Virus record (IMG/VR): IMGVR_UViG_3300020169_002014
Coordinates: 1 to 38,914 of that record
Length of the DNA stretch: 38,914 nucleotides
Origin: a virus
Reading direction: 5' to 3' (one strand)
Under the pieces are notes generated by a model. It worked only from the letters and a program-made list of their open reading frames with translations, was not told where the DNA came from and did no database searches. Of the stretch, positions 1-38,914 are shown piece after piece (the stretch's first letter is position 1; the number at the start of each line of letters is the position of its first letter). Position numbers and translations under genes: made by a program.

Positions 1-174
1 TCACATGTCCCGGAAAAGCATGCCTGCCGTCAGTAGACCCCAGGCCAGCGTCATGAGCCAAAAGCCTGATATCGGCACGGTGATGATTGCAATCCCAAAA
101 ACGGGCAGCAGTGCCAAGACGGCGCAGGCCAGGGAGATCAGGAAAAGAATAAATGTTGGAGGTGACAATCGCAT
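1..174 (-). CDS. Small two-helix membrane protein
   Basis: Encodes 57 residues from an ATG at 174, preceded by a plausible AAAGGA ribosome site about nine bases upstream. Nearly the whole chain is hydrophobic, forming two predicted membrane helices (about residues 8-28 and 32-52) with a short charged tail ending FRDM. No catalytic motif is visible. It lies downstream of the radical SAM gene on the same strand but separated by about 320 bases, so it is probably not part of the phage late operon and may be flanking host DNA. A longer reading from 270 adds a non-hydrophobic extension without a good ribosome site. Function unknown. Confidence 0.6.
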   Translation of the reverse strand: MRLSPPTFILFLISLACAVLALLPVFGIAIITVPISGFWLMTLAWGLLTAGMLFRDM

Positions 175-493
175 GGGTAGGGTCCTTTGATTTTGCAACA
201 AAATACCCCAGAATAGTCCCGCTTGACCAGACCCAAGTTTCACGCCCTGTTTGGCACACCATAGGCTCACGTTTTATTTTAAGGCTTTGTCTTTGTCATT
301 TCCAGACGCCACTTTGATAGTATCCCTGCCGACTGCGTGGATGCGCCGTAAGACATAGGTCTGCCACATCCCGATCCGACACCGTCCTTTGCTTTTGGCT
401 GCGCTCCAGTCAGGCTCGACGCGCCATCAAGGTATGGTCCACCTCAATATCGCCCTCACCAGGATAATCCTTTGGCAAGGGACACGCCCGGTA
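175..493. other. Intergenic region, possible left prophage boundary
   Basis: About 320 bases without a convincing gene between the last phage-like gene and the small membrane protein gene. I see no strong terminator, tRNA or long repeat here. Short reading frames on the minus strand (for example one containing the peptide IEVDHTLMARR) have no start signals and could be decayed coding sequence. If the integrase-proximal attachment site lies beyond the right end of the window, the opposite att site is expected in this interval, but I cannot identify a core. Confidence 0.35.
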
Positions 494-1717
494 TCAGCTC
501 GGCTGTATTTGCACCACTATCATTCCTGTTAGATGCCAGACCGCAGCCATCAGGATCCCCATATTGAAGGCGAACTCGTTTGCACAGGATTGCGCGAATA
601 ACTCCCCTTCGAGGAACATGCAGGAGCCTTTGCAGAGCTGAACGACGGGGCATGATATGCATTCAGGCCGGAATGCAAAATGCGTCGCTGTGTTGAGCGC
701 GATCGCGTCAAATTCGTCGACATGGCCGATCTTGTGCTCGCCCTTCGCGCCAGTGTTCTGACAGGTCATGACATTGCCTTGGAGATCGACGGCGATGTGC
801 TCTGGCCGGTCTATGCCGCATTTCTGGCCGAGGGCTGAGATCGGGCGGCGGGTCTTGAGGGATGAGAGGAAGTCTCTGAGCCGCTTGTCGAGCCCGAAGG
901 CTTGGGGGGCGGTGACATGGCTTTCGAACACCGAGCGCCGCAGAGCATGGAGACCCGCCTCATCAAACCGCCCAGGACCAAGCAGCGTGGCTGCGTCATA
1001 GACATTGACCACGCCTTCAAGCGACAGCGGCACATCCAGCCCCAAGCGCGCGTGGAACCAAGCCTTGATCGCGGCGAGATCGTGGTTTTGTGCCGTCAGT
1101 ACGGTGTTGATGCTGACATGGCCCCTGCGCTCGGCCAACAGTGCCTCAATCCAGCGCCGCTGCTCGGGGTTTTCAAGCGGGTCCGGTCCGCGCAGGTCTT
1201 GCCCCGGGCCGTCATGGCTAAGTCCGATGTCGATGTCATATTGCGTGATCAAATCGAGCTTTTCTCGATCGAAAAGCGAGCCATTGGTGATGATAAGGAA
1301 CCGTGCCGACGCGAACCGCTCGGCTAGCGCCGGGATGAGGCGCTTCAGCTTCGCCCAATAGATAAAAGGCTCGCCGCCCCAAAGCTCGATCCGCTCCGGC
1401 GCCCCCTCAAGCCAGCTATCAAGATTGGCGAGGAAAGCCTCAACATCTGTGAGCTTTGAGAGCGTCGCATCGCCAATCTGATGCGCCTGGCTGCAATAGG
1501 AACAGCTGTAATTGCACGACAGCCCCAGCTGGATTTTCAGGACCTTGGGGGCGCGGGATTTGCCCAAGGGCGTCGCCTTCGAGACGCGGAGTGCGGTAGG
1601 CCATTCGCGCTCGTCGATGAGCCCGAGCTCGATGCCTTCGATCTCCGATGTATGCGGGTTGTAGCGAATATCATGACGGCTGCCGTCACGGGCTTCCAGG
1701 GTAAGCGTGTACCACAT
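494..1717 (-). CDS. Radical SAM/SPASM peptide-modifying enzyme
   Basis: A 407-residue radical S-adenosylmethionine enzyme with a SPASM-type C-terminal domain. The SAM [4Fe-4S] motif CNYSCSYC gives CX3CX2C at Cys68, Cys72 and Cys75, followed by a GGEP motif at 114-117. The C-terminal half has Cys300 and Cys319, then CX2CX5CX3C at 353-366 and Cys378, the usual ligand pattern for auxiliary Fe-S clusters. Enzymes of this architecture modify ribosomal peptides or proteins (thioether, C-C crosslinks, epimerisation). Residues 1-60 precede the barrel and could bind substrate. The start overlaps the oxygenase stop by one base (TGATG), implying coupled translation. The Cys-rich 87-residue protein two genes upstream is the obvious candidate substrate. 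Reaction type is inference. Confidence 0.9.
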   Translation of the reverse strand: MWYTLTLEARDGSRHDIRYNPHTSEIEGIELGLIDEREWPTALRVSKATPLGKSRAPKVLKIQLGLSCNYSCSYCSQAHQIGDATLSKLTDVEAFLANLDSWLEGAPERIELWGGEPFIYWAKLKRLIPALAERFASARFLIITNGSLFDREKLDLITQYDIDIGLSHDGPGQDLRGPDPLENPEQRRWIEALLAERRGHVSINTVLTAQNHDLAAIKAWFHARLGLDVPLSLEGVVNVYDAATLLGPGRFDEAGLHALRRSVFESHVTAPQAFGLDKRLRDFLSSLKTRRPISALGQKCGIDRPEHIAVDLQGNVMTCQNTGAKGEHKIGHVDEFDAIALNTATHFAFRPECISCPVVQLCKGSCMFLEGELFAQSCANEFAFNMGILMAAVWHLTGMIVVQIQPS

Positions 1718-2331
1718 CAGTCAAACCACTTCTCTTGCAAATGCTCCGGGATCTCGACCCGGAAGTTCAAAACGACCTGGATATGCGTGACCTCACCCCG
1801 ATAGGGATGCTGATTATGCGGGATCCAAGAGGGGAAGATAACGATCAAACCAGGCGCCGGATTGACGCTGTAGGCGGGCCGGCTCTCGAAGGGGAGCCGC
1901 GGTTGATCGGCATAGCGGCTCGGGTCTTCGAGACAAAAGCGCGGATTGCCGACCGAGTTGATCGGCTGACCCGTCCCGCTTCCTGAGAGAAAGAGCACCG
2001 CTGTGACATCGCCCTCGCGGCTGTCGGCATGGGTGTTGATGAAGGCGCGATCCTCGATGAGAAGCGCGCGGTTCTCGCAATAGGCGGGATCGAGGAACTC
2101 TGCCCCGGGTCCAAGGTAATCCGCCACGCAATCGCGCACGGTCTGAAGCAAGTCCGGCGATTCCGTCATGATCCCGCGAATGCGTCGCTCAGAGGCCGTG
2201 CGGTTGTTCTGCGGTAGGCGCCAGGATTTCGCGTAAAGCGCAGCGACCTGTGCCTCTGCCTCCTGCCCCTCGAGCTGGTAGAAACCCACCCGTGTGGGCC
2301 AGAGCTCTTCGATCTGCCGTCTAACCTGCAT
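1717..2331 (-). CDS. 2OG-Fe(II) oxygenase B, cassette downstream copy
   Basis: A 204-residue protein starting at an ATG with GAGG six bases upstream; an earlier ATG at 2370 would overlap the preceding gene and is less likely. It has the double-stranded beta-helix signature of Fe(II)/2-oxoglutarate dioxygenases: THAD (His101, Asp103) as the HxD pair, and a distal His172 in FPSWIPHNQHP, followed by a strand VVLNFRVEIP. The usual 2OG-binding Arg after the distal His is not at the expected place; Arg178 may serve. Such enzymes hydroxylate amino acid side chains in proteins or peptides. It begins nine bases after the Cys-rich gene and overlaps the radical SAM gene. Substrate is inferred from this position only. 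Confidence 0.82.
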   Translation of the reverse strand: MQVRRQIEELWPTRVGFYQLEGQEAEAQVAALYAKSWRLPQNNRTASERRIRGIMTESPDLLQTVRDCVADYLGPGAEFLDPAYCENRALLIEDRAFINTHADSREGDVTAVLFLSGSGTGQPINSVGNPRFCLEDPSRYADQPRLPFESRPAYSVNPAPGLIVIFPSWIPHNQHPYRGEVTHIQVVLNFRVEIPEHLQEKWFD

Positions 2332-2339
2332 GGGGCACC

Positions 2340-2603
2340 TCAGCAGTAGCACTGGCAATCGCAGTTGCAATTGCAGTTCGTGTAGCTGCGCAGATAGACA
2401 TCGTGATAAGTCAGGTTGCTTTGGAACTCGAGGCCTTTGAAGGACGTTGAGACGATATTGCCAGAGCCGGTTGTTTTATACTCTGTCGCCGTCTTGGTAT
2501 ATTCCCCTGCCGGCAACCCCGCAGCCGGCGCGCCAGAGATCCGCGCCCAGGGCACTTGCCCCGCATCATCAATCACGATGGTGGTGCCAACTTTATAGGC
2601 CAT
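2340..2603 (-). CDS. Cys-rich small protein, candidate modified substrate
   Basis: An 87-residue protein from an ATG with a strong GGAGGA site seven bases upstream; it overlaps the preceding oxygenase gene by eleven bases. The N-terminus (MAYKVGTTIVIDDAGQVPWA) resembles the short VGTT-VIDD beta motif seen in many phage tail fibre proteins. The centre is rich in Thr, Ser, Gly and Tyr. The C-terminus is NCNCNCDCQCYC: six Cys at 77, 79, 81, 83, 85 and 87 alternating with Asn, Asn, Asp, Gln, Tyr, with Cys as last residue. No signal peptide or membrane segment. Flanked by two oxygenases and a radical SAM enzyme, it looks like a RiPP-style precursor, but its leader resembles a structural protein, so a modified tail appendage is more likely than a secreted peptide. 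A metal-binding tail is the main alternative. Confidence 0.85.
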   Translation of the reverse strand: MAYKVGTTIVIDDAGQVPWARISGAPAAGLPAGEYTKTATEYKTTGSGNIVSTSFKGLEFQSNLTYHDVYLRSYTNCNCNCDCQCYC

Positions 2604-3288
2604 GAGAAGATCCTCCGATGTCGATGGGATTTTGGGCATTGGGAAAGCGCAAGCTGACCTGCAACGGCAGGCAAACGCGACGGATCCCGGCGAAGGGGGC
2701 AGAATCATGGGGCACATGGCCCTCAAAAACGACGAGCGTCCCGGTCTGGGGTCGCACATCGAGCCAGCTGCCAGTAAAAATGGCGGGGTTTTGGTTGGGC
2801 CAGAGGCGGTGGCCGCGGCCCGAAGGGTCATAGAACCGTAAGGCGCCCTCGCGATACCGCTGTGGTCCAGCGTCTCCAAAGTCGACTTCGGGGTAATAGG
2901 TCACCACGACGTCGGCGCGTGGATGGGTGTGGGTGAAGATGCCGATCGTCTCGCCGTACCCGGCGCCTTGCACAAAGGGCTCAGTGATGGCCATCAAGCT
3001 TTCGGGCAACTCTGCCCCATAGCCGCGATGCAAGTACTCGGTCATACTGGCGCGGGCCACACTGAGCCAGGCCTCAACAGCCGCATCTCCGCGATGCTCG
3101 GCCAGAAGGTTGTGGCGGATATGGCCAAATGGACTGTCGGCTGTGCCGAGATTGCGCGGATCAGAATCATCAATTACGCGGTGCCGCGCGGCATCTGCGA
3201 TTGCGATCTGAGCCAAGCGCTGGTTTACCTCCGGTGTCAGCAGATCATGCTTTACCAATACGAAGCTGGGATAGAGAGCGGTGAACAT
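2593..3288 (-). CDS. 2OG-Fe(II) oxygenase A (PF13759/TIGR02466-like)
   Basis: A 231-residue protein resembling the 2OG-FeII_Oxy_5 group. Visible motifs are FTHTHPRAD (His120, His122, Asp126) then a VVVTYYP strand, matching the HxHP...YY arrangement of that family, a DP element (FYDPSGRG), and a distal FEGHVPHDS (His194) followed by an Arg pair at 203-204 for 2-oxoglutarate. The C-terminal strand LPLQVSLRFPN is also typical. Cytoplasmic, no signal peptide. The ATG is preceded by GAAGGGG, and the gene starts 12 bases after the upstream 295-residue protein. It overlaps the Cys-rich gene at its end. It shares the fold but little sequence with the second oxygenase, suggesting two separate hydroxylation steps or two target sites. 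Confidence 0.85.
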   Translation of the reverse strand: MFTALYPSFVLVKHDLLTPEVNQRLAQIAIADAARHRVIDDSDPRNLGTADSPFGHIRHNLLAEHRGDAAVEAWLSVARASMTEYLHRGYGAELPESLMAITEPFVQGAGYGETIGIFTHTHPRADVVVTYYPEVDFGDAGPQRYREGALRFYDPSGRGHRLWPNQNPAIFTGSWLDVRPQTGTLVVFEGHVPHDSAPFAGIRRVCLPLQVSLRFPNAQNPIDIGGSSHGL

Positions 3289-3300
3289 GACAGCGCCCCT

Positions 3301-4188
3301 TCAGACCACGGCCACATCAACACGGCCCACAGAGGTGTAATGGTCGGTGTTGATCTTGAGGGAGAGGGTGTCCCCAGACTGCAGCCCCAAGGCGCAAGCC
3401 CGGATCACCGCCTGACCCTGTGCGTCCGTCACGACCCGGCCATGCGGCACATAGCCTGAGAGCACCTCGAGCTTCAGCCGGGTGGCATGGGCGAGTGGCG
3501 CGCCGTCTGCGTTTTCTGCGAGGTGGAGTGGGATCCCAACCCAGCCATCAGGGACGATCGTCAGATCGCTTGGCATGACCACGTGCCAGTAAAAACCAAG
3601 GTAATTGCGTGTGTCGCTCACCTGCACGCTATCATTAAGGACAATCGGGTCTGGTGTCTCACCGATCCCGAAGGATCCTGCAAAGGGCAGGATGATCCGT
3701 GTATCCACAAAGCGCCCCGTGGCTATCGGCATCCAGACATAGCAGGCGATAGCCGAACCACGCTTGGCACGATTACGCAGCCCATATTCGTTTTTGTCCC
3801 AACGCGAGGTGATGAGCCGGTTGTCCCAGGTCGAAAGCATGCCCTCATGATCGATTGGGATCTCAAAACGGCTGTAATCGACGATCTCATCGGCGCCTTG
3901 GAGATCGGTGAGGTCAAAGGCGAGATGGCTGCGATAGGCCAGCAACGCCCCCGGTGCGCCGGGATCCTCAATCGCGTGCCCCAGGAAGAAGGATTTTGGC
4001 ACTCCGGCATCCGAGGGGCCGTCGAGGATTGGCGGGGCCAATGTGGCCATGTCCGTGATGGTAAGACCGTCGAGCGCTGCGACCCGCTGGAAGGCTACAA
4101 GAGTCAGTCGTGTGTATGTGAGCGACACGCCAATCCGCAGACGGCTGTCATGGGTCAGGCAATAAATCCCGGTGTCAATCGCGTGCAT
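3301..4188 (-). CDS. Unknown 295-residue protein, probable tail appendage
   Basis: Start at ATG with AAGGAG seven to eight bases upstream; the first 14 bases overlap the end of the collagen-like fibre gene. I do not recognise a family. The sequence is mixed beta-rich with few Lys and many aromatic residues, no signal peptide and no membrane segment. Patches such as [19 protein letters not shown] and the C-terminal [20 protein letters not shown] look like beta-sandwich or carbohydrate-binding modules. Position directly after two fibre genes and directly before the oxygenase/Cys-rich/radical SAM cassette suggests a fibre-tip or adaptor protein. It could also be an additional component or target of that cassette. 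Confidence 0.7.
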
Positions 4189-5035
4189 CGAGGCACTCCT
4201 TCATGTCGGTGAGTTCCGTGTGCAGATCCTTGATCGCCTCGACGAGGAGACCGATGAGATTGCCGTAAGCGAGACGCAGGAGCCCATCGACTTCGGTGAC
4301 GGCTTCGGGCGCAACGGCCTGCACCTCCTGCGCAAGTAGACCCATCTGGCGGGGCTCGCAGCGGTCCAAGCGATAGGTGACGCCGGTTAGCGTCAGAACC
4401 TTGACCAGCGCATCAGAGATGGGTGTAATCTCGGACTTGAGCCTGAGATCCGAAGACGAGACGAAGTTCGACGCAGTCACCGGGCCAGTGAAGGTCGCCC
4501 CCGTCAGTTTGGCGAAAGCGGAAGCATGGCTTCCATCCAGAAGGTCTGCATCAATGCCAGAGCCTGATCCATCCACGGTCACCAGCTTGGCGAGCACCTG
4601 GGTCGCCGTATCCGGAGACCCATCTGCGCCAGCGGGGCCTTGGGGTCCGGTCGCACCGGATGGCCCCGTGGGACCAGTAGGCCCCTGCGGTCCTGTTGCG
4701 CCAGTGGCACCAGTATCACCCTTCAGATTCACATAAGCGCCCCACGCCGTGCCGGAGTAGAACCGCAGACTAGTGCCAGACCATTGATGCGCCGGCGTTG
4801 GACCCGTGACCCCGGTTGGGCCGGCTGGACCTTGCGGACCAGTAGCACCTGTGGCCCCAGTTGCACCCTGAGGTCCTGTCTGTCCAAGCTCGACAACAGT
4901 TTCCGTGCCGGAGACACGCTTCAGGTAGAGCTTGCCATCTGGCACATTGACCGCCAGTTCCCCGGCTGCAAGTTGCGCCGCTGTCGGCACCCGGCCCGCG
5001 ACTGTCGTGCGTTTCAGAAGAAGCGTATTGGCCAT
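4175..5035 (-). CDS. Collagen-like tail fibre with S74 chaperone domain
   Basis: A 286-residue fibre protein. The start MANTLLLKR matches the start of the preceding fibre (MANTIQLKR), so the ATG at 5035 is preferred over a TTG two codons earlier. An N-terminal attachment-like module (1-50) is followed by Gly-X-Y repeats at about 51-79 and 106-140, split by a short globular insert. A C-terminal intramolecular chaperone domain of the Peptidase_S74 type begins near residue 193 with [11 protein letters not shown] and contains [11 protein letters not shown] and [16 protein letters not shown]74 domains trimerise fibres and then self-cleave. Pro is mostly in the X position of the triplets and Thr in the Y position. 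It is translated two bases after the upstream fibre gene ends. Confidence 0.88.
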
Positions 5036-5037
5036 GA

Positions 5038-6021
5038 TCAAAATGTCCCGCCATCCAGGGTGATGCCGTTGATTGTGCCACCCGTGATGGCGACGGCATT
5101 TGCGTTTTGCGTGGCCATGGAGCCCAGTCCGAGGTTCGAGCGCGCTGTCGCCTTGTTCGCTACATCAGACAGGTTCGATGCCGCGGAGAGTTTGCCTGCT
5201 AGAGCATTGGTCACGGTCGTTGCGAAGTTCGGATCATCGCCGAGGGCTGCCGCCAATTCGTTTAGCGTGTCCATGGCGCCGGGAGCGGCATCAATCAGCG
5301 CCCCGAACGCGGCGGCTACAAAAGCTGTTGTTGCGATCTGGGTGGTGTTCGTGCCGGTCGTTGCCGTCGGAGCCGTCGGCGATCCTGTCAGCGCAGGTGA
5401 TACAAGCGGCGCCTTGGCATCGAGCGCTGTTTGCAGCCCCGTTACCTGTGCAATCGAATGACCATGGCTGGAGGGCGTAAAACTCGTGGGCTTACCCGTG
5501 ATCCCAGACCAGGGTGCTGCATCTGCAACTTCCGCCGCATCGACCTTGCCATCATTGTCTGTGTCATAGATGGATTTTGCCATGTCTCCGGCGCCAAAGC
5601 CGGCAATGGCCTCATTGACGAAGGCTGTCGTTGCAATCTGTGTCGAGTTCGTTCCCGCAACCGCTGTTGGTGCTGTGGGCGATCCTGTCAGCGCAGGCGA
5701 AGCCAACGGCGCCTTGGCGGCTAACAGGCTGTCGAGTTGGGACTTGCGGACAAGGTCGGTTCCGCCGCTGGCATCCTGGCTAGACTTCGGAACGAGCGAA
5801 AAAGTCTTGGCCCCACCAATAGTCTGGGTGCCGGTGAGCGCCAGAAAGCCGCCCGTACCCGCAATCGGGACAATCGATGTGGCATTGCCAGCCCCGTCGT
5901 CGCCCTTGCCGGCATAGACCGTGTTGTCGACCTCGTTGTGGGCAAGTTCTCCCGATTTCAGTGCAGCGGGCGCACCTGCCACGCCGGAGACGCGGCGTTT
6001 AAGCTGAATCGTATTGGCCAT
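5038..6021 (-). CDS. Tail fibre protein with repeated module and EF-hand loop
   Basis: A 327-residue phage fibre. Residues 1-35 form a fibre-type N-terminal module ([23 protein letters not shown]). A segment starting [18 protein letters not shown] occurs twice, at residues 103-135 and 203-235, exactly 100 residues apart. Between them sits a canonical 12-residue EF-hand calcium loop ([12 protein letters not shown], residues 153-164) and an SSHGHS motif. The C-terminus has the [20 protein letters not shown] fibre motif and ends in Gly-Thr-rich strands. No S74 domain. It overlaps the preceding collagen-like gene by one base and is followed two bases later by the S74-bearing fibre, so these probably assemble on the same tail appendage. 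Confidence 0.85.
5317..5715 (-). repeat. Two-copy direct repeat inside fibre gene
   Basis: Copies at 5617-5715 and 5317-5415 encode the 33-residue KAP...AFV module. They lie 300 bases apart and share long identical stretches, for example around GGCGATCCTGTCAGCGCAGG. The repeat is a likely site of in-frame recombination altering fibre length. Confidence 0.8.
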
Positions 6022-6227
6022 CAGAAAAATCCTCCATTGATGGGGGTGTCGGCGGGCAGGATTGTGATGCCTGGATCACCTTGATCGCCCTTGTCGCCTT
6101 GCGGGCCCGTTGCCCCTTGCGGTCCGGGCTGACCGCCAAGGCGAAGGCGGAAGGGTCCAGTGACGACGCGCACCTTGATGGGGGCTGTGATCATGATCGG
6201 GCCTGTTTGCCGGATCACTTCGCTCAT
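6021..6227 (-). CDS. Short collagen-like protein
   Basis: A 68-residue protein overlapping the previous stop by ATGA. The N-terminal 30 residues are beta-prone (PIMITAPIKVRVVTGPFRLR); residues 31-54 are Gly-X-Y triplets with charged Asp and Lys and two Y-position prolines (GQP, GDP). It ends INGGFF. It is probably a short fibre adaptor or the N-terminal part of the following fibre system, since the next gene overlaps its stop by one base. The end of the protein (TPINGGFF) resembles the TLDGGTF end of the next protein, suggesting a shared C-terminal docking motif. Confidence 0.75.
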   Translation of the reverse strand: MSEVIRQTGPIMITAPIKVRVVTGPFRLRLGGQPGPQGATGPQGDKGDQGDPGITILPADTPINGGFF

Positions 6228-6577
6228 GGTCTCAGCCCCCGCGTCACCGGCAGCATCACGGGGACTTCGAGAAGAAAGCCTAAGTGCAGGTCTGGTTCGA
6301 GATCGGTGCGCACCAAATCCAGCACCATGTGGCCGGGCGTGAGCGCTGCGGTTTGGGACGGGGTCAAAGACAGTTCCAACACCGTGTCGGTGATACGTGC
6401 TATCCCGCCATCAGCGCTGGACAGCTCTGCGAGCAGCGTTGGATCACTGGGCTTGAGGCGCAGATGGCCAGCATAGCTTGCACCCTCGGTAAAGACCGGT
6501 GCTTCTGCCTCAATGTGCAGTCGCCAGGCGTAGCCAATGAGAATGGCGGGACCTTCGCTCAAGGTGGCCACCGTCAT
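6224..6577 (-). CDS. Hypothetical tail-region protein
   Basis: A 117-residue protein, start chosen at MTVATLSEGP because its ATG overlaps the stop of the o-spanin gene (ATGA). The sequence is beta-rich (YAWRLHIEAEAPVFTEGASY, LELSLTPSQTAALTPGHMVLDLVRTD) and resembles small phage proteins with one immunoglobulin-like or hypothetical baseplate-type fold. No catalytic motif. Its place between lysis genes and the second fibre block and its ATGA overlap with the short collagen-like gene argue for a structural role in the same transcript. Function not recognised. Confidence 0.7.
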   Translation of the reverse strand: MTVATLSEGPAILIGYAWRLHIEAEAPVFTEGASYAGHLRLKPSDPTLLAELSSADGGIARITDTVLELSLTPSQTAALTPGHMVLDLVRTDLEPDLHLGFLLEVPVMLPVTRGLRP

Positions 6578-6777
6578 GGCTGCCACCCGCAAAGTCGCGC
6601 ACCGATCTCGTTATGGGCGACAATCTGGGCCAAGGTGTTATCGCTCAGCACATCCTGACGGGACGGACGGATCGGCTCGGCCCAATCGCACTCGTCCCGC
6701 AAACTCCGCGGGTCAATCGCGCATCCAGCGGTCAGCCCGGCGCTCAAGATCAGCGCGATCAGCGTTTTGAACGTCAT
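6574..6777 (-). CDS. Outer-membrane spanin (Rz1-like lipoprotein)
   Basis: A 67-residue lipoprotein with a lipobox: MTFKTLIALILSAGLTAGC, Cys19 being the lipidated residue. The mature part is about 49 residues with two further Cys. Its ATG lies inside the end of the upstream spanin-like gene in another frame, an overlap of 65 bases, which is the classic arrangement of two-component spanins. It would join the inner-membrane spanin to fuse the two membranes in the last step of lysis. The mature part has few prolines, unlike lambda Rz1, so assignment rests on lipobox, size and position. Confidence 0.78.
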   Translation of the reverse strand: MTFKTLIALILSAGLTAGCAIDPRSLRDECDWAEPIRPSRQDVLSDNTLAQIVAHNEIGARLCGWQP

Positions 6778-6970
6778 GGCGGATGTCCTTGGAAGATTGG
6801 AGCGCGCGGATACGGGCGTCCGCGCGGCGGATGGCGAGCTCGGCCTTCGCGGCAAGCCGGCCCTGGTGGATTAGGATCCAGACGGCGGTGCCTGTGGCAG
6901 CAATAATCGCGCCCCAATAGGCGAAGCGACGACCAAGGCCCGCGAACAGCGTGGTGAGGATGGTAGTCAT
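6713..6970 (-). CDS. Inner-membrane spanin (Rz-like)
   Basis: 85 residues: one N-terminal membrane helix (about residues 12-33, FAYWGAIIAATGTAVWILI) followed by a charged, helical periplasmic part (AAKAELAIRRADARIRALQ ... ADLERRADRWMRD) that looks like a coiled coil. This is the i-spanin layout. Start overlaps the preceding stop (ATGA at 6967-6970). The o-spanin gene begins inside its 3' end. Confidence 0.78.
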   Translation of the reverse strand: MTTILTTLFAGLGRRFAYWGAIIAATGTAVWILIHQGRLAAKAELAIRRADARIRALQSSKDIRHDVQNADRADLERRADRWMRD

Positions 6971-7185
6971 GTTGGGGCGCCCACTGAGAGGGCGATGCAG
7001 CGTGTTTCGAGCAGCAGCACGATTTGTTCGCGCACATCGGCGACGGCCTGCATGTGATCATGCATGCGTACAGCGGCATCTTCGCGGGCGGTGAAGTCTG
7101 GAAAGCGCATTGTGCTGATGCCGCTACCACAGTCAGGCAGATCACCCCCTGCAAGGCAGGAGATTACGATCAATACCCGGGTCAT
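6967..7185 (-). CDS. Small lysis-cassette protein
   Basis: 72 residues between endolysin and spanin genes, overlapping both neighbours by ATGA. The N-terminus MTRVLIVISCLAGG is hydrophobic and could be a short export signal with a possible lipobox (VISC, Cys10), though the hydrophobic stretch is short. The remainder is helical and acidic/basic mixed (REDAAVRMHDHMQAVADVREQIVLLLETR), a likely coiled coil. It may be a further spanin-like or lysis-timing protein. No family recognised. Confidence 0.6.
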   Translation of the reverse strand: MTRVLIVISCLAGGDLPDCGSGISTMRFPDFTAREDAAVRMHDHMQAVADVREQIVLLLETRCIALSVGAPT

Positions 7186-8114
7186 GGTGTTTTCCCCGAG
7201 CGATGGTCATCGATCCGGGCCGCCTTCGCGCGGAGCGCATAGATGACGACGCTAATGAACACAGCCGCGCCGATCCACGGTAAGGCGATGGAGAGCCAGC
7301 TTTCCAGCCCGACCAAGGTGAACACGCGCCCGGCTATATCGCGCGCCTGTTCAGCTTCGACCAACGCCGGTGCAATCTGGCTGCCGATCGAGCCTGCAGC
7401 ACCAATCACGCCCAGACCGATCTGTGCATTGGCCGCCGTCATGATCCGGCTATCCGTGGGGACACCGGAAGCCCGTTCGGGGGCGATTTCGCGAGGAGCG
7501 GCAGTTTCCAGTGCCTCGGTCAGGGCAACATCGATGGTCGGCACAAGTGGGAGACCGTTATCATCTCGGAAGACAAGGATGGCTCCGCGGGTCCGCGGGC
7601 CAATCTTGCCGTCCACTTGACCAACCTCATGGTATCCAAGCGACCGGAGGCGTACTTGCACGTCGCGTATGGAAATAGTGGCGCTACTGGTCGCGTTTCC
7701 CGCGCGGCGCACTCCGAGGAGCTTAGAGACCGGGTAGCGCTTCACATTAACCGCGTCGTTTTGGTTGCCCCCGAGGCCCCAGATCCAAGGTCCCTCAATC
7801 CGGTCGATGAAGAATACATGGCCCTGCCAGCTGGAGGACCCACGAGGGATTACGCCTATGTCACCCTGCTGGGCGTCGGCAACCTCAATGGGGATGCCCC
7901 AGTTGAGATAAGAGCGCGCCGTCAGCTTGCGGGTCGAGCGGAGCCCGGCCCGCTCAAGACAGTGCCCGACAAAAGCTGCGCACCAGGCAACACTATCATG
8001 CTCGACCCAGTCGTGGCCAACCGAGGCGTACATTTCTAAGATGACGGGGTTGTCCTCGGGGCCCGGTCCCTCGGTCGTACCAATGTAGCTGCGGGCGATA
8101 TCAAACGGCGTCAT
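7182..8114 (-). CDS. Endolysin: CHAP-like amidase/peptidase with PG-binding domain and C-terminal TM
   Basis: 310 residues. Residues 1-137 resemble the TIGR02594 NlpC/CHAP-type family: catalytic Cys45 in VAWCAAFVGHCL, His99 in WQGHVFFI, and Asn117 in GLGGNQND. Residues about 149-196 look like a peptidoglycan-binding type 1 domain (DVQVRLRSLGYHEVGQVDGK). A linker is followed by a predicted membrane helix at about 274-293 and a basic tail. The combination suggests peptidoglycan cleavage with membrane anchoring, so activity may be controlled by membrane release. There is no N-terminal signal peptide, consistent with a holin-dependent route. The gene is followed by overlapping lysis genes. Confidence 0.88.
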   Translation of the reverse strand: MTPFDIARSYIGTTEGPGPEDNPVILEMYASVGHDWVEHDSVAWCAAFVGHCLERAGLRSTRKLTARSYLNWGIPIEVADAQQGDIGVIPRGSSSWQGHVFFIDRIEGPWIWGLGGNQNDAVNVKRYPVSKLLGVRRAGNATSSATISIRDVQVRLRSLGYHEVGQVDGKIGPRTRGAILVFRDDNGLPLVPTIDVALTEALETAAPREIAPERASGVPTDSRIMTAANAQIGLGVIGAAGSIGSQIAPALVEAEQARDIAGRVFTLVGLESWLSIALPWIGAAVFISVVIYALRAKAARIDDHRSGKTP

Positions 8115-8190
8115 GGTCGTCTCCTATGCAATGCAAAACGCCGCCCCGGAGACGGGATGGCGTGCAGGATTTCTGTGAGTGGTGGGCGGG

Positions 8191-8502
8191 TTACTTCTTG
8201 CGGCAAAGCCAGGCGGCCAGCAGCGCTTCCGCCCCGCGGGGCCCGAGATAGGCGAGCGTTGCCACAAATCCAGTCGAGACCGGCTGCGACAGGCCGATGT
8301 AACGCGCCGCCGCCTCTCCGATCAGCGCCATGCCGACGGCAACGGGGATTTCCCAGAGAAGCTCCTTGCCGAAGAAGCGGCGGTTGCCGAGCTTCACTTC
8401 TCCTGAATGCCACATCAGCCGTCCTGTAAAGGCGCCGATCAGCGTGGTCACCGCCCCGCCGAAGAATGTGTTGATCATGTCGATGAACCCATCGCTATTC
8501 AT
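8191..8502 (-). CDS. Holin-like membrane protein
   Basis: 103 residues with three hydrophobic segments at about 11-30, 49-70 and 76-98 and a basic C-terminus (LCRKK). The last segment (STGFVATLAYLGPRGAEALL) resembles the C-terminal helix of LydA/class I holins. It lies directly upstream of the endolysin, which fits. The ATG overlaps the stop of the preceding fibre gene. It would form the inner membrane lesion that times lysis. Confidence 0.75.
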   Translation of the reverse strand: MNSDGFIDMINTFFGGAVTTLIGAFTGRLMWHSGEVKLGNRRFFGKELLWEIPVAVGMALIGEAAARYIGLSQPVSTGFVATLAYLGPRGAEALLAAWLCRKK

Positions 8503-9158
8503 GGGTGCGCCTCCTCTAGTTTCGCCACGCGGGCGGTCAGTTCCTTGACGGCCTCAATCAGAAGGCCGGTGATGTTGCCGTAAGCGACAGAGAGCTGATC
8601 GGTCTCAGCGTCCACCCGCACCACCTCGGGCAGGACTGCCTCAATCTCTTGCGCAATGACGCCGATCTGGCGCGCGCCATCCATAGTGAAGCGCACCCCA
8701 CGTAGGGCGCCAATCACGGCCAGCGCATCGGCAATGGTTTCGACATCAGATTTCAGGCGGGCGTCAGAGGATGAGACAAAGTTCGGAGCGGTCACGACGC
8801 CGGTGAAGGTTGCGCCGGACAGCGCTGCTTTTGCCGCGATCGCCGCGTCATAATCCGCCGCCGACTTGGTCGCCATCGTGCCGAGCCCGAGGTTTGTCCT
8901 TGCAACCGTCTTGTTCGTGAGCCCCGCCAGATTGTCTGCTGCATCAAGCAAAACATCCCACCCGGTGTTCGTTGCGTTCCTTCGGCGCAAGACTGGCGGC
9001 GAGACCGAGGTGTCGACCCATAGCATGCCCGCGACAGCTGCGCTCGGTGCCGAGGCCCCAGAACTTGTCGATTGAAGCGCCGCGATCACCTCGTTGATCC
9101 GCGCGCGTACGGCGGCGCCCGCATCGTTCGCAATCGTGAAGCTGGCGGTTTGCGTCAT
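8499..9158 (-). CDS. Tail fibre with S74 intramolecular chaperone
   Basis: 219 residues, starting in a TGATG overlap with the J-like gene. Residues 1-60 form a shaft-attachment module; residues 74-100 carry the NLAGLTNKTVARTNLGLGTM fibre motif; from about 121 the S74 domain starts with FVSSSDARLKSDVETI and includes QIGVIAQEIEAVLPEVVRVD and a C-terminal coiled coil. Ser and Lys in SDARLK are the expected self-cleavage residues. Its C-terminal 100 residues align by eye with those of the collagen-like fibre at 4175-5035, indicating duplication of the module within this phage. Confidence 0.88.
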   Translation of the reverse strand: MTQTASFTIANDAGAAVRARINEVIAALQSTSSGASAPSAAVAGMLWVDTSVSPPVLRRRNATNTGWDVLLDAADNLAGLTNKTVARTNLGLGTMATKSAADYDAAIAAKAALSGATFTGVVTAPNFVSSSDARLKSDVETIADALAVIGALRGVRFTMDGARQIGVIAQEIEAVLPEVVRVDAETDQLSVAYGNITGLLIEAVKELTARVAKLEEAHP

Positions 9159-11704
9159 CAGGCGACCTCATCGGCATAAAGCCGCAGTTGGTTGACGATG
9201 GGCGTATAGGACGCGTCTTTCGTCGTGAAAAATGCCCGTGCTTCGACTGCGCGGGCCTCGATTTCATGGTTGTCAAGGCGGCCCCATGGCCCCCAGTTCG
9301 GCGATGCGGCCGGATCGTCATCGGTTTCTCGGATTTCAAAGAGCACATCGATTTCCGCGCCGGCCGAGCCGTCAAAATCGGCCCATATGTCCATCAAGGC
9401 CGTGCGCGCATCGATCCGGTCGTTGAGGGCCAGCGCCGCCAGGCCAATTTCTGAGCGCAGCCGCACGCGTTTCACGGCACCGAGATCGAGCCCCGCGGCG
9501 AAAACGTATTGTCCGTCCAGCGCTGTCACCTGCGTCACGCCATTCGTAGTCTCAGTGGCAAGGGTCAGGGTTGACCCTGTGACCTGAAGCCCAGCTTTCG
9601 AGCCGACAAAGCCGGGATCGGCTTGCAGGAAGTCCAAAGTCGAAAAGGCCAGTACCTGTGCGCCCTTGGTCGTAACGCGTGTCTCAAGCCCAGCGCGCCC
9701 ACCACTGTCTTCAGCTCGCACCAGATAGGTGCCGGGTTTGAGCGGCACGACGGCGATGGCCTCTCCACCCGAGACCCGGTCCATCGAATAGCTGTCGGCC
9801 CAGGTGGCCGTTGCCTCCTTGGAATGCCGGATCACGATGTTACCACCGACCCGTACATCGGGATCCACCGAGCGGGACCATTTCAGGATCGCGAGGCCGC
9901 CCGCCGTTTGCAGGGTCACATTCTCGAGCTGCGCTGGAGGCGCGGTGAGCCCGAGGATTTCGACCGCTGTCTCCTGCCAGGGCGAGGAGACGCCCAGAAC
10001 TGAGATCGCTTTGACGCGGAACGCCCAAGCACCCGGCGCAATGTCACGGATATCGAGGGCCAAACCATCCGTCCGGCCATAGTCGACCCAGTCGGCCGCG
10101 CCCGCCAGTTTACCTTGCAACTGATAGGCCGCAACAAATCCTGAAGGCGCGGCTTCCCAGCTGATCTTTGCCAGAACCTTCAGCCCACCACCGTCCCGAG
10201 TGACATAGAGGTCCTCGGTGACCTGCGGCGCGCCGGGTGCTGGGATGTCATAGGCATTGGGCAGCGCGGTGCGCGGGGCAGCTGCGTAGATTTGCTGCTC
10301 GGACGCCGACCAGTCATAGACCAAGGGCGAGGTCTCGCGCAGCACGAGTTCCGGCAGGAGCAGCGCCCCATCGCCCGAGGCCGTCAGATCAAGGCTGACC
10401 CCATGCACCTCGAAGGGTTTCGCGGCAAAGCCCCAGCGCGCATAGGAGAGCGTGACCACATCGCCGACGGTGGCCGCCCAAGCTGAGAGCTTGCCCGAGA
10501 GCCGCACCGTCATCTGCCGACGCGCGCGTTCAAGCTCGATTTTCGCAAGCCGCTGGGCCATGGCGGCGGAGATCGTGAAGGGCAGCGAGATGTCGCGCCA
10601 CTTTTGTTCACCACCGTCCTCAGCCACATATACAGCGCTCGAATAGGCCGGGAAGTCATCCGGCTGCCAATCGTTCTCGGGGCTGACGAACTGCCCTCGC
10701 ACGCCGTTGAAGTTCGACGACATCGTCACGCGCGTGGCGAGGGTCAGCCCGCCCTCGCGGACATGGTCTGAGGTTAAAGCGACGTCCGGCGCGCGCCAGG
10801 CCCCCGCGTGGATGCGCCAGGACCCGCTCGAGAAGGCGCAGCGGCCTGCGAAGCTGGAGAGCATTCCCTCGATGATCGTCTTCGGGACCTCAGAGAGGGT
10901 GATAACCCCATTGCAGGCATAGCGCGGCTCCGACCCACCGCCTGCAAGGGGAACAGCCTCGTCGCAGATGTTCGCCGCCTCGACCAAGGACAGTTCATCA
11001 ATGCCGTCTGGCTGGCCAATGCGCGCCCCGATGCCCCAGGTCGGGTTGGCCATATAGTCGGCAAGACAAAGCGCGGGGTTTTCCGAATAGCCTGCGGTTT
11101 GCGTCCGCGGATCCCAGATGTCGTCCTTGCCCTCCAAGTCCACCGTGATGTTTGGGATACCGCCCGGAAAGGCGTTCTGATCATAGGTCAGCCGCAGCCG
11201 AATAGCCGCACAGCCTCGAAGTCGGTGGTTTTCCGTCCATTTGTCGGGCAACGCTGCCTTGAGGCCCGCAAAGGCGGTCTGGTTGGCGGCACCGAGTTTC
11301 TTTTCGACGAGAACCTTTCCGGCCCAGCGGCCTTGAGCCACGCCTGCGGCATTCACCGCCACTTCGCCCTCAAAATAGATGGCGCCGATTGATTTGACCC
11401 GATGCGTGGCCAACACGATCACCAGATCGAGGTATTTGTTGTCCGACCCCGAGGAGTGCAGGAAGACAATCACCCCACCTTTGCGGGTGCGGCCATAGAC
11501 GAGATCGCGCGGCACGACGGGCTCGCGGATCGTCACCGTCCGCGGCTGCATCGTGGTCTGTGGCTTTGGCATCAGGGCCTGCGCCGCGTAGGACAGCAGA
11601 AGCGTGCCGCCGATCCGCAGAAGTGCCGCACCAATTCCGCCTGCAGCCAATACGCCGCTGATCGCCCCCGCGATCGCGGTGACGGCTGTCACGATGAAGG
11701 GCAT
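9158..11704 (-). CDS. J-like tail tip / host specificity protein
   Basis: 848 residues. N-terminal hydrophobic Gly/Ala-rich segment (about 1-45, GAISGVLAAGGIGAALLRIG) as found in tail tip attachment proteins of this class, followed by the tail-hub domain (IREPVVPRDLVYGRTRKGG; DNKYLDLVIVLATH; a TWGIGARIGQPDGIDELSLV stretch). From about residue 490 two fibronectin type III-like domains follow (KVLAKISWEAAPSGFVAAYQ; GGLAILKWSRSVDPDVR), then a C-terminal beta domain. This is the central tip protein that contacts the receptor. Next gene is a fibre in one-base overlap. Confidence 0.88.
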   Translation of the reverse strand: MPFIVTAVTAIAGAISGVLAAGGIGAALLRIGGTLLLSYAAQALMPKPQTTMQPRTVTIREPVVPRDLVYGRTRKGGVIVFLHSSGSDNKYLDLVIVLATHRVKSIGAIYFEGEVAVNAAGVAQGRWAGKVLVEKKLGAANQTAFAGLKAALPDKWTENHRLRGCAAIRLRLTYDQNAFPGGIPNITVDLEGKDDIWDPRTQTAGYSENPALCLADYMANPTWGIGARIGQPDGIDELSLVEAANICDEAVPLAGGGSEPRYACNGVITLSEVPKTIIEGMLSSFAGRCAFSSGSWRIHAGAWRAPDVALTSDHVREGGLTLATRVTMSSNFNGVRGQFVSPENDWQPDDFPAYSSAVYVAEDGGEQKWRDISLPFTISAAMAQRLAKIELERARRQMTVRLSGKLSAWAATVGDVVTLSYARWGFAAKPFEVHGVSLDLTASGDGALLLPELVLRETSPLVYDWSASEQQIYAAAPRTALPNAYDIPAPGAPQVTEDLYVTRDGGGLKVLAKISWEAAPSGFVAAYQLQGKLAGAADWVDYGRTDGLALDIRDIAPGAWAFRVKAISVLGVSSPWQETAVEILGLTAPPAQLENVTLQTAGGLAILKWSRSVDPDVRVGGNIVIRHSKEATATWADSYSMDRVSGGEAIAVVPLKPGTYLVRAEDSGGRAGLETRVTTKGAQVLAFSTLDFLQADPGFVGSKAGLQVTGSTLTLATETTNGVTQVTALDGQYVFAAGLDLGAVKRVRLRSEIGLAALALNDRIDARTALMDIWADFDGSAGAEIDVLFEIRETDDDPAASPNWGPWGRLDNHEIEARAVEARAFFTTKDASYTPIVNQLRLYADEVA

Positions 11705-11719
11705 GGAGTGGATCCGAGT

Positions 11720-12133
11720 TCAGATGAGCCAGGCAAGCCGGCAAGAGGTCAGCGGCACGGTCACGAGGCCCGCGGGCGCCATGCCGACGGCGCTGGCCCC
11801 AATGCAGATACCGAACCCAAGACCGGTGTGGGCCAGAACGATGTCACCGCGCCCAGCGAGAAGCACGGCCGGGCGTGGCTCACCCAAGAGCGCACAACCC
11901 ATCTCCTCTAGCGAGGACCAGCCCAGACGGCGCATTACACGCGCGCCGCCTAGCGCGGTGGTGTAGCGCCCGCGCCAAAGGGACGCGACATCCTCACCGC
12001 CAGTCAGGATCATGCGCGTCTCGAAGGCAAAGGTCGGGCAGTCATGCACGCCCCAAACGAAAGGACGCGCGCGGGCGGTATCGATCGCTGCTGCAAGCAG
12101 GCGTTCCCAGTGGTCAACGCGGGGGAGCATCAT
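11720..12133 (-). CDS. NlpC/P60-like tail tip hydrolase (DUF6950-like)
   Basis: 137 residues resembling DUF6950/NlpC-P60-like phage proteins. The VWGVHDCPTFAFETR motif (His30, Asp31, Cys32) has the D-C pair that begins the catalytic helix in the family, and an AGRGDIVLAHTG strand carries the candidate His. It sits between a tail tip gene and the J-like gene, the position of lambda gpK. Such proteins cleave peptidoglycan during DNA injection or process tail assembly. Start overlaps the previous stop (ATGA). Confidence 0.78.
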   Translation of the reverse strand: MMLPRVDHWERLLAAAIDTARARPFVWGVHDCPTFAFETRMILTGGEDVASLWRGRYTTALGGARVMRRLGWSSLEEMGCALLGEPRPAVLLAGRGDIVLAHTGLGFGICIGASAVGMAPAGLVTVPLTSCRLAWLI

Positions 12134-12690
12134 CCGCGCCCCCAGGTGATTTCGCGATCCTGGATCGCTGTGACGTACTCAAAACCGAGATCGCCGGAGA
12201 ACAAGACCTGCTGGCTTTCATGGGTGTAGCGCCAGGTCCGCGCCACGGTGAGATCGATCAGACGGCTCTCATAACTGATAGTGATCGTGCAGGTGTCGGC
12301 GTCATCCTTGATTTCGGGAACATCAAGCCGACCCGAAAAGGCCTGAACCGGATCGGCGATGATGCTGCCATTCTCGGCCAGAAGTCCCAGCCAGATGCGG
12401 CCCGGCAGGCCTTGGCGCGCTTCCTCGATGGCCATCTGTACGAGATCCAGCGGCACGCCGGAAAGCGAGACGGCCGTGCCGCCGGCCACAACCTCGCCGG
12501 TTTCATCGAGCGAGCCGAGGCCCAGAAGTGACCCAGCCCCCGCCCAGCTTTGGTCGTTCCAACTGACCTCTCCCAGCCCCGACCAGATACGCACCCAGCC
12601 CGTGGCGAACCTGCCCTCAAAGAAAATGACGGGCCTGAGGCTTTGATCTGCCAACGCAGTTGCGAAGGCGACGGTCAGATCACGTCTCAT
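12130..12690 (-). CDS. Minor tail tip protein (gpL position)
   Basis: 186 residues, beta-rich, with no membrane segments (FEGRFATGWVRIWSGLGEVSW, AFSGRLDVPEIKDDADTCTI). It occupies the position of gpL-type baseplate hub genes, between a distal-tail-like protein and the NlpC-like hydrolase; similar proteins in Rhodobacter phages are annotated as DUF2163-like or hypothetical tail proteins. Start overlaps the upstream stop (TGATG). Assignment is from context and overall character, not from a diagnostic motif. Confidence 0.72.
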   Translation of the reverse strand: MRRDLTVAFATALADQSLRPVIFFEGRFATGWVRIWSGLGEVSWNDQSWAGAGSLLGLGSLDETGEVVAGGTAVSLSGVPLDLVQMAIEEARQGLPGRIWLGLLAENGSIIADPVQAFSGRLDVPEIKDDADTCTITISYESRLIDLTVARTWRYTHESQQVLFSGDLGFEYVTAIQDREITWGRG

Positions 12691-13277
12691 CAGACTGCCT
12701 CCCGCGCTGAGATCGTGAAGCGGTGCTGATCCGCACGACCGATGACCGAGGGGACCGGGGCCGTCAGCCGCAACAGGACTGACGGATCATCAAGGCCGAG
12801 CAGCGTGCCGATCGGCACGGAAGCCCGAAGCGGCGGCACGAAGGTGAGCGTCGCCTCGCTGCCCAAAGGCGTTACATCCGCCGTCAACTGATAAAGCCGC
12901 GTGGTGGCATCCGAGCCCAGTTGGAAGAAATCCCCCGCGCGAAGGCCAAGTCCCCAACCAGCCGTGCGCAAGGTGGAGGCTCCCGCAGCTTGCACTTCGG
13001 TCACGTAAGGATTGCCCGCCGCCACCGGCACCTCGATCGAGGGATCGGGGAAGAGGAACCGGCCGCGCAATCCACCAAGGGCGGTGAAGAAGGCCGAAAG
13101 CCGCCGAGCATTAGCCCCTTGGGTCACCGCCATCTCGATCTGGTATTCCCACCAGGAGGCACCCCAGTCCTGGATCTGGGATGTGCCGGTAAAGGGCGAG
13201 CGCGCCTCGGCCACAGACGTAATCAGCCTCCGCTCGAGCGAGGACACGAGCGTCAGGGGCAAGACAGGAATGGCCAT
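12690..13277 (-). CDS. Minor tail protein (distal tail, gpM position)
   Basis: 195 residues starting two bases after the tape measure stop. It contains a helical early part and LRGRFLFPDPSIEVPVAAGN, a feature I associate with distal tail/minor tail proteins that follow the tape measure gene, then a beta-rich C-terminal part ending HRFTISAREAV. It probably caps the tail tube tip and links it to the hub. No enzymatic motif. Confidence 0.72.
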   Translation of the reverse strand: MAIPVLPLTLVSSLERRLITSVAEARSPFTGTSQIQDWGASWWEYQIEMAVTQGANARRLSAFFTALGGLRGRFLFPDPSIEVPVAAGNPYVTEVQAAGASTLRTAGWGLGLRAGDFFQLGSDATTRLYQLTADVTPLGSEATLTFVPPLRASVPIGTLLGLDDPSVLLRLTAPVPSVIGRADQHRFTISAREAV

Positions 13278-13278
13278 C

Positions 13279-15720
13279 TCAGATCACCTGACCCCGCCGC
13301 CGCCCATCGGCCACGCTTTCCTTCGCGATGCGGGCGATTTCCGGGATGGCCGCACGAAGGCGCGCGTCGATCTGCTCGGCCACGCCCATCTGTGCCCCAC
13401 GCGCGTCGATGTTCACGGTCACGCCGGTGCCAGCGCTGGCACCACGTACATACCCAGCCGCCTCGCGCCGGTTCAGCACCCGTTCCCCGCGCTGCAGTAT
13501 CGTCGGAACTTCGTCAGGGCGCAGACCCGCCCAACCGCCGGAATGCATCCTCGGCGCCCCCGTGAAGGCCATCGCTGGTACCGAGCGACTGTGTCCCGAC
13601 AATCCGACAATACCACCCGCATGCGAGACCGCCGCCGTGACGGAGCCGCCGCCAAAAATGCCCGAGAGTGCCGAGGCGATGGGCCCCAGAACCGCGCGCT
13701 TGAATGACAGGACCGCGAGGTCCGCCAGGATCGAGCGCACGAGGCCCTTGAAGTCGAACTTGCCGGTCTCAACGAAGCTTCGGAACGCACTTTCCGCGCC
13801 ACTGAACGCGCCTGTCAGGGTTTCGCCGAGGCCTTTGCCCCAGTTCAGCGCATCCGTTGCATAGGCTTGAAGAGACTCCGACACTGCACGCCAACCGGTG
13901 GCGATCCGATCCCCGGCGCTGCCCGCAGCCCCTCCCGCGCGCCCCATGGCATCCGACAGCCGATCTGCTGAGACAGCCGCCTCATCCAGCGCCGCCGCGC
14001 CTTCTTCCCCGGTGCCCGCAACGGCGTCGCGAAGCGCGCCCCAGGAGGTCAGCGGGGCTGTCGCGCCATTGGCGAGATCGCTAGCCGCCTGACGGTAGGT
14101 GTTCGCAGTGGCCAGCGCCTCGGCGGCGATTGCGTCGAGCCCAAGGTCAGGGGCCGAGAGCGGGTTGTCCTCGAAGGCGCGCCGAAATGCCTCTGCCGCA
14201 GCCGTTCGGGCATCTGCGGAGGCGCCTGCGAAGGGGTTGGGGATGTCACCGAGATTAATTTCACCGATCTGACCAAAGGTGGTCTCGATGCCCACTGCAG
14301 CAAGCGCATCGCGGATGCGTCCCGTGAAGGCATCGATCCGGGCGATGGCGCCGTTCAGCATAGCCTCGATCCCGTCGAGCATGCGGTTGGCGGCCGAGAA
14401 GACGAGATCCCCGATCACATCTGGCAGACGCGACCAGATCTCGCGGACGGCAAGAAGCGCGCCCTCGAAGGTGTTGGCGGTCGTGTTGCCAAAAGCCACA
14501 ACACTCTCGATAGCCCCGGCCATGCCGGAAGCGGCATCGGCCTTGAGATCGTAGAACATCGCCGTGGCCGCGGCCCCGGCGCTTGATGTCCCCATCTTGA
14601 TCCGGTCCCAGACCGCGACCGCGACGTCATTCAAGAGGCCCATGGCCTCGCCGAAGCCGCCTGCGCCGGAGGCCAACCGGGTGAACCAATAAACCAGCTC
14701 GCCTGCGCCCACGATGAGGGCGCCGATGCCGGTGCGGATCAACGCGCCTTTCAGGACCACCAGCGTGGTGGCGAGCCCACGAACAGAGAGAGCGGCTATC
14801 GCCATGGCAGCTACCCAGCGGCCGGCGAGGAAGGTGGCAAAGGTCCCGGCGTAGATGGCCAGGCGATCAAGGTTGCTCAGCACCGTGTCAAAAGCCCGGC
14901 TGATCGGGCTGGTACTGGACGCAAGGGCGACAAACGCATTGGCCACTGCCTCCAGCGACGGGGCGAGCGCCACGGCAATCCGGTTGCGAACGCCGGTGAA
15001 TACCTGGCCGATGTTGACCAGCGCGAGTTCCGTCCGGCGCATGGCTGCGATGGCATCAGCGTCGAGCACAGCGCCAAGCGCCTGTGCCTGTGCCCCGAGC
15101 CGGGTCATCTCTGCCCCGCCGTTTTGCAGTAGCGGGATCAGCCGCGTTGTGTCAGACGCCATGGCCTCGAGATAGAAGGTCATCTCCTGTTGGCTAACGC
15201 CCGCGCGCTCGAGGCTGTCGATATAGAGCTGAAGCGCCTCTGGCCCGGAAAGCCGTGCGAACTGGTCGGCCGTCACCCCAACCCTTGGCGCGATGTTCTC
15301 GAAGAAATCCGCCATCGGCCCGCCGCCCGTCTGCAGGAAATCCCCCACGCGGTCGTTCACGTCCTTCAGGATATCGGCCAGCTTTTCTTGCTCGATCCCC
15401 ACCGTGGCCGAGGCCGCCGACCAGCGCTGGAAGACCTCGGGGTTGGCAGTGGCAACCTGAGAAAGCTGGCCGATCTCGTTGGCGGCCGCGACCGTCGAGC
15501 GGGTCATCGCAACGCCAGCGGTCGCAAGCGCCGTGGCGGCAGCAGTCGCCGCAATCCGGGCCCTACGCGCAAAAGCCGCCATGCGCGCATTGGCCTGGTC
15601 CAATTCACGGCTCAGACGCCCCATGCCGCGGGTGCCTGCCTCGCCGACGCCTTCCAGCTCGGCGCGCACCTGGCGCCCGCCACTCGCGGAGAGGCGGACG
15701 GAAACACGTTTTTCAGCCAT
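13279..15720 (-). CDS. Tape measure protein
   Basis: 813 residues from an ATG with AAGGA about seven bases upstream (MAEKRVSVRLSASGG); an in-frame upstream ATG at 15735 lacks that spacing. Typical tape measure composition: long Ala-rich helical stretches, hydrophobic segments around residues 290-360 (MAIAALSVRGLATTLVVLKG) and low Cys. The C-terminus (NIDARGAQMGVAEQIDARLR ... SVADGRRRGQVI) is the usual end in this group. It sets tail length and is exported into the host envelope at injection. Its 5' end is only 18 bases from the plus-strand higBA operator. Confidence 0.88.
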   Translation of the reverse strand: MAEKRVSVRLSASGGRQVRAELEGVGEAGTRGMGRLSRELDQANARMAAFARRARIAATAAATALATAGVAMTRSTVAAANEIGQLSQVATANPEVFQRWSAASATVGIEQEKLADILKDVNDRVGDFLQTGGGPMADFFENIAPRVGVTADQFARLSGPEALQLYIDSLERAGVSQQEMTFYLEAMASDTTRLIPLLQNGGAEMTRLGAQAQALGAVLDADAIAAMRRTELALVNIGQVFTGVRNRIAVALAPSLEAVANAFVALASSTSPISRAFDTVLSNLDRLAIYAGTFATFLAGRWVAAMAIAALSVRGLATTLVVLKGALIRTGIGALIVGAGELVYWFTRLASGAGGFGEAMGLLNDVAVAVWDRIKMGTSSAGAAATAMFYDLKADAASGMAGAIESVVAFGNTTANTFEGALLAVREIWSRLPDVIGDLVFSAANRMLDGIEAMLNGAIARIDAFTGRIRDALAAVGIETTFGQIGEINLGDIPNPFAGASADARTAAAEAFRRAFEDNPLSAPDLGLDAIAAEALATANTYRQAASDLANGATAPLTSWGALRDAVAGTGEEGAAALDEAAVSADRLSDAMGRAGGAAGSAGDRIATGWRAVSESLQAYATDALNWGKGLGETLTGAFSGAESAFRSFVETGKFDFKGLVRSILADLAVLSFKRAVLGPIASALSGIFGGGSVTAAVSHAGGIVGLSGHSRSVPAMAFTGAPRMHSGGWAGLRPDEVPTILQRGERVLNRREAAGYVRGASAGTGVTVNIDARGAQMGVAEQIDARLRAAIPEIARIAKESVADGRRRGQVI

Positions 15721-15737
15721 ACTGGGTCCTTGCAAGA

Positions 15738-15756
15738 TGTATCACGATATGATACA
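15738..15756 (+). promoter_or_regulatory. Palindromic operator at higBA promoter
   Basis: Perfect inverted repeat TGTATCA-CGATA-TGATACA. TATGAT at 15748-15753 fits a -10 element, which would put transcription start a few bases before the toxin ATG at 15766. HigA-type antitoxins bind such palindromes to autoregulate. The site lies between the toxin start and the divergent tape measure ATG. Confidence 0.65.
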
Positions 15757-15765
15757 TTTAGGTTC

Positions 15766-16047
15766 ATGATTGTTAGCACAAGAGGAAAGCTGGCCGCTGG
15801 AGCCGTACAGGACCAGTTTGGCAAAGGCTTTCCAGCGGACATCATAAAACGCACGCGCGCTATACTTTCAGCATTGGATGCCGCCGTCGTGCTTGAAGAT
15901 TTACGGTTTCCGCCGGGCAATCATCTTGAAGCCCTAAGTGGCAACCGGACAGGACAACACTCGGTGCGCATTAATGGACAATGGCGCATCTGTTTTATTT
16001 GGACCGATCAAGGACCTGCCGAGGTTGAGATCGTGGACTATCACTAG
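15766..16047 (+). CDS. higB: HigB/RelE-type mRNA interferase toxin
   Basis: 93 residues of the RelE/HigB fold: LPAGAV-like start is absent, but FPADIIKRTRAILSALDAA, LRFPPGNHLEALSGNRTGQ and the C-terminal HSVRINGQWRICFIWTD are the family's core; the Arg and Trp of this stretch are the conserved active region. It is upstream of its antitoxin, the order typical of higBA. The transcript is on the plus strand, opposite to the tail operon that surrounds it. Weak ribosome site (AGG). Confidence 0.9.
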   Translation: MIVSTRGKLAAGAVQDQFGKGFPADIIKRTRAILSALDAAVVLEDLRFPPGNHLEALSGNRTGQHSVRINGQWRICFIWTDQGPAEVEIVDYH

Positions 16048-16058
16048 GAGGGCCTGAC

Positions 16059-16349
16059 ATGAGCCTCATGACCAACCCATCCCATACCGGCGACGTCTTG
16101 GCTGAGCTGTATTTGGCGCCGCTTGAGATGAGCGCCATTACCCTTGCTGCAAAGCTTGGTGTGCCGCGCACCCGGATTGAGCGCCTTGTAAAAGGCCAAA
16201 CCGCCATAACAGTGGATACGGCGATGCGGCTTGCCCGGTTTTTCTCAACGACGCCAGAGTACTGGATGAACCTGCAACGCGCTTGGGATTTGGCACGCGC
16301 TCGCGAGACAATTGACGTCTCAGGCATCAACCCCCTCGAGGCCGCCTGA
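16059..16349 (+). CDS. higA: HigA-type Xre antitoxin
   Basis: 96 residues with an Xre helix-turn-helix (about 28-70: MSAITLAAKLGVPRTRIERL) and the PEYWMNLQRAWDL motif characteristic of the VapI/HigA group. GGAGGG precedes the ATG. It starts 11 bases after higB and its 3' end overlaps, tail to tail, the end of the tail chaperone extension ORF by 30 bases. It neutralises HigB and represses the operon. Confidence 0.92.
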   Translation: MSLMTNPSHTGDVLAELYLAPLEMSAITLAAKLGVPRTRIERLVKGQTAITVDTAMRLARFFSTTPEYWMNLQRAWDLARARETIDVSGINPLEAA

Positions 16350-16667
16350 ACTAGTTCGTTCGTTTGTCTTGCGCACCATCACCGCCTCGATGGGCGGCAG
16401 CAGTTCTGCGATGGTTAGGGGCGAAAGCCCAAGGGCTGCCCCGAGTTGTAAGGCCGCACCCATGTCCCAGCCCAAGACCGCTCCTCCGCTCATGCCGCCG
16501 GCAACGCGCACCTGTCCGCCGAGGCGCTGGACCAGATCCCAGACCTGCCAGCCTTCCAGGGTGAGAGGTTTGTGCTGGGTCCGTGGGCATTCCGCGCACA
16601 TAGAGGGGCACGCCGCGCAATAGTCACCGCCCCTGCCGAATTCCCAGTCGGCGAGAGCGGTCAGGCG
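16320..16667 (-). CDS. GT-type extension reached by -1 frameshift
   Basis: Open frame of 115 codons that begins directly at the slippery site of the preceding gene and has no convincing own start (an internal ATG at 16601 lacks a ribosome site). It encodes a Cys motif CAACPSMCAECP (CX2CX3CX2C, zinc-knuckle-like) near its N-terminus, followed by helical segments (LEGWQVWDLVQRLGG, LSPLTIAELLPPIEAVM). By position and mechanism it corresponds to the T part of lambda G/GT tail assembly chaperones, giving a predicted 234-residue fusion. The T domain would bind tail tube subunits; G would coat the tape measure. Confidence 0.72.
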   Translation of the reverse strand, partial: RLTALADWEFGRGGDYCAACPSMCAECPRTQHKPLTLEGWQVWDLVQRLGGQVRVAGGMSGGAVLGWDMGAALQLGAALGLSPLTIAELLPPIEAVMVRKTNERTSSGGLEGVDA

Positions 16668-17023
16668 TTTTTTTCCGCGTCCAGAATGAGCGCGCTCGCG
16701 ATGTATTTGGTCTGAAACGCCTCGAAGATCGGCCAGAGCTCCAGCAGGGCGTCGATGCCGTCAGGCGTCAGAGGCAGCAGTTTGCCGTCCTCGTCGCCGA
16801 CGCCCTCCCAGTCTTTTACCACGATGCGCGCCACGGCCTTTGCGACGATGCGCGCAAGGTCGTCGTTGGAGGCGCTGCCTTCGGCATCCGCTGCTGCTGC
16901 GATGATCGTCGGATCGGTCCGTGCTGCCAACATGATGGCGGTGGTCAGCGGCTCCACCAGCAGGCGGATGCCGTGGCCAAGATCAAGCCAGCGGGGCTCG
17001 GCGGAGAGGTTCAGGCGCAGCAT
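16661..17023 (-). CDS. Tail assembly chaperone, G-like
   Basis: 120 residues, mostly helical and acidic, starting MLRLNLSAEPRWLDLGHGIR, with no enzymatic motif. It lies between the tail tube gene and the tape measure gene, where G-like chaperones are found in siphoviruses. It starts two bases after the tube gene stop. A small share of ribosomes is predicted to shift at residue 118 into the following frame. Similar GTA-type proteins bind the nascent tape measure. Confidence 0.75.
   Translation of the reverse strand: MLRLNLSAEPRWLDLGHGIRLLVEPLTTAIMLAARTDPTIIAAAADAEGSASNDDLARIVAKAVARIVVKDWEGVGDEDGKLLPLTPDGIDALLELWPIFEAFQTKYIASALILDAEKNA
16667..16673 (-). promoter_or_regulatory. Slippery heptamer for -1 ribosomal frameshift
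   Basis: The end of the upstream gene reads GAA AAA AAC GCC TGA. The heptamer A AAA AAC is in the canonical X XXY YYZ phase; a -1 shift bypasses the stop four codons later and continues CGC CTG ACC into the downstream frame without interruption. This fits the lambda gpG/gpGT mechanism in exactly the expected gene. Confidence 0.75.
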
Positions 17024-17025
17024 GG

Positions 17026-17967
17026 TCAGTAAACCTCACGGTCATTGGTCAGGGTGACGGTGCACATACGACCCACCACGGGTTCGCTGGCCGCCTGCCA
17101 ATCAAAGGTGGCCTGTACACCTTGCGGGCCCGAGATCTCGATCCGCGGGCGTGGAAGGTAAACAGCATGGGCCGTAACGGTCAGGCTCTCGCCGGTTGGC
17201 AGCGTGTAGGAAAACTCCAACTCGCAGGCCTCGCCGTTGATCGCCTGGGTCACGAGCGTCTGGTCCGCTAATCGCGCGACAACATTGCCGGTCAGCGCCG
17301 CGATGGACGGGTCCGCGCCGTCGATCTTACCATCGGCCCGGATGGTCTCGATCCGGTCGAGATTGTTGGCATAGGTCAGGTCGGCAGAGACGACATTGCC
17401 GATGTTGGCGCCATTCCGCGTGATGGCGCCGTTAAAGTGGCCAAAGCGTTTCAGCGCGATGTTAGCAGGCGTCCCTGCCGCACTGGTCGTGGCGATGGCC
17501 TCGCCCTGTGCCACGATACTGGCCGTTGCCGTCAGCAACCCTGAGCGCGCCATCTGCCAGTTCAGGCTGTCCACCATACAGCCGGAATACATCGCATAGC
17601 GCGGCACCTCGGGCATCCCGGTCTCAATCGAGAAGCTCGGCAGCGCCCAGTTTCCCGAGTGAAACTCGTGCGTGTAGGGGGCATTGGTATCCGTTGTGGT
17701 GGGTGCGCCAAAAGCGGCCTTCAGCCAGAAGCCAAATGCCTCGACATCGATCGGGGTCACCACATCGCCATCCGCTGTCACCGCATCCTTGATAGGCGCC
17801 TGCGGATCGCGGCCATAGCCCAAGAGTTCTGAGGCCTGCAACGGTTGCTCGGCTCCCAGTGTCGTGCTGGCAAAGGGCATCTTGGTGTAGCCGCTCGCGG
17901 GCGGCGTGCCGTATGTCGTTTCGAACGCAAGCGCCATTTGCGCCCGCGCCCCTTGGGCTCGTGCCAT
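17026..17967 (-). CDS. Major tail tube protein
   Basis: 313 residues, start at MARAQGARAQM, whose ATG has AAGGAG seven bases upstream. N-terminal YGTPPASGYTKMPFAST and LGYGRDPQAP resemble the phage tube protein family (Phage_tube_2); a C-terminal extra domain (YLPRPRIEISGPQGVQATFD, MCTVTLTNDREVY) follows. It polymerises into the tail tube. High expression is expected. Upstream frame extension to 18009 lacks a ribosome site and is rejected. Confidence 0.85.
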   Translation of the reverse strand: MARAQGARAQMALAFETTYGTPPASGYTKMPFASTTLGAEQPLQASELLGYGRDPQAPIKDAVTADGDVVTPIDVEAFGFWLKAAFGAPTTTDTNAPYTHEFHSGNWALPSFSIETGMPEVPRYAMYSGCMVDSLNWQMARSGLLTATASIVAQGEAIATTSAAGTPANIALKRFGHFNGAITRNGANIGNVVSADLTYANNLDRIETIRADGKIDGADPSIAALTGNVVARLADQTLVTQAINGEACELEFSYTLPTGESLTVTAHAVYLPRPRIEISGPQGVQATFDWQAASEPVVGRMCTVTLTNDREVY

Positions 17968-17992
17968 GGTGTTACTCCTTGAATTGGTCTCG

Positions 17993-18418
17993 TTAGCCCA
18001 GCGCGTCACTGGTCGCGTAGTGAAGGGTGATCGGAATGATCCCGGCTTTCAGAGAGGCGGCCCCCTCAACTGGTAGATCGACAGGTTCAGCAGCTTCCGG
18101 CTCGACCCAGTCGCATAGATCCCGCAAAGTCCGGTCCGCGGCGATCACAGCACCGACCTGAGCGACAAGTGCGTCGAAAAAGGCGTCCCGATCCGTTGCC
18201 GATTGCACGATCATCTCGAGTTCAGCGCGATGCTGAAAATGATAGGTCAGCGGCGACAACGTCACGCCTGGTTCGCCTGGGGTGCCATCGCGCAGGATCA
18301 TGAGACCTGCGGGCGGGATGCGTTCCGGCAGAACTTCTCCGCGCAGAACAGGCACATGCGGGATCGTCCTTAGCAGGTCCGCCAGGGCGGTCAGGATGGT
18401 TTCGCGTTGGGTGGGCAT
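17993..18418 (-). CDS. Tail terminator protein (gpU-like)
   Basis: 141 residues from MPTQRETILTALADLLRTIP, an opening I recognise from gpU-type tail terminators of alphaproteobacterial prophages; residues 60-90 (YHFQHRAELEMIVQSATDRD) are also typical. Located just upstream of the tail tube gene. It caps the tail and joins it to the head connector. The ribosome site is weak. Upstream, the divergent plus-strand TA cassette separates it from the head-tail connector genes. Confidence 0.78.
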   Translation of the reverse strand: MPTQRETILTALADLLRTIPHVPVLRGEVLPERIPPAGLMILRDGTPGEPGVTLSPLTYHFQHRAELEMIVQSATDRDAFFDALVAQVGAVIAADRTLRDLCDWVEPEAAEPVDLPVEGAASLKAGIIPITLHYATSDALG

Positions 18419-18473
18419 GGAGGGGCCTAATGGTGAATTCGTGTGTGTTATCGACGCCAAGAAAGTGCGAGGG

Positions 18474-18489
18474 TAATACCTGCTAATAC
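18474..18489 (+). promoter_or_regulatory. Direct TAATAC repeat, putative TA promoter/operator
   Basis: TAATAC occurs at 18474-18479 and 18484-18489, ten bases apart, just before the antitoxin gene (ATG 18507, AAGGA upstream). Either can serve as a -10 element and the one-turn spacing suits RHH antitoxin binding. Confidence 0.5.
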
Positions 18490-18506
18490 TCACAAGGACT
18501 CACCCT

Positions 18507-18737
18507 ATGAATGCTGTGCGCCCCATCGCCGTGAAGCTCGACCAAGACACACGTGACCGCCTTAGGCGGCTTGCGGACGCCCGGGATCGCTCCACGCACT
18601 GGATGCTCCGCGAAGCTGTTGCGCAGTTCCTGTCCCGCGAAGAGGCGCGCGAAGCCTTCCGCCAAGCTGGCATTGCGGCATGGCAGGAATATCAGGCAAC
18701 GGGCCAGCATGTGACGCATGAGGAAGCCGACGCGTGA
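18507..18737 (+). CDS. Ribbon-helix-helix antitoxin (CopG/ParD-like)
   Basis: 76 residues: an N-terminal RHH fold (RPIAVKLDQDTRDRLRRLAD, then RDRSTHWMLREAVAQFL) and an acidic C-terminal part that would wrap the toxin (ATGQHVTHEEADA). It precedes a RelE/ParE toxin gene with 41 bases between. Encoded on the opposite strand to the tail operon. The reading frame is intact. Confidence 0.9.
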   Translation: MNAVRPIAVKLDQDTRDRLRRLADARDRSTHWMLREAVAQFLSREEAREAFRQAGIAAWQEYQATGQHVTHEEADA

Positions 18738-18778
18738 CTTGCCAAGCTCGAAGCCGGTGAACAGGCAGATATTCCTCA

Positions 18779-19068
18779 ATGCCACAATTGATCTGGTCTC
18801 CCGCTGCGCTGCGGGATGTTGAGAGGCTCTACAAGTTTCTAGCCGAAAAGAACCCGGACGCTGCACGCCGTGCCGCAAGGGCGATCCGAGAGGGGATGCA
18901 AATCCTGCGTGATCAGCCTGCAGCAGGGCGGCCCATGGGGACATGGATCCAGAGTTTCGTGAGTGGTTCATCACCTTTGGCGGCAGCGGTTACGCTGCCC
19001 TTTACCGGTTGGAAGCCGACAGTGCCGTCGTTCTCGCGGTGCGACATCAAAGGGAAGCTGGGTACTAA
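18779..19068 (+). pseudogene. Frameshifted ParE/RelE-type toxin
   Basis: The first part, MPQLIWSPAALRDVERLYKF through AAGRPMG, is a clear ParE-type toxin N-terminus. The family C-terminus follows in another frame: DMDPEFREWFITFGGSGYAA, then LYRLEADSAVVLAVRHQREA and GY with the stop at 19066-19068. The two halves would join if one G were added in the GGGG run near 18940. As it stands the product departs from the family after about residue 53, so the toxin is likely inactive, or there is a sequencing error in the G run. The stop is 9 bases from the end of the convergent minus-strand gene. Confidence 0.82.
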
Positions 19069-19076
19069 GCCAGCTT

Positions 19077-19709
19077 TCACCCCAGCTTACCGTCAACCCA
19101 TCCAGAAATGATCAGCCCCGGTATCGCAGCCTGCGCCCGTTCGGCGTCCCGTGCGAGATTAAGCCGTTTCGACAGCTTCACCTGCGGCACCAGGAGGAAG
19201 ATGGGCACGGTTGCTTTGCGGCGCCCGGTTTTCGACCGAGAGGCCACACCCAGCCCGCGACTGTTCAGCCGACCATCGGCGACCAGCAAACTTGGTCCTC
19301 CCCGCCGATAGACAAACCGAAGGCGCAGACCACGCCGTTTCTCCCATTCGCCCGGTGTGAGCGCCTTGCCGCGCGTGCCTTTGCCGGCCGCTGGCGTTGG
19401 GATGGTAAGCCAGAACCCGTCTTTCGACCGGATCAAGGGGCCAGTGTCATGCGCCCCGATGATCTGGGGTGCGTTGGACCAAATGAGCGCGGCCGCTTCC
19501 AGGCTTTCGCCCGCCGCAGGATAGGTTTTGGACCTGATCGTGTTGGCAAGCCGCTGGCCGAGGCGGGCGCGCGTGATCTGGGCGCGCCAGTTGGATTTAA
19601 GATCGTTGCCCGCCGCACGCATGGCAGCTGTAACGGCCTTTTCGCCAGCGAGGACTTCGGCGCGCATCGCGGTGACGATGTCGCCGGAGACGGAGAGATC
19701 GAGCTTCAT
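19077..19709 (-). CDS. DUF6441-like head-tail/tail protein
   Basis: 210 residues, very basic, resembling DUF6441 proteins of Rhodobacter prophages (MKLDLSVSGDIVTAMRAEVL, GEKAVTAAMRAAGNDLKSNW). It sits where lambda carries gpZ, between a connector and the tail terminator, and has the minor tail protein Z-like length. Start overlaps the previous stop (ATGA). No catalytic motif. Probably a tail completion protein. Confidence 0.78.
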   Translation of the reverse strand: MKLDLSVSGDIVTAMRAEVLAGEKAVTAAMRAAGNDLKSNWRAQITRARLGQRLANTIRSKTYPAAGESLEAAALIWSNAPQIIGAHDTGPLIRSKDGFWLTIPTPAAGKGTRGKALTPGEWEKRRGLRLRFVYRRGGPSLLVADGRLNSRGLGVASRSKTGRRKATVPIFLLVPQVKLSKRLNLARDAERAQAAIPGLIISGWVDGKLG

Positions 19710-20017
19710 GCAGGCGTGGCCTCAATGGTCCAGATCAGTCTTTCGCGATCGCGGATCGGCTCGCCCTGGATCAGGAAGGTCTCAAAGCCAATGAGGATCT
19801 GCTCATCGGGGCGAGGCACGGGGAGCTCCGAGACGCGTACATCAAAGCGCATGGTCTCTGACACCAGACGCGCGGCCCCGAATGCGGTCACATCATCATT
19901 GCGACGCATGATGATGCGGATACGGGTGAACTGCCCTTCGCTGTCGCGATGCCAGGCCTCATGGGCGAGGTTCGGATCAGCGAAGAGCAGATCGAGGGCC
20001 AGGGCAAAGGCCGTCAT
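19706..20017 (-). CDS. Head-tail connector (gpFII-like position)
   Basis: 103 residues beginning MTAFALALDLLFADPNLAHE, with a beta-rich remainder (TRIRIIMRRNDDVTAFGA, ERLIWTIEATPA). Size and position right after the capsid gene fit a head-closure protein of the gpFII type. No motif is diagnostic, so the name rests on gene order. Confidence 0.72.
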   Translation of the reverse strand: MTAFALALDLLFADPNLAHEAWHRDSEGQFTRIRIIMRRNDDVTAFGAARLVSETMRFDVRVSELPVPRPDEQILIGFETFLIQGEPIRDRERLIWTIEATPA

Positions 20018-20029
20018 GTCTCCATCACC

Positions 20030-21052
20030 TCAGTTCGAGCTGAAGATCCGGATGGCCAACCGAGGGCGCTTGTTGACCGGCAGGATCGAGGCCTCGGTCA
20101 TGAGATCGATCCAGCGCCCCTTGGTGTCCATCATCTGCCGTGCGTAAAGTGGCAGGCCGACAGTGTTGGCGGTTTCCAGCAGGTTCGCCGGTCCGCCATA
20201 AGTGGTGAAGGTGTCGAAGGTGCCAAGCGGGAAGGCGATGCCCTCGCCCGCTGGGATCAGCCGCTCCGAGGTGCCGTTTGAGAGCGTGACAGAGCCGTTG
20301 TATTCCTCGAAGAGGATGCCGGCGAAGGGGAAGGCGCGGCGCATGTCTTCGCGCAGCGGCTGGCCACCCGTGGCCGAAAAGAATTTGTAGGCCTCTTCGG
20401 TCTTGGGATGGCTGATCAGCTTGTCGAAGAACTCCGAGCTCACGAGCGCATGGGCCGTGGTCATGGTCTCGCCCAGAAGGCTGTCCTCAATCCCGCGCAA
20501 GACGGTTCGGACCTTGCCCTGCACATTCGTTCCTGCGGTGCCAAAGACGAAGTCGACCGAGATCTTCTCCAGGCCGAACTCGACAAAGTAATCGTAAAGC
20601 GTGGTGCCGGCCCCGTCCTTCACGATGCCGCGGAGCGCATTCATCTCCATGTATTCGCGGGTTTGGGCATGCTTGCGGCGCATCAGCGTCAGCTTGCGGT
20701 TCATCACCTCGACGAGCGGATCAGCCGCATCCGACAGGCCCAGCGCGGGCATGCCCTGAATGTCGGCGGGCAAGATCACATCGTCATGCGGGATCCAGGG
20801 AAGCGCGAAGCTGCGCATTGAGCGGGCTTCCCGATTGCCCACCGTGGCGGGCGCACCCAGCGGCACCGAGGGCAGGAGGCTGAGGACGCCTTCGCGCTGT
20901 TCGATGACAATGGAACGTTGCGTGACGCCTTCAAAGCGAAACAGGCCGATCTGGCCGAGGCGGGTGTAGAGATTGGGCAGGATGTTGATGGCCTGCGTCA
21001 TCTCGGCGAGCGAATAGCCGCCCGCGTCAAACGGGTTGCGCGTGATGGTCAT
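20030..21052 (-). CDS. Major capsid protein (lambda gpE family)
   Basis: 340 residues of the Phage_cap_E family: MTITRNPFDAGGYSLAEMTQ, then NLYTRLGQIGLFRFEGVTQ, the IPHDDVILPADIQGMPALG stretch and the C-terminal TKGRWIDLMTEASILPVNKR. It forms the icosahedral shell; HK97 fold. GGAG lies seven bases before the ATG. The gene follows the decoration protein as in lambda D-E. Confidence 0.93.
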   Translation of the reverse strand: MTITRNPFDAGGYSLAEMTQAINILPNLYTRLGQIGLFRFEGVTQRSIVIEQREGVLSLLPSVPLGAPATVGNREARSMRSFALPWIPHDDVILPADIQGMPALGLSDAADPLVEVMNRKLTLMRRKHAQTREYMEMNALRGIVKDGAGTTLYDYFVEFGLEKISVDFVFGTAGTNVQGKVRTVLRGIEDSLLGETMTTAHALVSSEFFDKLISHPKTEEAYKFFSATGGQPLREDMRRAFPFAGILFEEYNGSVTLSNGTSERLIPAGEGIAFPLGTFDTFTTYGGPANLLETANTVGLPLYARQMMDTKGRWIDLMTEASILPVNKRPRLAIRIFSSN

Positions 21053-21118
21053 GTGGAACTCCGGGGAATGAGGGGTGACGCGCGAATGCGCGACGGAGAA
21101 AACGGGCGATCCGCCGGA

Positions 21119-21499
21119 TTAGGCGGCGTCGCGCGGGATGATGCCGAGCGCGGTCAACTGGGCGCGCTTGGCGGCCGTCTTCGCAGCGTCATCGACGCTG
21201 GCGTCAAAGACCAAGGCCGCCTTCGAGACGATAGCAGGGCCGCGCACCACGACGATTCCCGTCGCATCCGCTGCGGTGGCATCAGTCGCATAGAGCAGGA
21301 CGGCAGACGCGTTCTGCGCGCCGTCGGTGCCAGTAGCGGTGCTGAGCTTCATTTTGCCGCTCGCGGTGATGCGGCCAAGTACGGCGCCGACGGGATAGTT
21401 GGTCCCGGCAAGAAGGGTAACGGTTTCGCGGGTGAAGTTGGGGTTCAGCTCGTATTTGAGCACATCGCCCATGGTGGGCGGTTGGGTCAGAACGGACAT
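21119..21499 (-). CDS. Head decoration protein (gpD-like)
   Basis: 126 residues from MSVLTQPPTMGDVLKYELNP, with GGAGA before the ATG; an in-frame ATG at 21526 lies in the terminator region and is rejected. Family traits are the early FTRETVTLLAGTNYPVGAVL and the C-terminal KAALVFDASVDDAAKTAA. It trimerises on the expanded capsid and stabilises it. The gene follows a hairpin-T tract, so it may be transcribed partly independently. Confidence 0.88.
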   Translation of the reverse strand: MSVLTQPPTMGDVLKYELNPNFTRETVTLLAGTNYPVGAVLGRITASGKMKLSTATGTDGAQNASAVLLYATDATAADATGIVVVRGPAIVSKAALVFDASVDDAAKTAAKRAQLTALGIIPRDAA

Positions 21500-21524
21500 G
21501 GCAATCTCCGAAGGATTGGGGTTC

Positions 21525-21560
21525 AAAAAAAATCCCCCGCCGGGGAGGAGCGGCGGGGGA
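21525..21560 (-). terminator. Intrinsic terminator inside the head operon
   Basis: On the minus strand CCCCCGCC and GGCGGGGG pair around a nine- to ten-base loop and are followed by one A and then eight T. It lies between the protease/scaffold stop (21593) and the decoration protein ATG (21499). A terminator here would lower readthrough to the capsid genes unless antitermination or a new promoter acts. Confidence 0.8.
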
Positions 21561-21592
21561 TCAGGTCGGCGGCAGCTTTTGGGGAGAGCGGT

Positions 21593-22054
21593 TTAGTCCC
21601 TGCTGCCCGCCGAGGCAGCCTTCTTCGCGGCAGCCACAATCGGGCTTTCCGCGGATTTGGGGAGAATGGGCGAAGGTGGCGCGGCAACGATGTCGCGTGC
21701 ATCTGCGGCTGCAGAGGCGCGCTGAAGGACCAATTTGCGCAGGGCTTCTGGCGCTGTGCCGTCGCGCAGCGCCTTCGCGGCATCGATCGCGATGCCAAGG
21801 CGGCCGGCTTGCGCCGCGATCTCGGCAATTTCGGCAGCTGCCTCGCGAAGCTGAACTGAGAGCTCTGCCAGATTGCTGGGCTGTGCAGCGGCTGTTGGGG
21901 GGATTGGCGAAGCTGTTGCCGCTGGCGCAGGGTCTTCCTGTTCCACGCTTTGTTCGTCTTTCTGCGCGTCTTCTTCAGCCGTGCTCTCTAGGACGGGTTC
22001 TTCGTTGCCAGCGGCTTCCGTATTTACCTCAGTGGCGTCAGTTGTGGCGCTCAT
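21593..22054 (-). CDS. Nested in-frame scaffold protein (Nu3-like)
   Basis: Internal ATG at 22054 (codon 321 of the protease gene) preceded by AAAAGGAGGTCGCC, a near-perfect Shine-Dalgarno with five to six bases spacing, far better than needed by chance. It would give a 153-residue protein, acidic then Ala-rich and helical, the composition of a lambdoid scaffold. Same stop as the protease. This is the arrangement of lambda C-Nu3. Confidence 0.78.
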   Translation of the reverse strand: MSATTDATEVNTEAAGNEEPVLESTAEEDAQKDEQSVEQEDPAPAATASPIPPTAAAQPSNLAELSVQLREAAAEIAEIAAQAGRLGIAIDAAKALRDGTAPEALRKLVLQRASAAADARDIVAAPPSPILPKSAESPIVAAAKKAASAGSRD

Positions 22055-23014
22055 GGCGACCTCCTTTTCTCGGGGATAGGTTGCGCGCGGCTGCCGCGCG
22101 GTGGGCGATGGGGCGGATAAGCTCTTGCGAAAGCGGGCAAAGCCCCGGGTGAGGTCGATCACCTCATCTGCCAAGCCTGCGCTCACGGCACCCGTCCCGC
22201 GATAGGTCGCGGCTTCGGTCGCCAGCGCGGCGTCTTGGGTCAGACGCCCGGCGCGGCCCGCGGCGACAGTCTCAGTAAAGAGGAACCGCAGCACATCAAT
22301 CTCGCGCTGGATATCGTCGCGGACCGATCCGGGCAGCGGCTCGTAGGGGTTGCCGTCGATCTTGTGCTGTCCGGAATGGACCAGCGTGACGCGCACGCCG
22401 TCCTGATCGAGCTGACCGCTCAGATCTGCATGCATCACCACCACGCCGATACTGCCGACGGCGCCGGTGCGCGGCAGCAGGATGCGGTCGGCCTGAGAGG
22501 CCAGCGCATAGCCCGCTGAAAAGGCGTGCTCGGCGACGAACGCCCAGACCGGCTTGTTACGGCGCACCGCCCGGATCTGGTCAGCCAGGTCAAAGACGCC
22601 CGCCACCTCTCCGCCAAAGCTGTCGATCTCGAGCGCCACCGCCCGCACGGACGGATCACGCGCGGCCGCCTCGATCTGCGCCGCGATCCCCTCATAGCTG
22701 GTCTGGCCGGAGGACTGTCCGATCCAGCCCCCGCGATGGATCAGCACGCCCGCGATCTCGATCACCGCGATGCCGTCAACGACCGGGTAGGGCGCATCCC
22801 CATGTTGCTGCAGGCGCTCGGTGAGGTTCCCGGCCAGAATGCTGGCGCGGGCGGGTGTCGCGGCCGTGCTGTCGTGTGCCGCGTAGCCGTCCGAAATCTC
22901 GACCTGTCGTCCCAGAATGCGCGGCCCAAGCCCCGACAGAAACGCCATGGCCTTGGTGGGTTCAACCATCAGCGGCGTGTTGAAAGCGCGCGCGGCAATG
23001 CGGGCATGGAGCAT
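21593..23014 (-). CDS. S49-family head maturation protease
   Basis: 473 residues. The SppA-like protease domain spans about 75-290: Ser166 in AFSAGYALA is the nucleophile, Lys218 in QHKIDGNPY the base, with the FGGEVAG oxyanion region at 133-139. Residues 300-473 are acidic, Ala/Glu-rich and scaffold-like. The architecture matches lambda gpC with its C-terminal Nu3. The protease matures the prohead by cleaving portal and scaffold. Start overlaps the portal stop. Confidence 0.92.
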   Translation of the reverse strand: MLHARIAARAFNTPLMVEPTKAMAFLSGLGPRILGRQVEISDGYAAHDSTAATPARASILAGNLTERLQQHGDAPYPVVDGIAVIEIAGVLIHRGGWIGQSSGQTSYEGIAAQIEAAARDPSVRAVALEIDSFGGEVAGVFDLADQIRAVRRNKPVWAFVAEHAFSAGYALASQADRILLPRTGAVGSIGVVVMHADLSGQLDQDGVRVTLVHSGQHKIDGNPYEPLPGSVRDDIQREIDVLRFLFTETVAAGRAGRLTQDAALATEAATYRGTGAVSAGLADEVIDLTRGFARFRKSLSAPSPTARQPRATYPREKEVAMSATTDATEVNTEAAGNEEPVLESTAEEDAQKDEQSVEQEDPAPAATASPIPPTAAAQPSNLAELSVQLREAAAEIAEIAAQAGRLGIAIDAAKALRDGTAPEALRKLVLQRASAAADARDIVAAPPSPILPKSAESPIVAAAKKAASAGSRD

Positions 23015-24513
23015 CAGGCTTGGTCCTCGTCAAGGCGCGGGCGGTCTTCCGCGTCATCGGCTTCATCTTCGGTCTCTGGTTGCTCTCCCTCGGCCGGTAC
23101 GGCCTGGACGCCCTGCGCGGGGGAGCCAGGCCGCCGGAAATCGAGGCCCAGCGCGCGCTCACGTTCCCGTTCTGCCGCAATCTCGCGGTCGACCTGCTCA
23201 GCGTCGTAGCCCCGCTCGGCGATGGCTTGGGTGCGGGATTTCAGTCCAGCCTCGATCTGTGCGATTTCAGCATTGGCGTCTTTCAGCGGATCGACCCAGT
23301 CCCATTTCGTCGGCAGCCAGTTCGCGGCCAGCATGCGCGGGCGCTCGGTTTCGTAACCGGGCAGGGACAGCGCGCCGGAGAGCACGGCCAAATCCAGCCA
23401 GCGTGCATAAACCGGGCGGCAGAGCTGATAGACCATCACCGAATGCTGCCAAGCTGAGACGCGGCGGCGGAATTCGATCAGCGCCAGGCGTGAGTTCGAG
23501 AAGTTCCCCTTCACCATGTCGTTGGCGAGGTAGGGGTAGGGGATCCCGAGCGCAGCCGAGATTTGCAGCAGCGTCCTGTACTGGAACGGCTCGTAGGTTG
23601 CTCCGCTATCGGCGGGCTGCCCCACGGTGACATCCTCGCCGGCATCCAGCCGGACGATTTGGCCCGGGCTGATCTCCACACCAGCGGGCATCTCCTCATC
23701 ATCCAAGGGGGCGAGCGGGTTCTCTGGGGCGGGTGAGGTCACGAACATCGCGTACATCGCGGCGACCTTTTTCCGGTCCAACTCCGCGTCGTCGTATTGA
23801 TCCAGAAGGAACAACTTCACGATCGCCGGGGCCAGTTTCGACACGCCGCGCAGCTGACCACCCTCGACTGGGTCGATGACGTGGATCACCTCCGAGGCGG
23901 GCACGCGGACAATTTCCCCAGACAGTCCAGGATCAGTGCTGTCGCCTGGGTGGCGGCGGAAGAAGTGATAGGCGACGCGCCGCCCGATACGATCGAACTC
24001 GATCCCCTGGCGTATCGCGTTTCCATTCCGCGCCACGCCCGTTTCATGCAGAGGCAGCATTTCCGAGGGCAGCATCTGCAGCTGAAGTGGCACCGTCAGC
24101 CCGTCCTCAACCCGCCGCGGCCTGATCCGGACAAAGACCTCTCCTGCCAGAAACACTTCGCGTGCGGCTCGGCGCTGTAGCCCATAGAAATCCGTCAGCC
24201 CCTCGGCATCGGCCTCATCGGTCCAAGCCAGCCACAGCCGCTGCAGCTTCTCCTTGCGTGGAGCGTCCGCGATCTTGGAGATGGGCTTGATCCCGTCGCC
24301 CACGGTGTTGGCCGCCCAGCTTTCCACCGCATTCACGGCATAGCCATTATTTCGCACCAGCCAGCGCGCACGGGCGGTGATGTCGGGGCCCGATGCTGCA
24401 ATAAGCGCGTTCACATGTGCGCGCGTGGCTTGGAACCCGCGCAGACGTCGGTGGTGTTGGCCGGCGTCAAATCCGCCGATGAAGGCGCCCAAGCGCTGCC
24501 GCCAGTTCATCAC
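23014..24513 (-). CDS. Portal protein (lambda gpB family)
   Basis: 499 residues of the Phage_portal_2 family: NNGYAVNAVESWAANTVGDG, then GEVFVRIRPRRVEDGLTVPL and MLPSEMLPL, the EVIHVIDPVEGGQLRGVSKL segment and SNSRLALIEFRRRVSAWQH. Forms the dodecameric DNA channel. C-terminal residues 450-499 are acidic and disordered. Overlaps gpW by ATGA and the protease by one base. Confidence 0.93.
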   Translation of the reverse strand: MMNWRQRLGAFIGGFDAGQHHRRLRGFQATRAHVNALIAASGPDITARARWLVRNNGYAVNAVESWAANTVGDGIKPISKIADAPRKEKLQRLWLAWTDEADAEGLTDFYGLQRRAAREVFLAGEVFVRIRPRRVEDGLTVPLQLQMLPSEMLPLHETGVARNGNAIRQGIEFDRIGRRVAYHFFRRHPGDSTDPGLSGEIVRVPASEVIHVIDPVEGGQLRGVSKLAPAIVKLFLLDQYDDAELDRKKVAAMYAMFVTSPAPENPLAPLDDEEMPAGVEISPGQIVRLDAGEDVTVGQPADSGATYEPFQYRTLLQISAALGIPYPYLANDMVKGNFSNSRLALIEFRRRVSAWQHSVMVYQLCRPVYARWLDLAVLSGALSLPGYETERPRMLAANWLPTKWDWVDPLKDANAEIAQIEAGLKSRTQAIAERGYDAEQVDREIAAERERERALGLDFRRPGSPAQGVQAVPAEGEQPETEDEADDAEDRPRLDEDQA

Positions 24514-24719
24514 AGGTCTTTCACCGCAAAGGGGCGCAACACGCGCCCAGCGCTTCGCTCGAGTTTGGCCACGCGCCGTTCGACATCGCTGATCGCAGCG
24601 GCCAATTCAACATCCGTGCCGTAATTGATCGTCTTGCCGTCATAGCTGACCGACCGCGTGCCGCTGTAGCGCGCGCTCAAAAGCGCGCTGTGGCGGAGTT
24701 TTAGCTCGTCGAGGGTCAT
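24510..24719 (-). CDS. Head-tail joining protein gpW
   Basis: 69 residues: MTLDELKLRHSALLSARYSG, SVSYDGKTINY and the DVERRVAKLER helix are typical of gpW. It binds the portal to complete the head. It starts three bases after the large terminase stop and overlaps the portal gene by ATGA. Confidence 0.9.
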   Translation of the reverse strand: MTLDELKLRHSALLSARYSGTRSVSYDGKTINYGTDVELAAAISDVERRVAKLERSAGRVLRPFAVKDL

Positions 24720-24722
24720 TCA

Positions 24723-26762
24723 TCATTCCATGTATTTGGGCGTGCTGATCTTCCAGCCGCGCCGCCGGGGCGATGCGATCCGCCCTGCTTGAGGTTCGGT
24801 CGATTTCTCGGCTTCAGTACCTTGGGCTATGACCGTCGTCTCCACGCCCGCCTGCTTCTCAAGCTGCCGCCACATGCGCTCATCAAAGCGGTCGGCGCCC
24901 AGAATCCAGGCTGCGGCCCGCGCATAGACCCGTGTGTCGAGCGCCTCATTGCGCTCGCGGATCTTCTGCCACTCCTGGCGAGCGAAGCCGCGCTTGTTGC
25001 GGATCGTCACCAATTGCTCGGCCACGAGCTGTTTCAGCCATTCGCTGTCGGCCCAGTCAGGTAGGTGGATCATGCCCGCCGGATTGGGCACACCCAGCGC
25101 GCGATCCTCATCGGAGGGCCGCTCTAGCCGCAGATACCGATAGGTCTCTGCCTTGAAGGTGGCCGTGGCCACGGTCCAGAGCCGGGCGCCTCGTTTCAGC
25201 TTCCGCCCATTCACCGTCGCATCAACGAAGGTGGGCCCTGACACCGGTGTCGCGCGGTTGAAGCCCTCAAGCCCTTTAACAGGTGCAACCTGCGCAATGC
25301 CTTGGGCCCGCGCCCAGGCGTAAACGGCGGATGTCTCATAGCCGGTGTCGATGGCCAGCTTCGCCAGCGGCATCACGGCGCCGTTCTCATGCACCCAAGT
25401 CTGGCCAAGCAGGTCCGTTAACGCCTGCCAGCAGGCAGGATCTCCAGGCCCACCCGGAAGCACGATGTGATCGACGAGCCAGCTTTCGAGGCCGCGGCCC
25501 CAAGCCCAGACATCGACCTCAATGCGGTCCTTCTGGACGTCAGCACCGGCGGTCAGGAACAACCCGCCCATGGGCACCTGAGCGGCGAATGCCTCACGGC
25601 GGTCCGCCAGCCGCTGCCATTCCGGCGCGTCCCCGCTTTCAACCCATGTCTCGCCAAGGAGCGTGTTGCGCGCTGCGCGCAGCATCTCGTCCGAGCCCTG
25701 CGCCGCCAGCCAGTCCCGTGCGATCTGCTCCCAGCTCTTCCACCCGATCGGCGAATAAAGCGCCGAGAGGTGGAAGCCGATCGCGTTCGGATCGGCACTG
25801 CTCTCTGTTGCGCGCCATTCCCCACGCGCCAGCATGTCCGTCTTGTGGTGCTCGGCGATCGGGCGCTCGCAGCTCTCGCAGGCATAGGCAGCCGTCTCAG
25901 GCTTCCCCTTGTCCCAGCGCAGGCGCTCGAACTGCAGCCACTGCATATGACCGCACTGCGGGCAGGGTACAAAATACCGCCGCTGATCGCTGGCCTCGAA
26001 CTCCCGCTCGATGCGAGAGAGCCCCCGGATCGTTGGGGTTGAGACCATGAACACCTTGCGCCTATGCGCAAAGGTGGTGGTGCGCGCCTCGGCCAGCGTT
26101 ACCGGATCGCCTTCTTCGTCAGCGGAAGCCGGATAAGCGTCGACCTCATCCAGAAACACGTAGCGCGCAGGCATCGACCGCAAGCCGGTAGCGCTGTTCG
26201 CCCCTGTCAGCACCAGAATGCCGCCCGGGAACTCCTTTGACAGCATCGAATTGCCCGCATCCCGCGAGCGCGCCGGCTGGACGCGCTCCTTCAGCGCCGG
26301 GCTATCCTCGATCAGAGGGTCGATCCGACCGCGCGAGGTGCGCTTGGCCATCTCGACCGTGGGCAGCACCGCCAGCATGGGGCCGGGCGCGTGATGGATC
26401 ACAAAGCCGATCCAGTTGTTGCCCGCTTCCGTTGCGCCGACCTGGGCGGCCTTCATGAAGCTGATCCGCTGGGCCGGGTGGTTTGGCGACAGCGCATCCA
26501 TAATGGCGCGCAGATATGGCGTTCGGGCTGTTCTGTATTGTCCGGGTTCAGCTGAGGCCCGCGAGGACAGCTTGCGATGCTTGTCGGCCCATTCGGAGAC
26601 TGTGAGGTCAGGGTCAGGCCGCATTCCCCGCCGCCAGGCGCGCAGGATATCCTCGGCGCCGTCAAAGGCGAGATCGAGGCCCTCGGTCAGATCAGATGTG
26701 TTCTCCTCATCATTCAAGCGAGACCCTGAGGTCGGCCAGGGCGTCGAGCTGCTCTCGGACAT
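24723..26762 (-). CDS. Terminase large subunit (gpA family)
   Basis: 679 residues. ATPase domain with a gpA-type Walker A MKAAQVGATEAG (103-114) and Walker B VFLDEVD (202-208); a zinc-binding pair CPQCG (267-271) and CESC (295-298); C-terminal nuclease domain with LFLTAGADVQKDRIEVDV and AIDTGYETSAVYAWAR. It cuts cos-type concatemers and packages DNA. The 5' end overlaps the small terminase gene by 53 bases, a larger overlap than elsewhere; a start inside could shorten it slightly, but the N-terminus is family-like from residue 40 on. Confidence 0.93.
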   Translation of the reverse strand: MSESSSTPWPTSGSRLNDEENTSDLTEGLDLAFDGAEDILRAWRRGMRPDPDLTVSEWADKHRKLSSRASAEPGQYRTARTPYLRAIMDALSPNHPAQRISFMKAAQVGATEAGNNWIGFVIHHAPGPMLAVLPTVEMAKRTSRGRIDPLIEDSPALKERVQPARSRDAGNSMLSKEFPGGILVLTGANSATGLRSMPARYVFLDEVDAYPASADEEGDPVTLAEARTTTFAHRRKVFMVSTPTIRGLSRIEREFEASDQRRYFVPCPQCGHMQWLQFERLRWDKGKPETAAYACESCERPIAEHHKTDMLARGEWRATESSADPNAIGFHLSALYSPIGWKSWEQIARDWLAAQGSDEMLRAARNTLLGETWVESGDAPEWQRLADRREAFAAQVPMGGLFLTAGADVQKDRIEVDVWAWGRGLESWLVDHIVLPGGPGDPACWQALTDLLGQTWVHENGAVMPLAKLAIDTGYETSAVYAWARAQGIAQVAPVKGLEGFNRATPVSGPTFVDATVNGRKLKRGARLWTVATATFKAETYRYLRLERPSDEDRALGVPNPAGMIHLPDWADSEWLKQLVAEQLVTIRNKRGFARQEWQKIRERNEALDTRVYARAAAWILGADRFDERMWRQLEKQAGVETTVIAQGTEAEKSTEPQAGRIASPRRRGWKISTPKYME

Positions 26763-27303
26763 GGGTTTCTAGCACCCTTTGCAGGATCGCGGTCTCGATC
26801 GTTACGGCCTTGCCGGATGCTGTCTCCATCTCTGCGGACAGTTGTGCGGCTATGAGGGCCGCCCCACGCGTGGGCCAGGTGATCCAAAGATCCCGCTCTT
26901 GACGGGCCAGACGAAACACCAAGGTCTCAGCGCGGGCGCGATCGACCAGCACGCCCTTTTTCTTCTGGATCGACAGCTGCCGTTCCTGTGCCTGGTAGAC
27001 GGTCAGCGCCGTGCGGGCCTTCAGATAGGATGTGCTGTCGCCGCGGCCAGAGGCGGTGCTGCTACTGATCGCACCGCCATCACCATCACCACCATCACCA
27101 CCAGCGCCAACGCCTCCAACACCACCCCGTGAGCGTATCTGTTGATCCGGATCCGTCATGGCACCGCGGCGTGCATCAGACACCACTGCATTGATCGACC
27201 CATCGGCAAACAGCACCAAGCGGCCATTCTTGCGGGCCTTCTGCACGGCTCCGCGCGACAGACCTGTCCGTTCTGCATAGGCGCGTTCGGATAGACCTTC
27301 CAT
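26710..27303 (-). CDS. Terminase small subunit (Nu1-like)
   Basis: 197 residues. N-terminal winged-helix DNA-binding part (LSERAYAERTGLSRGAVQKA, then KNGRLVLFADGSINA) like gpNu1; a very Gly/Asp-rich linker at about 60-80; C-terminal helical part with REQLDALADL. It recognises the packaging site and recruits the large subunit. The Gly-rich stretch looks like repeat expansion of GGX codons and may vary between relatives. Confidence 0.87.
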   Translation of the reverse strand: MEGLSERAYAERTGLSRGAVQKARKNGRLVLFADGSINAVVSDARRGAMTDPDQQIRSRGGVGGVGAGGDGGDGDGGAISSSTASGRGDSTSYLKARTALTVYQAQERQLSIQKKKGVLVDRARAETLVFRLARQERDLWITWPTRGAALIAAQLSAEMETASGKAVTIETAILQRVLETHVREQLDALADLRVSLE

Positions 27304-27363
27304 GGCGCTTTGAATGTCCTCAACATATTGTAAATAAACGGGAAAGATGATCTATTTGAGTTG

Positions 27364-27392
27364 ATTATACTGCCCGTCAGGGCGATTCTCAG
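27364..27392 (-). promoter_or_regulatory. Putative late-operon promoter
   Basis: On the minus strand TATAAT (27369-27364) with CTGAGA (27392-27387) 17 bases upstream, about 60 bases before the small terminase ATG. A cos site may also lie in this 120-base gap, as in lambda upstream of Nu1, but I could not identify one. Confidence 0.45.
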
Positions 27393-27425
27393 TGCAAGCA
27401 AACACGCCAGAACGGAGACAAATCA

Positions 27426-27602
27426 ATGACCCTCGCAGAACGTTACAACGCCCAAGCCCAACGCCTGCTGCCGCATATGGCCGAGAGCCTGGCGGTTGAC
27501 CCCACGATCACCTGCGCGGGCGAGATCGATGACATCGTGTTCCGCCGCAGCGAGTATCTCGGCGGGATGGCGATCGCCATTATCGCCCTGATCGAACAGT
27601 AG
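27426..27602 (+). CDS. Small hypothetical protein
   Basis: 58 residues (MTLAERYNAQAQRLLPHMAE ... IIALIEQ), shorter than most gene callers' threshold but with GGAGA before the ATG and the next gene 16 bases downstream. Central FRRSEYLGGMAIAIIALI is amphipathic-hydrophobic. First of five plus-strand genes divergent from the terminase operon. Function unknown. Confidence 0.65.
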   Translation: MTLAERYNAQAQRLLPHMAESLAVDPTITCAGEIDDIVFRRSEYLGGMAIAIIALIEQ

Positions 27603-27618
27603 GATTGAGGAGCATACC

Positions 27619-27840
27619 ATGACCATGGCATCTACAACCATCCGTATCGACTATGCAGTTCTGCCCGACCACTTTGACCGCAGCCGCCCCAACGCCATCG
27701 CGGCAGCCGTCGAAACGGCGCTGCGGGACGCAGGGATTAATGTCGAAGCCTCGGACATCTTCTCGCACATCAAAATCGAACTGCCGACCAGCCTGCTCGC
27801 CGCCGCCAGCACCGTGCTGGCTGAGCTGCAGCTTATTTGA
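27619..27840 (+). CDS. Small hypothetical protein
   Basis: 73 residues beginning MTMASTTIRIDYAVLPDHFD. GAGG lies eight bases before the ATG. Alternating beta and helix, no Cys, no membrane segment. It ends 13 bases before the next gene. No family recognised. Confidence 0.68.
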   Translation: MTMASTTIRIDYAVLPDHFDRSRPNAIAAAVETALRDAGINVEASDIFSHIKIELPTSLLAAASTVLAELQLI

Positions 27841-27853
27841 AGGAGGACTGGTC

Positions 27854-28177
27854 ATGAGCACGCGCGCACAGATCGCCATCCAGACAGGGCCTGAAAAATG
27901 GGCACATGTGTATGTGCACTTTGACGGATACCCCTCCCATATGTTGCCCGCTCTGGCGCGTTGGACACCCGAGGACATTCTTGCCGCCCGCGAAATCCGG
28001 CAGGTGCGTGCCGACGCACTGGATTGTTTTGATCCACCACGCGCACCCCGCATCCTGCAACAGCCCACTTGCGAACTTTGCCATCTTTATATCTGGCAAG
28101 CCGGTGTATGGCGTGAATTGACCTCCCTGCGTGGGGTGCAAAAAAGCAATCAAATTGCGCCGAATTGGCTACGCTAA
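27854..28177 (+). CDS. Hypothetical plasmid/phage protein (MSTRA- type)
   Basis: 107 residues with start at MSTRAQIAIQTGPEKWAHVY, chosen because AGGAGGA lies six bases upstream. Proteins opening MSTRA... with a YxHFDGYPSHM stretch are common on Rhodobacteraceae plasmids and phages but have no known function. Central CELC could bind metal. The coding frame starts 14 bases after the preceding gene ends. Confidence 0.72.
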   Translation: MSTRAQIAIQTGPEKWAHVYVHFDGYPSHMLPALARWTPEDILAAREIRQVRADALDCFDPPRAPRILQQPTCELCHLYIWQAGVWRELTSLRGVQKSNQIAPNWLR

Positions 28178-28240
28178 TCACCCTTTCAGAGCGATGGTTG
28201 TTTCAGCAACTCGATGCACCGCACCAAAGGATCCAAGCCC

Positions 28241-28642
28241 ATGACCGCACAGGCCATTCTGCCCAGCCGCAACGAAGATTACGGCTTTTTCCAAACCCTG
28301 ACAAACTGCCCGCAGCGCGAGCGGCGCAGCGCAGAGGTCTGGACGCTGGCTTCCACCCTTATCGCCACAGCCATCGGCGCCGATAGTGAAGACGAGATGA
28401 TCGGCATCCGCGACTTTCTTGACAGTCGAATGGGTCGCCACTTTGCCGACGACGTGGTGGGCAATATGACGGGCTGCAATATCGACAGCGAGACGGCCAT
28501 CAACTCAGCAATCCGCCGCTGGCAGGGCTGGCGCATCAGCCGCAGCTCAGCGCGTGAAGAAGGCATCCCCGCAGGCCTGCCGTATCTGACGGGTTGGGTG
28601 CAGCACTTTGCAATCACGGCCGCGATGGAAGACGCGGACTGA
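28241..28642 (+). CDS. Hypothetical protein
   Basis: 133 residues from MTAQAILPSRNEDYGFFQTL, start chosen for its AAAGGA site; an ATG nine codons earlier lacks one. Mainly helical with GIPAGLPYLTGWVQHFAITA at the C-terminus. I recall similar proteins in rhodobacterial phages and plasmids, without a function. Confidence 0.7.
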   Translation: MTAQAILPSRNEDYGFFQTLTNCPQRERRSAEVWTLASTLIATAIGADSEDEMIGIRDFLDSRMGRHFADDVVGNMTGCNIDSETAINSAIRRWQGWRISRSSAREEGIPAGLPYLTGWVQHFAITAAMEDAD

Positions 28643-28740
28643 GGCTCGCACCCATCACGTTCTGGCCCGCCCACGCTCGCGCGGGCCAATGCCGGTAGAA
28701 GGGCACGCATCCTGCGCCGCCCGTTTGACCGGAGGCTACC

Positions 28741-29340
28741 ATGCCCAACCTTACCATAACCCAAAGCCTGATCCTGACCACGGGCGCCCAGCGCGCAGAC
28801 AACATCGCCATGCCGCTGCCCGAGGGGCTGCATGGTGCCGCCGCGAAGAAGGTCGTGACCATGATGATCGACCGCGGCTGGCTCAAAGAGGTCGATACCA
28901 ACACCCGCAAAGGCGAACCATTCTGGCGCGAAACTGGTGATGGGCATGGCACCACGCTGGTCGTCACCGACGCAGGGTTGCTGGCGGTCGGGATCGAACC
29001 GGTGGTCGTCAAAACCATGGCTGCGGTCCGTCAGCATGCTGCCGCAGCACCGGCGCCCAAAACACCGATGATACGAGCCAATACCAAACAGGCGCAGATC
29101 ATCGCTCTGCTGCAGCGGCCCGAGGGGGCCTCGATCGCCGAAATCGTCGCTGTGACGGGGTGGTTGGCGCATAGTGTTCGCGGTCTGATCTCCGGTGGTT
29201 TGAAGAAAAAGCTGGGGCTGCCGGTCACCTCCGAGAAGCAAGACGGGCGGGGCACAGTGTATTCGCTGTCAGGTGATGGACATGTGCCGTCATCGCAGCC
29301 GCACGAAGAGCCTGCGCAAGGCGTAACCTCGCAACAGTGA
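28741..29340 (+). CDS. DUF3489 domain protein
   Basis: 199 residues preceded by GGAGG. The first half repeats a winged-helix-like fold (KKVVTMMIDRGWLKEVDTNT); the second half (TKQAQIIALLQRPEGASIAE, then VTGWLAHSVRGLISGGLKKK) is the DUF3489 domain, itself wHTH-like. Likely a DNA-binding regulator. It overlaps the convergent small membrane protein gene by 51 bases. Confidence 0.85.
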   Translation: MPNLTITQSLILTTGAQRADNIAMPLPEGLHGAAAKKVVTMMIDRGWLKEVDTNTRKGEPFWRETGDGHGTTLVVTDAGLLAVGIEPVVVKTMAAVRQHAAAAPAPKTPMIRANTKQAQIIALLQRPEGASIAEIVAVTGWLAHSVRGLISGGLKKKLGLPVTSEKQDGRGTVYSLSGDGHVPSSQPHEEPAQGVTSQQ

Positions 29341-29499
29341 AACAATGACAAAGACCGCGCCGATTGCAAGATTGTCGTCGATGCTGACCACCAGCCCGAA
29401 CCATGGGAACACCACAATCTGGGCAATCACCGCGAGTACATAACCGACCGCGACGTTGGAACCAGCCTCAACCAGTGGCATCTTGCGGGACTGACTCAT
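29290..29499 (-). CDS. DUF7220-like membrane protein
   Basis: 69 residues with two membrane helices (about 14-34 and 42-58) and an Arg-rich end (RGYALRRLFVRLR). The opening MSQSRKMPLVEAGSNVAVGY and the following VLAVIAQIVVFPWFGL match the DUF7220-type small proteins of rhodobacterial phages. ATG overlaps the methyltransferase stop. Confidence 0.8.
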   Translation of the reverse strand: MSQSRKMPLVEAGSNVAVGYVLAVIAQIVVFPWFGLVVSIDDNLAIGAVFVIVSLLRGYALRRLFVRLR

Positions 29500-30758
29500 G
29501 CCGCCAGCCTTTGCGATTTGAGGACGGCAAAGCTCTCGCCGGTTTCCACAAGCAAGGCGTCCTCGCCGGTGAACTGCTGCCAGCGTTCGATGGCCACATC
29601 GACATAGGCCCGGTTCAACTCAACACCGTAGCAGACCCGCCCTATGGTGTCCGCCGCGATCAACGTCGTACCAGATCCCATGAAGGGCTCGAACACCGCC
29701 TGACCTGGGCTTGAGTTGTTCAGGATCGGACGCCGCATGCACTCCACAGGCTTTTGCGTGCCATGCACGGTGTCAGCATCCTGATCCTTGTTTGCAATCT
29801 GCCACAACGTGGTCTGCTTGCGATCACCTGCCCAGTGGCCTTTGCCCTTGGCACGCACGGCATACCAACAGGGCTCATGCTGCCAGTGGTAATCACCGCG
29901 GCTCAGCACCAGCCTGTCCTTGGCCCAGATAATCTGCGAGCGGATGTTGAAGCCTGAGGCGATCAGGCTGTCAGCCACGGTAGCTGCATGCAGAGCCCCG
30001 TGCCAGACATAGGCGACATCGCCAGGAAACAGAGACCAGGCCTCGCGCCAGTCTGCGCGGTCATCATTCAGCACCTTGCCGGTGCGTTTGGTTGCGGCAG
30101 CACCTGCTTTGTTGCGCCAGCCTGGGTCGTATTCCACACCATAGGGTGGATCTGTCACCATCAGCAGGGGCTTTACATCGCCGAGCAACCGTCCAACGAC
30201 ATCCGCGCTGGTACTGTCACCACAGATCAGCCGGTGCGATCCGAGCTGCCAAAGGTCGCCCACAACCGAGACCGGCGTGACCGGCACATCCGGAATGTCA
30301 TCCTCACCCTCGACCGGACCATCAGTGCCCAGCGCATCAGGGTTTTGCAGCAGCGCGTCGAGATCTTCATCGGTAATCCCCAGGAGCGACAGATCAAAAT
30401 CATCCGCCAGCAGCCCTGCGATTTCGTCGCGCAGCATGGCTTCGTCCCAGTCGCCCAGCTCGGTCAGCTTATTGTCGGCGATCCGGTAAGCCCGCCGCTC
30501 GGCCTCATCAAGATGCCCCAGCCGAATGACTGGCACATCTGTCAACCCCAGCATTGTCGCGGCCAGTACCCGGCCATGTCCGGCGATCAGTTCGCCATCG
30601 TCGGCAACCATGCAGGGCACGGTCCAGCCGAACTTGGCCATGCTGGCCGCGATCTTGGCCACCTGATCGTCGCCATGGATCTTGGCATTACGGGCATAGG
30701 GGCGCAGCCGGTCGATCGGCCACGTCTCGATCTCGCTTGGCGCGAAGACAAGGTCCAT
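29496..30758 (-). CDS. ParB-DNA adenine methyltransferase fusion
   Basis: 420 residues. N-terminal ParB/Srx-like domain (1-100: YARNAKIHGDDQVAKIAAS, GELIAGHGRVLAATMLGL). The MTase domain has DPPY (203-206) before FMGSGTT (359-365), the beta-class order, so it is an N6-adenine (or N4-cytosine) enzyme; THGTQKP-type GTQKP at 343-347 supports this. The start at MDLVFAPSEIETWPIDRL matches the usual start of this family; earlier in-frame codons are not used. No restriction partner is adjacent, so it is an orphan methylase that may protect phage DNA or time transcription. Confidence 0.9.
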   Translation of the reverse strand: MDLVFAPSEIETWPIDRLRPYARNAKIHGDDQVAKIAASMAKFGWTVPCMVADDGELIAGHGRVLAATMLGLTDVPVIRLGHLDEAERRAYRIADNKLTELGDWDEAMLRDEIAGLLADDFDLSLLGITDEDLDALLQNPDALGTDGPVEGEDDIPDVPVTPVSVVGDLWQLGSHRLICGDSTSADVVGRLLGDVKPLLMVTDPPYGVEYDPGWRNKAGAAATKRTGKVLNDDRADWREAWSLFPGDVAYVWHGALHAATVADSLIASGFNIRSQIIWAKDRLVLSRGDYHWQHEPCWYAVRAKGKGHWAGDRKQTTLWQIANKDQDADTVHGTQKPVECMRRPILNNSSPGQAVFEPFMGSGTTLIAADTIGRVCYGVELNRAYVDVAIERWQQFTGEDALLVETGESFAVLKSQRLAA

Positions 30759-30850
30759 GAGGATGTTCTCGTTTGTGGGGTAGGGCGGACGTGTTGATGC
30801 CACGGCCAAGGAAGCCGGTGACTGCATTGGGATCCGCGATGTGGGGAAAC

Positions 30851-30883
30851 AAAAAGCGCCCGCGAGGGGTATCCTCCGGGCGC
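30851..30883 (-). terminator. Intrinsic terminator upstream of methyltransferase
   Basis: On the minus strand GCGCCCG pairs with CGGGCGC, extended by GAGG/CCTC with one bulged base, then TTTTTG. It would stop transcripts coming from the hipA-antitoxin genes before the methyltransferase. Confidence 0.72.
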
Positions 30884-31237
30884 AAAACTTCGATGGTTGA
30901 GGGATACGTCAAGGGGGCTAGAAATGTCAAACCATTTTTTTGCGACTCGTGTCGTGTCCTTTTGGAGCCTCTGAAACGGCTGCAAAGAGGGTGGCTTCGC
31001 TGTTTGGCTAAACTGGCTTGCTTTTGGCCAGGTGGATTCTTGACTAAACCACTCAAGAATCCACCCTGAGAGCCAGTTTTTTGCGTCCAACCCTTTGTAA
31101 CTGAATCACTTTATTTTGGCCGCCGACCAAACTGGCTTCGAAGTGGATTCCCCGGTGAAAAGGCCAGACGCTAGAAAACTTGCGCGCTGAGTACCCCCGT
31201 ATACGCATAGGGCCGGGGAGGAACCATGGGAGGGGGG
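30884..31237. other. Gene-free regulatory stretch
   Basis: About 350 bases without a supported gene. It holds the nested inverted repeat described separately and a TATACGCATAG 11-mer at 31200-31210 that recurs in the doc operon promoter. A plus-strand reading at 30773-31069 has a start like small P27 terminases (MPRPRKP) but then degenerates and is not accepted. Confidence 0.6.
31010..31150. repeat. Nested inverted repeat with a third copy of its arms
   Basis: Inner arms GGTGGATTCTTGA (31031-31043) and TCAAGAATCCACC (31053-31065) pair perfectly over 13 bases around a 9-base loop. Outer arms AACTGGCT (31011-31018) and AGCCAGTT (31071-31078) pair perfectly and run into TTTT. AAACTGGCTT recurs at 31129-31138 and GTGGATTC at 31143-31150 in the same order. 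It may act as a plus-strand terminator, cruciform or protein-binding array. Confidence 0.8.
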
Positions 31238-31627
31238 TCAGGCCCTCTCGCCGTTGGCCTCGAGGTGGTAGGGTGCGATCAGGGAGGCGGCTGGGATTTT
31301 CCAGCTGGTGTTGATCTTCTGGATCATGCGCAGCGTGAGCGGACGCTTGCGGTTCATGATTTCGGACGCGCGAGACTTGCCGCCGACCAGCTTGGCCAGA
31401 TCACTTTGCTTCTTCTTTTTGATGTCCATAAAGACCTTGAGCGTCTCGATTGGATCGAGCGCCTCGACGGGGTATTCACGGTTCTCATAGGCTTCGATGA
31501 GATCGGTCAGGATGTCGAAGCGGTCGGCTTCTTTCGTTCCAGGTGCGGGCGGTGTATCAAAGTATTGTTCGATTTCCGCAAGCGCCCAATCCAGATCGTC
31601 ATCGGCTCGAATGGCACGGAGTTCCAT
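31238..31627 (-). CDS. HigA-type HTH antitoxin-like protein
   Basis: 129 residues, start at MELRAIRADDDLDWALAEIE with AGGAAG upstream. The IRADDDLDWALAEIEQYF opening, the acidic middle (GTKEADRFDILTDLIEAYEN) and an Xre HTH with SRASEIMNRKRPLTLRMIQK are the COG5499 HigA pattern. No HigB is next to it; the partner upstream in the operon is a HipA-like kinase 59 bases away. It may be that kinase's antitoxin. Confidence 0.8.
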   Translation of the reverse strand: MELRAIRADDDLDWALAEIEQYFDTPPAPGTKEADRFDILTDLIEAYENREYPVEALDPIETLKVFMDIKKKKQSDLAKLVGGKSRASEIMNRKRPLTLRMIQKINTSWKIPAASLIAPYHLEANGERA

Positions 31628-31686
31628 TTGTTCTTCCTGGTTTACTTGGCGCTTGGTTGCGCCGCGCTCATCATGTTCGGCGTGGG

Positions 31687-33522
31687 TTATTTCCAAGCTG
31701 CAAGGCGTGTGCGGCACAAGTCCAGCATCTGCTCTGCCTTGGCGGTTATTTCTGCCTCAAGGTTTGGCACATTCGGCAAGACGATCTGATTAAGCCCAGC
31801 GCCTAACTTTTCGACAAGTTCATCCATAGCGGCATTGGCAGCCCGTGCTGTGATCCCCGCCGTGGCGGCAAAGTGTAAAAAGTCTGCACGGCGTAACCTG
31901 TCGTCCTTGCCATTCAGCTTTAGCGCCATGCGATCATTCTCCAGTCTTGGAAATACGCGAGTCGTGACCGCATCATAAAGCGGTGCCATCCTCACGCTCG
32001 CAAATCTGTCCGCTCCTGATGCTGCTATCTTGAGTAAGGCAAGATTTTTTAGATGCATGTCGCCATCGGCAATGAGCCACGCAAACAGTGCGCGCCTCAA
32101 TATGACGGTCAGGTCTTCCTCAGGCGCGGTTGAAAGCGCGCGGACGGCGCGCGCAATCCGCTCAATCGTACTGTCGTATTTAGCTTCAGGTGGCAAATCG
32201 AGAACCGAGCAGGTGTCTTCAAGCGCAATGCGGCGCTCATCATCGGGACTGCAGCGGATATCAAAGCGTTCTACAATCAACGCTGGCGGCATACCGTCTG
32301 GCATGCCTATCAATGCAATGGCCGGAGCTTCAAGTCCGGCAGCTTGCCCCAAGGTCATCGACAAATACTCGATGATCGGCAGGGCCTGAAATCCGCCCGT
32401 GCCGGCAGGTTTAAGGATATGCGTGAAGGGGTCTCGCATGCAGGGAAAAAGGCGCCCTTCTTGATCAAGAAACATCGGCGCCTTGATCTGTACGCCAGAC
32501 AGGCGCGGTGTCTGCGTGTTTACAAACAGGCGCGCGAGATTGTCTTCAAAACTGTTTTCAATGTTATCGCGCCCCGGCCCCTCATAGCTCCCGGTAAATA
32601 TGCCTTTGGTGCTGAAATCACTTAGCCGAGTTGAAAGGCGATCTGTCGGCAGTCCTGCGATCTCGGCGGCATCAGAGCTGATCGTGATGTTCGACATATA
32701 GCGCTTTCCAGAGCGCAGCAGTGCGCGCTCATCATTCTCCTTGACCACGCGTTCCAGCCAGCCTTCAGGCAGGAGTGAGAGAATGAACGCAGGTAGTTTC
32801 CCAGGCCTGCGTTGTTGAACCAACGGTAGATTGAAGTTCTTCTCTGCTGTCCAACGCCACTCAAAGCCGTCATGACGCAGCTTGCCAATCGGCTGGCTGT
32901 GCCAGGCCACCGTTAAAATGAGCTCGGCTTCATTTCGAGTTTCAATCAAAGACGGTGATTTCAGAAGGTAGCGCTCGGCTTGCTCGCCTTCGCGGTACCA
33001 TTCATTCTGACGCGCAAGCGTCCAAAGCGCATCCGCAGCGCTTTTCGGGTCGCCATATTCTTCAATCAATCGCGCCGCAAGTGACGCGCGCATTTCTTCA
33101 TTAATGGAGGCAGCATGTTCGCTGCGCAGACGAAAAGCTTCGAGGCATCGTTGCCGCAGCGAAGAGACATCAATGCGGAACTCACCTAGGCCGTCCGCGA
33201 TAAGCGCGGGTGCGGTCGAGGGATTGGCGGGCGCGATATTCTGGATGATCTCCAGCGTCCTGATCCGTTTGCGCTGTGAACGCGGTCCGCTAACGAACAA
33301 TCGGCCATCCCGCGTGGGTGCGAGCAGCACGGCGCTCGCAGCGGACAGGTAAGCACGCGGATATAGGTAGTTGGCGATGCGTATGGCATGTCGCAGCACG
33401 ACAGCATCGACATCTTCGGCAGCATCGACGTAGATGCCTCGCATAAGCTGCACGATCCGGCCTGTTTCGGCCAGGTAGTAAGCACGATCCTTGTCCAGAT
33501 TTTCACCAACGAGATAGAGCAT
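31687..33522 (-). CDS. HipA-like kinase toxin with AbiEi-like N-terminus
   Basis: 611 residues. Residues 1-130 look like a winged-helix AbiEi/transcription-factor-like domain (ETGRIVQLMRGIYVDAAEDV, then LYPRAYLSAASAVLLAPTRD). The HipA kinase domain follows from about residue 200: HILKPAG near 367 (ATP Lys), IEYLSMTLGQAAGLEAPA, FDIRCSPDDE, catalytic DGDMHLKN near 487 and APLYDAVTT. HipA kinases phosphorylate a tRNA synthetase and stop growth. There is no HipB; the next gene is HigA-like. Longer than E. coli HipA because of the N-terminal domain. Confidence 0.88.
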   Translation of the reverse strand: MLYLVGENLDKDRAYYLAETGRIVQLMRGIYVDAAEDVDAVVLRHAIRIANYLYPRAYLSAASAVLLAPTRDGRLFVSGPRSQRKRIRTLEIIQNIAPANPSTAPALIADGLGEFRIDVSSLRQRCLEAFRLRSEHAASINEEMRASLAARLIEEYGDPKSAADALWTLARQNEWYREGEQAERYLLKSPSLIETRNEAELILTVAWHSQPIGKLRHDGFEWRWTAEKNFNLPLVQQRRPGKLPAFILSLLPEGWLERVVKENDERALLRSGKRYMSNITISSDAAEIAGLPTDRLSTRLSDFSTKGIFTGSYEGPGRDNIENSFEDNLARLFVNTQTPRLSGVQIKAPMFLDQEGRLFPCMRDPFTHILKPAGTGGFQALPIIEYLSMTLGQAAGLEAPAIALIGMPDGMPPALIVERFDIRCSPDDERRIALEDTCSVLDLPPEAKYDSTIERIARAVRALSTAPEEDLTVILRRALFAWLIADGDMHLKNLALLKIAASGADRFASVRMAPLYDAVTTRVFPRLENDRMALKLNGKDDRLRRADFLHFAATAGITARAANAAMDELVEKLGAGLNQIVLPNVPNLEAEITAKAEQMLDLCRTRLAAWK

Positions 33523-33539
33523 CTTCCGTCTTTCGCGTG

Positions 33540-33582
33540 TTTCACATACGTGAAAGCTGGACTAATTCACATCATTTGTCAA
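33540..33582 (-). promoter_or_regulatory. Palindrome and -35 box upstream of hipA-like gene
   Basis: TTTCAC-ATAC-GTGAAA (33540-33555) is a perfect inverted repeat just before the hipA-like start, and a consensus TTGACA lies on the minus strand at 33582-33577. The -10 is not clear. The palindrome is a likely autoregulation site. Confidence 0.5.
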
Positions 33583-33644
33583 GATTTTCCGATCTTAACG
33601 TATTTCAAGTGCGCGAAGATCGTAAAAAGATGATGCTCTATCAG

Positions 33645-33887
33645 CTATCCTGAGCAGACGTCGTTGGCCGTTTGAGATGAACATGCTTGGGCAGATCGGC
33701 GGTTGGTCTGGTCGGGCGGCGGTTCTGCGCCAGCCTCATAGCTCAGATGAGCGGTCAATTCGGCGCCAAGCATCCGTTCCATCAGCCGGATCTTCAGTTT
33801 CTTCATCAGTCCGGCTTCGCTCAGCAAATCGTCAGGCCGCTTGCAGCCCTTCAGCAACTCGTCCAGCAGTTCGTTTGAAATTGTCAT
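33645..33887 (-). pseudogene. Truncated IS256-family transposase
   Basis: The first about 60 residues (MTISNELLDELLKGCKRPDD, then LLSEAGLMKKLKIRLMERML, GAELTAHLSYEAGAEPPPDQ, TNRR) match the N-terminal DNA-binding part of Mutator/IS256 transposases. The sequence then diverges and stops, so the catalytic DDE core is missing: a decayed insertion remnant. The 150 bases before it (33888-34040) hold no clear gene, though a start-less minus-strand frame reads TDAELDQALCEIERV, which recalls an antitoxin fragment. Confidence 0.78.
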
Positions 33888-34040
33888 CGTCCTTGCTCCT
33901 CTCAGGAAGCATGGAGCCTATCAGCCTTACACATAAGACCTGACACTCTCTCGATTTCGCAAAGAGCTTGGTCCAGCTCTGCATCTGTGCTGACAGTACG
34001 ACGGCTAATCGTACCAGTGCCCTACGCGTTGCTGCTCCGA

Positions 34041-34448
34041 CTACTCGATATCTGGATAGATATTTGCCTCGAAATAATCTGCCAAGTCACTGACGCTCAG
34101 CTCGCCGGCGACACGCGCGCGCAGCTTGGCCTCAAGTTCGTTCTCGGAAACATCCAAGAAAGAACTATTCATTGCAATAAATGTCAAAGACGCGATCGCA
34201 CCCGCCCTCTTGTTGCCATCCATCAACGCGTGCCGTGTCGCGATGCCATCGTACATCAAGGCGGCCAGGTAGGATAATCGTGCTTCTGGCTCGTATTCAG
34301 CGGCTGACCTTGCTCGCTCGAGGCCTGCTTCAAAGGCATCGCGGTCGTTCAAAACCATTCGATGCCCCATGGTCTCGATAAATGCTGAAGTCTCGTCCAA
34401 GATAGCATCGGCATTGGGCCAAGTGTAGCCATTGTTCTCCGAGGTCAC
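34041..34448 (-). CDS. doc: Doc-type Fic toxin
   Basis: 135 residues with the Fic/Doc motif HALMDGNKRA (His73 to Arg81), the kinase-like HxFx(D/E)xNKR variant. Doc phosphorylates elongation factor Tu. Short, single Fic domain without an inhibitory helix, as for Doc. ATG overlaps the antitoxin stop. Confidence 0.88.
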   Translation of the reverse strand: MTSENNGYTWPNADAILDETSAFIETMGHRMVLNDRDAFEAGLERARSAAEYEPEARLSYLAALMYDGIATRHALMDGNKRAGAIASLTFIAMNSSFLDVSENELEAKLRARVAGELSVSDLADYFEANIYPDIE

Positions 34449-34690
34449 GCGACATCGCCCTCGCGACCAAGCTTAACAAGGGTTCGCCGATATCTTTGGG
34501 TGACCCTCGCAGCTGCTTCACGCGTTTTGGCGTAGTCATCATCGACCGTACGCACGACGAGTGTGCCGTCATGCGTCGAAAGCGTAACCTGCTGCCCAGC
34601 GCGCAGTTGCAATGCGTCCATAGTGGCTGCCGACAGCGGTAGGAAATGGCCGTTGCCGATCTTCTTGATCTTATTGGTTATGGTCACCAT
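34445..34690 (-). CDS. AbrB/MazE-type antitoxin of the doc pair
   Basis: 81 residues from MVTITNKIKKIGNGHFLPLS. The SpoVT/AbrB swapped-hairpin fold with ALQLRAGQQVTLSTHDGTLV is clear; C-terminal residues 52-81 are helical. Start chosen at 34690 since the upstream frame extension covers a promoter-like region. It represses its own promoter and neutralises Doc. Confidence 0.85.
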   Translation of the reverse strand: MVTITNKIKKIGNGHFLPLSAATMDALQLRAGQQVTLSTHDGTLVVRTVDDDYAKTREAAARVTQRYRRTLVKLGREGDVA

Positions 34691-34725
34691 TGTGTCCGCT
34701 TGCTTTCCATTTGTGTGTTTGGTAT

Positions 34726-34746
34726 GTTTATACGCATAGTTTATAC
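34726..34746 (-). promoter_or_regulatory. Repeated GTTTATAC operator/promoter of doc operon
   Basis: GTTTATAC at 34726-34733 and 34739-34746, 13 bases apart. On the minus strand this reads GTATAAAC twice, each providing a TATAAA-like -10, suited to AbrB-type binding. Confidence 0.5.
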
Positions 34747-34791
34747 TAGCCCTTGCCAAAAGTCAACGTTGTTTGATTAGCGTTCTGCAAG

Positions 34792-35475
34792 CTATCGGCT
34801 CTTGGGCTTTGCCCACGGTCTAGCCCGTGGCATCCCTTCCACCACCTCAACTTCTCGCAGCAGTCCCCCACTCTGGAGTCCATCTCGCACCCAGCCCAGC
34901 GCCTGTCGCCAGGCTTGATAGTCGCGCCGCGCGGCTTCGATCTGTTCTGGATAGGGACGGTAGGTCACCGGACATGCCCTTACCTCCACGGTCCGCCACT
35001 TCCCGCGTGACAGGACCCGCTCGGTCCCAACCACTACAGTCGTAGCATGATCCCCATGCCGATTGCGCTTCATTTCCACGGGTACACAGCGCGGCACGGC
35101 TCCCGGCATCCAGTCCGGTGTGAGCCCAGCGCGTGCAAGCTCTGCCACCCGGATGGCCATGCGCTTGCCCCCTAAGCTATCTGGCATTCCAGAAACAGTC
35201 GCAGCAATGACCTCGGCATCCTCGTGGGTGTAATCGCCCAGCTTGTAGCGACCGCCATCGATTTTGCAGCCCAGCGCGGCGCGTTGCATAAGCACGTATT
35301 CGAGACCGAAGCCAAATCCCTGGCCACGCTCCGGATCAGGCGGTTCGGGCAGCTCCAGCTGTGCGCATTCGGTGCAGAAGGCCCATTCCAGCGCCTGCTG
35401 CACTGTCATGATGCGCTTCGGGCGTCCATGACCAGCTTGCTGTGACGCGCTGTGCAAATTGCGATCGTGTTTCAT
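34792..35475 (-). CDS. Hypothetical early protein, 227 aa
   Basis: Starts in an ATGA overlap with the replication-type gene. Contains two CX2C-like pairs (FCTECAQL near 33-37) and a central region with HGDHATTVVVGTERVLSRGK; very basic towards the end. I recognise it as a hypothetical protein of rhodobacterial prophages, last in the early operon, which is where a late regulator (antiterminator Q-like) could sit, but no motif shows that. Confidence 0.7.
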   Translation of the reverse strand: MKHDRNLHSASQQAGHGRPKRIMTVQQALEWAFCTECAQLELPEPPDPERGQGFGFGLEYVLMQRAALGCKIDGGRYKLGDYTHEDAEVIAATVSGMPDSLGGKRMAIRVAELARAGLTPDWMPGAVPRCVPVEMKRNRHGDHATTVVVGTERVLSRGKWRTVEVRACPVTYRPYPEQIEAARRDYQAWRQALGWVRDGLQSGGLLREVEVVEGMPRARPWAKPKSR

Positions 35476-36425
35476 TGGACGCCTCGCTCACGAAGTTGCT
35501 GTGGTGTGACAAGGCCGCGGGCGAGCATCTGGTCGCGCATGCTGTTGCTGATTGCACTGGAGGGTAGGTATTTTTCCGAGTTCACCCAATCGGCGTAGAA
35601 GGCGGGAAGATCGGAGATCGGCTGGCGTTCCGGTTTTGTTGGCTTCTGTGTTTTGCGCCGACCTCGAGATTTTTCATCCGCTTTGCGCTGGGCACAGCGC
35701 TGCATGATGCGATCCAGCCCTTTGGGCCCATCTGGCGGCTCGGGGTGGTCTTGGCGGGACGCTTCCGCGGCCTCGAGGATCTCGGCTTCGGTCAGCCCGA
35801 GGTCAGTTTGCCAGCGTCGAACATGTTCACGGGGAGGCCAGCCCTGCCACCAGCCGGGGAGATGCCTGTCAGGATCGAAGCCCAGCGCCACCAGCAGCGA
35901 CCCGAAAAACTCTTCATCGACGATTTCGCGCGCTTGCGCGTCCTCCTCCTCCTTTACTGGTTTACTTAAAGGTTCCCTTACAAGGTTAGTCTCCGAATTT
36001 CGGAGATGGCTTTGGTTATTTTTCGGAGATGGAACTGCCCCAAATTCGCAGTTGGCTCCGTCTCCGAATTCCGGACACGGTTCGGCGTCATTTTCCCAGT
36101 CTGTGCCTTGCTGCCCATCTCCGATTTCTGGAGATGGCTCTTGTGGGCCGGCCATTTCGAACCCCAAGATATAGCGTGTGGCTTGGCGGCGTTTGGTCCG
36201 ATGATCCTGACATTGAATGCGTTGAATGAGCCCGAGCTCTTCCAGCTTCTTGAGGTGATCGTTGAGCGAGGAGATCGACATTTCTGCGTCTTCGGCCAGA
36301 CGGACCTGTGTCGGGAAACAACCAAAGTCTGGGTTGTGACGATCGCAAAGATGCCAGAGCACGATCTTCGTCGCAGGCTTGAGCCCACGCTGCTGGATCG
36401 CCCAATTGGTAGCGGCATGGCTCAT
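35472..36425 (-). CDS. Replication-initiator-like wHTH protein
   Basis: 317 residues. N-terminal winged helix (NWAIQQRGLKPATKIVLWHL; then AEDAEMSISSLNDHLKKLEE), typical of phage replication/DnaD-like initiators. A low-complexity linker at about 95-150 repeats elements such as SPEIGDG and CPEFGDG, coded by palindromic DNA repeats. C-terminal residues 175-310 include ARGLVTPQQLRERG, a possible helicase-loader contact. Overlaps the nuclease gene (ATGA). The arrangement resembles lambda O, in which the origin lies inside the gene. Confidence 0.75.
   Translation of the reverse strand: MSHAATNWAIQQRGLKPATKIVLWHLCDRHNPDFGCFPTQVRLAEDAEMSISSLNDHLKKLEELGLIQRIQCQDHRTKRRQATRYILGFEMAGPQEPSPEIGDGQQGTDWENDAEPCPEFGDGANCEFGAVPSPKNNQSHLRNSETNLVREPLSKPVKEEEDAQAREIVDEEFFGSLLVALGFDPDRHLPGWWQGWPPREHVRRWQTDLGLTEAEILEAAEASRQDHPEPPDGPKGLDRIMQRCAQRKADEKSRGRRKTQKPTKPERQPISDLPAFYADWVNSEKYLPSSAISNSMRDQMLARGLVTPQQLRERGVQ
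35990..36137. repeat. Palindromic iteron-like repeats inside the initiator gene
   Basis: Four related units: TCTCCGAATTTCGGAGA (35990-36006, perfect palindrome around a central T); TTCGGAGATGG (36022-36032); TCTCCGAATTCCGGA (36061-36075, imperfect); CCATCTCC-N7-GGAGATGG (36115-36137, perfect 8-base arms). They lie in the linker-coding part of the gene and may be initiator-binding sites. Confidence 0.72.
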
Positions 36426-36817
36426 GGTGCGGCCCTCCCTGTTGAAGAGGCAACACGCGTTGTGAGCCCGTGGTCTGCCAGCGCGCCCAGCGCGTCATCA
36501 AGCGATCGCACCAGCACCCAGCCAAAGCCTTGGGCCAGCACCGCGTCGCGGAATGCCTCCTGCGCTGGACTGAGCCTACCTTTGAGGGATTTCAGTTCGA
36601 GGAAGAGGACCTTGCTTTCACACAGGATAGTCAGGTCAGCAAAGCCTGGGTGCACGCCCATGCCAACGAGGATCGCTTGCCGCTTGGCCCCACGTGGGCC
36701 GGCCTCAGTCACTTCATTGGCACAGTGATGGATAATGGCGCCCTTTGGGAGAGCAAAGCGCAACGCGGTTACAACAGCGCGTTGCAGATCCGCCTCGGGT
36801 GTTCCGCGTCGCTTCAT
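36422..36817 (-). CDS. VRR-NUC nuclease
   Basis: 131 residues with the VRR-NUC fold: HPGFADLTIL (Asp61), LFLELKS (Glu74, Lys76) and LSPAQEAFRDAVLAQGFGW. This is a Holliday-junction/replication-type endonuclease common in early phage operons. Start and stop overlap both neighbours (ATGA). Cytoplasmic, no added domains. Confidence 0.9.
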   Translation of the reverse strand: MKRRGTPEADLQRAVVTALRFALPKGAIIHHCANEVTEAGPRGAKRQAILVGMGVHPGFADLTILCESKVLFLELKSLKGRLSPAQEAFRDAVLAQGFGWVLVRSLDDALGALADHGLTTRVASSTGRAAP

Positions 36818-37086
36818 GAGCGGCCCTCCCGGTCTGCTGTGGGCAGCCGCCCGGGTGTTTTGGCATCAAGCACGACGAGCAGGATCCGCGCGTCTTCGCG
36901 TTCCTCAAATGTCTCACCATGTGTCGCCAGCACGTTGCAGGCGAGCCGCACCAGATAATCAGAATGGTGCGCCACATCAGCGATCACCATGCGCGCTTCG
37001 CGCCGCCGCTCATCGATCCACTCCTGGCGGGTTTCATTATGTTCAGCGCGTCGTCTCTGCTGGCGCAAGGAGAGGGGGATGCTCAT
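36814..37086 (-). CDS. Small hypothetical early protein
   Basis: 90 residues from MSIPLSLRQQRRRAEHNETR; the ATG overlaps the stop of the wHTH gene. Arg/Glu-rich N-terminal helix and a C-terminal ETFEEREDARILLVVLD stretch. Longer in-frame readings upstream lie inside the neighbouring gene. Possibly DNA-associated; no family recognised. Confidence 0.7.
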   Translation of the reverse strand: MSIPLSLRQQRRRAEHNETRQEWIDERRREARMVIADVAHHSDYLVRLACNVLATHGETFEEREDARILLVVLDAKTPGRLPTADREGRS

Positions 37087-37331
37087 CGGCGGGACCCCGC
37101 GCGACGTGGCGCAGGGGCTTCCTGCAGCATCAGCCATTCCTGTACCGCATCTCGGCGATAGTAGATCTTTCGGCCGGCGCGCACGCAGGGCGGGCCGAAG
37201 CGGATCTTCTCCCAACGGTGCAGGGTTTCAACGGTGACCCCGAGCTCAAGGGCGAGGTCGAGGCGGCTGATCCAACCGCTCATCAGGCGCTGAGGGCTAT
37301 TGGATCGGGGGGCAGTTCCAATGTCTGGCAT
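37083..37331 (-). CDS. Excisionase-like wHTH protein
   Basis: 82 residues with AGGAGA before the ATG. The core (SRLDLALELGVTVETLHRWE, then KIRFGPPCVRAGRKIYYRRD and AVQEWL) is an excisionase/AlpA-type winged helix (HTH_17). First gene of the early operon, divergent from the integrase across a repeat-rich gap: a good candidate for Xis or a regulator of integration. Confidence 0.8.
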   Translation of the reverse strand: MPDIGTAPRSNSPQRLMSGWISRLDLALELGVTVETLHRWEKIRFGPPCVRAGRKIYYRRDAVQEWLMLQEAPAPRRAGSRR

Positions 37332-37558
37332 CTGGGTTCTCCTGAGTTTGGCCCGACGAGGGCAGGGTTCAGGTGCTCAGAAGCGCAGAGCGGAAAGGGT
37401 GGCGGGAAGGCGGAGACCGGCGGTGATGCGCCAAATGGCTGCCGGTCATTGATATCATTGGGTTTTGCGGGTTTAGCCCGAGTGGCGGGCGCAGCCGAAG
37501 GCGCCGCAGAGCGCTGGCGAATTGACCGCCGGAGAGTCGCGGCGTCCTAAAACGGGCC

Positions 37559-37686
37559 AATTTACAAGATTTCGCCCTGTTTCAGCGGGTTTGATGGGCG
37601 CTCAAAGTCATTCGCCCAACCGGCAAGGGGTTTGAACCCTTGCCGGTCATTGATTTTAAACGGAATTTACAAAATTAGGCCCTGTT
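37559..37686. repeat. Imperfect 23-base direct repeat
   Basis: Copies at 37559-37581 and 37664-37686, both reading AATTTACAA-R-ATT-NN-GCCCTGTT, differ at three positions and lie 105 bases (ten helical turns) apart. Same orientation. Confidence 0.75.
37619..37647. repeat. Perfect hairpin between the direct repeats
   Basis: CCGGCAAGGG and CCCTTGCCGG (37620-37629 and 37637-37646) pair with a seven-base loop, plus an outer A-T pair. No T tract follows on either strand, so a protein site or attachment-related structure is as likely as a terminator. Confidence 0.7.
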
Positions 37687-37921
37687 CTACGAGCGAGAAG
37701 CCATCGAGCGCGCGCTTTAGGCCGCGAAAAATACTCCGCTGGCCCACAGATTCGCCCAGCGCTCTGAACGCCGCTCGTTATTTTCTCCCATGTTTTCAAT
37801 GACCGGCAGAGTTTTGGCACATCAGCGCCGGTCACCGCCTGTATGCCACCCAAAACCTCATGCTTCGCTTGATAAGCCCGCGCATCTACGCCTGTGTCAT
37901 GCGCATGAAGGAGGTAAAAAA

Positions 37922-38914
37922 GTGGTCAACCGATTGCGATTAAACGATAAAACCGTGCGTGAGCAGATTCCTGAAGAAGATCGGGCCTACCAGGTTTTCG
38001 ATACCGAGATACGGGGGCTGTCCATCCGTGTGATGCCCTCGGGCGAGCGGTCCTTCGTGATGGATTACCGCTTTGCTGGACGGCAGCGCCGCATGGCGAT
38101 CGGACGCTGGCCCGAATGGAGCGTGACCGCGGCCAGGGAACGCGCCCGAGACCTGCGCCGCCTGATCGACGAGGGCACGGATCCGATGGAGGAACGCGAC
38201 ACCCTGCGAGAGGCACCTCGTTTCAACGACATGATCGAGCGGTACTTGATCGAGCATGCCACAACGCTGACGCCTTTGAGCGCGTCCGATCATAAATCCT
38301 TCCTGACCAAGCTGGTGGCACCCCATTGGGGCAATAAACTGGTGACCGAGATCACCCCGTACGACGTGACAAAGCTCTTGAACCTGATTGCAGAGGGCAG
38401 GGCGCGGCCCTCAAAGATGAAGCCGAACAATCGTGCGCGCAAGTTGCAAGGTCGCAAGCCAACCCCCGTCCGTGCCAACCGTGTGGGCGAAGTACTTCGG
38501 AAGATGTTCAACCTCGCCATCCAGTGGGGCTGGCGCACGAACAATCCTGCCGCTGGCTTCAAGAAACGCGTGGAGACCGCGCGGGAGCGCTTCCTTTCCC
38601 ATGAAGAAATCGGCAGACTGGCTGAGGTGCTAGATTCGGCTGAAGATCAACGTGCCGCGAGCATCATACGCATATGCATGCTGACAGGCTCCCGCGTTGG
38701 CGAGGTGCGCCAAGCGCAGTTTGAGCAATTCAATCTGGAGCTTGGGATTTGGTCAAAGCCCGCAGCCACCACCAAGCAGCGCAAGATCCACCGGGTGCCG
38801 ATCTCGGCTGATGTGGCGGCGATTGTGCGTCAGAGGGCGCTTGTAGTGCCCAAGGGCAATCCGTGGCTGTTCCCCGGTGATGTCCCAGGTCAGCCCGTCA
38901 AGGAAATCCGCCGG
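37922..38914 (+). CDS. Tyrosine recombinase integrase, 3' end missing
   Basis: 331 codons to the window end, start GTG at 37922 with AAGGAGG seven bases upstream (an ATG in another frame just before is not used). N-terminal DUF4102-type arm-binding domain (GLSIRVMPSGERSFVMDYRF, GRWPEWSVTAARERARDLRR), SAM-like core domain, and the start of the catalytic domain: Arg in LTGSRVGEV and Lys in TTKQRKIHRVPIS. The C-terminal His-X-X-Arg and Tyr nucleophile would lie beyond the window. It integrates the prophage, with the att site usually next to this gene. Confidence 0.9.
   Translation, partial: MVNRLRLNDKTVREQIPEEDRAYQVFDTEIRGLSIRVMPSGERSFVMDYRFAGRQRRMAIGRWPEWSVTAARERARDLRRLIDEGTDPMEERDTLREAPRFNDMIERYLIEHATTLTPLSASDHKSFLTKLVAPHWGNKLVTEITPYDVTKLLNLIAEGRARPSKMKPNNRARKLQGRKPTPVRANRVGEVLRKMFNLAIQWGWRTNNPAAGFKKRVETARERFLSHEEIGRLAEVLDSAEDQRAASIIRICMLTGSRVGEVRQAQFEQFNLELGIWSKPAATTKQRKIHRVPISADVAAIVRQRALVVPKGNPWLFPGDVPGQPVKEIRR

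Follow-up and report, generated by a model that had tools for sequence, protein, structure and literature searches.

A probable fibre-tip maturation module in tailed phages pairs a radical SAM/SPASM enzyme with a C-terminal X-Cys tag

The window analyzed here, i.e., the whole 38,914-nucleotide stretch of viral DNA, probably encodes a fibre-tip maturation module. As read from its genes, a radical SAM/SPASM enzyme would modify a tag of alternating X-Cys dipeptides, most likely by forming thioethers, and the modified tip would be used in adsorption or virion stability. Across phages, the constant core of the system is the radical SAM enzyme together with the C-terminal X-Cys tag, and the pairing of the two as enzyme and substrate is well supported. 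No system of such composition is described in the open-licence papers that were searched. The genes concerned and their neighbors are the following.

494-1717, minus strand: radical SAM/SPASM enzyme (P0001, 407 aa; PHROG 1802 family), the proposed modifier of the X-Cys tag
1717-2331, minus strand: 2OG-Fe(II) oxygenase OGb (P0002, 204 aa; HxD...H; PF13759, PHROG 81)
2340-2603, minus strand: P0003 (87 aa; ORF), a proposed tail tip protein with the X-Cys tag and the proposed substrate
2343-2378, minus strand: codons of the C-terminal tag NCNCNCDCQCYC, with the stop codon next (read from the sequence)
2593-3288, minus strand: 2OG-Fe(II) oxygenase OGa (P0004, 231 aa; HxH...H; PF13759, PHROG 81)
3301-4188, minus strand: conserved partner with a C-terminal Ig-like domain (295 aa; from recurrence and AlphaFold)
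4175-5041, minus strand: tail fibre with collagen-like repeats and a Peptidase_S74 chaperone domain (PF01391, 1.8e-10; PF13884, 2e-12; tail-fibre PHROGs to 4.7e-30)
5038-6021, minus strand: tail fibre protein (tail-fibre PHROG 454, 7.2e-54)
6021-6227, minus strand: short collagen-like protein in this late operon (weak collagen and tail-fibre matches; kept here in relatives)

The initial annotation described a cassette of four overlapping genes at 494-3288, and all four are intact ORFs on the minus strand. They are tightly coupled but not all strictly overlapping: the 2593-3288 gene overlaps the 2340-2603 gene by 11 nt and the 1717-2331 gene overlaps the 494-1717 gene by 1 nt, whereas an 8 nt gap lies between 2340-2603 and 1717-2331. 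The number four was also too small, because the Ig-like gene just upstream (3301-4188) belongs to the cassette; members of its family occur at 58 (about two thirds) of the 91 distinct radical SAM loci. The AlphaFold model of its product (pLDDT 89) has only generic Ig-like matches in the PDB, and its BFVD homologues are unnamed Caudovirales proteins (to 1.7e-22). The close group comprises 30 distinct viral contigs, and the gene order is kept in every one, bar four that are cut at a contig end, which argues that the linkage is not due to chance. Promoter and terminator scans gave no signal above shuffled background that would clearly divide the operon.

By its sequence, P0001 has both the radical SAM motif and the SPASM auxiliary-cluster cysteines of peptide and protein maturases. 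It matches Radical_SAM PF04055 in Pfam (4.8e-10), TIGR04085 SPASM (31.9 bits, above the cut-off of 27) and PHROG 1802 (3.4e-54). The motif C68xxxC72xxC75 and the SPASM cysteines (C300-x13-G-x4-C319, C353xxC356x5C362x3C366 and C378) are invariant across 34 diverse homologues. The best PDB folds for its AlphaFold model (pLDDT 92) are CteB, ChlB, anSME, TigE and SuiB. Two of these, CteB and SuiB, are peptide maturases, and anSME acts on Cys. The related folds do not point to a single chemistry.

The ranthipeptide and sactipeptide maturases PapB, CteB and SuiB share the radical SAM plus SPASM architecture and a Cys-rich substrate with the window system, and they provide the closest folds and best profile matches. 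However, the window enzyme misses all of the specific NCBIfam models shown by a wide margin. The best of these is PapB (NF047865 equivalog; 58.7 bits against a cut-off of 340), and so by this model P0001 is not a PapB-type ranthipeptide maturase. The RRE domain, which serves leader binding in RiPP systems, is absent from the AlphaFold model, in which the part before the radical SAM domain consists of beta strands only. Furthermore, the proposed substrate is the C-terminus of a phage fibre rather than a leader-core peptide, and it comes without an exporter or leader protease. PHROG 1802 (radical SAM domain-containing protein, category other) includes the window enzyme and those of Achromobacter phages 2-1 and JWF; no function or substrate is attached to it in the sources searched.

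P0003 ends in NCNCNCDCQCYC, and this tag is the candidate substrate of the radical SAM enzyme. The protein has no family match in Pfam, NCBIfam or PHROGs. The initial annotation noted that it opens like a tail fibre protein; P0003 itself matched neither a PHROG nor any of 50,697 phage records, and a family-like N-terminal query also found nothing in the phage collection. The idea is favored indirectly, since the tagged proteins of relatives, unlike P0003, match known tail-fibre families. Of the 27 viral relatives of P0003 that were found, 25 belong to a close group of Rhodobacterales type in which the gene order is conserved, and the C-terminal XC repeat is kept in all 23 complete relatives of this group.

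The linkage between enzyme and tag was examined in both directions. Among 71 non-redundant radical SAM relatives for which 4 kb or more of upstream sequence was available, 53 have a protein that ends in (X-Cys)3+ or has such a repeat followed by a Hint domain; for the high-scoring relatives the number is 50 of 60. As a control, the tag is present in five of 4209 opposite-strand ORFs (~0.1%), and an origin of the tag from chance runs or misannotation of Cys codons was rejected. In the reverse direction, the enzyme is in the same record for 58 of the 59 assessable viral ORFs ending NCNCNCxC. Thus the predicted recurrence of the radical SAM and Cys-rich genes beside fibre genes in Rhodobacteraceae was found and reaches far beyond that family, and the possibility that the radical SAM gene always occurs without the Cys gene is contradicted both ways. 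The tag was not found nearby in a few relatives of the enzyme, including those of Bacteriovoracaceae, the YcaO clade and some large phages.

Alternating cysteines would also be plausible metal ligands, and metal-capped phage spike tips are known. Conceivably, the cysteines of three chains could ligate iron or zinc, or form an Fe-S site, at the fibre apex, while the enzymes act on other residues or elsewhere. We consider this improbable because plain ligation could do without a radical SAM enzyme of its own, yet the tag is hardly ever separated from the enzyme.

A precursor-like Cys-rich C-terminus beside a maturase, as expected of a RiPP cluster, is present by the reciprocal linkage, and enzymes of these types belong to RiPP pathways. 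In addition, a chromosomal sister clade of the enzyme pairs with YcaO cyclodehydratase and nitroreductase-like domains; YcaO cyclodehydratase is a RiPP pathway enzyme. These observations would fit a true RiPP, e.g., a prophage bacteriocin or signal, and not a virion part. However, the cassette encodes no protease, exporter or immunity protein and thus nothing for cleaving a leader or exporting a free peptide, and in relatives the tag remains part of tail fibres. The tagged proteins have unrelated N-terminal architectures, including one full-length fibre with a T7 tail-fibre domain (PF03906, 3.1e-22) and others that are collagen-like, and the genes are in the tail operon with fibre genes adjoining. 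Therefore, a true RiPP is very unlikely, and the earlier proposal that a tail appendage is modified, and not a secreted peptide, agrees with these findings. The almost constant pairing of the enzyme with X-Cys-tagged fibres suggests that these phages harden or functionalise their fibre tips by chemical means.

In the His-Xaa-Ser system (HxsB/HxsC), radical SAM enzymes also accompany a protein that contains a short repeat of residues. The window resembles this system in having a radical SAM enzyme and a short-repeat protein, and it gives weak matches to the HxsB/HxsC profiles. It differs in that these matches are far under the cut-off, the repeat is X-Cys, the setting is a phage and the proposed targets are fibre tips.

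The composition of the tag bears on the chemistry. At 277 X positions, Asn accounts for 62%, Ala for 15% and Asp for 10%, and Gly and Pro are absent; this fits beta-carbon rather than alpha-carbon chemistry. PapB links Cys to the beta-carbon of Asp and tolerates Cys-Asp separations of zero to six (PMC9413430). Action like that of the anaerobic sulfatase-maturating enzymes would instead convert the tag Cys to formylglycine, and the resulting aldehydes at the tip could react with cell-surface amines. These enzymes have a SPASM domain and a close fold and act on a Cys of a protein target; anSME structures with bound Cys peptides are among the best folds (4k36-4k39), anSME is the second-best PDB sequence match, and the JWF homologue carries an anSME annotation. 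The anSME target is a single Cys in a CxPxR-type motif, whereas the proposed phage targets are an array of XC dipeptides with no CxPxR motif, no Pro or Arg rule and no sulfatase. The limitation of X to Asn, Ala and Asp is also not needed for such chemistry, and we regard formylglycine formation as unlikely.

Both oxygenases belong to the PF13759/PHROG 81 family. P0002 is narrowly above the PF13759 cut-off (5.3e-6) and P0004 narrowly below it (3.2e-5); their matches to PHROG 81 (2OG-Fe(II) oxygenase) are 7.3e-8 and 1.9e-8, respectively. The iron ligands are intact in P0002 (H101/D103/H172) and P0004 (H120/H122/H194). Across 56 sequences, both flanking His residues are invariant and the middle ligand is H in 30, D in 17, E in seven and A in two. 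PHROGs places the family under moron, auxiliary metabolic gene and host takeover, but in the window one oxygenase gene lies on each side of the proposed fibre-tip gene, a position that suggests a substrate in the virion and not a role in host metabolism.

The two oxygenases were originally listed as cassette parts, and they are in the window and its close relatives. However, 2OG oxygenases are present in only about half of the distinct radical SAM loci (45 of 91) and so are accessories, not core. Asn hydroxylation would predict that their presence tracks Asn in the tag; the correlation is not significant (p = 0.69 for all loci, p = 0.08 for the unbiased set), and this signature was rejected. 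They might instead be prolyl hydroxylases for the collagen-like fibre (4175-5041), which is directly upstream in the window, and be unrelated to the Cys tag. Collagen repeats are present in 12 of 48 loci with 2OG genes versus three of 43 without them (p = 0.025, not corrected for kinship), but no collagen repeat lies in the examined stretch of the other 36, so that collagen prolines were rejected as a general substrate. Both 2OG genes also flank the Cys gene in the window and relatives. For the window, the prolyl hydroxylase explanation deserves some weight, but we doubt it. The occurrence of an oxygen-sensitive enzyme class together with oxygen-dependent enzymes is unusual and counts against the fibre-tip model.

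In the mechanism that we favor, the late tail operon would produce a small protein of the fibre tip, or in other phages an entire tail fibre, with a C-terminus of alternating X-Cys, mostly Asn-Cys. The radical SAM/SPASM enzyme would recognize this tag and oxidize it by radical chemistry, presumably joining each Cys sulfur to the beta-carbon of the neighboring Asn, Asp or Ala. The cross-links might form inside one chain or across the chains of a fibre trimer. In the window, the two 2OG oxygenases of the same operon could hydroxylate additional residues, either in the tag or in neighboring parts of the fibre. No protease would be needed because the tag is already C-terminal. The initial annotation argued from the absence of a protease gene, which does not hold in general: the tag is found either at the extreme C-terminus or immediately ahead of a Hint autoprocessing domain, as in Achromobacter phages JWF (PF05203, 3e-12), 2-1 and others. 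In these relatives, autocleavage would expose the tag. The result would be a rigid, sulfur-rich tip that serves adsorption or virion stability.

With somewhat less confidence, we favor a broader reading, i.e., that tailed phages of several bacterial groups have a modular virion maturation system in which a dedicated radical SAM/SPASM enzyme rewrites an X-Cys tag at the C-terminus of unrelated fibres, giving non-canonical cross-linked tips for host attachment. The options would include 2OG oxygenases, Hint self-cleavage, a second radical SAM enzyme and flavin halogenases; tryptophan halogenases are added in a few large phages.

In conclusion, these results suggest a large undescribed phage family with an enzyme-tag pair that uses tools otherwise known from peptide natural products, and they suggest a function for PHROG 1802, a widespread unassigned family of phage enzymes. 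Achromobacter phages JWF and 2-1, both cultured, carry the system. As a modular C-terminal element, the tag could lead to new enzymes for peptide cross-linking. If the model is true, it would also provide a function for a share of the 2OG oxygenases and of the halogenases of environmental phages, which are at present counted as auxiliary metabolic genes. Rewriting of the receptor-binding tip by radical chemistry would then add a new level to phage biology, and the sequence of the tip alone may fail as a predictor of host recognition.

In the 38.9-kb window, which we judge from its ORF content to be a siphovirus-like prophage, an integrase ORF sits at the right end and the late genes are transcribed on the minus strand. 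Read in the late direction, three fibre genes are followed by a 295-aa protein, the 2OG-Fe(II) oxygenase OGa, a Cys protein, the second oxygenase OGb and a radical SAM enzyme. The last group includes the two oxygenases, Cys protein and radical SAM enzyme of the initial annotation, all of which are present as late minus-strand genes. The initial annotation had the 87-aa Cys protein open like a tail fibre protein; the protein has no direct match to a fibre family.

Late genes of the window, in order of transcription
6021-6227, minus strand, fibre gene
5038-6021, minus strand, fibre gene
4175-5041, minus strand, fibre gene with collagen-like repeats and Peptidase_S74
3301-4188, minus strand, 295-aa protein (Ig-like)
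2593-3288, minus strand, 2OG oxygenase OGa
2340-2603, minus strand, 87-aa Cys protein
1717-2331, minus strand, second 2OG oxygenase OGb
494-1717, minus strand, radical SAM enzyme

Elsewhere on the minus strand, a HipA-like kinase (31687-33522), a HigA/XRE-like antitoxin (31238-31717) and a small Fic/Doc-like protein with an HALMDGNKRAG motif (34041-34448) were putatively assigned by eye.

In the radical SAM protein, the CxxxCxxC motif and the full SPASM cysteine set are present, and both are invariant across 34 diverse homologues; the protein scores above the SPASM cut-off, matches PHROG 1802 (3.4e-54) and, in a profile search, falls far under the cut-off of each named RiPP maturase displayed. 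Its AlphaFold model (pLDDT 92) has CteB, ChlB, anSME, TigE and SuiB as the best solved folds, and no helix-turn-helix RRE precedes the radical SAM domain in this model. Across 56 sequences the two iron-binding histidines do not vary, and both OGa and OGb retain them; as the middle iron ligand, OGb has Asp and OGa has His.

The order g6021, fibre, S74/collagen fibre, Ig-like protein, OGa, Cys protein, OGb and radical SAM is found in all 30 distinct viral contigs of the close group (L002-L026 and five more), save four in which a contig end cuts it short; the initial annotation had expected such recurrence beside fibre genes. Every complete Cys protein of this group ends in an alternating X-Cys repeat (the tag), usually NCNC[N/A]CRC. 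For a wider search the query was an alignment built from diverse radical SAM proteins; bacterial genomes yielded 97 relatives, and viral contigs, which are fragments in all counts given here, yielded at least 341. The best 80 of each were retained, and removal of near-identical enzymes (90% identity collapse, after which kinship persists) left 71 loci with 4 kb or more of upstream sequence. In 53 of these 71 distinct loci, and in 50 of the 60 whose enzyme scores at least 400 bits, there is an ORF that has a (X-Cys)3+ repeat at its C-terminus or ahead of a Hint domain. As a control, only 5 of 4209 opposite-strand ORFs (wider set, 91 loci) have a tag-type end.

We judge the exceptions informative. 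Some (L066, L095, L103) are copies with damage or truncation, others make up a Bacteriovoracaceae clade (L096, L099-L102) or a chromosomal clade with YcaO (L068, L070, L076), and others still are large phages; in one of these phages, L172, an ORF with a giant C-X repeat lies some 6 kb upstream. This L172 ORF is Lys-rich, with more than 25 cysteines (NCNCKCKCQCKCKCKC...).

The reverse search used a DNA pattern encoding NCNCNCxC on viral contigs and found at least 67 ORFs in which this motif lies at the C-terminus, close to it or ahead of a Hint domain. Among the 67 listed, a radical SAM profile match lies on the locus in 51 and elsewhere in the record in seven more. Of the nine left, eight have no more than 1.2 kb of downstream sequence, too little for assessment, and therefore the enzyme is present in 58 of 59 assessable ORFs among the matches listed; the ninth (L230) is a 68-residue ORF that is probably spurious. 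The recurrent co-occurrence of radical SAM and Cys-rich genes that the initial annotation anticipated is thus seen from both directions. A minority of the 58 enzymes belong to divergent radical SAM subfamilies (e.g., L226, L233, L318). Small proteins ending in ...DDYST[A/N]CNCNCNC... occur near several divergent radical SAM ORFs in L233, L240 and L318, and we regard these as the same theme in a separate branch. Short proteins with KCKNCNCNCHC or KCENCNCNCHC internally, off the C-terminus (L220-L223, L227, L237 and similar), are apparently a different small Cys-rich family that matches the DNA pattern by chance.

The tagged proteins vary in length between about 60 and more than 600 aa and have unrelated N-termini, and several match tail-fibre PHROGs; for these reasons, their sequences identify the tag as a C-terminal module of tail fibres. 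Two of the tagged proteins, L184 and L188, contain long collagen repeats, and L188 starts with the N-terminal domain of the T7 tail fibre (PF03906, 3.1e-22). A Hint autoprocessing domain immediately follows the tag in Achromobacter phages JWF and 2-1, in Burkholderia paludis (L097) and in several viral contigs; cleavage at this junction would leave the tag C-terminal, the position that it has from the outset in the window. The X residues are Asn (62%), Ala (15%) and Asp (10%) at 277 positions of an unbiased set, with no Gly or Pro. In L186, a collagen-like protein encoded about 1.3 kb downstream from where the radical SAM gene starts has an internal CQCDCVCACECQCDCLC array and lacks a C-terminal tag. 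Thalassobacter stenotrophicus CECT 5294 carries the radical SAM gene in four copies or more (L056, L062, L065, L103); three of these adjoin genes for tagged proteins, and one is partial and lies at the end of a contig.

As for accessory genes, across 91 distinct loci (71 drawn by enzyme and 20 by tag pattern), an Ig-like relative is present in 58, a PF13759-type 2OG oxygenase in 45 and a further radical SAM ORF in eight. Tryptophan halogenases (PF04820: 2.7e-69, 4.9e-77, 7e-42) adjoin the radical SAM gene in three large phages (L172, L175, L183), accompanied by extra 2OG-type ORFs (PF13640 confirmed in L183); these halogenases may act on a virion component. A glycosyltransferase-like ORF was noted by eye around the radical SAM gene there. 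In L068, L070 and L076 (Ramlibacter and a gammaproteobacterial MAG), a YcaO cyclodehydratase lies upstream of the radical SAM gene at a distance of about 2.5 kb, and in two of them it is fused to a nitroreductase-like domain; this chromosomal sister clade is probably an undescribed RiPP cluster. In the enzyme tree, the halogenase and YcaO clades each form a single group, and the Hint form requires more than one change.

In a collection of 50,697 phage records, only two isolated phages have a clear full-length relative of the enzyme, Achromobacter phages 2-1 and JWF (the latter also present as a duplicate in RefSeq), and the open-licence literature searched yielded no account of a tail protein being acted on by a radical SAM enzyme of a phage. 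Neither of the RiPP-defining features tested, an RRE and free-peptide export, was found for the cassette, and therefore we do not class it as a RiPP cluster; we propose that it functions like one on a virion protein.

What the sequences show is the gene content, the catalytic motifs, the linkage in both directions and where the tag sits, with its modular placement on fibres. The radical SAM enzyme would act on the tag. Thioether formation is the likeliest chemistry, with roughly an even chance, because X is confined to residues whose beta-carbon offers an accessible hydrogen, the fold is akin to CteB and SuiB, and PapB links Cys to the Asp beta-carbon at separations of zero to six residues (PMC9413430). 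The other half is split between formylglycine, epimerisation and further kinds of oxidation. The tag, the tip body or the neighbouring collagen are candidate substrates for OGa and OGb. Cross-links might run across the fibre trimer, Hint cleavage would expose the tag where that domain is present, and the modified tip may serve adsorption or stability.
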